Assembly: GCF_002087085.1 (NCBI RefSeq)
Contig: NZ_MWQY01000028.1
Span: 1-43,292 of the forward strand
Length of the DNA: 43,292 bases
Origin: Marispirochaeta aestuarii
GTDB lineage: Bacteria; Spirochaetota; Spirochaetia; JC444; Marispirochaetaceae
Direction: 5' to 3'
Positions 1 through 43,292 of this stretch are shown one piece after another. Numbering within the stretch: position 1 is the first letter of the stretch; each line of letters starts with the position of its first letter. The notes below the pieces were generated by a model. The model had not been told where the DNA came from. It did no database searches and worked only from the letters and a program-made list of their open reading frames with translations. The translations under genes and the position numbers were made by a program.

Positions 1-13
1 GTCTGATACTGAT

Positions 14-361
14 TTAATGCAGGGTCCTCGCTGGTTTGTGAGAAATGCGGGCTAATTCGGGATGCTTGTATTCAATCCTATATTCTGATGTGCGTCCGGC
101 ATTCCGTTTTGATAATTCACTTTTTAGCAATAATGTATTTTCATCGTCGACAATATCAAAAATATAAAAACCAATCTTATTGATAGGAATACCTAGAATT
201 TTAGAAGCAGATTGATTGATAAAAACGACTTTTCCCTTTGAATTAAGGATTATCATACCTTCTTTCATATTATCTACAACTTTCTGATATTTCGCCTTTG
301 ATTGCTCAATTATTTTGAGAGTTTGCTTATTTTTTATGATAACGTACAATAACTTGCGCAA
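14..361 (-). pseudogene. PAS-domain fragment of an IS-disrupted membrane sensor (3' part)
   Basis: This is the downstream half of a sensor gene split by the insertion sequence at 362-1653. The readable part has a basic linker, then a PAS core (VVDNMKEGMIILNSKGKVV, INQSASKILG, IFDIVD), so it should have been a cytoplasmic signal-input domain. The only start codon is a TTG inside the target duplication, which is an artefact of the insertion. Joining codon 361 to codon 1661 of the other half gives one continuous frame. The PAS ends abruptly after about residue 100 and the tail (ELARISHKPARTLH, stop at 14-16) is unlike any PAS C-terminus, so a second truncation or element end near positions 20-60 is likely. 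No kinase or GGDEF output domain remains in the window. Seen: frame continuity and PAS motifs. Inferred: loss of function. Confidence 0.7.
354..361. repeat. Target-site duplication, left copy (TTGCGCAA)
   Basis: TTGCGCAA here is repeated exactly at 1654-1661, on the other side of the transposase gene. Eight bases is a usual duplication size for the IS256 family. The duplicated octamer is itself a perfect palindrome. Confidence 0.8.
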
Positions 362-1653
362 ATTGAATTGAGATAAAAAAAGTCCTCAATCTGACGATTG
401 ATTAAGTACCACCAAAACCAAGTCAGAAAGAGGACTATATGAACAGTAAGATTATCGAGATAAATGAGGAAGAAGTCAAAAATCATTTGGGAGAATTTGT
501 ACGGGAAACAGTCGAAGAGACGTTGAATGCTATGTTAGATGCTGAAGCTGAGCAATTGCTCAATGCCCAGAAGCATGAGAGAAGCGCTGAACGGAAGGGA
601 TATCGTGCCGGCCATTATGACCGAAAACTGTTGACCAAAGCCGGCGAAGTTACCCTTCAGATGCCGAAGCTAAAAAAGGTCACCTTCGAAACAGCCATCA
701 TTGAACGTTACAAGCGCCGAGAGATTTCCGTTGAGGAAGCGATGGTGGAAATGTACTTAGCAGGAGTGTCAGTACGGAGAGTCGAAGACATCACGGAAGC
801 ACTCTGGGGAGCAAAGGTGTCACCGGGAACGATCAGTAATCTTAACAAGAAAATATACGAGGAGATCGAGAAATGGCGAAAGATGCCACTCAAGAGTCAT
901 TACTCTTATGTGTATCTCGACGGAATCTGGATGAAGCGTTCCTGGGCTGGTGAAGTACGCAATGTCTCTGTTCTGGTTGCAATAGGAGTCAATGAGGAGG
1001 GATTCCGGGAGATTATCGGGGTTGCTGAAGGAACCAAGGAGGATAAGGACAGCTGGCAACGGTTCCTGCGGTATCTCAAGGAGCGAGGCCTGGAGACTGT
1101 TGACATGTTCATCTCTGACAAATCCCTAGGTCTGGTTGAGTCGATACCAGAGTTTTATCCCGAGGCACGTTGGCAGCGCTGTGTTGTGCACTTCTACCGG
1201 AATGTCTTCAGCTTTGTTCCTCATGGCAAAGTGAAAGAAGTCGCGACAATGCTGAAGGCTATCCACGCCCAGGAAAATAAAGAAGAGGCTGTACGGAAAA
1301 AGGACCTCATTGTCCAGAAGCTGACAGACATGAAACTTCATAAAGCAGCTGCTTTGGTTCGGGAAGGATCCATCGAGACCTTTTCGTATTATCATTTCCC
1401 GGTGGAGCACTGGAAGCGTATCAGGACTAATAATGGTCTTGAGAGAATCATGCGAGAGATCAGAAGGAGGACCAGAGTAATAGGTTCATTTCCGGATGGA
1501 GAATCTGCCCTGATGCTGGTCGCGGCCCGGCTGCGTCACATCTCAGGCTCAACCTGGAGTGAACGGAAATATTTGAATATGGACCTGATGATTGATTTCG
1601 ATCAAGAGGAGCAAGTCTCATAAGTAAATTCTTCAGATTGAGGCATAAAGAAT
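362..1653 (+). mobile_element. IS256-family insertion sequence
   Basis: The element is about 1.29 kb, bounded by the TTGCGCAA direct repeats, and carries a single transposase gene. Near each end lies the inverted motif CCTCAATCTGA (384-394 on the plus strand, its complement at 1633-1643). The motif is 22 bp from the left boundary but only 10 bp from the right, so the terminal inverted repeats are asymmetric. The ends themselves were placed from the duplication and from restoration of the host reading frame, not from a recognised named element. Confidence 0.8.
439..1623 (+). CDS. IS256/Mutator-family transposase
   Basis: A full-length 394-residue DDE transposase that moves the surrounding element by cut-and-paste or copy-out. 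The catalytic triad is visible as Asp161 (VYLDGIW), Asp227 (FISDKSLGL) and Glu335 (NNGLERIMREIRRR). The family motif WQRCVVHFYRN (Cys248, His251) lies between the second Asp and the Glu, as expected for the Mutator class. The N-terminal 80 residues hold the usual helical region ending in RKGYRAGHYDRKLLTKAGEV. An AGAAAGAGGAC stretch before the ATG can serve as ribosome binding site. The gene is intact, so the copy may be active. Gene length and motif order are normal for the family; nothing suggests a passenger gene. Confidence 0.95.
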   Translation: MNSKIIEINEEEVKNHLGEFVRETVEETLNAMLDAEAEQLLNAQKHERSAERKGYRAGHYDRKLLTKAGEVTLQMPKLKKVTFETAIIERYKRREISVEEAMVEMYLAGVSVRRVEDITEALWGAKVSPGTISNLNKKIYEEIEKWRKMPLKSHYSYVYLDGIWMKRSWAGEVRNVSVLVAIGVNEEGFREIIGVAEGTKEDKDSWQRFLRYLKERGLETVDMFISDKSLGLVESIPEFYPEARWQRCVVHFYRNVFSFVPHGKVKEVATMLKAIHAQENKEEAVRKKDLIVQKLTDMKLHKAAALVREGSIETFSYYHFPVEHWKRIRTNNGLERIMREIRRRTRVIGSFPDGESALMLVAARLRHISGSTWSERKYLNMDLMIDFDQEEQVS

Positions 1654-1661
1654 TTGCGCAA
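1654..1661. repeat. Target-site duplication, right copy (TTGCGCAA)
   Basis: Exact second copy of the octamer at 354-361. Deleting 362-1661 (element plus one copy) puts codon position 1661 of the upstream fragment in register with 361 of the downstream fragment. Confidence 0.8.
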
Positions 1662-2021
1662 GATTATTGACACTACCTTTTTTATCAGTAGGTCCTTAAA
1701 TGAACCTATTATATAGGCAATGGAACAATTGAGCGCAATACTGATGGATAGTAAAAAAAATGGATTGGCGGTTACCACAATCATATACTTGTCAGCAATT
1801 GTCGGAAATACAATTAGTATCGATACAAACCCAATGATTAAACCTGCGAGAGTATAGAGAAATGCAAACAGAACTGAAGGGATTGCTATAAACAACATAT
1901 GAGCAGGAGAAAAAACATCTATTTGTATAATGAGGAAAATTCCAACCAGATAGAGAGTAGAAAATATTACAAATAGTATTTTCTTATATTTATCTACGGT
2001 ATCTATTAAACAAATCACCAT
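1662..2021 (-). pseudogene. Membrane N-terminus of the IS-disrupted PAS sensor (5' part)
   Basis: The first 120 codons of the interrupted sensor. They encode a short cytoplasmic start and about four hydrophobic helices (ILFVIFSTLYLVGIFLII, FIAIPSVLFAFLYTLAG, IIGFVSILIVF, FFLLSISIALNCSIAYIIG), a membrane-sensor layout of the MASE type in general form. The frame then runs into the insertion sequence and stops at 1602. A GGAG sits about 4 nt before the ATG at 2021. With the element removed, the helices continue through VVSIILRKLLYVIIKNKQ into the PAS domain, giving a 235-codon product. The sequence is AT-rich like its neighbours up to about 6250. The ligand and output are unknown. Confidence 0.7.
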
Positions 2022-2401
2022 CCATCTCCGTCTGACTTAATTCATCTTGTTCTGAGAGTTACCTATCGATACTTCCGTTTTATCCTAGTATCGTCACCCG
2101 AATCGGACCGGGTAAGAAGAAATTTGTAAAATCAAAGTGGGTTGATGAATAGGTTCTGCGATTTTCTGTATATTCTTGCTCCGGCAGTAGAATTCAATTT
2201 TATCGGATAAGATTCATCTGAATACAACAGGTTTATTGATCTACACAAAAGACCAGACGGTGGCCGTAAAAACGGAGATACAAATGTATGAACTGTGTTC
2301 CCGTATTCATCTCTGACCCATCCTAAACGGTGAAGACAACCGGAATCTACCACGGGAGATTGAACTATGTCACTATCTTGCGCATTAGAAACGTATTGAT
2401 C
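2022..2401. other. Non-coding gap without a supported gene
   Basis: About 380 bases between the broken sensor and the next histidine kinase gene. A 42-codon plus-strand frame (2191-2316), read only from just after a stop, gives a natural-looking peptide (LSDKIHLNTTGLLIYTKD and following), which may be a relic of a gene. A minus-strand frame across 2132-2353 has arginine/serine-rich composition and no motif. I see no RNA gene, terminator or clear promoter. Confidence 0.4.
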
Positions 2402-3610
2402 TCAATAGGGATTAAGATCCCCGTAATATAAATTATGCTCTATTGGCAATACAATTGTGAACTTTAATCCATAGTTACTATCCACCTGTATAGTTCCTCC
2501 TAGTCCACTTACCACCCGGGTGATAATGAGAAGACCTGTCCTTGCTGAAAGGTCTTCGATGCTATGAATTGTATGCAGAGCCTCTCCGTTGTCTCGATAA
2601 ACTATATAAAGGTCCCTATTTTTTAAGAAAACATCAATATTTATAACAATGTTCGAATCTCTTGGTACAGCATGCTTCAGACTATTATTTATCAGCTCTA
2701 CCAGGACTAAACCAATTTCCAGTGCCGGCTTTGTATCCAGGCGTAGGCCTTCAACGGTAGAATTAATTGTAACCTCAGGTTCTATCCGCATGGTATTTTG
2801 GAATAGATTGTCAAAATAGTACGATAGCTCGACAAATCTATAGGCACCTTCAGTATACAGTGCCTCATGAAGATACATGATTGCATCAACCTTCGCTCTC
2901 AGATCGTCAAGAATATGATTTTGGGGACTATTGTCATGTTTTTTTTCAAGGTTGATGATCGAGCTGAGGATGATCAAATTATTCTTAATGCGATGATTAG
3001 ATTCCTTGAGCAACAATTTATCGAGCTGGCTTAATCTCTGAAGCCGTTTTATGTTGAAATGCAGGAGATATGCGATTCCCATTGGAAAGATATGGAAGAA
3101 AGTAGTGGATAATGCTAGAGATACAAGGAGATCCTTCTGATAGTACAGAAAGGAGAACGTTATAACATTGATCAATGAAACGAGTGCATAGCTATGGAGT
3201 AAAACAATCCATCGTACAGTAAGTCCAGACAGAAATGCAAAAAACACCAAAATCGTTAAGAATAGATCAGCATCATAGGGAAGATGTTCGTTGATACCAG
3301 GAAAGAGGATCATCCTGCACTGCAATAGTATTCCCAATACAGTGACCTCCAATAAAACCCCCGCGTCATACTTACCCTTAAGTATCAGAAGGAATGACCC
3401 TAATGAAATCCCTGCCCATAAACTTGTAACAGGTAAAACCATAAAATCTGCTCTTGCAAGAGAAAAGGACATGTAAATTATTGTCGTTAGAAAAAATACT
3501 AATGCCAGCGACAAACAGGCTTCAATTCGTCGCTTGTCAATTTCGTCAATATCCGCATAAGAGGAAAAGACATTTCGCGCCAGATCATTCCAGATACTAC
3601 CTAATTTCAC
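2402..3610 (-). CDS. Membrane histidine kinase, HisKA_2/HWE-like
   Basis: A 402-residue integral membrane sensor kinase. Residues 30-185 form about six hydrophobic helices with no large external domain, so the signal is sensed in or at the membrane. The dimerisation/phosphoacceptor segment is LLLKESNHRIKNNLIILSS with His206, the form typical of HisKA_2 kinases. The ATPase domain follows, with the N box ELINNSLKHA (Asn308/309), the G1 box YRDNGE (Asp340) and a C-terminal G2-like GLLIITRVVSGLGG. No receiver domain or response regulator lies next to it, so the partner is unknown. The start is a GTG at 3610 with a strong GGGAGG six bases upstream. The AT-rich composition matches the neighbouring IS-containing region and suggests shared foreign origin. 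Confidence 0.88.
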   Translation of the reverse strand: MKLGSIWNDLARNVFSSYADIDEIDKRRIEACLSLALVFFLTTIIYMSFSLARADFMVLPVTSLWAGISLGSFLLILKGKYDAGVLLEVTVLGILLQCRMILFPGINEHLPYDADLFLTILVFFAFLSGLTVRWIVLLHSYALVSLINVITFSFLYYQKDLLVSLALSTTFFHIFPMGIAYLLHFNIKRLQRLSQLDKLLLKESNHRIKNNLIILSSIINLEKKHDNSPQNHILDDLRAKVDAIMYLHEALYTEGAYRFVELSYYFDNLFQNTMRIEPEVTINSTVEGLRLDTKPALEIGLVLVELINNSLKHAVPRDSNIVINIDVFLKNRDLYIVYRDNGEALHTIHSIEDLSARTGLLIITRVVSGLGGTIQVDSNYGLKFTIVLPIEHNLYYGDLNPY

Positions 3611-3858
3611 TTTTGCCTCCCAGCATAAAACCGTGCGTTTTATACACAGAGATTAATTTTAACACATTTTATCTAATGTATCTATTATCTTTTTTCTGTA
3701 TATTTCTCTGATTTTCAAAAATGGGACGCTTTTTTTCTCTTGTGTTCTACAGGGGCAATAAACATTACTGCATCGCGATTACGATGTACGGAATGAGATT
3801 GGGAAAGTAATGGCATATTATTTTTTGAAGAAGATCTACCTGGTTAATCGACAGATAG

Positions 3859-6093
3859 CTATTCCAGTTTGAATCGATCGATTTTTTTGCGAAGAGTTTC
3901 AATGCTCTCCTTGTTGGTACGGCTTATGTCGTTAACATGATTAACTGCTTTGTTTATCTGCTCCGATCCGCTTGCCATCTCAATCATGCTTGAAGCTATC
4001 TGATCAGCAATGTTATCAAGAATTTGTAATTTTTCTCCCACACCTGTTACCCCCTCCCTGATATAATTGGAGGCCTCCTTGACGTTAGAAGTTATTTCGT
4101 TGATCTGTTCAATAGCCTCGAGAATCTGGGTTCCTCCTGTATTCTGTTCAGCCATCGCCCTCATTATTACTGATTCCTGATCATGTACAATATCAGTTAA
4201 ATCGACAACTTTCTCGAACTTTCTTTGCGCTTCCATAGACGTCTGACTTACCATCTCTATAGATTCTTTAACGGAATTTAGCATACGGATTATTGCTTTC
4301 CCCTGTTGATCAGACTGCTCTGAGAGTTTACGGATCTCGTCTGCTACAACTGCGAATCCTTTACCTGCTTCTCCGGCGTGAGCGGCTTCAATCGCAGCAT
4401 TCATAGAAAGAAGGTTTGTCTGGTTGGCAATATTCTGAATTATTTCGCCGGCTTCTATAAGGGTTTCCGAATTGTTTTCAATTTTCTGTATCAGCGAGGC
4501 TACACCATCCATTTCGTATTTGCCGTTTTCTGCGGCATCCTTAAGTTCGGAGACTGAACGATCGTTTTTCTCCAGAATACCTGTGACGGATGTAATGTTC
4601 GCGACCATCTCTTCTATTGATGAAGACGATTCAATAACGTTTGCAGATTGTTCTTCAATCAGGGAGTTGAGATTGGCAATGCTTTCAGCAATCAGTTTAA
4701 AGGTTTCATGTGCTTCGCTTACCCTGTCGGATTGTAGTGCAGTCTGGCTTTTCACGCCGTTAACATTGGCAGCGATCTGGGTGATAGACGCTGCGGTTTG
4801 AATCATGCTTGATGAAAGTTCTGACCCGATCTCATTCATCGCGATTGTTTCCCGCCTGAATGCGCCGACCATCTCGGCTATTGAGGATATGGTCAGATTA
4901 AAATATCTGGATAGTTGACCTATTTCATCTTTACTCCGGCTGTTGAGCCGCCGGGTAAGATCTCCTTCTCCTTCAGATATGTCCTGAAGTGCAGTCACTG
5001 CCCGACGAAGAGGAACAGTGATGGATGTGCTTACAAACAGAAGTATTAGAATAAACAGGAAGGTTCCGGATATAAAGATCGATATTATTATTTTTGCGAA
5101 CCCGAGAGCGTTTGCGTAGAGTTCATGCGAAGGTACGACTGTTCCGTAAAACCAGTTTGTCTCAGTTCGACCAATGGAAAAAGGTACGTTAGTTTTTGTT
5201 GTCATTGATTCAAGTGATTCGGACCAGGCTTCACCGGAAGTAGCCTCTCCCCCTTTGATGGAATTAATCAGCGCCTGACCTGTATCCTTAACAAACTCAC
5301 CAATAATTTTACCTATCCGATCGCGATCGGGATGTGTTACCACAAGCCCTTCTGCTGAGACAAGGCGTCCGAAGCCAGTGTCGAAAAAGACAAGGTCGGA
5401 CAGATGAGATTGAAGATGATCGAGGGAGAGATTAATCCCCACAATACCTGCAACTCGATTGGCATTATCGTATATCGGTACGGAAAGACTCGTCAGCCAT
5501 CTCGGCTTTCCTTTAAGCTCATATATGTAGGGTTCCGCGGCGGCTTCTTTTTTGTTGTTTAGCGGGACCAGGTAGTAGTTCCCCTCTCCCGGCTGTGTGT
5601 ACCCCGTCAGTGGCTCATATTCAATTCTACCGGAATCGGATCTGTACCAGTACGGTATAAAACGCCCCGTTTCGTCGTAGCCTGGTAATCCTTTGTAGAA
5701 TGAGTCGCTTGCGTCCAGGGTGTTTTCTTCCCAGCAGGTCCATGCCCCTTGAAAGTCTTCGTTCTTTTCGACAACCGTTTTAAGTATTCCCGAAAACAAC
5801 GTTCGCCTTTCTTCAACCGGAATATTTTCCCAGGTGGAGAATACGCTCGCGAGGGTTCTGGCGGTTTCCAGAGCAGTTTCCATTTCAAGTTTGGCGATAT
5901 TAGCTTTCTCTGCTGCGAGGGATTCCATGTATAACAGGGCGCTTTTTTTGTCGTTGTTATATACCAGGGTCGTCATTACAGTCGCGGTCAGTGTAAACAC
6001 AACTATTACGGATAGGGAAAGAAGGATGGTAAGCTTGTTTCTCAGATTCCAGAATGACCTGCGTTGTCCCGCTTTATGCTGTACGAATACCAT
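3859..6093 (-). CDS. Methyl-accepting chemotaxis protein with dCache sensor
   Basis: A 744-residue transmembrane chemoreceptor that controls CheA from the inner membrane. Order of parts: TM1 at about 22-45, a large periplasmic double-Cache domain ([48 protein letters not shown]), TM2 at about 330-355, a HAMP domain, and the long signalling coiled coil. The conserved hairpin tip [20 protein letters not shown] lies around residues 560-585. No C-terminal CheB/CheR tether pentapeptide is visible. The dCache domain usually binds amino acids or other small molecules; the ligand cannot be told from here. The ATG has AAGGA five bases upstream, and a promoter is called at 6129-6157. Somewhat AT-rich compared with the chemoreceptor at 14418. 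Confidence 0.95.
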
Positions 6094-6128
6094 ATTAATC
6101 CTTAATAATAATCATTATGATCTGCAGC

Positions 6129-6157
6129 AGTATAATCGGTGTACATATTTAACGCAA
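6129..6157 (-). promoter_or_regulatory. Probable sigma70-type promoter of the dCache chemoreceptor
   Basis: On the minus strand TTGCGT (6152-6157) and TATACT (6129-6134) are 17 bp apart, about 35 bp before the gene start. No sigma28 spacing (TAAA-N15-GCCGATAA) is seen. Confidence 0.45.
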
Positions 6158-6279
6158 GATCCTCTGCACTGTTAAATCGGAAATAACTTCCGAGATTCTT
6201 TGCCTGAAACAGGTAAACATGATATCGTTTCTTGTCTGTATCTTCGCTGGGGAAATCAAATTACCTACTAACCATTCGT

Positions 6280-7362
6280 TCATGCCCCGTTCTTTAAAAA
6301 GCGGTAGATCTCGTCAGGTTCCGGGGGGCAGCCCTTTGCAAAGGAATCGGCTCCCTTGAGGCAGATGCCGACACCGATTCCGGAGACCCGTGTATCCCGG
6401 TAGCCCTGGCCGATGTGAACCGGGCTGTGCGGCAGATTATCCTCCTTTTCCAGGAAGGAGAGGGCCCGCATGAGGGAGGCGTAGCAGGCGCTGCAGGCGC
6501 CTTTCTCGTTTATGTGCTCCTTGAGGCGCCAGGCGGGTACGCTGCGCTGGATTCCTTCCACCGCTTCTCCCTTGTTCAGGTAGCGGAGCCCCGTATCGTC
6601 GGAAAGGAGGCTCCCGATTCCCAGCTCAGCCGCCTTACCAATATAGGCCACCTCCTCCGGCTGAAGCCCCAGGAGCCCTGCGGCGTAGGAGTCGATGAGA
6701 ACCGGATCGATCCCGGCAAAAAAGATGTTCATGGGGACGGGGTTTCCTCCCTCCTCGTAGTCGGGGTCTCCTTCAAGGCCGTCCACCAGGATCAGGTCTG
6801 CCCGGATTATCTCGTTAAGGTCCGCAATGGGCTGGTGAAGCCCCATTCTGTGGTAGCGGCGCTTTTCGCTGTCGGGAATACAGCCCTTCATGTTTTTCAG
6901 GGCGCAGGTCAGCAGGGTCTGACAGTGGCCCTTCAGGACGGGCATATTGATCAGCCGGTCCAGCTGAAGGATGGAGCTGCAGATCCGGTATTCGCCCCTG
7001 CTGGCCTCCATTTCAACGGAGGAGTCCTTCTGCAGGTCCACCAGGGGAACACCGTATTTTTCGGATAGTTTTGTATATCCGCAGACCTTGAAGGCCCGCC
7101 GGGTGCTGTCTCCCACCCAGGATCCCTCCAGAATCTGGAGACGGCGGAAGCCCTGTTCCTGTAAAAAGGAGATTACCCCCGCCACAAAGGCTGGATGGGT
7201 CGTCGCACCGGAGGAGGCCTTTTTGGCCACCACCAGATTGGGCTTGAGGCCGATCAGCTCTTCCCTGTCCCAGTTCTGCCACTGCCGGGACTGGCGTATC
7301 AGTTCCCGGCCCGCTTCGAAGGGATCGGTGCCGAACCAGTGTAGAATCTCGTTTTCCCGCAT
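6280..7362 (-). CDS. DUF362-domain protein with C-terminal four-cysteine region
   Basis: A 360-residue protein of the DUF362 family (function unproven; related to proteins once annotated as Fe-S cluster proteins). The family core is clear: IGLKPNLVV, GATTHPAFVAGVISFL, MPVLKGHCQTLLTCALKNMK, RADLILVDGLEGDP and IDPVLIDSYAAGLLG. After about residue 280 a short extra domain carries Cys290, Cys293, Cys334 and Cys345 (CSAC, GVGICLKG, KGCPPEPDEI), which could hold a metal or Fe-S cluster. I chose the ATG at 7362 because AAGGAG precedes it; an upstream ATG at 7473 in the same frame adds 37 low-quality residues and has no such site. It diverges from the MFS carrier across about 96 bp. Its role is unknown; ligation- or reduction-type chemistry on a small molecule would be a guess. 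Confidence 0.85.
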   Translation of the reverse strand: MRENEILHWFGTDPFEAGRELIRQSRQWQNWDREELIGLKPNLVVAKKASSGATTHPAFVAGVISFLQEQGFRRLQILEGSWVGDSTRRAFKVCGYTKLSEKYGVPLVDLQKDSSVEMEASRGEYRICSSILQLDRLINMPVLKGHCQTLLTCALKNMKGCIPDSEKRRYHRMGLHQPIADLNEIIRADLILVDGLEGDPDYEEGGNPVPMNIFFAGIDPVLIDSYAAGLLGLQPEEVAYIGKAAELGIGSLLSDDTGLRYLNKGEAVEGIQRSVPAWRLKEHINEKGACSACYASLMRALSFLEKEDNLPHSPVHIGQGYRDTRVSGIGVGICLKGADSFAKGCPPEPDEIYRFLKNGA

Positions 7363-7442
7363 AGCTGTAACTCCTTGCTTCCAGTGTACAGAGGATGCTT
7401 TTTTCCGTCCACCGGGGGCTGTTCTTTCCCCTGGAATTGTCC

Positions 7443-7458
7443 TATTATCTGCTTCGTT
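7443..7458 (+). promoter_or_regulatory. -10 box giving a likely leaderless mRNA for the MFS carrier
   Basis: TATTAT at 7443-7448 lies ten bases before the ATG at 7459 and no Shine-Dalgarno is present. The -35 region is poor, so the call is tentative. Confidence 0.35.
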
Positions 7459-8640
7459 ATGAGTACCGGCCAATCCCCCGCTGTTCCCACCCGCTTTCCT
7501 CTGGGTTCCACCCTGCTGGTGGTAAACGTGTTTTTCATGACCTTTGTCGCCCGTGCCATCCTCTCACCCCTGCTTTTGACAGTCCAGGAGGAGATGGGAC
7601 TGTCCCATGCTGAAGGGGGCGGGCTTTTTCTGGTAATTTCCGCAGGCCTGATGACCAGCATGCTCCTGTCCGGTTTTATTCTCAAATTCATCACCCACCA
7701 TGTGAACATAGCCCTTGCGGCGTGTCTTTCCGGCTCCGCCCTGTATCTGCTCTCCATGGCAAAGGATCCCGCTCTCTTCCGGCTGGGGCTCTTTTTTCTG
7801 GGTGCGGCCTCGGGGCTCTATCTTCCTTCCGGCGTCGTAACGATCACCGAGATAGTCCCTGCCCGTCAGCGGGGTATGGGGATCGCCTTTCACGAGGTGG
7901 GGCCGATCCTGGGCTTCGCTTCTGCGCCGTTTTTCGCTGAGTTGGCCCTCCGTTTCGCCGACTGGCGCAGCTTTCTGCTTATTCTGGGGACGGTGACCAT
8001 CAGTTCCGGTATTATCTATGCCCGGTTTGGAAGGGGAGGAAGCTTTCATGGTACTCCGCCCCTCTGGTCCGAACTGGCCCTCATCATCCGGCAGCGGGAT
8101 TTCTGGATTATCGCCTTCTTTTTTATTCTGGCCCTGGGAGCCGAGGCCGGAATATACTCCATGCTTCCCAGTTATCTGATTGTGGAGAAGGGGATTGACC
8201 GGGCTTTCGTGAACTCCATGGTCGGTACGTCCCGTCTGACCGCCCTCCTGATGATCTTTACCTCCGGCTACCTGGCCGACCGTTTCGGATACAAGCGGGT
8301 AATTGCGGCCGTGCTGCTGAGCTGCGGGACGGTCACCGCCGTCCTCGGTATTGCAACCGGGGTTCCCCTGATCGCCGCGGTGTATCTTCAGCCCATGCTG
8401 GTGTGCGCATTCTTTCCGGCGGGGTTTATCGCCATGTCGGGGGTCAGCGGTTCCCGTCAGCGAAACCTTCCCGTTTCCCTGACCATTCCCCTTGCGTATC
8501 TCTTCGGAGGCGGGATGATCCCGGCGCTTATCGGGCGCCTGGCTGAGCAGGGGGCCTTCGGCGCAGGATTCGTTTTCGCGGGAATACTTATGGCAACGGG
8601 GGCAGTGCTCGTACCCTTTATGAAGACCCAGGTACGATAA
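7459..8640 (+). CDS. Major facilitator superfamily transporter
   Basis: A 393-residue inner-membrane carrier with about 12 hydrophobic helices in two halves. The loop after helix 2 lacks the usual acidic-basic motif A, but GYLADRFGYKRVIAAVLL in the second half is a good motif A equivalent, and helix 4 has a GAASGLYLPSGVVTITE stretch typical of the family. The first possible start at 7375 adds 28 residues rich in Cys, Pro and Phe that look non-coding; the ATG at 7459 begins a normal N-terminus just before helix 1. The substrate cannot be assigned. It is transcribed away from the DUF362 gene, and a terminator follows at 8652-8694, so it appears to be monocistronic. Confidence 0.85.
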   Translation: MSTGQSPAVPTRFPLGSTLLVVNVFFMTFVARAILSPLLLTVQEEMGLSHAEGGGLFLVISAGLMTSMLLSGFILKFITHHVNIALAACLSGSALYLLSMAKDPALFRLGLFFLGAASGLYLPSGVVTITEIVPARQRGMGIAFHEVGPILGFASAPFFAELALRFADWRSFLLILGTVTISSGIIYARFGRGGSFHGTPPLWSELALIIRQRDFWIIAFFFILALGAEAGIYSMLPSYLIVEKGIDRAFVNSMVGTSRLTALLMIFTSGYLADRFGYKRVIAAVLLSCGTVTAVLGIATGVPLIAAVYLQPMLVCAFFPAGFIAMSGVSGSRQRNLPVSLTIPLAYLFGGGMIPALIGRLAEQGAFGAGFVFAGILMATGAVLVPFMKTQVR

Positions 8641-8651
8641 TTCCCGGACTG

Positions 8652-8694
8652 CTCTGAAAATACCACGTTTTCAGAGGTATACCCTCTTTTTTTT
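8652..8694 (+). terminator. Rho-independent terminator with two overlapping hairpins
   Basis: A perfect 9-bp stem CTCTGAAAA/TTTTCAGAG (8652-8660 with 8668-8676) overlaps a second stem AGAGG/CCTCT (8673-8677 with 8683-8687) that leads directly into a run of eight T (8687-8694). The two stems share bases 8673-8676 and cannot form together. Confidence 0.65.
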
Positions 8695-8732
8695 CACCCT
8701 CTAAAAGTCATAACGATTCCTAAAAACCGCAG

Positions 8733-8762
8733 TTGACATAATCAGGCCTTAGCACCAATACT
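8733..8762 (+). promoter_or_regulatory. Promoter of the encapsulin operon
   Basis: Consensus TTGACA (8733-8738) and AATACT (8757-8762) are separated by 18 bp, giving a leader of about 25 nt that contains AGGAGG before the first gene. Confidence 0.7.
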
Positions 8763-8794
8763 GTAGGGAGACCTATTATCAGGAGGAAAAAGAT

Positions 8795-9160
8795 ATGCCG
8801 GATTTTGGAAATCCCTTCAGTGGAAATGCAAACGACAGGAAGCTGACACCCGATGAGCTTGTAAGGTCCATTCGCTTTATGGTAGCTGCGGAGTACGAGG
8901 CAATACAGCTGTATCAGCAGCTTGCCGATTCAACGGACAACGAGCTGGCGAAAAAGGTATTGAACGATATAGCCGATGAAGAAAAGGTCCATGCCGGAGA
9001 GTTTCTGCGCCTGCTGCAGGAACTGGATCCCAAAGAAATGGACTTTTACAGGGAAGGAGCCCAGGAGGTGGAGGAGGAGTTTCTGGGAAAAGCCGCTGGA
9101 AAATCCGAAGGCGGCGGAAATGCTTCCGGTGGTCTGGGCATCGGCAGTCTGAAAAAATAA
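8795..9160 (+). CDS. encFtn: Encapsulated ferritin-like protein (EncFtn family cargo)
   Basis: A 121-residue ferroxidase-type cargo protein for the nanocompartment encoded next. Two antiparallel helices (about 18-47 and 50-76) carry the half-ferritin metal ligands: Glu33/Glu35 in AAEYEAIQLY and the EExxH motif at residues 62-66. EncFtn subunits pair to build the di-iron site and oxidise Fe(II) inside the encapsulin shell. After a glycine-rich linker the last residues GGLGIGSLKK match the encapsulin cargo-loading peptide pattern (G-S/L-G-I/V-GSL). A strong AGGAGG precedes the ATG by eight bases. The shell gene starts 17 nt downstream, so the two are co-transcribed. Family and targeting tail are seen in sequence; iron storage or oxidative protection is known for the family. 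Confidence 0.93.
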   Translation: MPDFGNPFSGNANDRKLTPDELVRSIRFMVAAEYEAIQLYQQLADSTDNELAKKVLNDIADEEKVHAGEFLRLLQELDPKEMDFYREGAQEVEEEFLGKAAGKSEGGGNASGGLGIGSLKK

Positions 9161-9177
9161 CGAAAAGAGGTAATTGT

Positions 9178-9975
9178 ATGAGTATTCTTAAACGCAGTCT
9201 TGCCCCCATAACTGATGCCGCCTGGGAAGAGATTGATACCCTTGCCAGGGAAACCCTGACAGCCAATCTGTCCGCCCGGCGCTTTGTCGATGTTTCCGGT
9301 CCCCATGGACTGAGCTTTACAAGTGTCGACCTGGGACGGCTGGAGCTGGTTCAGGACTCGAAGGATGGAGACCTGGGATACGGTACCTACAAAGTCCAGC
9401 CCCTGGTGGAAGCCCGGATTGGGTTTACCCTCAACATCTGGGAACTGGATAATATTGAACGGGGTGCCAGGGACATCGAAATGGATTCCCTTGTTGCAGC
9501 CGCCGCAAAGATGGCTGCTTTCGAAGAGAACGCTATATACAACGGCCTGAAGGCCGGCGGAATTACCGGCTTAAAGGAAGCCGCCTCGGGAGAAACTGTA
9601 CCTATCAAGATGAACAATGATTCGGTCATCGATTCCCTTGCGGAGGCCCAGGAACGGATGCAGGCCGCAGGTGTCGAAGGGGGGGCTGATCTTATTGTAA
9701 GCCCCGACCTCTGGAAATTCCTGAACCGCGTAAGCCCGGGGGGATCCCTGAAGAAACTGGTTGAGCGACAGATCGAGGGTTCGGTTATCCGTTCGGAGCA
9801 ACTGGACGGGGCGCTGCTTTACGCCAACAGGGGCGGAGATGCCGAACTGATTCTTGGACAGGATATCTCCGTGGGATACCACAACCACACGGCCCGGGAT
9901 GTTTCCCTCTTCTTTACCGAGTCCTTCACCTTCCGGATTCTGACACCGGAAGCCCTGGTCTGCTTTTCCCTGTAA
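9178..9975 (+). CDS. enc: Encapsulin shell protein (family 1)
   Basis: A 265-residue HK97-fold protein that self-assembles into a protein nanocage. Family 1 hallmarks are visible: the N-terminal helix region RSLAPITDAAWEEIDTLARE that forms the cargo-docking pocket, ARRFVDVSGPHGLSF, the extended E-loop region GYGTYKVQPLVEARIGF, the helical AFEENAIYNG segment, and the C-terminal DISVGYHNHTARDVSLFFTESFTFRI. Length is typical for this family. AGAGG lies before the ATG. It directly follows the EncFtn cargo gene, the common order for iron-storing encapsulins. The dehydrogenase gene starts 30 nt after its stop and is probably in the same transcript. Confidence 0.96.
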   Translation: MSILKRSLAPITDAAWEEIDTLARETLTANLSARRFVDVSGPHGLSFTSVDLGRLELVQDSKDGDLGYGTYKVQPLVEARIGFTLNIWELDNIERGARDIEMDSLVAAAAKMAAFEENAIYNGLKAGGITGLKEAASGETVPIKMNNDSVIDSLAEAQERMQAAGVEGGADLIVSPDLWKFLNRVSPGGSLKKLVERQIEGSVIRSEQLDGALLYANRGGDAELILGQDISVGYHNHTARDVSLFFTESFTFRILTPEALVCFSL

Positions 9976-10005
9976 AACCGTGCAGCGAATAACCCGGGAG
10001 TCGAC

Positions 10006-11022
10006 ATGAAATATATTTCCATCAAAGGGCCCTATGAGGTTGAAATCAAGGAAAATGAGCTGCCGGAACCGAAGAAGGGTGAAGCCCTCCTGAAGATGCT
10101 CTATGGAGGTATCTGCGGTACCGATTTGAGTATTTATCGGGGAAAATTCGCCTACGGTTCCTATCCCAGAATTCCCGGACACGAGTTTTCCGCCGAGATC
10201 GTACAAATCGGCGAGAATGACCTTGGGCTCGAGGAGGGAATGATTGTTACCGCCAACCCCTACATGAACTGCGGCAGCTGCTACTCCTGTCAGAGGGGAC
10301 TTGTCAACTGCTGCATGCACAATGAGACCATGGGGGCTCAAAGGGACGGCGCATACGGAGAGTATTTCGTCATGCCCGTGGATCGGATCTACCACGGCAA
10401 AGGGCTCCCCGCCAAAACCCTTGCCCTCATCGAACCCCTGTGCATCAGTTTTCATGGTGCCCGGAGGGCATCCATCAAGCCCGGGGAGAAGGTGCTGGTT
10501 ATAGGTTCCGGAACCATAGGCATACTGGCTGCTCTATCGGCCAGGTACTTCGGGGCGGAGGTTTATATAAGCGACATTGCCCCGGAAAGACTCAAGTATG
10601 CCGAAACCCTCGGGGTGAACGGGACTGTTCTGAACGACAGTGAACATGCCCTTGCTGACGCGGTTGAAAACATTACCGGCGGGAACGGCTTCGATGTCGC
10701 CATTGAAGCGGTGGGCCTGGCGGCTACCTTTCAGTTCTGCATCGATGCGGCGGCCTTTGGCGGACGGGTCGTCCTGATCGGCATAAGCAGACAGCATCTG
10801 GACTTTGATTTTACGCTAATCCAGAAAAAGGAGCTGAATGTATACGGCTCCCGGAATGCCCTGAAGGAGGAGTTCATGACTCTTATCGATCTTGTTCAGG
10901 CGGGGAAGATCGATGTTGAGAAGGTCATCTCGAAGGTCTATCCTTTTCAGCGGGCTGCCGAGGCTTTGACTGAGCTCGATAAAAACGGTGGGGCCCTGTT
11001 AAAGGTACTCCTGGAGTTTTAA
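10006..11022 (+). CDS. Zinc-dependent medium-chain alcohol/polyol dehydrogenase
   Basis: A 338-residue MDR-family dehydrogenase, closest in layout to sorbitol/threonine dehydrogenases. Catalytic zinc ligands are Cys37 (GGICGTD) and His59-Glu60 (PGHE). The structural zinc site has Cys89, Cys92, Cys95 and Cys103 (NCGSCYSCQRGLVNCC). The nucleotide-binding Rossmann motif is VLVIGSGTIGILAA, followed by an acidic SDIAPERLKYA, which favours NAD+. The substrate cannot be fixed from sequence. It lies 30 nt behind the encapsulin gene with GGGAG before the ATG, so it may be co-transcribed, but it has no cargo-loading tail and is probably not encapsulated. Its stop overlaps by 4 bp the stop of the convergent gene at 11019. 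Confidence 0.9.
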   Translation: MKYISIKGPYEVEIKENELPEPKKGEALLKMLYGGICGTDLSIYRGKFAYGSYPRIPGHEFSAEIVQIGENDLGLEEGMIVTANPYMNCGSCYSCQRGLVNCCMHNETMGAQRDGAYGEYFVMPVDRIYHGKGLPAKTLALIEPLCISFHGARRASIKPGEKVLVIGSGTIGILAALSARYFGAEVYISDIAPERLKYAETLGVNGTVLNDSEHALADAVENITGGNGFDVAIEAVGLAATFQFCIDAAAFGGRVVLIGISRQHLDFDFTLIQKKELNVYGSRNALKEEFMTLIDLVQAGKIDVEKVISKVYPFQRAAEALTELDKNGGALLKVLLEF

Positions 11023-11945
11023 CGCCGCCCTTGCGACGCCGGCTCGTACTCTTCCCGTTCCATCGGCAGTAGAGCCAGTTCCCCGAGGATTCTCTCATCC
11101 AGATCCGGAGCCTCCTCCAGGAGCTCCGGGTTCTGCACAAAGCTTTTGAACAGCTGAAGTGCCTTTGCCGCGTAGACACCCTCTGATATGCGGTCGTCCA
11201 TGGTATATTTGATCCTGATTACCAGCCTGGTAACGGGCTTGCCCTTATCGTCAAGAACAAGGGCCCTGTGCATGCGGCCGATTACCATGAATACCGAGGC
11301 GTTTCCCCATTCGTACAGGTGATGATACGCCGCATCCAGTCCCACACTTCCAAGGTTTGCCACATACAGGCTGGTATACAGGGGATCTATCTCGATCATT
11401 CCCTTCGGAGCTATACCGAAGTAGTCGAGAAATCGGAATATCTTGACAACGCCGTTAACGATAAACCTGGGCATCTTCGCAAAAAAATCCACTTCGTGAT
11501 CGCTGATATTGCCCTCCCAGTCCCGGGCTTCGGTGACGTCCCGGTTGACCCTGCGGCGTACATCCTCCAGGGTATCGAAGGGAGAAAAGCTTATCTTGGC
11601 ATTGGTTTCCGGCCCGTCGTCTCCCATATCCTTCTTTACGATAAAGGAGATCTGCAGCCGGTTGCGCTGGTAGATCCTCTGTCCGGAGACGAAACGGTTC
11701 AGCTGGGGACGGAGGGATATGGTCCTGACCGCCGCCGCCAGAAGAACATGAAAAAGGGATATCCGCTCTTCCGGTCCCCTCGAACGGTTCCGCCGTTTGA
11801 GGAACTCCCTGGTGCTCTCCACCTCAAGGGTCTGGGAAAAGTAGATGGCCGACTCGTTCCGTTTCCGCATAACAAAGGGATTGATTATCCGGAAGGACGG
11901 GAGCCCTCTTATGAGGACTCCGTCATATCGTTTTCGCGTTCCCAT
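11019..11945 (-). CDS. Stand-alone E2-like acyltransferase fold protein with degenerate active site
   Basis: A 308-residue protein resembling the catalytic domain of 2-oxoacid dehydrogenase E2 / chloramphenicol acetyltransferase, with no lipoyl or subunit-binding domain. Recognisable parts are an N-terminal substrate-channel-like region (RISLFHVLLAAAVRTI, RPQLNRFVSGQRIYQRN), the central VANLGSVGLDAAYHHLYEWG segment, and the C-terminal motif. Where E2 enzymes have DHRxxDG, this protein reads Asp250-Asp251-Arg252-IS-Glu255-Gly256 (MDDRISEG), so the catalytic His is replaced by Asp. It starts 38 nt after ablB on the same strand and may be read with it, although a TATTAT six bases before its ATG (11952-11957) suggests a separate leaderless start. 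Function unknown; catalysis by the normal mechanism is doubtful. Confidence 0.75.
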   Translation of the reverse strand: MGTRKRYDGVLIRGLPSFRIINPFVMRKRNESAIYFSQTLEVESTREFLKRRNRSRGPEERISLFHVLLAAAVRTISLRPQLNRFVSGQRIYQRNRLQISFIVKKDMGDDGPETNAKISFSPFDTLEDVRRRVNRDVTEARDWEGNISDHEVDFFAKMPRFIVNGVVKIFRFLDYFGIAPKGMIEIDPLYTSLYVANLGSVGLDAAYHHLYEWGNASVFMVIGRMHRALVLDDKGKPVTRLVIRIKYTMDDRISEGVYAAKALQLFKSFVQNPELLEEAPDLDERILGELALLPMEREEYEPASQGRR

Positions 11946-11982
11946 GGGAAAATAATATCATGGAATGCAGTAAAGGGGGGTA

Positions 11983-12840
11983 CTATGTTTTCGATATCAA
12001 TCTTTTGTACCAGACATTCATCGACTCGATGCCTGTGGAGATGCGGGTATTTTTCACCAGGGTACCGGCATACTTGTAGCCGGAACGCTTGAAAACGGTA
12101 TTCATACCCATGGAATCGAGGCGGGCGATTGTATAGGCCGTGGGAAGCCCCTTCTGTATGGCCGCCTGCTCAAGTACCCGCAGCAGCTTGACTCCCAGGC
12201 GCTGACCCCGGTATTTGGGAAGGACGGCGAAATCGGTCATTTCGGCGGCTCCGGCACTGTGGTTGATCTCGGCGGAGGCCAGGGCAATCAGTTTTTTCCC
12301 GTCCCGGATACCGTAGTAGAGGGTCTTGGTGCCCATGTTCTCCATGAGAAAATCGGGATCATCGATGGGAAAAGGGTAATCCGGAAAAATCTCGCCGTAG
12401 AGCCTGGCCATTTCCGGGATATCAGCCTCCTTCATTCTGCTGAACTGAAGATTTCTTCCCAGTCGTCCGGGGAGAATCGGCCGGTAGAAGCTCATTACCC
12501 GGCGAAACTGTTCCACCTTCTTTTTCGGAGGAGCATCCCGTTCTTCATCGAAGAATTTCCCCATAAAGAGGCCGTCCTCGGTCCCGTCAAAGAATCCCGG
12601 TATCCGTGCCTCCTCCCGGTATCCGTTGTCCGTAAAAGCGGACCCGCAGTGCTCCGGTACAATCACAAAGGATTTGGCGTAGGACTTTTCGGTACATATC
12701 TTGTCGATCTTTTCGACTATGCCGGGGTAGTCTTCCTCGGCGAGCTCCATTAAATAGAGCCGGTTGTTGTACGGTCCGTGCTGGATCCTGCTGGATCCCA
12801 ATGTCTCGATTCGATCGTGTTTTATTGTATTCTGTGCCAT
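11983..12840 (-). CDS. ablB: Beta-lysine N6-acetyltransferase
   Basis: A 285-residue GNAT enzyme that acetylates the epsilon-amino group of beta-lysine to give N-epsilon-acetyl-beta-lysine, a compatible solute known from methanogens and salt-adapted bacteria. The C-terminal GNAT core is clear: acetyl-CoA loop VLPKYRGQRLGVKLLRVLEQ, then AYTIARLDSMGMNTVFKRSGYKYAG. The N-terminal half (HGPYNNRLYLMEL, VPEHCGSAFTDNGYREEARIPGFF) is the AblB-specific extension. Its ATG overlaps the TAA of ablA by one base (TAATG), so translation is coupled. The pairing with a lysine 2,3-aminomutase gene makes the assignment firm. Induction by salt is known for the family; nothing in this sequence proves it here. Confidence 0.95.
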   Translation of the reverse strand: MAQNTIKHDRIETLGSSRIQHGPYNNRLYLMELAEEDYPGIVEKIDKICTEKSYAKSFVIVPEHCGSAFTDNGYREEARIPGFFDGTEDGLFMGKFFDEERDAPPKKKVEQFRRVMSFYRPILPGRLGRNLQFSRMKEADIPEMARLYGEIFPDYPFPIDDPDFLMENMGTKTLYYGIRDGKKLIALASAEINHSAGAAEMTDFAVLPKYRGQRLGVKLLRVLEQAAIQKGLPTAYTIARLDSMGMNTVFKRSGYKYAGTLVKNTRISTGIESMNVWYKRLISKT

Positions 12841-14150
12841 TATTCTTCCTCCTCTCTTCGTTCTAATCTGGCATTGTCGGCGGGTATCAGGGATGATACC
12901 TCGTCCCAGTCGGCAAGCAGCTGCTCTATACCGATAGCCTGGGTTTCTATGGCGTCATCCAGCTTGAGCTGCAGATGGCAGCCGTCACACTGCCGGTCGC
13001 AGTAGGTGGCCGGATATGCCTCCGGTTCGTGGTAGACGCTGATTACCCCCTCGTAGTTTCTCAGGACCACCTTGTTGGCGGACCAGGAAATCAGGTAATT
13101 GGGCATGATGGGAATCTTGCCCCCTCCTCCCGGTGCATCTATGACGTAGGTGGGTACTGAAAAACCGCTGGTGTGGCCTATCAGGCTTTCGAGTATCTCC
13201 ACTCCCTTCCCGACGGGGGTGCGGAAATGCGACAGTCCTTCCGAAAGGTCGCACTGATACAGGTAATAGGGGCGCACCCGGTTGGCCACCAGCTTGTGGA
13301 CCAGGCTGCGCATTATCCGGGGGCAGTCGTTGACGTCCCGCAGCAGTACCGACTGGTTTCCCAGGGGAATACCGGCGTCGGCGAGCTTTTTCAGGGCCTC
13401 CCGGGATGAATCGGTGAGCTCCCGGGGGTGGTTGAAGTGGGTATTCAACCAGACGGGATGATACTTTTTCAGCATCTCAACCAGTTTGTCGGTAATCCGG
13501 TAGGGCAGCACCACGGGCATGCGGCTGCCGATGCGGATGACCTCCACATGGGCGATGCAACTGATCTCTTTCAGTATCCATTCCAGGTAATCATCGGAGA
13601 GCATCAGGGGATCCCCTCCGGACAGGAGAACATCCCGGATCTGGGGAGTATTGCGTATATATTCCACACCCTGCATAAGGGTCTCTCTGTCGGGAATAAA
13701 ATCCTTGTCTCCCACCTTGCGCTTTCGTGTGCAGTGCCGGCAGTACATGGAGCAGACATTGCTAATATGAAACAGGACCCGGTCGGGGTATCTGTGGGTA
13801 ATTCCCGGGGCCGGGCTGTCATGGTCCTCGTGCAGGGGGTCCGCGGTCTCGCATTTCTGGATGGTGAGTTCGTTCACCGAAGGAAAGGACTGCTTGAAGA
13901 TCGGGTCGTTTTTATAATCACCGGTTTCAATCAGGGACAGGTAGTAGGGGGTAATGGACAGGGGAAAGCGTGCCAGGGTTTCCTGGATTTCCAGGCGCTC
14001 CATCTCGGTGAACTGTATTCCCGTAAGACGCTCAAAGGTCTGGATATCCTGAATAGAGTGTTTCAGCTGCCATTTCCAGTCCCGCCAGAGTCTCCGGTTT
14101 GCATTATTCTCTATCTTCTCGGCGATATTTTTCTGTTGTACAGTAAGCAT
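12840..14150 (-). CDS. ablA: Lysine 2,3-aminomutase (radical SAM)
   Basis: A 436-residue PLP- and AdoMet-dependent enzyme converting L-alpha-lysine to L-beta-lysine, the first step to acetyl-beta-lysine. The radical SAM cluster Cys133, Cys137 and Cys140 lies in [16 protein letters not shown]. The AdoMet-binding glycine motif is [10 protein letters not shown]. The PLP lysine is Lys345 in [14 protein letters not shown]. The substrate-binding aspartates are Asp301 ([14 protein letters not shown]) and Asp338 (VIDAPGG). A C-terminal YCDRQCDGC (Cys384, 388, 391) matches the zinc site known for this enzyme. Start ATG at 14150 with AAAGGAG upstream. It is the first gene of a minus-strand operon; a promoter with an overlapping palindrome is called at 14196-14235. 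Confidence 0.97.
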
Positions 14151-14195
14151 ATAATTACAGCTCCTTTGGGTTTATTCTTTGTTAAAAAAGTAGAG

Positions 14196-14235
14196 ATTAT
14201 AAGTATGGTAAGGAAATTGTTTGATTGTAATCAAA
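14196..14235 (-). promoter_or_regulatory. ablA promoter with a palindromic candidate operator
   Basis: On the minus strand a perfect TATAAT (14196-14201) lies 45 bp before the ablA start. The -35 position (about 14219-14224) is poor in consensus but is covered by a perfect inverted repeat TTTGATT-N2-AATCAAA (14220-14235). This arrangement fits activation or repression at a weak promoter. Confidence 0.5.
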
Positions 14236-14345
14236 TATTAATAAGGATGTGATCTCGGGCATCTGAGTACAGGATATACCTATTTCCATGCCTTGTCAAC
14301 AAACTTAGTGTACAAAATAATAATGATGACAGGTCTCGTCCCGGG

Positions 14346-14387
14346 GAATAAAAAGCTCCCCGGTCGCTTTTCGGCAACCGGGGAGCC
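14346..14387 (-). terminator. Rho-independent terminator of the chemoreceptor operon
   Basis: A perfect 10-bp GC-rich stem GCTCCCCGGT/ACCGGGGAGC (14355-14364 with 14377-14386) and a 12-nt loop are followed on the minus strand by TTTTTATT. It lies 30 bp past the stop of the gene at 14418. Confidence 0.9.
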
Positions 14388-14417
14388 TGAAAATTTTCCT
14401 CTTCCGGCAGAATATGT

Positions 14418-16499
14418 CTATTCGGTTTTTAATTTCCCGACTTCCCTGGAGAGGATCTCGATGCTGCGATTGTTCTGCTGGGTCAGGTCGGAAATATGTA
14501 CCACCGACTGATTTATCTGTACCGCTCCACTGGCCATTTCATTGATACTCTGGCTTATCTCCTCGCTTATCTGGGCCAGGCGGGTCATCTCGTTGATAAC
14601 CTCGGAACTGCCGGCGCTCATTTCACCGGAGGAATCCGCCACTTTGCGGGAGATCTCCTGAATTTCCGCCAGGGCGTCCAGGACCTGTCTGCTCCCGACA
14701 ACCTGTTCGTTCATGGCGCTCTTGATAAGAGCTTCCTGTTCGGAAACAAGCTTACTCAGTTCATACTGCCGGTCGAAACGCTGTCTGGCCTGGGCCAGGG
14801 AGGTTCCGATATGGTCGATCGAGTCCTTCAGGGTCGTAAGGGCGCTGCCGATGGCTGTACCCTGACTGCCCGCTTCCTCCGCCAGTTTTCGTATTTCATC
14901 CGCCACAACGGCAAAACCCTTGCCGAATTCTCCGGCGTGGGCGGCCTCGATGGCGGCATTCATGGCCAGCAGGTTGGTCTGGGAAGAGATCTTCTGAATC
15001 ATTTCGCTCGCCTCTTCCAGTCCCTCCGAGTGGGCCATAACGGTGCGGGAAATCTGTGCAAGCTCCTCCATGCCCCGGCGGCCGGCTTCAGAGGCGTCCT
15101 GCAGCTCCTTCATGGACGCGGTGTTGCGTTCAAGGCTCTCGGTAACGGATTTTATGTTGGCCACCATCTCCTCTATGGACGCGGATGACTCGGTTACTTC
15201 CGAGGCCTGTTCCGACAGACTCTCGTCCAGGGATTTGATGCCCAGTGCAATGGTGGAAACCGTGGCACGGGTCTCTTCGACGCTGGCGGACTGGTTGACG
15301 ATACGTTCCTTGATGCTCTCTATATTGGCGGTAATCTGATTCATCGCAGAAGCTGTCTCGGTCATGTTGGAGGCAAGGTTCACCCCGGACTCCTGCAGGG
15401 AGGAGGTTTCATGTTGTATGGATTTTACCAGACCCGTCAGCTTTTCGAAGGTTACGTTCATGTAATGAGAAAGCAGGTCGATCTCGTCTCCTCCCGTCGT
15501 CACCAGTCTCCGGGTAAGGTCGCCTTCTCCTTCCGAAATGTCCCGCAGGCCGGCGGCCGTGGCGCCGACGCGCCTGGTTATGGAGCGTATGGAAACAAGC
15601 AGGAGAGTCGCCATGGCAAACAGGACAATTACCGCGGTCACGATATTCATGATTCTCATTGCAACAAGGTCCTGGAACAATTCGGCGTGCTCGACCCGGG
15701 TGGCGAAGATCCAGCCGGTTACGGGGACTTCATGAAAGGCGGCGATGATCCGCTCTCCCTCCCAGGGATAATCCACGAGTCCGTTGCGTTCGGCAAGCAT
15801 GGTCGCTCCGAAATCCTCCCCGGCAATGTTGAGCTGCATGATGTTTTCTTTTATTGGGTGGGCGATTACTGTACCTTCCGAGTCTATCATGTATCCGTAG
15901 CCGGTTTCTCCAAGCTTTACGGTATCGACAAAGTGTTCTGTAAACCGGGCCAGTTCCACCGAAGCATGGGCAACTCCGACAACTTCTCCGTCATCATACA
16001 CCGGGGCGGCCACGACAAAGATCGGTTCTCCGTTTATCTGGCTGATGATGATATTGGAAATCGCCGGCCGGCCCTGCATGGCCTGCCTGAAATGAGCCCG
16101 GGTACTCAGGTTCAGTACCCCGACCTGGGCCGGATTGTTGTTGGCCCGGGCTATGCCGTTTCTGTCCAGGAGACCGACTGTGGAGAAGATCGTATAGGAA
16201 TCCTTGACCTCCTTAAGGTAGGTGTTGGCAGCCCCGGTCAGTCCTGAATTACTCCCTGGTCTGAGAACCTCGGACATTATGGGAGCAGCTGCCACGGCCT
16301 GGACGTTTTTTACCCGGTCTGAAACCCATTCATTGGTCTGACTCGCCATCACCTGGGTAAGCTGTATCGTTTCGTTGTGGTGAACGTCCTCGATGATCTG
16401 GGCGGAACGCAGGTATGAGATCACCGTCAGGGCCGTCAGTCCTAGAATCATGACCAGCAGCGCCGGAATCATTACCTTTTCGCGCAGTTTCAACTTCAC
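14418..16499 (-). CDS. Methyl-accepting chemotaxis protein with dCache sensor
   Basis: A 693-residue transmembrane chemoreceptor. TM1 is at about 12-30; a double-Cache periplasmic domain follows ([71 protein letters not shown]). TM2 lies at about 280-305, then HAMP with [11 protein letters not shown], and the signalling coiled coil with hairpin tip [20 protein letters not shown] near residues 505-525. The start is a GTG at 16499 with AAGGAG about eight bases upstream; the gene begins 14 nt after the DUF2147 gene, so the two form an operon ending at the terminator at 14346-14387. The partnership with a secreted DUF2147 protein is unusual for a chemoreceptor. Ligand unknown. Confidence 0.95.
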
Positions 16500-16513
16500 C
16501 TCTACTACTCCTT

Positions 16514-17053
16514 TTACTCCTTTTCCGGAATACTGGGGCTGAACTTCCGGTAATCCGGGACCTTGAATCCTGCGGGAAAATCCCCGGGAGAGAAGGTTTT
16601 CCAGGTCTGGTTTCTACCGAGAAAGGCGATTTTTCCCCGTACAATCAGGTCGCTTCCCTCTTTCCAGATGGCTGCTCCGTAGACCTTGGGTTCCTTGCCC
16701 TCATCATCTCCTGGATCCATTATTCTGCCCCCTGTCCACTCATCTTTCCGGCTGTTGTATTCCAGGTCCCAGAATATATCCAGTCCGGCGAAAGGAGGAT
16801 TTCCCTTCAGGTAGGGGCTGCGCTTTGTCTGCTGATAGATATGGTCTTCCACAGTCCTGCCGTCATCGCCATAGATCAGCACTACCCGTCCATAGAGCAT
16901 GTCGTTGTGGGTGTAGACCGCAACTACCGACTTCGGCAGACCGGTTTCGTCGTCGATGGTTTTCCAGAAACCCGTAACATCTTTTTCCGCGAAGAGCGGT
17001 GCGGCTATCAGAAGCAGCAGGATAATTGTACTCAAGATACTATATTTTCTCAT
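16514..17053 (-). CDS. Secreted DUF2147-family protein
   Basis: A 179-residue protein with a signal peptide ([20 protein letters not shown], likely cut after Ala22), then a DUF2147 domain: [60 protein letters not shown] and [20 protein letters not shown]. The family is a small lipocalin-like beta barrel of unknown role, usually exported. The ATG has a strong GAGGAG five bases upstream. It is the first gene of an operon with the chemoreceptor 14 nt downstream, so it might bind a ligand for, or be co-regulated with, that receptor; this is inference. It diverges from proS over 130 bp. Confidence 0.88.
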
Positions 17054-17147
17054 TTTTACTCCTCAAAACAGATGTGTATGTAACACAAAGTACTGCCTTT
17101 TGATAGTATTGTTAATTTTGCCCTTTTTCGCAAATTTTTTCCTCGAC

Positions 17148-17176
17148 TTGACCTGATTTGTGAGCCCTGATAGTTT
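17148..17176 (+). promoter_or_regulatory. proS promoter, leaderless
   Basis: TTGACC (17148-17153) and TAGTTT (17171-17176) are 17 bp apart, and the ATG at 17184 is only seven bases beyond the -10 box. Transcription should begin on or next to the start codon. Confidence 0.65.
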
Positions 17177-17183
17177 TACGACC

Positions 17184-18896
17184 ATGAGAATGACAAAGCT
17201 GTTTTCGCGGACCCTCCGGGAGACCCCGGGCAAGACTGAATCCAAAGGGCACGAGTATCTGCTCAGGGCCGGGTATATCCGCCAGAGCGCTGCGGGTATC
17301 TATACCGCCCTGCCTCTTGCGTTTCGCAGTCTGCGAAAGATAGAACAGATAATCCGGGACGAGATGAACGCCATAGGCGGTCTCGAGATGCTGATGCCCG
17401 TGGTGAATCCCGCGGAAATCTGGAAGGAGACCGGCCGCTGGTTTACCATCGATGCGGAGCTTTCCCGCTTCAAGGACCGCAATGACCGTGACATGGTCCT
17501 GGCCATGACACATGAAGAGGCGGTAACGGATATAATGCGGGACGAGATTCAGACCTATCGGCAGCTTCCCTGCATGGTGTACCATATTCAGACCAAATGG
17601 CGGGACGATCCCCGTCCCCGGGCGGGACTGATCCGGGTGCGGGAGTTCACCATGAAGGACAGCTACAGCTTTGACCGGGACTATGCAGGCCTGGAAAAGC
17701 AGTATGACGCCCATTATCACGCCTACTTCCGTATTTTCAAGCGCTGTGGCCTTCCTGTTATCGCGGTAGCCTCCGATACCGGCATGATGGGAGGAAAGGT
17801 GAGTCATGAGTACATGTACCTGAATCCCATCGGCGAGGACACCCTCATCCTCTGCAGCGACTGTGATTACAGCGCCAACCGCCAGGTCGCGGAGGTTCAT
17901 AAACAGCTTTACCCGGAGGACCTGGCGGCTCTGGAAGAGGTGGAAACCCCGAACTGCGCCACCATCGAAGAACTGGCGAATTTTCTGAATATCCCCACCC
18001 GTAAAACCGCCAAAGCGGTCATGGTGATGGGACGCTTCGTTGACGAGAAGAACGAAGAGGAGACCCGGGAAAAGCTTATCCTCGCCATAATCCGGGGAGA
18101 CATGGAGATCGAGGAAGCGAAACTTCAGAAAGCCAGCGGAGCCCTGAGCCTCAGGCCCGCCCACGAAGAAGAGATCCGCGCCTGCGGGCTGGTACCGGGG
18201 TATGCCTCACCGGTGGGAATCAGGGACTGCATGATAATTGTCGACGATTCCGCCGCAGGCTCCAACAACCTCGTAGGCGGCGCGAACAGGGACGGCTACC
18301 ACCTGCTGAATACCAATTTCGGCCGGGATTACAGCGGCACCATCGCCGATATTGCCTCTGCCCGGGACGGAATGGCCTGTCCCAAATGCGGCAAGAAGCT
18401 CGAAGCCAAACGGGGCGTGGAGGTCGGAAACATCTTTCAGCTGGGAACCCGCTATTCGGAAAGCATGGGCTGTACCTTCCAGGATGAAAACGGCAGGGCA
18501 CAGCCTGTGGTCATGGGGTCCTACGGTATCGGCGTGGGCCGTCTTCTGGCATGCCTGGCGGAGGAGTACAACGACGACAAGGGGCTCAAGCTGCCTGCTT
18601 CCGTAGCTCCCTTCCACGTGCATATAGTTAATCTGCTGAAAACCAGCGAGGAGGCGGAGAAAATCTACGCCGATCTGATTGAAGGCGGGCTGGAGGTCAT
18701 CCTCGACGACCGCAAGGAGACTGCGGGGGTAAAATTCAACGACGCCGACCTCCTGGGAATGCCCCTTCGCATAACCCTGGGCAACAAGGCCCTCAAGGAC
18801 GGTGAGGTGGAGTTCTCCCGCCGCGGTAATGGTGACAACTACCGGGTCCCCCTGGCGGAGGTGGTAACCGCCGCCAGGGAGGCTGTTTTCGGTTAG
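17184..18896 (+). CDS. proS: Prolyl-tRNA synthetase (bacterial type with editing domain)
   Basis: A 570-residue class II synthetase that charges tRNA-Pro. Motif 1 region RAGYIRQSAAGIYTALPLAF; motif 2 WRDDPRPRAGLIRVREFTMK; motif 3 GSYGIGVGRLLACLAEE. Between motifs 2 and 3 lies the editing (INS) domain (KTAKAVMVMG, DDSAAGSNNLVGGANRDG), as in bacterial-type ProRS. The anticodon-binding domain follows (VAPFHVHIVNLLKTSEEAEK, ILDDRKETAGVKFNDADLLG). Annotation from the GTG at 17160 would put the start inside the promoter; the ATG at 17184 (or the ATG two codons later) is preferred because the -10 box ends seven bases before it and no Shine-Dalgarno exists. It stops six bases before the convergent response regulator gene. 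Confidence 0.96.
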   Translation: MRMTKLFSRTLRETPGKTESKGHEYLLRAGYIRQSAAGIYTALPLAFRSLRKIEQIIRDEMNAIGGLEMLMPVVNPAEIWKETGRWFTIDAELSRFKDRNDRDMVLAMTHEEAVTDIMRDEIQTYRQLPCMVYHIQTKWRDDPRPRAGLIRVREFTMKDSYSFDRDYAGLEKQYDAHYHAYFRIFKRCGLPVIAVASDTGMMGGKVSHEYMYLNPIGEDTLILCSDCDYSANRQVAEVHKQLYPEDLAALEEVETPNCATIEELANFLNIPTRKTAKAVMVMGRFVDEKNEEETREKLILAIIRGDMEIEEAKLQKASGALSLRPAHEEEIRACGLVPGYASPVGIRDCMIIVDDSAAGSNNLVGGANRDGYHLLNTNFGRDYSGTIADIASARDGMACPKCGKKLEAKRGVEVGNIFQLGTRYSESMGCTFQDENGRAQPVVMGSYGIGVGRLLACLAEEYNDDKGLKLPASVAPFHVHIVNLLKTSEEAEKIYADLIEGGLEVILDDRKETAGVKFNDADLLGMPLRITLGNKALKDGEVEFSRRGNGDNYRVPLAEVVTAAREAVFG

Positions 18897-18902
18897 TATG
18901 TT

Positions 18903-20129
18903 CTATTCTGTTTCCGGAACAGCCCGGAGATAGACCGTCTCTTCGGGATTCAGGAAGCGGTAGTTCGGCAGGTGCTCCACCATGCTCTGGGTCAGGGCCG
19001 TATTCTTGGGGAGCACCAGGACGCCGTTCTTCAGTATCAGGTCGTTCTTCAGTACCATTCCGGCGGCAAGGTTCTTGATCTGGATGGGGATCCCGGAATC
19101 TTTGCTGTCCTTTACGGCGGCTTCCTGATCCCTGAGGATCCGGATGACCTGCGGGTCATAGATTGTCTGTACTCCCCGGGTCATCTTTTCAAGGGCCGCC
19201 GAACGTTCCATCCGTTCTTCATAGATCAGCCGTACATAATCCGCCGCGGTCCGGATAATCCGGGAGCCCAGGGGGATCTCCTCACCGCTGAGACCGCCGG
19301 GTTCTCCCTTTCCGTCGAAACGTTCGTGGTGGTGCTTTATCAGAATCGCTATTGGGCCCAGTGCCGAGAGCTTGTTCAGAAGCCTGGCCCCGTCTTCAGC
19401 GTGGTCGGCATTCAGGTGGTCTCCGCTGTTTGCCTCAAAAAGGCCTATTTCCTGCAGAAGGGCGGCGGTACGGATATTGTAGAGCTCATCCTGCTCAAGC
19501 TCCATGGCCACGGCGATCCGTTCCGCCAGGCGCGCGGCCCGTGAGGAGAATTCCTGCATATCGGGATGTACCAGACCGATCATGTGTGACAGGAGTGTGA
19601 CGATGCCTCCCAGGGTCTCCTCTGCCTTAGCCTGCTCCGATTTGACGGTGGTCAAAGCCTTCTGCAGGTACGCGGTCCGCCGGGCGACCTCCTTTTTCAG
19701 GGACTCGTTCTGGGCCTTCAGCTGGGTTTCCAGCTCCCTGTTGTAGCGCTTGAGCCTTCCGTATTCCGCGGCACTGCGCACAGTGCTAATAAGGTCCCCG
19801 TCGTTCCAGGGTTTAACCAGGTAGCGGTAGACCTCTCCCTTGTTTACCGCCTTCAGAATATTCTCCGGATTTGCATAGCCGGTCAGAATGCAGCGGACCA
19901 CATCGGGAAAGCGCTCTTTTACATAGTGAACAAACTGGCTCCCTGCTATCTTGGGCATCTTTTCGTCGGAGATCAGAACATCCACCTCGCGGGTCGCCAG
20001 AATCCCGGCCCCCTCCTCGGCGCTCAGGGCGGTCAGGATCTCGAACTCGGGGTAATCGAAGAACAGCCGCTTCAGGGACTGGAGAATGTTGTACTCGTCG
20101 TCGACAAACAGGATTGTATAGGAACTCAT
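18903..20129 (-). CDS. Response regulator: REC plus degenerate HD-GYP output
   Basis: A 408-residue cytoplasmic regulator. The receiver domain (1-125) has Asp10/Asp11, phosphoacceptor Asp55 (LISDEKMP), Thr83 (LTGYAN) and Lys106 (YLVKPWN). A coiled coil (about 125-170) joins it to an HD-GYP-like domain. There the HD pair is Gln226-Glu227 (ALLQEIGL) and GYP reads Gly-Glu-Pro (HHHERFDGKGEPGGLSGEEI), although the HHxxxD segment is kept. Metal binding and cyclic-di-GMP hydrolysis are therefore doubtful, and it may act as a binding or scaffold domain. It diverges from a histidine kinase gene, with promoters back to back, so the two are probably cognate. TAATAT six bases before the ATG and the lack of a Shine-Dalgarno suggest a leaderless mRNA. 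Confidence 0.9.
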   Translation of the reverse strand: MSSYTILFVDDEYNILQSLKRLFFDYPEFEILTALSAEEGAGILATREVDVLISDEKMPKIAGSQFVHYVKERFPDVVRCILTGYANPENILKAVNKGEVYRYLVKPWNDGDLISTVRSAAEYGRLKRYNRELETQLKAQNESLKKEVARRTAYLQKALTTVKSEQAKAEETLGGIVTLLSHMIGLVHPDMQEFSSRAARLAERIAVAMELEQDELYNIRTAALLQEIGLFEANSGDHLNADHAEDGARLLNKLSALGPIAILIKHHHERFDGKGEPGGLSGEEIPLGSRIIRTAADYVRLIYEERMERSAALEKMTRGVQTIYDPQVIRILRDQEAAVKDSKDSGIPIQIKNLAAGMVLKNDLILKNGVLVLPKNTALTQSMVEHLPNYRFLNPEETVYLRAVPETE

Positions 20130-20135
20130 AAATAA

Positions 20136-20165
20136 ATATTACAATTTGTGTTAAGAAAAGATCAA
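20136..20165 (-). promoter_or_regulatory. Leaderless promoter of the REC/HD-GYP gene
   Basis: On the minus strand TTGATC (20160-20165) and TAATAT (20136-20141) are 18 bp apart; the ATG follows six bases after the -10 box. Confidence 0.6.
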
Positions 20166-20171
20166 GTGCTA

Positions 20172-20201
20172 TTTACAATAAATCTATTTTCTCCATATAT
20201 T
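20172..20201 (+). promoter_or_regulatory. Leaderless promoter of the PAS histidine kinase gene
   Basis: TTTACA (20172-20177) and TATATT (20196-20201) are 18 bp apart; the ATG at 20208 follows six bases after the -10 box. The -35 box is six bases from that of the opposite promoter. Confidence 0.6.
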
Positions 20202-20207
20202 GTATAC

Positions 20208-22082
20208 ATGAGCATTCTATATCTCTGGGCAGTTCCTGGATTGTGCCTGGTTTTCATATTATCTGTTATTCTGTTCAGAACCTGCAGACGTAAAAAGAGA
20301 TCCCTCAAGGATACCAGCGAACTTCTGGCAGAAGGCATGCTGGATCTTGTACATGGCAAGGGTTTCAACTCCTTTCTGCGGGTTGTGAACAGCGCCATGG
20401 GGTCGAAAAGCCTTATCCTTGTCTTTTTTGAAAATACTATTCCCATTGATTTTCATTTCTTCAGCAGGGATCCGGCCCTCCGGATCAAGGTGCCGGAACA
20501 GGAAAAATTTGCCGGACCGCCGGATAGACATGTGTTTGGTGTTTTGGATGAGTTGCGGGAAAAGCAGATTGTCTGCCGTGATGGGCACTACCGTTCACTG
20601 TACGGCGGTCTTGAAGGAAAAAACGCGCTTCTTCTGGGCTTCTCCTATCAGGGGCGGGTGTACGCCGTTTTTCAGTTCGTGGACAGGGACCGGTCTTTTT
20701 GCGGCCGGGAAGCCTTGGAAAACCCGACACTGCTGAAAACCCTGAATGCCGTGACCCAGCATTTTTATATCGACCACATTCAAACGGAAAAACGACGAAA
20801 GGCGGAGACCGCCCTGCGCAGTTCGGAAGAGCTGTACCGGCTTATTTTCGAAGAGTCCATGGATCTTGTGTATCATACCGACGCCGGGGGGCGGATCCTT
20901 GCATTGAATCCGGCGGGACTTGAACTCCTTGGCTATAATACGGAGTCGGAACTCCGGGGCCGGCGCTTTCACGAGTTTTTCAGCAATGATGAACAGCGGG
21001 ATTTCTACTTTGAAATGATCAGATCCCAGAGAGAGATCCGGGACATGGAGGTCATTCTCGTCAACCGGGAAGGAAAAAAGATCTTCTGTCTGGAAAGTGC
21101 CAGCGCCTCCTTCGACAGCCTGGGAGAGGTCAAATCGTATACCGGAATAATCAAGGATATAAGCGAGCGTATCGAACTTGAGAAGGAGCTCTTCAACGCC
21201 AATATCGAGCTGAGCGAAGCCAATAATCAGCTGAAGAAGGTCCAGACACAGATGGTGCAGACCGAAAAGATGGCCTCCATCGGGCAGCTCGCCGCCGGAC
21301 TGGCCCATGAAATCAACAATCCCCTGGGGTTCGTACGCAGCAATTTCTCCACACTCAAACGCTACAATGAATTTCTGATCAGCTTTGCTGACGATGTTTC
21401 AGGACGCATTACCCCGGAGAAGATTGCAGCTCTGCAGAAGCTGCGGCAAAAGTACAGAATCGATGAGATCAAGGCGGATCTGGGGGCCGTTTTTACCGAA
21501 ACGGAGGAGGGAATGAACCGCATGATGGATATTGTCCAGAATCTGAGGAATTTCTCCCACGACAGCCGTTCGGGAGATGTGGGAGAACTGGATCTGAACA
21601 AGGCCCTGAAAAGCAGCCTGGTAATTGCACGGAACGAAATCAAATACCACGCCTCCGTCTCCTTGGAGCTCAGCGATCTGCCGGTAATACGCTGCAGGCC
21701 GGGGGAGATCAAGCAGATTATGCTGAACTTGATTGTAAATGCAGCCCAGGCTGTGAGGGACAGAGTAAAAAAAGGCGAGAAGGGCAGGATTCTTATTTCC
21801 ACCTTCAGCGGCGACTCCTTTGCCTGCTTTTCCATTGAAGATTCAGGCCACGGTATTCCCTCTGAAATTCGATCGAAGATTTTCGATCCCTTCTTTACCA
21901 CCAAGGATGTCGGCTCGGGGACCGGGCTGGGCTTGAGTATCTCCTATGATATTGTGGTCCACAAGCACCACGGCAGGATTCTGGTGGGAGATTCCTCCCT
22001 GGGGGGTGCGATATTCACCGTAATGCTGCCCCTCCTGGGACTTGGAAGCGACGACGAGCTGGGGGATCTGGAGGAAGTATAG
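20208..22082 (+). CDS. PAS-domain sensor histidine kinase
   Basis: A 624-residue sensor kinase. An N-terminal membrane helix (ILYLWAVPGLCLVFILSVIL) anchors it; a region of about 170 residues resembling a GAF-type sensor follows (FNSFLRVVNSAMGSKSLILV, ALLLGFSYQGRVYAVFQF). A PAS/PAC domain (SSEELYRLIFEESMDLVYHT to GIIKDISERIELE) leads through a coiled coil into the kinase core with His367 in AAGLAHEINNPLGFV. The ATPase domain has LNLIVNAAQAV, EDSGHGIP and FDPFFTTKDVGSGTGLGLSI. I start at the ATG 20208; an in-frame ATG at 20148 would lie upstream of the promoter. No receiver domain is fused. The divergent REC/HD-GYP protein is the likely partner. Confidence 0.92.
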   Translation: MSILYLWAVPGLCLVFILSVILFRTCRRKKRSLKDTSELLAEGMLDLVHGKGFNSFLRVVNSAMGSKSLILVFFENTIPIDFHFFSRDPALRIKVPEQEKFAGPPDRHVFGVLDELREKQIVCRDGHYRSLYGGLEGKNALLLGFSYQGRVYAVFQFVDRDRSFCGREALENPTLLKTLNAVTQHFYIDHIQTEKRRKAETALRSSEELYRLIFEESMDLVYHTDAGGRILALNPAGLELLGYNTESELRGRRFHEFFSNDEQRDFYFEMIRSQREIRDMEVILVNREGKKIFCLESASASFDSLGEVKSYTGIIKDISERIELEKELFNANIELSEANNQLKKVQTQMVQTEKMASIGQLAAGLAHEINNPLGFVRSNFSTLKRYNEFLISFADDVSGRITPEKIAALQKLRQKYRIDEIKADLGAVFTETEEGMNRMMDIVQNLRNFSHDSRSGDVGELDLNKALKSSLVIARNEIKYHASVSLELSDLPVIRCRPGEIKQIMLNLIVNAAQAVRDRVKKGEKGRILISTFSGDSFACFSIEDSGHGIPSEIRSKIFDPFFTTKDVGSGTGLGLSISYDIVVHKHHGRILVGDSSLGGAIFTVMLPLLGLGSDDELGDLEEV

Positions 22083-22110
22083 CAGAACCTCTCTTTTTGG
22101 CTGTTTCTAC

Positions 22111-22140
22111 TTGACAGAACGCCGGCGGTGATGTTCTAAT
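22111..22140 (+). promoter_or_regulatory. Promoter of trpB2
   Basis: Consensus TTGACA (22111-22116) and TCTAAT (22135-22140) are 18 bp apart, 44 bp before the start codon. The start site should fall near 22147, inside the palindrome that follows. Confidence 0.65.
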
Positions 22141-22161
22141 GTTACTGCGTATAGTAACATT
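22138..22161. promoter_or_regulatory. Perfect inverted repeat at the trpB2 transcription start (candidate operator)
   Basis: AATGTTACT-N6-AGTAACATT, nine perfect pairs, overlaps the end of the -10 box and the expected +1. A repressor bound here would block initiation. It only loosely resembles the TrpR operator (ACTAG half-sites), so the regulator is unassigned. Confidence 0.6.
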
Positions 22162-22183
22162 GTGGCCGCTTTAAGGAGGAACC

Positions 22184-23572
22184 ATGGCTACCCGTGTATT
22201 TTTGAGTGAAGATGAGATGCCCAGGCAGTGGTACAACATCGCGGCAGATCTGCCGTCCCCGCTGCAGCCGCCCCTCGGGCCCGACGGAAACCCCGTAACC
22301 CCGGAAATGCTCGCCCCCATATTTCCCATGTCCCTGATAGAGCAGGAGGTGAGTCAGGAGCGGTGGATCGATATTCCGGAGGAGGTTCTGAGCATCCTGG
22401 CCAAGTGGCGGCCCTCTCCTCTGCACCGGGCATACTCACTGGAGAAGTTCCTTGGAACCCCCGCGCGAATCTACTACAAGAACGAAAGCGTCTCTCCCGC
22501 GGGCAGCCACAAACCCAACACTGCAGTGGCTCAGGCGTATTACAACAAGCAGGCCGGGGTTAAACGGCTCACCACCGAGACCGGAGCCGGCCAGTGGGGC
22601 AGCGCCCTTGCCTTTGCCTCCGCCCAGTTCGGCCTGGAGTGCAAGGTCTTCATGGTGCGCATAAGTTTCGACCAGAAGCCCTACCGGAAACTGATGATGC
22701 AGACCTGGGGTGCCGACTGTGTTCCCAGCCCCAGTACGGAAACCCAGGCGGGCAGGGACGTCCTTGCAAAATATCCCGATACCCCCGGCAGCCTCGGTAT
22801 TGCCATCAGCGAGGCCGTTGAAGCCGCGGTTACCGATCCCAGGGGAGAAACGAAGTACAGCCTGGGAAGCGTACTGAACCACGTCATGCTTCACCAGACG
22901 GTAATCGGCCTTGAAACCCGGAAACAGCTGGAGAAATTCGGGGAGAAACTCCCGGATATCGTTATCGGCTGCGCCGGCGGAGGCAGTAACTTTGCGGGAC
23001 TGGCCTTTCCCTTCGCCCACGAAAAGATCAACGGCGCGGACATAGAGATTATTCCGGTGGAACCCTCCAGTTGTCCCACCCTGACCAGAGGGCCCTTTGC
23101 TTACGACCTGGGGGATTTCTCCGGTATGACCCCCCTTCTGCCGATGCACACCCTGGGGCATAACTTTGTGGCCCCGCCGATACACGCCGGAGGCCTCCGT
23201 TACCATGGAATGGCGCCCCTCGTCTCCCAGGCGGTTGTGGAGGGGCTTCTGAATCCCCGGTCCATCCATCAGCTTGAATGCTACGAAGCGGCCATGACCT
23301 TTGCCCGGACAGAGGGGATCATCGTGGCTCCGGAAACGAGCCACGCTGTTGCAGGGGCCATTCAGGAGGCAACGCGCGCCAGGGAAGAGGGCAAAGAGAA
23401 GGTGATTGTCTTTAACCTGAGCGGCCACGGTCTGGTTGACCTCAAGGGCTATGAGGCCTACATGAACGGTGAACTCCACGATTACGAGTTTCCCCAGGAA
23501 GAACTGGATGAGAACCTGAAGGCCCTGGAGGGATTTCCACGAGCCGAGACCGTCAAGAGCGGACGATGGTAG
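22184..23572 (+). CDS. trpB: Tryptophan synthase beta chain, TrpB2 type
   Basis: A 462-residue PLP enzyme of the TrpB2 subfamily, which condenses indole with serine to tryptophan or salvages indole. The PLP lysine is Lys110 ([15 protein letters not shown]). The catalytic-glutamate region [16 protein letters not shown] and the phosphate-binding loop [15 protein letters not shown] are typical. The long N-terminus ([32 protein letters not shown]) marks TrpB2 rather than TrpB1. No trpA or other trp gene is next to it, which is common for TrpB2. A strong AAGGAGG precedes the ATG. Its stop codon overlaps the start of a small cysteine-rich protein gene by seven bases. Promoter and candidate operator lie at 22111-22161. 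Confidence 0.95.
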
Positions 23573-23835
23573 AAGAACGGACCGGGTATCCGGATGGGAA
23601 GGAGCGCTATTGCCGGCGCCTGGGTCATTCGGTACCTTTCCGATACTGCCGGCTTACCGCCGACGGCACACCCTGCAGCAGTATCAGGGAGTGCTGGGTC
23701 GGAGACCCCGGGGTTCGGGAACTTGCCGCAGAACTGGCGGAATCCCTCCCCGGAAGCTCCGCGCCCCCCAAATCGGCCCAGCTTTACGAGCTGATACGCC
23801 GGGCCAGGGAAGTGAGATCCGGAACTGCCGAATAG
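23566..23835 (+). CDS. Small four-cysteine protein coupled to TrpB2
   Basis: An 89-residue soluble protein whose ATG overlaps the end of trpB2 by seven bases, so it is translated from the same mRNA. Cys16, Cys28, Cys37 and Cys43 with His21 lie in [16 protein letters not shown] and [11 protein letters not shown], a layout suited to one zinc or Fe-S site. Similar short proteins with a C-x-LGH-VPF-YC core occur in other anaerobes; from memory they have no assigned function. The C-terminal half is helical and charged ([25 protein letters not shown]). It ends just before the promoter of the next MFS gene. It could modulate TrpB2 or sense metal or redox state; this is speculation. Confidence 0.75.
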
Positions 23836-23844
23836 TTTTCGCCC

Positions 23845-23880
23845 TTGAATGAAGGGATGCTCCGGGGATATACTCCCTTC
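23845..23880 (+). promoter_or_regulatory. Leaderless MFS promoter flanked by an inverted repeat
   Basis: TTGAAT (23845-23850) and TATACT (23869-23874) are 18 bp apart, with the ATG 11 bases after the -10 box. The repeat GAAGGGA (23851-23857) / TCCCTTC (23874-23880) brackets the spacer and -10 box and could be an operator. Confidence 0.55.
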
Positions 23881-23885
23881 CTATT

Positions 23886-25229
23886 ATGCGATTTGAATCA
23901 CGAGGCGCTGGTGTCCCTTTTCACCCGCGCCGTTTTTCTTTTTTTTACGGTTGGATAATCCTCAGTCTCTCGTCCCTGGGGATGCTGATGAGCATACCCG
24001 GACAGACCATGGGTGTCTCGGTTTTCACGGACCACCTTATGGAAGCCCTGAGCTTGAGCCGGGTAAACTTGAGCCTTGCATACCTGCTGGGGACGGTGGG
24101 AAGCGCCCTTATCCTTGCTCAGGCGGGTAAGCTCCTGGACCGTGTCGGAGCCCGGCTTATGGGCACAGTGGTTGTTCTGCTCCTGGGGCTGACCCTTTTC
24201 GGAGTTTCCGCCGTCGACGGAATCCGTTCCTTCATCTTCCGGATTTTTCCCTTCGCCGGCGATGTCTTCATCGGTTTTCTGCTTATATCCGGGGGCTTCT
24301 TTTTCATGCGCTTTCTCGGCCAGGGGGTTCTCACCCTCTTGAGCCGAAACATGGCCATGAAGTGGTTTGACCGCCGCAGGGGCCTTGCCAACGCGGTTAT
24401 CGGAATTGTCGTGAGCTTCGGTTTTTCCGCCGCCCCCATGCTGCTCCATTCCCTTATCGAGGATTTCGGGTGGCGCGGAGCCATGCGGGTCATGGGGATG
24501 GTCCTGCTCTTCGGTTTTTCCGGCGTATTTCTTCTCTTCGCACGGGACAATCCCTTTATCTGCGGTTTACGTCCGGACGGATCCCCGGCCCCGGCGGATG
24601 ACGCGGATGATTCCGATCCTTCAACCCGGACCGGTCCCGACTACACCCTGCCGGAGGCAAGAAGAACCCTCACCTTCTGGGTGTATGCCATGTCTCTGGT
24701 CCTTTTCAGTCTGGTAATAACCGCCGTCACCTTCCACATTATCTCCATCTTCGATGAAGCGGGCATGGGAGCGGAAAAAGCAGTCTCGATTTTCCTTCCT
24801 GCGGCGCTGATCTCCCTGGTGTTCAATGTTGGTGCCAGCTGGGCCAGTGACCGGATGCCCCTGAAAATATTTCTCTTTATGCTGCTCGCAGGTCTGCTTA
24901 TTGAACTTGTTGCCGTGGCCCTCTTAAAGGACGGCTTGTTCTTTTTCCTGATGATTCTGGGGCATGGAATAAGCGGCGGGATCATGAATCTTTTAAGTAC
25001 CGTTACCTGGCCACGGTTTTTCGGCATACGACATCTGGGATCAATCTCGGGTTTCGCCATGGGAATGACCGTTGCGGGATCCGCCGCCGGACCCTACCTC
25101 TTCAGTCTGTCCCTTTCACTCTTCGGCAGCTACTCTCCGATATGCTGGGGCTCAGGAATCCTGGGAATGCTGATCCTCGGACTGGCATTTATCGCCAAGC
25201 CGCCGGTAAGAGAGCGGGAAGTTCTCTAG
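23886..25229 (+). CDS. Major facilitator superfamily transporter (monocarboxylate/oxalate-formate type layout)
   Basis: A 447-residue inner-membrane carrier with about 12 helices. It begins RRFSFFYGWIILSLSSLGML, a form seen in oxalate/formate and monocarboxylate-type MFS proteins. Motif A is present after helix 2 (AGKLLDRVGARLMGTV). Helices 4-5 carry RFLGQGVLTLLSRNMAMKWF and RRRGLANAVIGIVVSFGFS. A hydrophilic central loop (about 225-260, PAPADDADDSDPSTRTGPD) joins the halves. The substrate is not identifiable. No Shine-Dalgarno precedes the ATG at 23886; the promoter leaves a leader of about five bases. It stops 21 bp before the convergent photolyase gene and no terminator is visible between them. 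Confidence 0.88.
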   Translation: MRFESRGAGVPFHPRRFSFFYGWIILSLSSLGMLMSIPGQTMGVSVFTDHLMEALSLSRVNLSLAYLLGTVGSALILAQAGKLLDRVGARLMGTVVVLLLGLTLFGVSAVDGIRSFIFRIFPFAGDVFIGFLLISGGFFFMRFLGQGVLTLLSRNMAMKWFDRRRGLANAVIGIVVSFGFSAAPMLLHSLIEDFGWRGAMRVMGMVLLFGFSGVFLLFARDNPFICGLRPDGSPAPADDADDSDPSTRTGPDYTLPEARRTLTFWVYAMSLVLFSLVITAVTFHIISIFDEAGMGAEKAVSIFLPAALISLVFNVGASWASDRMPLKIFLFMLLAGLLIELVAVALLKDGLFFFLMILGHGISGGIMNLLSTVTWPRFFGIRHLGSISGFAMGMTVAGSAAGPYLFSLSLSLFGSYSPICWGSGILGMLILGLAFIAKPPVREREVL

Positions 25230-25250
25230 GTTCTGAGTCCTGATAACGCC

Positions 25251-26705
25251 TTATATCTGAAGCTTGGATATCCTCTCCAGGTACAGGTCCATCTCGAATT
25301 TTCGCTTCAGTCCCTTCGCTCCCATGGGACGGATCTTTCCGAACAGCGGTCGTTCCGGGAAGGGGCGGTCGTGCCTGCCGAAAACCCAGGCGATACCGGT
25401 GTATCCGTTACAGTCCCTGCCGTCGATACTGTAGGTATCGTTCAGTTCGATGAGCAGCCTGTAGGCCTCCCGCCAGTCCGGCATCCACTGAATAAGCCGT
25501 TTTCCCCAGTACATGCGCATATAACCGTGCATCTTTCCGGTAAGCAGGAGTTCCTTCTGTGCTGCGTTCCAGAAGGGGTCGCCGGTCTCCCCTGCGATCA
25601 GCTGCTCCCTGGCGTAGACCTCGGGTCTTTCGTCACCGGCGTGGCTGTCGAGGCTCTCCTGTGCCCAGGCGGGGACGGCATCGGGACTGTCACAGGCCGG
25701 GTTATGCAGACAGAAGTTGATCGCCAGTTCCCGGCGCACAATCAGCTGCTCCAGGAATGCGGCGGCCCCTTCCGTCAGCCGGGGATCATCCCGGGAAGAA
25801 GCCATGACCGCCAGGGCCGCACTTACCGGAGAAAGGTTGCCGAAGTGGAGGTAGGGGGAGAGTTCCGACTGAATATTTAGCCCCGGATCGTTACGGGAAT
25901 CATGATAATGGGAGAGATTCCCGGCGAGAAAATTCTCCAGTCTCTTCCAGGCTTCCCTCTCGCCTCCGGGTACACTCGCAAGAGGTGCTGCTGCCTCTTG
26001 TATGCCGAAGGCAGTCATGTTTTTCAGCACCGATTCCGGTTTTTCCGAATGAAGGGGCCTGAAGGGCAGATCCTTTAATGATTTTCGGGGATTTTTCAAA
26101 TCCGGCAGGGTGCCCACAGGAGCGAGGTAGAGGTCGATAAGGCGGGTGAGCTTCCGCCGCAGGGTCGCGGCGGCATACTCCTCCTTGTCGCTCGCCTGCA
26201 TCGGGGGCACAACAACATCGCTTTCCAGTTGAATCATCGGCCGTGAAAGACTATTGACGATCTCCCGGCGCCATTTTCTTTGTACTGCTGTATAGCCGGT
26301 GTCACAGACCACACAGGCCGCTTCCTTTGCGGCCCGGGGGATCCCTTCCTCCGGATGTGCAAGATCCAGGATAAGAGGTATACCCAGCTTTGCAAGGGAA
26401 GTCTCAAGATCGATCAGACCCTGGAGCAGAAAAGTGAAATGCCGGCTGTTTGCTCCGGGATAGTCCGGCACCAGGCAGAAACAGGCGTAGAGGGGAAGGT
26501 TCATGGTGTTCGCTGTGATGATCGCCGCTGCAAGGGCGTGGTTGTCCCGGACTCTGAGGGCCTGCTGAACCCAGAGAAGGACGAAGCGCGATTTCTGCGG
26601 AGCAGTGCCCGGGCTTATGCGGATTCTGGAACCGAAGATTCTCTTCAGTTCTTCTGTCGGAAGGGACTTCGCGGATGAGGCTACTGCTTTATCTGCGGCA
26701 TTCAT
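25251..26705 (-). CDS. phr: Class II CPD photolyase
   Basis: A 484-residue FAD-dependent enzyme that repairs cyclobutane pyrimidine dimers with blue/UV-A light. The class II signature is clear at the C-terminus: LLTGKMHGYMRMYWGKRLIQW, ELNDTYSIDGRDCNGYTGIA and ERPLFGKIRPMGAKGLKRKF. The N-terminal Rossmann-like domain (RFVLLWVQQALRVRDNHAL, CLVPDYPGANSRHFTFLLQG) is also of the class II type. Its ATG overlaps the TGA of the B12-binding regulator gene by four bases (ATGA), so it is the second gene of an operon whose first product is a probable light sensor. No separate promoter is needed. Confidence 0.95.
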   Translation of the reverse strand: MNAADKAVASSAKSLPTEELKRIFGSRIRISPGTAPQKSRFVLLWVQQALRVRDNHALAAAIITANTMNLPLYACFCLVPDYPGANSRHFTFLLQGLIDLETSLAKLGIPLILDLAHPEEGIPRAAKEAACVVCDTGYTAVQRKWRREIVNSLSRPMIQLESDVVVPPMQASDKEEYAAATLRRKLTRLIDLYLAPVGTLPDLKNPRKSLKDLPFRPLHSEKPESVLKNMTAFGIQEAAAPLASVPGGEREAWKRLENFLAGNLSHYHDSRNDPGLNIQSELSPYLHFGNLSPVSAALAVMASSRDDPRLTEGAAAFLEQLIVRRELAINFCLHNPACDSPDAVPAWAQESLDSHAGDERPEVYAREQLIAGETGDPFWNAAQKELLLTGKMHGYMRMYWGKRLIQWMPDWREAYRLLIELNDTYSIDGRDCNGYTGIAWVFGRHDRPFPERPLFGKIRPMGAKGLKRKFEMDLYLERISKLQI

Positions 26706-27604
26706 GGGCTGTATACCTTATACTGTACAAGCTCTTCGGCAATAAGGAGTCCCTCCGCCAGGGAGCCTGCAACTTTACAGGCGGACAGGTCTTTAAGACC
26801 CTCCCGACCTTCCTCAAAAGCCCTTCCTCCCAGAATAACCGGAATACGGGCAAGCGGTGCTTCCCGGCGCAGCCTGTGGATCAGCAGTTCCCCGGAGTCC
26901 CTGTTTTCGCTGAGGGTGGCGGAGAATGCCAGCAGATCAGGCCGTGCGGAGAGAAGAAGGGATATCAACTGGTCCGTCGGGACCTTGTCTCCCAGAAAAA
27001 ATGCCCGCCAGCCGGCCTGCTCCAGCAGGTCCCGGAGCATCCTGATTCCGATGCTGTGACTCTCTCCCGGAACGGTGGCACAGATGCACAGTTTGTCCGA
27101 TGGCGGAACCCCGGGGTAACAGGTCCGCAGACGCTCCATGAATCCTTCCACGGCGTGGCTGATTATATGCTCCTCCGCTACTGAAATACTGCCTTCGGCC
27201 CAGAGTTCCCCTGTCATGATCAGGAGAGGTTCCAGACTGCGGAGATAGATTTCCTTCATGGGGACACCGGATTTAACTGACCGCTCCACCTTTTCCCAGG
27301 CTTCCAGATCCCTGCCTCCCAGGATTGAGCTGATCATCTCCTTTGGGGAGAGGGGCTTTTCTGGATCTCGTCTTTCAGAATCCGGGATGGCATCTGTGTT
27401 TGCCCGGACTCCCAGTATCCTGTCCAGGGATGCGTCGAAGAGCTCCGCCAGGGCCACGAGTTTCTGCTGGTCCGGAAAACGGCTGTTATTTTCATAGTTG
27501 GCTATGGTTGTCTGTCCTACTCCCAATACCTGGGCAACCTGCTTCTGACTCATTCTGTTTTTTTTGCGGTAGTACCGCAGCCACTGACCGAATTGCTGTT
27601 CCAT
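26702..27604 (-). CDS. XRE-type regulator with cobalamin-binding domain (probable CarH/LitR-like light sensor)
   Basis: A 300-residue transcription factor. Residues 8-63 are an XRE/Cro-CI helix-turn-helix (MSQKQVAQVLGVGQTTIANYE), not the MerR domain usual in CarH/LitR. Residues about 100-165 form the helical half of a B12 module with the W-x9-EH signature (Trp135, Glu145, His146), a hallmark of adenosylcobalamin photoreceptors. The Rossmann half has Glu181-x-His183-x-x-Gly186 (PGESHSIGIRML), with His183 the expected cobalt ligand, then LAFSATLSE and VILGGRAF. The residue after Trp135 is Ala, where Thermus CarH has the His that binds cobalt after photolysis. Coupling to a photolyase gene supports light-controlled DNA repair. 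GGAG precedes the ATG. Confidence 0.9.
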   Translation of the reverse strand: MEQQFGQWLRYYRKKNRMSQKQVAQVLGVGQTTIANYENNSRFPDQQKLVALAELFDASLDRILGVRANTDAIPDSERRDPEKPLSPKEMISSILGGRDLEAWEKVERSVKSGVPMKEIYLRSLEPLLIMTGELWAEGSISVAEEHIISHAVEGFMERLRTCYPGVPPSDKLCICATVPGESHSIGIRMLRDLLEQAGWRAFFLGDKVPTDQLISLLLSARPDLLAFSATLSENRDSGELLIHRLRREAPLARIPVILGGRAFEEGREGLKDLSACKVAGSLAEGLLIAEELVQYKVYSP

Positions 27605-27621
27605 ATAAGCTCCGAAGGATA

Positions 27622-27650
27622 AATTAACACAAAATGTGAAAGAGTGTCAA
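27622..27650 (-). promoter_or_regulatory. Promoter of the B12 regulator / photolyase operon
   Basis: On the minus strand TTGACA (27645-27650) and TTAATT (27622-27627) are 17 bp apart. A short repeat CACA-N3-TGTG (27628-27638) lies in the spacer, a possible autoregulatory site. The same 89-bp region must hold the promoter of the divergent efflux operon. Confidence 0.5.
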
Positions 27651-27693
27651 AAAATATCTTGCTTCATGGCATAATGTAATATATTTTTTTTAT

Positions 27694-28800
27694 ATGGCTT
27701 TGAAGAAAACTCCAGGAATACTTTTTCCGTCTCTGCTGCTGCTCATACTGCTCTCGGGGTGCCGGGGCCGGGACTCGGTATCCGGTGCAACCTGGGTTCC
27801 TGGTACCGGCGAAAATCCATCACCGGCGGTTGAGGTTGTTTCCGTGGAACAGGGAAAACTCTACAACACCATAGGTTCCACCGGGACCGTGCGGGGCAGG
27901 AATGAGGCTCGCATAGTGACCACAAGCCAGGGAATGGTCATGTCTTTTCCGGTGCGTCTTGGTCAGGAGGTCGGGGAAGGAGATGTGATTCTCCGTCTGG
28001 ATGACGAACTGGCCTCCTATGCAGCGGAGCAGGCACGGACAGGGTGGGAGATTGCCAGGGCAGATCTGGAGGTTCTGAGTTCCCTGTATGAGCGGGGAAA
28101 CGCTTCCCGGGTCGATCTGGAACGGGCCAGAAGCAGTGAACGCGGCGCCCGGGCTGCCTATGACCAGAGTCTCAGAATTCTGGAAGACCGAACAGTCCGA
28201 AGCCCCATGAACGGCCATATAATCTGGATTGATGAGAACGCTTCTCCCGGAAACTATCTGAATACCGGCAGCATGATCGCGCTGGTGGCGGATATTTCGG
28301 GTTTTACGATGATACTTGAACTTGGTGAACGACAGATAGGGCTTGTCGGACCCGGGGCCGGAGCGGAAATTCATGTGCAGGCTGCAGGAACGTCGTCCTT
28401 TTCTGGTACAGTGGAGGCAGTGGCGGCAGGAAGCGGCGGTACAACGGCAACGTATCAGGTGGAGCTCTCCTTTTCGGCTCCTTCGGATTCCGGTATTAAA
28501 CCGGGAATGGCCGCCCGGGTTGTGGTGGAAACCAGCCTTGAGAAGGAGGCTCTCCTTGTTCCAGGCATTGCGCTTCTTAAGGGGAGTGAAGAACGTAATG
28601 AGGTATTCTTACTTCGCGACGGATATGCCCGTCTTGTTCCCGTGGAGGTCCTTGACCGGCACGGGGATTTTGCGGCCGTCGGATCCGGTCTGAAAGACGG
28701 GGACCGGGTAATAGTATCAGGAACCCGGCGGCTTATGGACGGAGACCCGGTCAGGGCGACGGAGGTCAGTCTTGTCCGGGAAGGGATGCAGAACAGATGA
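27694..28800 (+). CDS. RND efflux membrane-fusion lipoprotein
   Basis: A 368-residue periplasmic adaptor of an RND pump. The N-terminus is a lipoprotein signal (FPSLLLLILLSGC) with acylated Cys23. The HlyD/MFP layout is seen: first barrel-sandwich strand block (VVSVEQGKLYNTIGSTGTVR, SFPVRLGQEVGEGDVILRLD), a helical hairpin (EQARTGWEIARADLEVLSSL to AYDQSLRILEDRTV), the second sandwich half (RSPMNGHIIWIDENASPGNY), then beta-barrel and membrane-proximal domains (LVPVEVLDRHGDFAAVGSGL). Its stop overlaps the pump gene start (ATGA). No outer-membrane channel gene follows. It diverges from the light-sensor gene across 89 bp. Confidence 0.93.
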   Translation: MALKKTPGILFPSLLLLILLSGCRGRDSVSGATWVPGTGENPSPAVEVVSVEQGKLYNTIGSTGTVRGRNEARIVTTSQGMVMSFPVRLGQEVGEGDVILRLDDELASYAAEQARTGWEIARADLEVLSSLYERGNASRVDLERARSSERGARAAYDQSLRILEDRTVRSPMNGHIIWIDENASPGNYLNTGSMIALVADISGFTMILELGERQIGLVGPGAGAEIHVQAAGTSSFSGTVEAVAAGSGGTTATYQVELSFSAPSDSGIKPGMAARVVVETSLEKEALLVPGIALLKGSEERNEVFLLRDGYARLVPVEVLDRHGDFAAVGSGLKDGDRVIVSGTRRLMDGDPVRATEVSLVREGMQNR

Positions 28801-31800
28801 ACCTGGGATCCTTCTCGGTCAGGAATCACGTCCTGGTGAATATTCTCATGTTTGCCCTGCTGGTGCTGAGTCTTTTAAGTCTCCAGCGCATGCCCAGGGA
28901 GCAGTTCTCAGAGGTACCCTTCTTCTGGGTTACCATAAGCGTACCCTATCCGGGGGCCAGCCCTGAGGATATCGAACGATCTGTCACGATCAAAATTGAA
29001 AATGTGATGCAGGGGCTCAAAAGCCTTAAATCCGTCAGCTCCGTAAGCAGTGAAGGGCTTTCCCGGGTCCGGGTGGAGTTTGAGGACGGAATCGATGCGG
29101 ATGAGTTTGCCCGCCTTTTCCAGGAGACCAGGACACGATTCTCATCAGTGGAGCTTCCCGAGGGGACCCTGGAAGCGCAGCTTGACGATTTTTCCGCGGC
29201 TGATTTTCTACCTGTTATCGAAGTTGTACTCTCGGGCAATGTGGATTACCAGCTTCTCAGCTCTTCCGCAAATGAGCTCGAGGATCTCCTGGAAGGAATC
29301 CCGGAGGTGGCGGAGATTACCTCTGTAGGGTCCCGGGAACGCCGCATCCACGTGGATGTACTGCGGGCGAGCAGCGAGTCCCTGGGAGTCTCTCTCGGGG
29401 AGATTGCCGATACCATAAACGGGGTGAATCTGTCGATTCCGGCGGGTACGGCGTCTACGGCCAACCGTGAGTATATCGTCAGAACCCAGGGGGATACCAC
29501 GGACGTCACGGGAATTTCCGAGCTCGCGATCCACCGGGACTCCTCCGGATTGCAGAGAAGTATCCGGGTCGGTGATCTGGCCGGGGTTTCCGAAGGCTTC
29601 GAAGAATCGGGGATTCAGGCCCGCTTTAACGGACGCCAGGCGATAATCCTGAGGGTGGCCAAGGTAAGCGGGGGTGATTCCGCGGAGCTTGTTTCCGGGG
29701 TCAGAGAAGTGATCTCCCGCTTCAGCCGCTACATTCCCGTGGGAATACAGGTGGATACCTTCGGCGATTCCACGGTACAGATTCGCAACAGCATCGATGT
29801 ATTAAGCAGTAATGCCCTCTTCGGCCTCTTTCTGCTGACGCTGATTCTCTTTCTTTTTGTGGGTCTCAGGAACGCCCTTATTACCGGCCTGGGAATACCT
29901 GTCTCCTTTGCCATTACCCTGATTGTACTGGAGCTCAGCGGGCAGACCATAAATACCAACACCTTGTTCGGTCTGGTTCTGGTCCTGGGGCTGATCGTGG
30001 ACCATGGTATAGTCATAGTGGAAAACTCCTACCGGCTGCAGCAGCAGGGCTTTACGCGGCTGCAGGCGGCGATGAGCGGGGCCAACCAGGTCGTGGGGCC
30101 GGTGCTCGCGGCCACGGGAACGACCGTTGCCGCTTTTCTGCCCCTGATGCTGCTCCCCGGGACAATCGGCAGATTTTTGCGGGTTATACCCTTTACTGTT
30201 TCCGTGGCCCTTATCGCTTCCACCCTGGAGGCGCTGGTTTTTCTTCCCGCCCATTACGCAGAGTGGCCGGGAGGCAGGAAAAAGAAAGCCGGAATTCTTG
30301 CCGGGCCCCTGGAGGGGCTGCAGAGATCTTTTGCCCGGATGCTGGCCTTTCTGTACAAACGGAAAAAACGTACCCTCGCCGGGGCCCTTCTTTTTCTTGT
30401 CGTGTCCTTTTCTCTTGTCCCCTTTATCCGGCAGGACCTTTTCAGCGCCGAGGATTTTTCCCTCTTTTATATCGATATCGAAATGCCCGTCGGGACCCCC
30501 TCCGAGGGGACTTCCGATTTTGTTGTCCGGTACGAGAATCGGATTCTCCCCCTGGTTGGAAACGGTGAAATCACCGGCCTGGCCACATCCGTCGGTTTCC
30601 GGGGCAGCGAGAACGCGAATGCCAGGCAGGGCAACCTGGCCCAGATAATTGTGGACCTGGCGGAGCAGAGGGAAGGCAGGACCCGTCCTATCAGCGTCAT
30701 CATGGGCGAAATCGAGGCCCTCACAGCCGACATCGCCGGCGCAGAGGAGGTGGCGTTTCGTAAGGCGGTTAACGGACCTCCTGTTTCGCCGCCGGTGGGG
30801 TATCGTCTGTTCGGAGATGACTACGGGGAATTGCGTCGGGTCGCCGCCCGTATGCGTGAACGGCTTACGCAGTATCCCGAGCTCTTTAATATCCGGGACA
30901 ATATCGAGGCGGGAACCCCGGAGATGCGGATTGTCGTCAATTCCCATCGGGCCGCTGAATTCGGCATATCTTCAGGCTACGTGGGAAGCTACCTGCGTTC
31001 CGCCCTGGAGGGCATACCGGCGGGAAGTTACTTTATCCGCAACGAGGAGGTCCCGGTTATTGTACGGTATGCGTCGGATGAGGGTGTCAGCGATATAGGC
31101 GCCATCGACGAGATGAAGATCCCCCTTCCATCGGGCGGACAGATTCCCCTCTCTTCCCTGGCGGTCCTCGAGGAGGCGGTGCCTCTGGCTTCCATCAAGC
31201 GTCTTGACGGCAAGCGGGAGGTAAACATAGAGGCCTCCGCCTACGATGAACAGAACATCCGGGAGATCAACCGGGAGATTCGGGAGTATTATGATGCAGA
31301 ACTCAATCCGGAATATCCCGGAGTTGAGCTGAAAGTAGGGGGGGAATTTTCTGATCTGGACGATCTTCTCCTCCAGATCCTGCGGATATTCCTGCTGGGC
31401 ATTTTCCTGATGTACATGATTCTGGGTTCCCAGTTTTCTTCCTATACCCAGCCCTTCCTAATTCTTGTGACTCTTCCCTTTGCCTTCGCGGGGATCATTA
31501 CCTTCCTGGCCGTTTCGGGAACCCCCTTCTCCACAACGGTTCTCTACGCTGCCGTCGCCCTGGCGGGGATTGCCGTTAATGACAGTATTGTGTTGATCAG
31601 CTTCATCAACGAGAACAGGAAAGAGGATGTTCCGGTGATGCAGGCTGTTCTCGATGCAGCGGCGGCGCGGATGAGGCCGATACTCCTGACATCGGTAACC
31701 ACCATTGCGGGACTTCTTCCGGCGGCCCTGGGCATCGGAGGCAGGTCGGTGGTCTGGGCACCCATGGCCAGTACCATTATCTTCGGACTCCTCTTTTCCA

Positions 31801-31913
31801 CCCTGACGGCCCTGGTGGTTATTCCGCTGATCTACGGAATCTTCTACGACCGTCCCGGCAGGATGGATGCCCTCAGGGAATCAGCTCAAAGAGACGCTGA
31901 GACAGAAAGGTAA
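28797..31913 (+). CDS. RND-family efflux pump (AcrB/HAE type)
   Basis: A 1038-residue inner-membrane proton antiporter, normal in length for HAE-RND pumps. It begins with TM1 (SVRNHVLVNILMFALLVLSL) and the porter domain (PYPGASPEDIERSVTIKIEN). TM2-6 lie around residues 335-480, and the second half repeats the plan, with TM7 at about 525-545 and TM8-12 from about 860. The TM4 proton-relay motif reads GLIVDHGIVIVEN: Asp402 is kept but the second Asp of the AcrB DD pair is His403. TM10 reads GIAVNDSIVLISF, with Asn where AcrB has Lys940. Drug, lipid or metal substrate cannot be fixed. Its 3' end overlaps a convergent small membrane protein gene by 41 bp. Confidence 0.93.
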   Translation: MNLGSFSVRNHVLVNILMFALLVLSLLSLQRMPREQFSEVPFFWVTISVPYPGASPEDIERSVTIKIENVMQGLKSLKSVSSVSSEGLSRVRVEFEDGIDADEFARLFQETRTRFSSVELPEGTLEAQLDDFSAADFLPVIEVVLSGNVDYQLLSSSANELEDLLEGIPEVAEITSVGSRERRIHVDVLRASSESLGVSLGEIADTINGVNLSIPAGTASTANREYIVRTQGDTTDVTGISELAIHRDSSGLQRSIRVGDLAGVSEGFEESGIQARFNGRQAIILRVAKVSGGDSAELVSGVREVISRFSRYIPVGIQVDTFGDSTVQIRNSIDVLSSNALFGLFLLTLILFLFVGLRNALITGLGIPVSFAITLIVLELSGQTINTNTLFGLVLVLGLIVDHGIVIVENSYRLQQQGFTRLQAAMSGANQVVGPVLAATGTTVAAFLPLMLLPGTIGRFLRVIPFTVSVALIASTLEALVFLPAHYAEWPGGRKKKAGILAGPLEGLQRSFARMLAFLYKRKKRTLAGALLFLVVSFSLVPFIRQDLFSAEDFSLFYIDIEMPVGTPSEGTSDFVVRYENRILPLVGNGEITGLATSVGFRGSENANARQGNLAQIIVDLAEQREGRTRPISVIMGEIEALTADIAGAEEVAFRKAVNGPPVSPPVGYRLFGDDYGELRRVAARMRERLTQYPELFNIRDNIEAGTPEMRIVVNSHRAAEFGISSGYVGSYLRSALEGIPAGSYFIRNEEVPVIVRYASDEGVSDIGAIDEMKIPLPSGGQIPLSSLAVLEEAVPLASIKRLDGKREVNIEASAYDEQNIREINREIREYYDAELNPEYPGVELKVGGEFSDLDDLLLQILRIFLLGIFLMYMILGSQFSSYTQPFLILVTLPFAFAGIITFLAVSGTPFSTTVLYAAVALAGIAVNDSIVLISFINENRKEDVPVMQAVLDAAAARMRPILLTSVTTIAGLLPAALGIGGRSVVWAPMASTIIFGLLFSTLTALVVIPLIYGIFYDRPGRMDALRESAQRDAETER

Positions 31914-32121
31914 AGGCCACCAGGCCGCCGATGAGAAAGAGAACCGCGAAGGTTACGATAACTATCAGTGCCGCCCGTCCGAAGCTCCGGGTCTCTTCGT
32001 CACTCCCGGCGAAGCCCCAGAGGAGCGACGCAATGACGTTGATTACCGGGATTCCCAAAAGAAGCAGGCGAATCAGGTATCGGGTAAATATCGAATTGTT
32101 GTCTAAAGGTTGATCACCCAC
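31873..32121 (-). CDS. Small two-helix membrane protein
   Basis: An 82-residue protein with two hydrophobic helices (TRYLIRLLLLGIPVINVIASLLW and ALIVIVTFAVLFLIGGLVAFTF) joined by a loop FAGSDEETRSFGRA. The pattern P-V/L-N-x-I-x-x-L-x-W-A/G-F-G followed by a charged loop and R/K-A-x-L-I occurs widely in small bacterial membrane proteins of unknown function, which argues that this is a real gene. It begins with GTG at 32121; GGAG lies about 11 bases upstream. It follows the FecR-domain gene by 39 bp on the same strand, and its last 41 bp run antisense to the end of the RND pump gene. Function unknown. Confidence 0.7.
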   Translation of the reverse strand: MGDQPLDNNSIFTRYLIRLLLLGIPVINVIASLLWGFAGSDEETRSFGRAALIVIVTFAVLFLIGGLVAFTFLSQRLFELIP

Positions 32122-32160
32122 GGTACGAGCTTCTCCTGTTGTTTGTGTCTGCTGTATGTA

Positions 32161-33828
32161 TCATGGATAGGGTATCCCTTCAATCCCGTAGGAGTCGATT
32201 AATGCGGCGAAGTCAGGGTTTTTCATCATGACCCTGAAGCTGTGGTCAATCGCCTCGGGATCGACCCTCTTTTCGAGTTCCGTTCCCAGACGGGCACGGG
32301 AATCCTCGTCCATACCGATGATTCTGCCGGTGATATTCTTGAAGGCGTCGAGGCTCTCCCAGAAGCGTCTTGTTTCCCGGATCTCTGCAAGATCTCCCGG
32401 AAGGGTGAAGATCTGCATAAGCCTGGCGATGCGCTCCTTCTCGTCCTCATGTAGGGAAATCGCCGGAAGGGCATCCTCTTTCCTTCGGGTCAGTTCCCTG
32501 GGAGTGGCGCTCAGCTGCTGTTCCGCACCAACTTCACTGGCGGGGCGTTTTTCAGGTTCACAGGCAACGCTGCCTTCAAGTACGCTCAGCAGGATCTGCC
32601 GTTTTTCCACCTCCAGCACCAGGTCCGTTCCGGTTACCAGGTACTCCGCCCCGGGGGTGCTGAAACGGTAATCCGGCCGGTTCTTTCCGACAATGCGGCC
32701 CCGGACACTGCCTTCCAGCAGGCTGAATCTGGCGGCGGGCTTATCCGGACCTGCAGGAAGCTGAAGCAGGCTGAAGTCTGTCTCCTCCCCGATTTTGAGT
32801 ATGCTGCCGTCCCTCAGTATGAGCTCAAGGGAGGAATCGGCGTCGGTCCGGAGTCTGGTATCGGCATACAGATCGTCGCCGGTGACGGGCAGGATACCTC
32901 CCCCCTTCGGGTTCTCCACCCTGACCCGCCCGAGAACACGACTGACCAGGGCGGTGGGTTCCGGCGGAATCAGGGCGTCGGGATCACCTAGTCCGGCAAG
33001 ACGCCGGGCGGCCTCTTTCAGCGTTTCCTGTCCTGTCGGGAAGGCTGCTGCCACCGCATCCGCGAAGTCAGTGCCCTCCTTGCGAAGCAGGAGACTGAGT
33101 TCATCCATAACGGACTTCCGCAGATCGGGATCTATCCTGAGCTCCGCGGCAAGGGCGTCCTTTCTGGCTTCGAGACCCTCCAGCCTGAGTACCGGAGGCA
33201 GTACCTGCTGCAGCTCGCTGTAGGGAAGAGAAAGGGCTGTTCGGGAAACCCGGGTAAAGGGGAGACCGGTATTTTCCGGAATAAGAGCAGAAAACAGGCC
33301 TTCGGCTATTCTTTCGGGAACTCTGAGTCTGGAAAGGCTCATGTTTCTGAAAAAGAGGATGATTCCGTCTTCTTCCGGCCGCAGCGCCAGATCCGCTCTG
33401 ACCTTTGTTGCAAGAGGGCGCAGACGTATCCATCCCGGGGTAAGCGACTCCGGCGGGACCATCACGAGGTCCGCGTAAAGGCTGATCTCTCCGGGTTCCA
33501 GATCAAGGCTGATCTTCTGTATATCCACGCTCCTGTCGGGGGCTTCTTCCCGTGCAGTAACGGCGGAGATCATGCGGTCCAGGGCTTCTTCCCTGATGAT
33601 GGTGATCTGCCCGAGCTCCAGGGCTTCCATAAAGCTCAGCAGCTCCGTCTGCATACCGGCGGTTTCCCGTACTGCTCCCACCCGTGGCAGGGGCTGGGTA
33701 GCCCGCTCCACAAGAAAACCCGCCAGGGTAAGAAATCCTCCCACAAAATAGAAGAGATAGAGAATTATCCCCAGCAGAAGCCCTGCGGCGGTGAGGAAAA
33801 GCTTGTGAGCGGGTGATGCGGGAGTCAT
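32161..33828 (-). CDS. Membrane-anchored FecR-domain protein
   Basis: A 555-residue protein. Two hydrophobic stretches lie near the N-terminus (LFLTAAGLLLGIILYLFYFV, GGFLTLAGFLVE), then a mainly helical region of about 270 residues with no family I recognise. A FecR-like beta domain follows at about 305-440 (LYADTRLRTDADSSLELILR, GSILKIGEETDFSLLQLPA, GSVRGRIVGK, TPGAEYLVTGTDLVLEVE, LLSVLEGSVACEPE). The rest is helical. Stand-alone FecR-domain proteins in spirochaetes are probably periplasmic or structural, not iron regulators. I start at the ATG 33828: TATACT ends nine bases before it, so the in-frame ATG at 33879 would be upstream of transcription. Operon with the small membrane protein 39 bp downstream. 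Confidence 0.78.
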   Translation of the reverse strand: MTPASPAHKLFLTAAGLLLGIILYLFYFVGGFLTLAGFLVERATQPLPRVGAVRETAGMQTELLSFMEALELGQITIIREEALDRMISAVTAREEAPDRSVDIQKISLDLEPGEISLYADLVMVPPESLTPGWIRLRPLATKVRADLALRPEEDGIILFFRNMSLSRLRVPERIAEGLFSALIPENTGLPFTRVSRTALSLPYSELQQVLPPVLRLEGLEARKDALAAELRIDPDLRKSVMDELSLLLRKEGTDFADAVAAAFPTGQETLKEAARRLAGLGDPDALIPPEPTALVSRVLGRVRVENPKGGGILPVTGDDLYADTRLRTDADSSLELILRDGSILKIGEETDFSLLQLPAGPDKPAARFSLLEGSVRGRIVGKNRPDYRFSTPGAEYLVTGTDLVLEVEKRQILLSVLEGSVACEPEKRPASEVGAEQQLSATPRELTRRKEDALPAISLHEDEKERIARLMQIFTLPGDLAEIRETRRFWESLDAFKNITGRIIGMDEDSRARLGTELEKRVDPEAIDHSFRVMMKNPDFAALIDSYGIEGIPYP

Positions 33829-33837
33829 TACGCATTG

Positions 33838-33843
33838 AGTATA
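33838..33843 (-). promoter_or_regulatory. -10 box of the FecR-domain gene (leaderless)
   Basis: TATACT on the minus strand, nine bases before the ATG. The best -35 is CTGAAA at 17 bp spacing, four of six matching consensus. Confidence 0.45.
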
Positions 33844-33906
33844 CTGCAGCGGGGAGGTTTTTTCAGCAGTTTTTCCCAACGAAATATAAGCCCGGGTTTC
33901 CGGTGC

Positions 33907-33936
33907 TTGACCATCCCCCGTGACAGGCGGTAGGCT
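33907..33936 (+). promoter_or_regulatory. speA promoter
   Basis: TTGACC (33907-33912) and TAGGCT (33931-33936) are 18 bp apart. The expected start site near 33943 lies upstream of both candidate start codons. Confidence 0.55.
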
Positions 33937-33998
33937 GAATTTTACGGAGGATGGGTCCTCCCTTATTCAGTGCAGATTTTTCCAAGCGAGGATTGATC

Positions 33999-35921
33999 TT
34001 GAAAGAAATTCTGGAAACAGCTGCTCCATGGGCTCTTGAAGACTCCAGGGAGCTGTATGGAATAGATCACTGGGGGAGCCGCTATTTCGGCGTCTCTCCC
34101 GAAGGCGATGTTACGGTCCGTTTGCGTAAAGGGGATTCCTGGAGTGACGTCAGTATTCACTCCCTGGCCCAGGGGGCACAGGAGCGCGGCCTCTGCATGC
34201 CCGTGCTCTTCAGGTTCAGGGATATTCTGGACTCCCGTATTATCCTCCTGAACGAAAGCTTTGCCAAGGCGATCAGGGAGTACGGCTACAAGGGGGAATA
34301 CCGCGGGGTGTTCCCGGTCAAGGTGAATCAGCAGCAGGAGGTCATCAGCGAGATCGTACGGGCCGGCAGGAAGTATCATCACGGTCTGGAGGCGGGTAGC
34401 AAGGCTGAACTCATCGCCGCCCTCGGTTACATGCATGATCCGGAAAGCTACATTGTCTGTAACGGTTACAAGGACGAGGAGTTTATCGATCTCGCCCTCT
34501 ACGGCAACAAGCTCGGGCTCAAGGTCATCATTGTAGTCGAGCGTCCCGGAGAGCTCGAACTGGTTCTGAGCCGCGCGGAAAAGGCCAGGGTCAAACCCTC
34601 CCTGGGCCTGCGGATAAAACTGACCGCCAAATCGGAAGGACACTGGACCGAGTCCGGGGGAGACAAGAGCATCTTCGGTCTTACGGCGCTCCAGATTACC
34701 GAAAGTGTCGACCTGCTGCGGGAACGGAACATGCTTGACTGTCTGGAGCTGCTCCACTACCACCAGGGATCCCAGCTGCCGAACATCAGGAATATCCGTA
34801 TTGCCCTGACCGAGGCCTGCCGCTACTACGCTGAACTGAAGCGCGAAGGTGCCAGGATGGGCATTCTCGATATAGGCGGCGGTCTTGCGGTGGACTATGA
34901 CGGCTCCAAGACCAACTTCGCCTCCAGCAAAAACTACTCCATGGAGGAGTTCTGCTACGATGTTGTGGAGATTGTCATGTCCACCCTTGATGCCGAAGGC
35001 GTTGAGCACCCCGTCATTGTCTCCGAATCCGGACGCTCCCTTGTAGCCTACTCGTCGGTACTGGTTTTTAATGTCCTGGACATCAACAAGGCGGCCCATG
35101 ACGAAATCCCCGAAGAGCTGCCGGAGAGCTGTCACAGCTACCTGAAAAACCTGAGAGAAACAGCCCGGAGCATTACCGCCAAAAACGCTCAGGAGGCCTT
35201 TAACGACGCCATCTATTACCGGGACGAGCTGCACAGTCTGTTCATCCACGGGACCATCAGTCTGCGGGAAAAGAGCCTGGCGGACCGGATTTTCTGGCAT
35301 GTAATCAACAAAATCGTCAGGACCACCAGGCAAATGGATTATATCCCCGAAGACCTCACCGGGATCGACCGGGTCATTCACGATACCTACTACGGAAATT
35401 TCAGCATCTTCCAGTCCCTTCCCGATTCCTGGGCCATAGATCAGCTTTTTCCCATCATGCCCATTCATCGTCTTCGGGAGGAACCCCGGCGTCCCGCGGT
35501 TCTGGCGGACATCACCTGCGATTCAGACGGCAAGATCGACAGGTTTATCGATCTGCAGGGGGTCAAGAACTCCCTGCTCCTTCACGATCTGAAATCGGAT
35601 GAAGAGTATTTTCTGGGGATTTTCCTTGTGGGGGCCTATCAGGAGACCCTGGGGGACCTTCATAACCTCTTCGGAGATACCAACATCGTCTCCATCAGTC
35701 TGGATGACGAAGGTACGGTGGTCTACGAGCATGAGACCAAGGGCGATTCGGTGGCGGATGTCCTGAGCTATGTGGAGTACGATCCCAACGAGTTGATCCG
35801 GGGCTTCCGTTCCCTTGCCGAGCGTGCCGTACGCTGCAGGCTGCTCGCTCCCAAGGAACGCCGGGAGATAGTCGAAGCCTACGAGGCGGGATTGAGGGGC
35901 TACACCTACTACGAATGGTAA
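33999..35921 (+). CDS. speA: Biosynthetic arginine decarboxylase
   Basis: A 640-residue PLP enzyme of the alanine-racemase fold (group IV) making agmatine from arginine, the first step of polyamine synthesis. Key parts: WGSRYFGVSPEGDVTVRL, the PLP lysine near residue 108 in GVFPVKVNQQQ, GLEAGSKAEL, CNGYKDEEFIDLA, the glycine loop MGILDIGGGLAVDYDGS, SESGRSLVAYSSV and the active-site cysteine region ADITCDSDGKID near the C-terminus. I prefer the TTG at 33999, which has GAGG seven bases upstream; the ATG at 33951 has GGAGG directly abutting it (no spacing) and would add 16 residues unlike the family. The next gene, a GNAT, starts 15 nt downstream in the same transcript. Confidence 0.93.
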   Translation: MKEILETAAPWALEDSRELYGIDHWGSRYFGVSPEGDVTVRLRKGDSWSDVSIHSLAQGAQERGLCMPVLFRFRDILDSRIILLNESFAKAIREYGYKGEYRGVFPVKVNQQQEVISEIVRAGRKYHHGLEAGSKAELIAALGYMHDPESYIVCNGYKDEEFIDLALYGNKLGLKVIIVVERPGELELVLSRAEKARVKPSLGLRIKLTAKSEGHWTESGGDKSIFGLTALQITESVDLLRERNMLDCLELLHYHQGSQLPNIRNIRIALTEACRYYAELKREGARMGILDIGGGLAVDYDGSKTNFASSKNYSMEEFCYDVVEIVMSTLDAEGVEHPVIVSESGRSLVAYSSVLVFNVLDINKAAHDEIPEELPESCHSYLKNLRETARSITAKNAQEAFNDAIYYRDELHSLFIHGTISLREKSLADRIFWHVINKIVRTTRQMDYIPEDLTGIDRVIHDTYYGNFSIFQSLPDSWAIDQLFPIMPIHRLREEPRRPAVLADITCDSDGKIDRFIDLQGVKNSLLLHDLKSDEEYFLGIFLVGAYQETLGDLHNLFGDTNIVSISLDDEGTVVYEHETKGDSVADVLSYVEYDPNELIRGFRSLAERAVRCRLLAPKERREIVEAYEAGLRGYTYYEW

Positions 35922-35936
35922 GGTGTTGAGAAAATA

Positions 35937-36512
35937 ATGAAGGATTACGACTACAGCTTTATTCCTGCAGACGCGTATACCGATGCGGACAGGGATGCCA
36001 TTACCGGCTTGTGGCTGTCGGTTTGGCCGGACCACAGCCGGGAATACTACGGGGAGAAAATGGCCCGCACCGCTGAGATCAGCGGGGAACTTCCGGCGGG
36101 GTATCCGGTTTTCCGGGTAAAGGATGCCGCTGTCGCCGCGGCGCTGATTTTTCCCAGGGAGATTCGTACTCCCCGGGGGTCTCTTACGCTTATGGCTTTA
36201 AGCGGTGTCTGTGTCAGGTCGGATCTGCGGGGGCAGGGCCTGGGGGCTGGGGTGGTACGAAAGGCTTTCTCCTTTGTCGGCCAGGGCCTGTACAGGGTAA
36301 GCCTTTTTCAGACCAGTTACCGGGTGGCCCCGTTTTACGAAAGTCTCGGCTGCCGCCGGGTGGATAACCCCTTTATCAACTCCCTGACCCCGGACAAGGC
36401 GGATCCGGAAGCCCTGCGCCGTTCTGTATTCTGGGACGATGTGGTCATGATCTATCCCGCAGGTTTTGACTGGCCCGCGGGACAGATCGATCTGTGCGGT
36501 CCCGCCTATTAG
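35937..36512 (+). CDS. GNAT-family N-acetyltransferase downstream of speA
   Basis: A 191-residue acetyltransferase. The acetyl-CoA motif A is GVCVRSDLRGQGLGAGVVRKA, and motif B includes RVSLFQTSYRVAPFYESLGCRRV, which place it in the GNAT fold. The N-terminus (YTDADRDAITGLWLSVWPD) is the usual substrate-side helix. It begins 15 bp after speA, so agmatine, putrescine or another amine is a reasonable substrate, but this rests on context only. The ribosome binding site is weak (AAGGTG). Its stop overlaps the stop of the convergent CoA-disulfide reductase gene by 4 bp. Confidence 0.82.
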   Translation: MKDYDYSFIPADAYTDADRDAITGLWLSVWPDHSREYYGEKMARTAEISGELPAGYPVFRVKDAAVAAALIFPREIRTPRGSLTLMALSGVCVRSDLRGQGLGAGVVRKAFSFVGQGLYRVSLFQTSYRVAPFYESLGCRRVDNPFINSLTPDKADPEALRRSVFWDDVVMIYPAGFDWPAGQIDLCGPAY

Positions 36513-38518
36513 GCCAGGTTCTCCATCATGTCCATGAGTCCTCCGCCGTTCTTCACGTCGGAGAAGCCCATCTGCCTCAGCATGCGGGATGCGTAGGCGC
36601 TCCGGGCGCCGGAAGCGCAGTAGACTATGATTTCCCGGTTCTTGTCGGTAATCTCCTCAGCCCGATATCCCAGGGCGTCCAGGGGAATATTTACTGAGTC
36701 GGGATAGGCTCCAAAACTGAACTCCTCTGGAGTCCGGACATCGATTACAAGGGTTCCGTGGCCGCTCAGGGTGCCGGCGGATTCCTGTACTGCAAGCTCG
36801 TCTTCCTCTTCACCGTTGCCCTCAAGGCTCTTCTCCTCCGGCTGCAGCAGGGGAACGTGCAGGTGGCTGAAGCCAAGGGCCCGGGCGTGGCGTTCAAGGC
36901 TGGTGTACCCGCCGCTCAGATTGTACACCTCGTCAAAACCGGCCTGCACCAGCTGACGGAGGGCCTGGTGGGCCTTTTTCCCCGTATCATCGTAGACAAT
37001 CACCGGACGGTCCTTAACGATGGAACCGATCCGCTGGGCCAGGTGAGTGAGGGGTACGTGGTCGGCTCCGTTGACGTGGGAGCGTTCGAAGGCGAAATAG
37101 TCCCGGACGTCGATAAAGGCCGGTTTATGCCGCTGGACAAACTGGTCCAGTTCCGCCGCCGTAAGGGCGGGGCTGTAGCCCGAGATCCGGTTCTCTGCGG
37201 CAAAGGCGGCCATGTTTATGGCATCGTTGGCACTTCCCAGGGGCGGAGAGTAGGCCAAGTCGAGTTCCGCAAGCTCATGCACCCTCATGCCCGCGGCTGC
37301 GGCTGTTGCCAGGACATCGAGACGCCGGTCGGCTCCGGCGTAGCCTGCGGTCTGGCCGCCCAGGATACGTCCCGTTTCCCGGTCGTAGATAACCAGCACC
37401 GTAACCTGCTGAGATCCGGGATAGTAGGAGGTGTGGTGTTCCTTGTGTACCGTAACCGCCTCGGCCCGGAAGCCAGCCTGCCGCGCCTGGTTCAGATTCA
37501 GGCCGGTGCTTCCCGCTACGGCCTCAAAGACCCGGACGATGGATGTTCCCTGAGAACCGGAGTAACTCTTGGGAACCCCCAGTGCGTTATTGGCGGCGAT
37601 ACGTCCCTGCCGGTTGGCGGGCCCCGCCAGGGGAATGCGCACCTTGGCCCCGTTGATCCTGTGTTCTATTTCCACCATGTCACCGGCGGCGAAGATACCG
37701 GGATCAGAAGTTCTCAGGTACTGGTCCACCAGCAGTCCTCCGGCATCCCCGAGCTCCAGGCCGGCTTCGGTGGCCAGTTTCAGGGTGGGGCGAACCCCCA
37801 CGGACATAAGCACCATGTCCGCCCGCAAACGCGTTCCGTCGTCCAGCAGTACCTGGCTGGAGCTGATCTCCTCGACACTTCGGGAGGTATAGACCCCCAC
37901 GCCGTAGGAGAGGAGTTCCTCCTGAAGGAAGCCCGCGATTTCGCCTTCCATGACGGGCATGACATGGGGGAGCCGCTCCACGACACTCACCTGCAGTCCC
38001 CGTTTGCGAAGGGCTTCCACCATCTCGAGGCCGATGAAACCGCCCCCCACGACAACGGCGTTTTCCGGATTCCTGGTACGGATAAAATCGTCGATACCGT
38101 CCATATCCTGAAGGGTCCACAGGGAGAAGACGTGATCCAGCCCGACACCCTTCAAAGGCGGTACCAGGGGCTTGCCACCCTGGGCAAGGATAAGGGAATC
38201 GTAGGAGTATTCCCTTTCTTCTCCACTGGGTTTATGCAGGGCCCGTACCTTCTTTCCTTCCCGATCTAGGCTCAGGGCCTCCGTTTCAGTGATTACCGTA
38301 ACGTTGTACTGGGATTTAAAGCTCTCCGGACTCTGGAGAATCAGTTTGGAGCGACTGTCGATATCGCCTCCTATATAGTAGGGCAGTCCGCAGTTTGCAA
38401 ACGAGACATCCGGCCCTGCTTCAAGAACCGTGATCTCAGCCTTCGCGTCAAGGCGGCGTGCCCGTGCAGCGGCAGTCGCGCCTGCGGCAACTCCGCCGAT
38501 AATAAGCAATTTCTGCAT
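36509..38518 (-). CDS. cdr: Coenzyme A disulfide reductase fused to two rhodanese domains
   Basis: A 669-residue flavoprotein. Residues 1-445 are a CoADR/NADH-oxidase-type domain with GGVAAGATAAARARR for FAD, redox Cys43 (SFANCGLPYYIGG), the NAD(P)H motif VVVGGGFIGLEM and GIFAAGDMVEI. Residues about 460-555 form a first rhodanese domain whose catalytic loop reads VYDDTGKKAHQ, with no Cys. An acidic linker (EEKSLEGNGEEEDELAVQES) leads to a second rhodanese domain with Cys634 (VYCASGARSAYA). The enzyme probably reduces CoA disulfide or persulfide and moves sulfane sulfur. One rhodanese domain is usual; two, one apparently dead, is less common. AAGGAG precedes the ATG; promoter at 38549-38577. 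Confidence 0.94.
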   Translation of the reverse strand: MQKLLIIGGVAAGATAAARARRLDAKAEITVLEAGPDVSFANCGLPYYIGGDIDSRSKLILQSPESFKSQYNVTVITETEALSLDREGKKVRALHKPSGEEREYSYDSLILAQGGKPLVPPLKGVGLDHVFSLWTLQDMDGIDDFIRTRNPENAVVVGGGFIGLEMVEALRKRGLQVSVVERLPHVMPVMEGEIAGFLQEELLSYGVGVYTSRSVEEISSSQVLLDDGTRLRADMVLMSVGVRPTLKLATEAGLELGDAGGLLVDQYLRTSDPGIFAAGDMVEIEHRINGAKVRIPLAGPANRQGRIAANNALGVPKSYSGSQGTSIVRVFEAVAGSTGLNLNQARQAGFRAEAVTVHKEHHTSYYPGSQQVTVLVIYDRETGRILGGQTAGYAGADRRLDVLATAAAAGMRVHELAELDLAYSPPLGSANDAINMAAFAAENRISGYSPALTAAELDQFVQRHKPAFIDVRDYFAFERSHVNGADHVPLTHLAQRIGSIVKDRPVIVYDDTGKKAHQALRQLVQAGFDEVYNLSGGYTSLERHARALGFSHLHVPLLQPEEKSLEGNGEEEDELAVQESAGTLSGHGTLVIDVRTPEEFSFGAYPDSVNIPLDALGYRAEEITDKNREIIVYCASGARSAYASRMLRQMGFSDVKNGGGLMDMMENLA

Positions 38519-38548
38519 ACAAAACTCCTTCTAAGTATCTATATATAG

Positions 38549-38577
38549 AGAATATTATATATAAAGACTTTTGTCAA
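38549..38577 (-). promoter_or_regulatory. Promoter of the CoA-disulfide reductase gene
   Basis: On the minus strand TTGACA (38572-38577) and TATTCT (38549-38554) are 17 bp apart, followed by the palindrome CTATATATAG (38540-38549) over the expected start site and then AAGGAG. Confidence 0.6.
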
Positions 38578-38610
38578 GGAGTTTCAATAAACTCACGATA
38601 CCAGGAAAAA

Positions 38611-38629
38611 GTTGACTATATAATTCAAC
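38611..38629. promoter_or_regulatory. Imperfect palindrome with a -35-like TTGACT upstream of the sugar dehydrogenase
   Basis: GTTGA-N9-TCAAC spans TTGACT (38612-38617). The matching -10 position is poor (CTACCT at 17 bp), so promoter and operator status are uncertain. Confidence 0.3.
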
Positions 38630-38647
38630 AATTACTACCTTCAATAC

Positions 38648-39760
38648 ATGAAACGAGTATTTTTCCTGGTTTTTTCTGCGATCATTTTCGTATATGCCGG
38701 ATTCGGGGCACCGGGGCCGGAAAGAGGAAGAATCGACTCCATGGAGGAGTCTTTCGCGCTTGTAACCGTAACCGAGGGAATCCCCAATCCCTGGTCTTTT
38801 ACCTTTCTGCCCAGGGGGGATGTGCTGATTACCCAGCGGTCCGGAAAACTCTGGCGGGTCGAAGCTGCCTCGGGACGGCGCAGTGAAGTCGGCGGGCTTC
38901 CGGAGATCGACGCCGGGGGGCAGGGGGGACTCCTGGATATTGTGCTGCATCCCGGCTATTCCAGTAACGGCTGGATCTATATGAGCCATGTTGTCTCTTC
39001 TTCCGGGGGATCTTCCACTGCGGTCAGCCGCGCCCGTCTTGACGGAAACAGACTGACTGATCTCGAAAGGGTCTTTACTGCAGATAATGCCGGCAGCACC
39101 ACCCGTCATTTCGGGTCCCGGCTGGTTTTTGACGATGAGGGCTACCTGTATGTTTCCCTGGGCGACCGGGGAGAATCCGGGAGGGCCCAGGATCTCTCTG
39201 ACCATGCCGGTACGCTCCTGCGTCTTCGTGATGACGGTAGTATCCCCGGGGATAATCCCTACGGAGCGGCCTTCAGCTATGGCCACCGGAACGTGCAGGG
39301 GATGGTCTTCGATCCTGTAAGCCGGGAGGTCTGGGCCCATGAACACGGTGCCCGGGGCGGGGACGAAGTGAATATAATAAAGAGGGGTGCTAATTACGGC
39401 TGGCCCCGCATCAGTTACGGCAGGAATTACGATGGTTCCAGGATCGGGATCGGTACGGCCGCTCCGGGCATGGAGCAGCCCCTTGTCTACTGGGATCCCT
39501 CCATAGCTCCTTCCGGGATGGCGGTCTATACCGGGGATGCCTTCCCATCCTGGAAGGGGGACATCTTTGTCGGGGCCCTGGCAGGACAGCATCTGCGACG
39601 CCTTGTACGGGAGGGCACACGCATAGTCTCCCAGGAGGTCCTGCTCGAGAAGCGTGTCGGCCGGATTCGTGATGTCCGACAGGGACCGGAGGGCGCTCTG
39701 TGTATCCTGACTGATGAGCGGAACGGGAGCCTCTACCGGCTGGAACCTCCTGAATCCTGA
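38648..39760 (+). CDS. Secreted PQQ-dependent sugar dehydrogenase (Asd/YliI type)
   Basis: A 370-residue periplasmic beta-propeller. A signal peptide (MKRVFFLVFSAIIFVYAGFG) precedes the mature domain. Family motifs are IPNPWSFTFLPRGDVLITQR, GLLDIVLHPGY, catalytic His154 in TTRHFGSRLVFDDEGYLYVS, LRLRDDGSIPGDNP, SYGHRNVQGMVFDP, EHGARGGDEVNIIKRGANYG and APSGMAVYTGDAFPSWKGD. Related soluble aldose dehydrogenases oxidise sugars with PQQ and Ca2+. No PQQ synthesis genes are in the window, so the cofactor may be taken from outside. No good Shine-Dalgarno is present. It is separated from the next gene by 75 bp without a terminator. Confidence 0.9.
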   Translation: MKRVFFLVFSAIIFVYAGFGAPGPERGRIDSMEESFALVTVTEGIPNPWSFTFLPRGDVLITQRSGKLWRVEAASGRRSEVGGLPEIDAGGQGGLLDIVLHPGYSSNGWIYMSHVVSSSGGSSTAVSRARLDGNRLTDLERVFTADNAGSTTRHFGSRLVFDDEGYLYVSLGDRGESGRAQDLSDHAGTLLRLRDDGSIPGDNPYGAAFSYGHRNVQGMVFDPVSREVWAHEHGARGGDEVNIIKRGANYGWPRISYGRNYDGSRIGIGTAAPGMEQPLVYWDPSIAPSGMAVYTGDAFPSWKGDIFVGALAGQHLRRLVREGTRIVSQEVLLEKRVGRIRDVRQGPEGALCILTDERNGSLYRLEPPES

Positions 39761-39835
39761 ATAATCCACAGATGCTCTGGCATCCTGATCCCGGATGGGT
39801 TATGCTACAGGGTAGAGAACAACAAAGGAGATTGT

Positions 39836-41248
39836 ATGGGCATACGAATCTACTCCAGAGGAGCGGCCCGGGAGGTTACAGGTTCCCGCCACTACCTCGA
39901 AGTTGACGGAACACGGGTCCAGATAGACTGCGGAGCCTTTCAGGGACACAGAAAGGAGTCGGAAGAGAAGAACCGGGCGATCCCCGGGGATATCGAAAAC
40001 GTATCCGCCGTCGTACTGACCCATGCCCATTTTGACCACAGCGGCATGCTGCCCCTCCTGTCCAAAGGCGGCTACAGGGGTAATATCTATGCTACCCCGG
40101 CCACCCGGGACCTGGCATCCCTGATCATGATGGACAGCGCCAAGATACAGGCCCGGGACATCGAGTTCCTCAAAAAGAAGGCTCAGAAAGCCGGCCAGGA
40201 GTTTGACGGCGAGGTGCTGTATGAAGAGCAGAATGTCGTCGACGCGGTCAACCAGTTTGTGACGATCGGCTACCGCAGACCGATCTATATAGCGCCGCAG
40301 ATAGAACTCAGCCTTTACGACGCCGGTCACATCCTGGGCTCCTCTTCGGCGGTACTGAATGTCTCCGTCAAGGATTCTTCCGATCCTGTGAGGGTAGTCT
40401 ACGCCGGAGACCTGGGTAGAAAAGACCGGGTCATTATACGGGATCCCGACAGAATCCCGGATCCGGATTACCTGATCATGGAGAGTACTTACGGCGACAG
40501 GCTTCACGGGAACACCCGGGATGCCATGGAGAAACTGGCGGAGGTCGTCAGCTCCACCGCCGCTAAGGGGGGGAAGGTTGTAATCCCCGCTTTTGCCGTC
40601 GAGCGTACCCAGGAGATTATCTACTATCTTCATTTATTGACCGACCAGGGAAAAATCCCCGAGATCCCCATTTTCGTGGACAGTCCCATGGCTACCAACG
40701 CGACTTCCATTTTCCGGGTTCACCCGGAATGTTACGACGAGGCTACCCACGAAGCATTCATTCAGCACCACAAGAATCCCTTCGGCTTCAATAATCTGCG
40801 CTATACCGCCAGCGTCCAGGAGTCCAAGGACATAAACGATGTCAGGGGTCCGGCCATCATCATCTCCGCCGACGGCATGTGCGAGGCCGGCAGAATCCGC
40901 CACCACCTGGTGCAGCATGTGGGCGACCCCGCCAGCACAATCCTGGTGGTAGGCTATATGGCGAAGCACACCCTGGGAAGACGTATTGTCGAAGGACAGA
41001 AGGAGCTGAAGATCTTCGGGGAGACCTTTGTCCGGAGGGCCCGGGTTGAGAAGATCGACGCCTTCAGTGCCCATGCGGACTACAATGAGATCAAGGATTA
41101 CATAACGCAGCTGGACCTCAAGCGGCTGAAGAAGGTCTTTCTGGTCCACGGGGAGGACGAAGCCCAGAGCCACCTTCAGAAGGTTCTTCTCGAGGCAGGG
41201 GTGCAGGCGGTGGAGATTGTCGAGGCCGGGAAGGTTTACGAGTTGTAG
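39836..41248 (+). CDS. Beta-CASP metallo-beta-lactamase RNase-like protein
   Basis: A 470-residue zinc hydrolase of the CPSF73/YSH1-like beta-CASP group, probably a ribonuclease. The metal motif HAHFDHSG gives His63, His65, Asp67 and His68; further ligands are in LYDAGHILGSSSAVL and VVYAGDLGRK. The beta-CASP domain contains ESTYGDRLH, VIPAFAVERTQEIIYYL, PIFVDSPMATNAT, IIISADGMCEAGRIRHHL and the C-terminal SAHADYNEIKDYI, then LVHGEDEAQ. Length is normal for bacterial members. AAAGGAG lies six bases before the ATG. It stands alone; the MNT/HEPN pair begins 43 bp downstream from its own -10 box. RNA target unknown. Confidence 0.92.
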   Translation: MGIRIYSRGAAREVTGSRHYLEVDGTRVQIDCGAFQGHRKESEEKNRAIPGDIENVSAVVLTHAHFDHSGMLPLLSKGGYRGNIYATPATRDLASLIMMDSAKIQARDIEFLKKKAQKAGQEFDGEVLYEEQNVVDAVNQFVTIGYRRPIYIAPQIELSLYDAGHILGSSSAVLNVSVKDSSDPVRVVYAGDLGRKDRVIIRDPDRIPDPDYLIMESTYGDRLHGNTRDAMEKLAEVVSSTAAKGGKVVIPAFAVERTQEIIYYLHLLTDQGKIPEIPIFVDSPMATNATSIFRVHPECYDEATHEAFIQHHKNPFGFNNLRYTASVQESKDINDVRGPAIIISADGMCEAGRIRHHLVQHVGDPASTILVVGYMAKHTLGRRIVEGQKELKIFGETFVRRARVEKIDAFSAHADYNEIKDYITQLDLKRLKKVFLVHGEDEAQSHLQKVLLEAGVQAVEIVEAGKVYEL

Positions 41249-41278
41249 GTCTTCCTGGGTAAAGACTGGGGAGTATGG

Positions 41279-41284
41279 CATAAT
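41279..41284 (+). promoter_or_regulatory. -10 box of the MNT/HEPN module (leaderless)
   Basis: CATAAT ends six bases before the ATG at 41291. The -35 region is poor and there is no Shine-Dalgarno. Confidence 0.4.
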
Positions 41285-41290
41285 TATTTC

Positions 41291-41659
41291 ATGATAAATC
41301 CGGAACTTGTACAACTGGTCAGAGAACGGCAGTCCAGTTGGAAGAAGGACCAGTTAATACTGATACATGAAAGGACCATCGAAGTAAAAAGAGAGATCAG
41401 GCGTCTGATTGAGTCTTTTCGTGCCGAAGATCCGTCCCTGGGAAGAATTGCACTCTTTGGATCTCTGGCCAGCGGAGTTTCCGATCGACTTGATTTTGAT
41501 ATTGATCTTTCCTTTGAGGGGAGCGGATACTATCGTTGTGTTGCTTTGACTCTTGACAGCATTTTTAAAGTTGATTTAGTGGATTATCGTGCAGCAGCAC
41601 CGTTTATTCGTAACGAAATCGACAGTAAAGGGATAGTGGTATATGAACCGAAATCCTGA
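41291..41659 (+). CDS. Minimal nucleotidyltransferase (MntA-like antitoxin)
   Basis: A 122-residue DNA polymerase beta-like nucleotidyltransferase. The catalytic GS-x9-DxD motif is complete: Gly57-Ser58 (FGSLASG) with Asp68 and Asp70 (LDFDIDLSF), and a third acidic residue near Asp95 (FKVDLVDYR). An extra N-terminal helical segment of about 40 residues (RERQSSWKKDQLILIHERTI) precedes the core. In known MntA/HepT pairs this protein AMPylates the toxin on a tyrosine. It overlaps the HEPN gene by 17 bp, the standard antitoxin-first order. The two genes are visibly more AT-rich than their neighbours, as expected for a transferred module. Confidence 0.88.
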   Translation: MINPELVQLVRERQSSWKKDQLILIHERTIEVKREIRRLIESFRAEDPSLGRIALFGSLASGVSDRLDFDIDLSFEGSGYYRCVALTLDSIFKVDLVDYRAAAPFIRNEIDSKGIVVYEPKS

Positions 41660-42158
41660 ATCTATCATTACTCTGGTTGCCCGACTGGAACTCGAATTTG
41701 GTGCAATAGAAAGTAATTTTGATCTGAACCGGCAGGCTTATGGGCGTCTGCAGCAGGGAGCAGACGACTCTCTCGATTGGGCGGCTCTGGGTTATACTCT
41801 GCACGCAATTTATACAGCCATGGAACACTATTTTCTTCTTATCAGTAAAACCTTTGAAAATGACCTTTCCTCTGATTCCTGGCATAAAGATCTTATTGAT
41901 AAAATGCAGCTTGAATTACCGGGGATTCGTCCACGTTTGTTATCCAGGGCTCTTGCCCGAACAATAGATGAACTTCGGGGATTCCGCCATGTTTTTCTGA
42001 GTCTTTATGATGACCGACTCGATCAGGATCGTATTATGCTGATTCAGAAAAAATACCAGATCTGCGACGCGGCTTTTCCGATGCCCATTCTACCTTTGTT
42101 GAGTCAATTCAAAAGCTTGCACTCGGGTAGCAGGTCTTTCAGCCCTCGGCGTATTTGA
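41643..42158 (+). CDS. HEPN-domain protein (HepT-like toxin, variant active site)
   Basis: A 171-residue all-helical protein, the partner of the nucleotidyltransferase. Family features are the DWAALGYTLHAIYTAMEHYF helix (about residues 45-64), WHKDLIDKM (80-88) and LRGFRHVFLSLYDDRLDQDR (111-130). In canonical HepT the RNase motif is RX4HXY. Here Arg115, four residues, then Ser120 and Tyr122 occupy the positions, so the His appears replaced by Ser while the AMPylation-target Tyr is kept. Related HepT-like proteins may vary at this site, so loss of RNase activity is not certain. The ATG overlaps the antitoxin gene by 17 bp, and the 3' end overlaps convergent nadA by 20 bp. Confidence 0.8.
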   Translation: MNRNPESIITLVARLELEFGAIESNFDLNRQAYGRLQQGADDSLDWAALGYTLHAIYTAMEHYFLLISKTFENDLSSDSWHKDLIDKMQLELPGIRPRLLSRALARTIDELRGFRHVFLSLYDDRLDQDRIMLIQKKYQICDAAFPMPILPLLSQFKSLHSGSRSFSPRRI

Positions 42159-43155
42159 ACATCATCTCCAGGCTCTTTATGGCCCGCAGGCGTAGCTCTT
42201 CATCGAGCTGTACATAGTCTTCCGGCCTGGGATCCTTCAGAACCCGCAGAATATTCTCCAGGCTGTTGGACTTCATATATTTGCACATCTGGCAGGTCCC
42301 GAGGAACTTTTTGCCGGGTTTCTCCACTTCGATGCGGCTGATGAGCCCGCATTCGGTGAGCATCATCACCTTCTCCCCCGGAAGCTCCTGGATCTTCTTG
42401 AACATCTGGCTGGTGGAGCCCACATAATCGACCTTGCGGATCACCTCCGGCTTGCACTCGGGGTGGGCCATGACGTAGATGTCCGGATGGGCTGAGCGGA
42501 ACTCGTCGATCATCCTGGGTTCGAACTCCTCATGTACATAGCAGGTGCCGTTCCAGAGACGTATATCCTTTTTGATCCCCCGGCGCTGCATCTCGTCGAT
42601 GATATTCATGCCCATCAGTCTGTCGGGCAGAAAATAGATCTTATCCGACGGGTAGTTCTCAATGATCTTATAGACGTTCGAACTGGTAACGCTGACGTCG
42701 CATTCCGCCTTTACCGCCGCGGTTGTGTTGATGTAGCAGATAAAGGCGTAGTCGGGGTATTCCTCTTTCAGTCTGCGTACGTCGGATGCGCTTATACTGT
42801 CCGCCAGGGAACAGGCGGGATCGGTCCCGGGAATCAGCACCTCTTTATGGGGGCTCAGGATTTTGGCGGTTTCTCCCATAAAGCGGACAGCTGCAAAGAC
42901 GATCAGGTCCGCCTCCGCCTCCAGGGCGTTTTTCGAGAGCTCGTAGGAGTCCCCGGAATAGTCCGCCACGGAGTAAATGATGTCCGGGGTAACATAGGAG
43001 TGGGCCAGGATGACCGCGTTTTTCTCTCTTTTGAGTCTCTCGATCTCTTCTATTACGGGCATCGATCTTTCTATGTGCTGTTTCAGATCCTCGTCCCTGA
43101 TGCTCGAGAATCTTACCTGCTGGAGCTGGGAAAAAAGCGTATCCGCGGTTACCAT
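42139..43155 (-). CDS. nadA: Quinolinate synthase
   Basis: A 338-residue [4Fe-4S] enzyme making quinolinate from iminoaspartate and dihydroxyacetone phosphate, in NAD synthesis. Motifs: AVILAHSYVTPDIIYSVADY, FAAVRFMGETAKIL, IPGTDPACSLAD (Cys115), YINTTAAVKAECDVSVTSSN, LWNGTCYVHEEF (Cys205), HPECKPEV and GTCQMCKYMKSNSLENIL (Cys291, with Cys288 nearby). The three cluster cysteines are therefore present. No nadB or nadC is visible, though genes upstream of the window edge cannot be excluded. GGGGG lies five bases before the ATG. A promoter with an inverted repeat is called at 43180-43227. Its stop region overlaps the end of the HEPN gene. Confidence 0.97.
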   Translation of the reverse strand: MVTADTLFSQLQQVRFSSIRDEDLKQHIERSMPVIEEIERLKREKNAVILAHSYVTPDIIYSVADYSGDSYELSKNALEAEADLIVFAAVRFMGETAKILSPHKEVLIPGTDPACSLADSISASDVRRLKEEYPDYAFICYINTTAAVKAECDVSVTSSNVYKIIENYPSDKIYFLPDRLMGMNIIDEMQRRGIKKDIRLWNGTCYVHEEFEPRMIDEFRSAHPDIYVMAHPECKPEVIRKVDYVGSTSQMFKKIQELPGEKVMMLTECGLISRIEVEKPGKKFLGTCQMCKYMKSNSLENILRVLKDPRPEDYVQLDEELRLRAIKSLEMMFKYAEG

Positions 43156-43179
43156 GGGAACCCCCTTTCGGATGGGCGA

Positions 43180-43227
43180 ATAGATTAGTACGTATCTAAT
43201 CTATACCGGAAGCTGAAGTCTGTTCAA
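43180..43227 (-). promoter_or_regulatory. nadA promoter with overlapping inverted repeat
   Basis: On the minus strand TTGAAC (43222-43227) and TATAGA (43200-43205) are 16 bp apart. A perfect repeat ATAGATTAG-N7-CTAATCTAT (43180-43188 with 43196-43204) covers the -10 box and the expected start site, a good position for a repressor such as an NAD-responsive one; the regulator is not identifiable here. Confidence 0.6.
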
Positions 43228-43292
43228 TGGCATCAGGCCCAGGGCGAACGCACATAAACTCATCCAGGCAGGCGGCGGTCGATAGCCTCGTC

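Follow-up and report, generated by a model that had tools for sequence, protein, structure and literature searches.

The window, that is, the whole stretch of 43,292 nucleotides analysed here, comes from Marispirochaeta aestuarii and carries on its reverse strand a gene for a putative cobalamin-binding regulator followed by a photolyase gene. The locus raises the question of whether this regulator is a light sensor comparable to those of the CarH/LitR family, which DNA site it reads, and which genes it controls. The features concerned are listed in Table 1.

Table 1. Features of the regulator-photolyase locus and the adjoining pump genes, in window positions.
Feature	Positions	Strand	Basis
Class II CPD photolyase, 484 aa	25251..26705	-	TIGR00591, PDB 8oet/2xry
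ATGA stop/start overlap of regulator and photolyase	26702..26705	-	sequence
XRE-headed cobalamin-binding regulator, 300 aa	26702..27604	-	ORF; Pfam HTH_3 + B12-binding_2 + B12-binding; AF2 model; Foldseek
Cobalamin-binding domain (CBD): helical cap (residues 90-159) and Rossmann part (173-269)	26798..27337	-	Pfam, VIA-align
GxxxP motif, residues 205-209	26978..26992	-	sequence
ExHxxG motif, residues 181-186; His183 is the predicted lower axial Co ligand	27047..27064	-	sequence
GxxW-x9-EH motif, residues 132-146; Ala136 at the position of TtCarH His132	27167..27211	-	sequence
XRE helix-turn-helix, residues 9-61, recognition helix GQTTIANYE	27422..27580	-	Pfam HTH_3, 9.7e-14
Predicted regulator-phr promoter: -35 TTGACA at 27645-27650, weak -10 at 27622-27628	27622..27650	-	comparison with relatives
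Predicted operator CACATTTTGTG, a CAC-N5-GTG palindrome	27628..27638	-	motif search, promoter counts
Divergent RND pump periplasmic adaptor (MFP)	27694..28800	+	ORF
RND inner-membrane pump	28797..31913	+	ORF; homologues adjoin the regulator in relatives

The three Pfam domains of the regulator are HTH_3 (residues 9-61, above the gathering score), B12-binding_2 (90-159) and B12-binding (173-269). No MerR match was obtained in the Pfam scan, the head being of the HTH_3/XRE type. The AF2 model has a mean pLDDT of 85.8, with low confidence in the linker (about residues 68-80) between the XRE head and the CBD. In the CBD, W135-x9-E145H146 reads WAEGSISVAEEH and E181-x-H183-x-x-G186 reads ESHSIG. 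According to the SignatureFinder study (PMC11796333), the signature of light-responsive CBDs consists of GxxW, EH, GxxH and GxxxP, and all four elements are present in the regulator (G132/W135, E145H146, G180/H183 and G205/P209). The prediction that the regulator is a B12-type light sensor is thereby supported. An earlier sequence-only reading of this DNA had claimed the two CarH/LitR motifs, an XRE head in place of MerR, and an alanine after the tryptophan where TtCarH has its bis-His partner, and all of these are borne out. This alanine, A136, lies immediately C-terminal of W135, and no bis-His partner is present. The absence is not in itself unusual, because in that study the light-responsive CtMerR has Arg, and the photocobilins Gln or Tyr, at this position (PMC11796333).

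Comparison with proteins of known structure places the regulator near the described B12 photoreceptors. Its best PDB sequence match is CtMerR of Chloracidobacterium (8JBS/8JBT; match to 8jbs), described in that study as a proven light-responsive regulator (PMC11796333), which also has the light-type signature and no bis-His partner, but has a MerR head and Arg where the regulator has Ala. The top Foldseek match of the regulator model is full-length TtCarH (5c8d). The VIA-align Z scores are 24.0 for photocobilin 8j2w (rmsd 2.2 over 207 residues), 20.2 for CtMerR 8jbs and 19.1 for TtCarH 5c8e, but they are comparably high for MetH (21.8) and AppA (21.1), and therefore the fold alone cannot separate photoreceptors from MetH and corrinoid proteins. 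The photocobilins (8J2W, 8J2Y) have the structurally closest CBD and likewise no bis-His, but they combine it with a biliverdin-binding globin domain and lack a DNA-binding head. With the CarH/LitR proteins (Thermus CarH; Pseudomonas PplR/PmlR) the regulator shares the layout of head and CBD, the Wx9EH and ExHxxG motifs, the fold, and the placement by photolyase, carotenoid, SDR and FAD oxidoreductase genes. In contrast, those proteins have a MerR head, His after the Trp (in TtCarH) and a CBD clade of their own, while the XRE-CBD family has a short predicted operator, CAC-N5-GTG. The NCBIfam CarH equivalog gave the regulator 50.4 of 400 bits. Since it has no MerR head, no bis-His and a separate CBD clade, the regulator is not a CarH/LitR member; it is best filed as a predicted light-type CBD on an XRE head, probably working like CarH/LitR and having its own predicted operator.

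About 45 XRE-CBD relatives were found in Spirochaetia and Clostridia, the two-part homologues occurring in about 34 of 395 sampled Spirochaetia genomes. HTH_3 and the B12-binding domains were both present in all 38 relatives scanned. G132, W135, E145, H146, H183 and G205 are invariant in the 45 homologues; P209 is kept in 42, and some members have S or A in place of G180. After the Trp, 26 have Glu and eight Ala; none has His. In the CBD tree, the MerR-headed proteins including TtCarH form their own clade (support 100/94). The XRE-headed CBDs lie outside it, within the same light-type superclade (100/100), which is itself apart from MetH and the methyltransferase corrinoid proteins. The XRE-CBD family therefore did not arise through a recent exchange of the CarH head. 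The tree holds three head changes and is compatible with a single origin of the XRE fusion as well as with several. At one locus (L091; 5845-6759 and 8606-9544) B12 regulators of both kinds occur, a MerR-headed one of the LitR type and an XRE-headed one, separated by about 2 kb and a single gene. The genome of the window also encodes a second light-type B12 sensor (L002:1105-3368, G000:C4), which has no DNA-binding head and has a histidine kinase gene immediately after it; relatives of this head-less sensor have GGDEF or kinase genes following them (L014, L016).

The sequence-only reading had described the DNA-binding head as one not known from the CarH family. In the largely open-access literature searched, no description of an XRE-headed B12 photoreceptor was found, and this part of the claim stands; CBDs fused to unspecified HTH domains are, however, already listed in a network in PMC11796333, and its network figures may hold an earlier sighting. 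A B12 regulator beside phr is by itself not new, the MerR-headed LitR of Pseudomonas being already known in that position (PMC9758184).

The ORF downstream of the regulator is, by its sequence matches, a class II photolyase. TIGR00591 (phr2) covers residues 27-479 with an E-value of 2.3e-133 and 445.8 bits, below the curated 550, and the best PDB matches are the class II chains 8oet/2xry at about 315 bits. Most of the tryptophan positions in the aligned class II PDB chain are retained. The similarity to the Methanosarcina class II photolyase 2XRY extends over most of the length; the difference is that the enzyme of the window is translationally coupled to a B12-type regulator. The overlap of the regulator stop with the photolyase start was correctly placed in the sequence-only reading, and it recurs in both other Marispirochaeta-group genomes (L005 and L006, the latter, identical to L017, being Candidatus Marispirochaeta associata). 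Because of this recurrence and of the invariant signature residues in the 45 homologues, the arrangement is not attributable to chance.

Neighbourhoods across the family were judged on stretches of 6-18 kb by longest-ORF calls and tblastn. Class II photolyase is present in 19 of the 34 XRE-CBD spirochaete genomes, and in eight of these 19, from four families, its distance to the regulator is no more than about 6 kb. The probability of such linkage by chance, computed post hoc under an assumed random gene order, is about 1e-14 when counted by genomes and 3e-6 when counted by families. The position of the photolyase varies. In Marispirochaeta it is downstream, inside the regulator operon; in G045 and L098 it closes the divergent pump operon; in G231 and G195 it stands tail-to-tail with the regulator, and in G162 and G228 upstream of it. 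In Proteiniclasticum (Clostridia) it belongs to the divergent operon, where genes for a second B12-binding protein and an FtsX/ABC exporter precede it. The link to photolyase, for which a survey of XRE-B12 genes beside phr had been proposed, is thus stronger than the sequence-only reading could know. The divergent operon of the Proteiniclasticum loci L024, L026 and L031 (e.g. L024:1908-5806) consists of the B12-binding protein, an FtsX/MacB-type permease, an ABC ATPase and the class II photolyase, and its stand-alone B12-binding protein retains EH, with the Trp cap apparently gone.

Other neighbours also recur. Phytoene synthase adjoins the regulator in L074, L075, L078, L079 and L080, and crtI does so in L075; lipocalin and DUF1295 genes are found beside it in L089, L096 and L097, and DUF1295 in L091. 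SnoaL, SDR and FAD oxidoreductase genes lie beside the regulator in L027, a set resembling the light-induced LitR (pmlR1) region of P. mendocina, which contains phrB, SDR and FAD oxidoreductase genes (PMC9758184). The commonest neighbour of XRE-CBD genes is nevertheless an MFP-RND pump, in about 14 loci and mostly divergent. In the window, too, the promoter region is common to the regulator and the pump (27694-31913). The two-gene unit of light sensing and light repair proposed from the sequence is thus upheld in its tight coupling to photolyase and too small in its extent, since the control region is shared with the divergent pump, which across the family is conserved more widely as a neighbour. 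In L066:5685-7742 (G002), the RND pump gene by the regulator was matched piecewise, in overlapping segments and different frames, a possible frameshift or assembly error. Near the edge of the window, an ORF at 439-1623 resembles, by eye, an IS256/mutator-type transposase.

An alternative reading is that the CBD reports the supply of adenosylcobalamin (AdoCbl) rather than light, the photolyase being a passenger. Such a cobalamin-level sensor would agree with a CBD fold common to non-photoreceptors and with a commonest neighbour that is not a light gene. It is nevertheless unlikely, considering that the light-type Trp cap and EH are invariant in all 45 homologues, that photolyase, carotenoid and lipocalin/DUF1295 neighbours recur independently, and that no B12 transport or synthesis genes were seen among the annotated close neighbours of the regulators inspected.

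Regarding cofactor supply, neither a PduO- nor an EutT-type adenosyltransferase was found in the genome of the window (G000), and no CobA-type enzyme was found in the three Marispirochaeta genomes (G000, G001, G002), the profiles used being PF01923 and PF02572. Methylmalonyl-CoA mutase was also not found in the Marispirochaeta genomes. It follows that AdoCbl would have to be either imported, as is perhaps the case, or made by an enzyme that these searches do not recognise. The class II ribonucleotide reductase NrdJ is present in all three genomes, and this type of enzyme is AdoCbl-dependent. Therefore, the cell very probably uses AdoCbl.

The negative adenosyltransferase search is also what a regulator of the RND pump would accommodate if it sensed pump substrates or stress and kept the CBD as a structural element only, as in the B12-independent CarA. 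The pump genes standing divergent from or adjacent to the regulator in those roughly 14 loci fit this as well, and CarA of Myxococcus is known as a paralogue of CarH that works independently of B12 (PMC8156234, PMC9304148). We regard this as quite improbable, because the cobalamin-contacting signature residues are all conserved, including the lower axial His in 45 of 45, and many members have no pump and are accompanied by carotenoid, photolyase or lipid genes.

The site read by the XRE head was sought in the regulator promoters. Among 36 regulator upstream regions searched with no prior motif, the strongest spaced trinucleotide pair is CAC-N5-GTG, found in 15 against 0.42 expected from shuffles. 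It occurs in 22 of 45 regulator promoters versus five of 318 control upstream regions (p about 2e-18, kinship ignored). In the window it lies in the regulator's own promoter, flanked by the -35 and the -10 box, within the interval 27605-27693 that had been proposed for operator mapping. The relatives show the same promoter layout with better -10 boxes, e.g. TTGACA-17-TATTAT in L034; a strict consensus scan of 27400-27800 found no promoter, and the layout in the window rests on comparison with these relatives. Members with the recognition helix QT[TS]IANYE have CAC-N5-GTG, while the QVxIANYER clade is without it and has AAC-N5-GTT in three of ten. The operator letters thus co-vary with the recognition helix. 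At the level of sequence, this is evidence for reading of the predicted operator by the XRE head and for autoregulation of the regulator gene. As a predicted family operator, CAC-N5-GTG is new in this analysis. In two unrelated proteobacterial loci picked up via the recognition-helix pattern, CACN5GTGWTA lies near an XRE-type helix stretch (L035:5951-5964, L036:5950-5963), as if the same helix went with the same site.

The stricter pattern CACN5GTGWTANNNT has three matches in the 4.2-Mb genome of the window (G000), one at this promoter and the other two adjoining signalling-type ORFs. In the genome-wide scan no strict match was found at the crt cluster. Since the reversed strict pattern is about equally frequent genome-wide, a wider regulon is not claimed. 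The carotenoid cluster itself (L162; G000:C2, about 163800-167500) consists of a crtI-like gene, crtB, a membrane protein gene and a second crtI-like gene. No strict copy is present on the pump-side promoter of the window; in L032 and L033 a second, pump-facing copy is found. For a repressor, the classic position is between the two promoter boxes, as here. That the protein is instead a light-dependent activator, or regulates only itself, would suit a clear operator limited to its own promoter, but is highly improbable given this position, the translational coupling of the photolyase and the second copy in L032 and L033.

We thus consider it rather likely that the regulator is an AdoCbl-bound, XRE-headed dark autorepressor that is released by light and controls the regulator-phr operon, probably together with the pump. 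We infer AdoCbl binding, light response, dark repression and pump control from the features above. In the dark, AdoCbl would be bound with His183 below and the adenosyl group capped by Trp135, Glu145 and His146, keeping the CBDs oligomeric; the paired XRE heads would then occupy CAC-N5-GTG and block the regulator-photolyase mRNA, and probably also the divergent RND pump. Through the translational coupling of the two genes, autorepression would amount to repression of phr. Green or blue light would break the Co-C bond, the adenosyl group would depart, the oligomer would loosen without a bis-His state, and the XRE heads would release the DNA, so that photolyase would be produced exactly when light can power repair.

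The release step must differ from that of TtCarH, in which the break-up of the tetramer requires His132 and the H132A variant remains mostly tetrameric in light (PMC10442372), since Ala136 of the regulator corresponds to this variant. CtMerR and the photocobilins are light-responsive without the bis-His histidine (PMC11796333), and by analogy release in the XRE family must presumably proceed either through a step like theirs or through a weaker change that the XRE heads read. The weak -10 box of the window, the failure to find an adenosyltransferase and the non-diagnostic fold count against the light-switch model.

The chances appear about even that these proteins make up a separate B12 photoreceptor family of spirochaetes and clostridia, characterised by an XRE head, a CAC-N5-GTG (or AAC-N5-GTT) operator, release without bis-His and mostly Glu after the Trp, in which efflux pumps are light-controlled besides repair and carotenoid genes. 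As a natural family without the bis-His partner, it provides a way to ask how light leads to release in the absence of the accepted CarH step. If the model is true, the B12 light-sensing domain has been joined to DNA-binding heads of a second class, whose compact operator can be read from the sequence, and a green-light switch of this XRE type with its short operator would be useful in optogenetics. In non-phototrophic spirochaetes and clostridia, light control may then extend from repair to efflux pumps.
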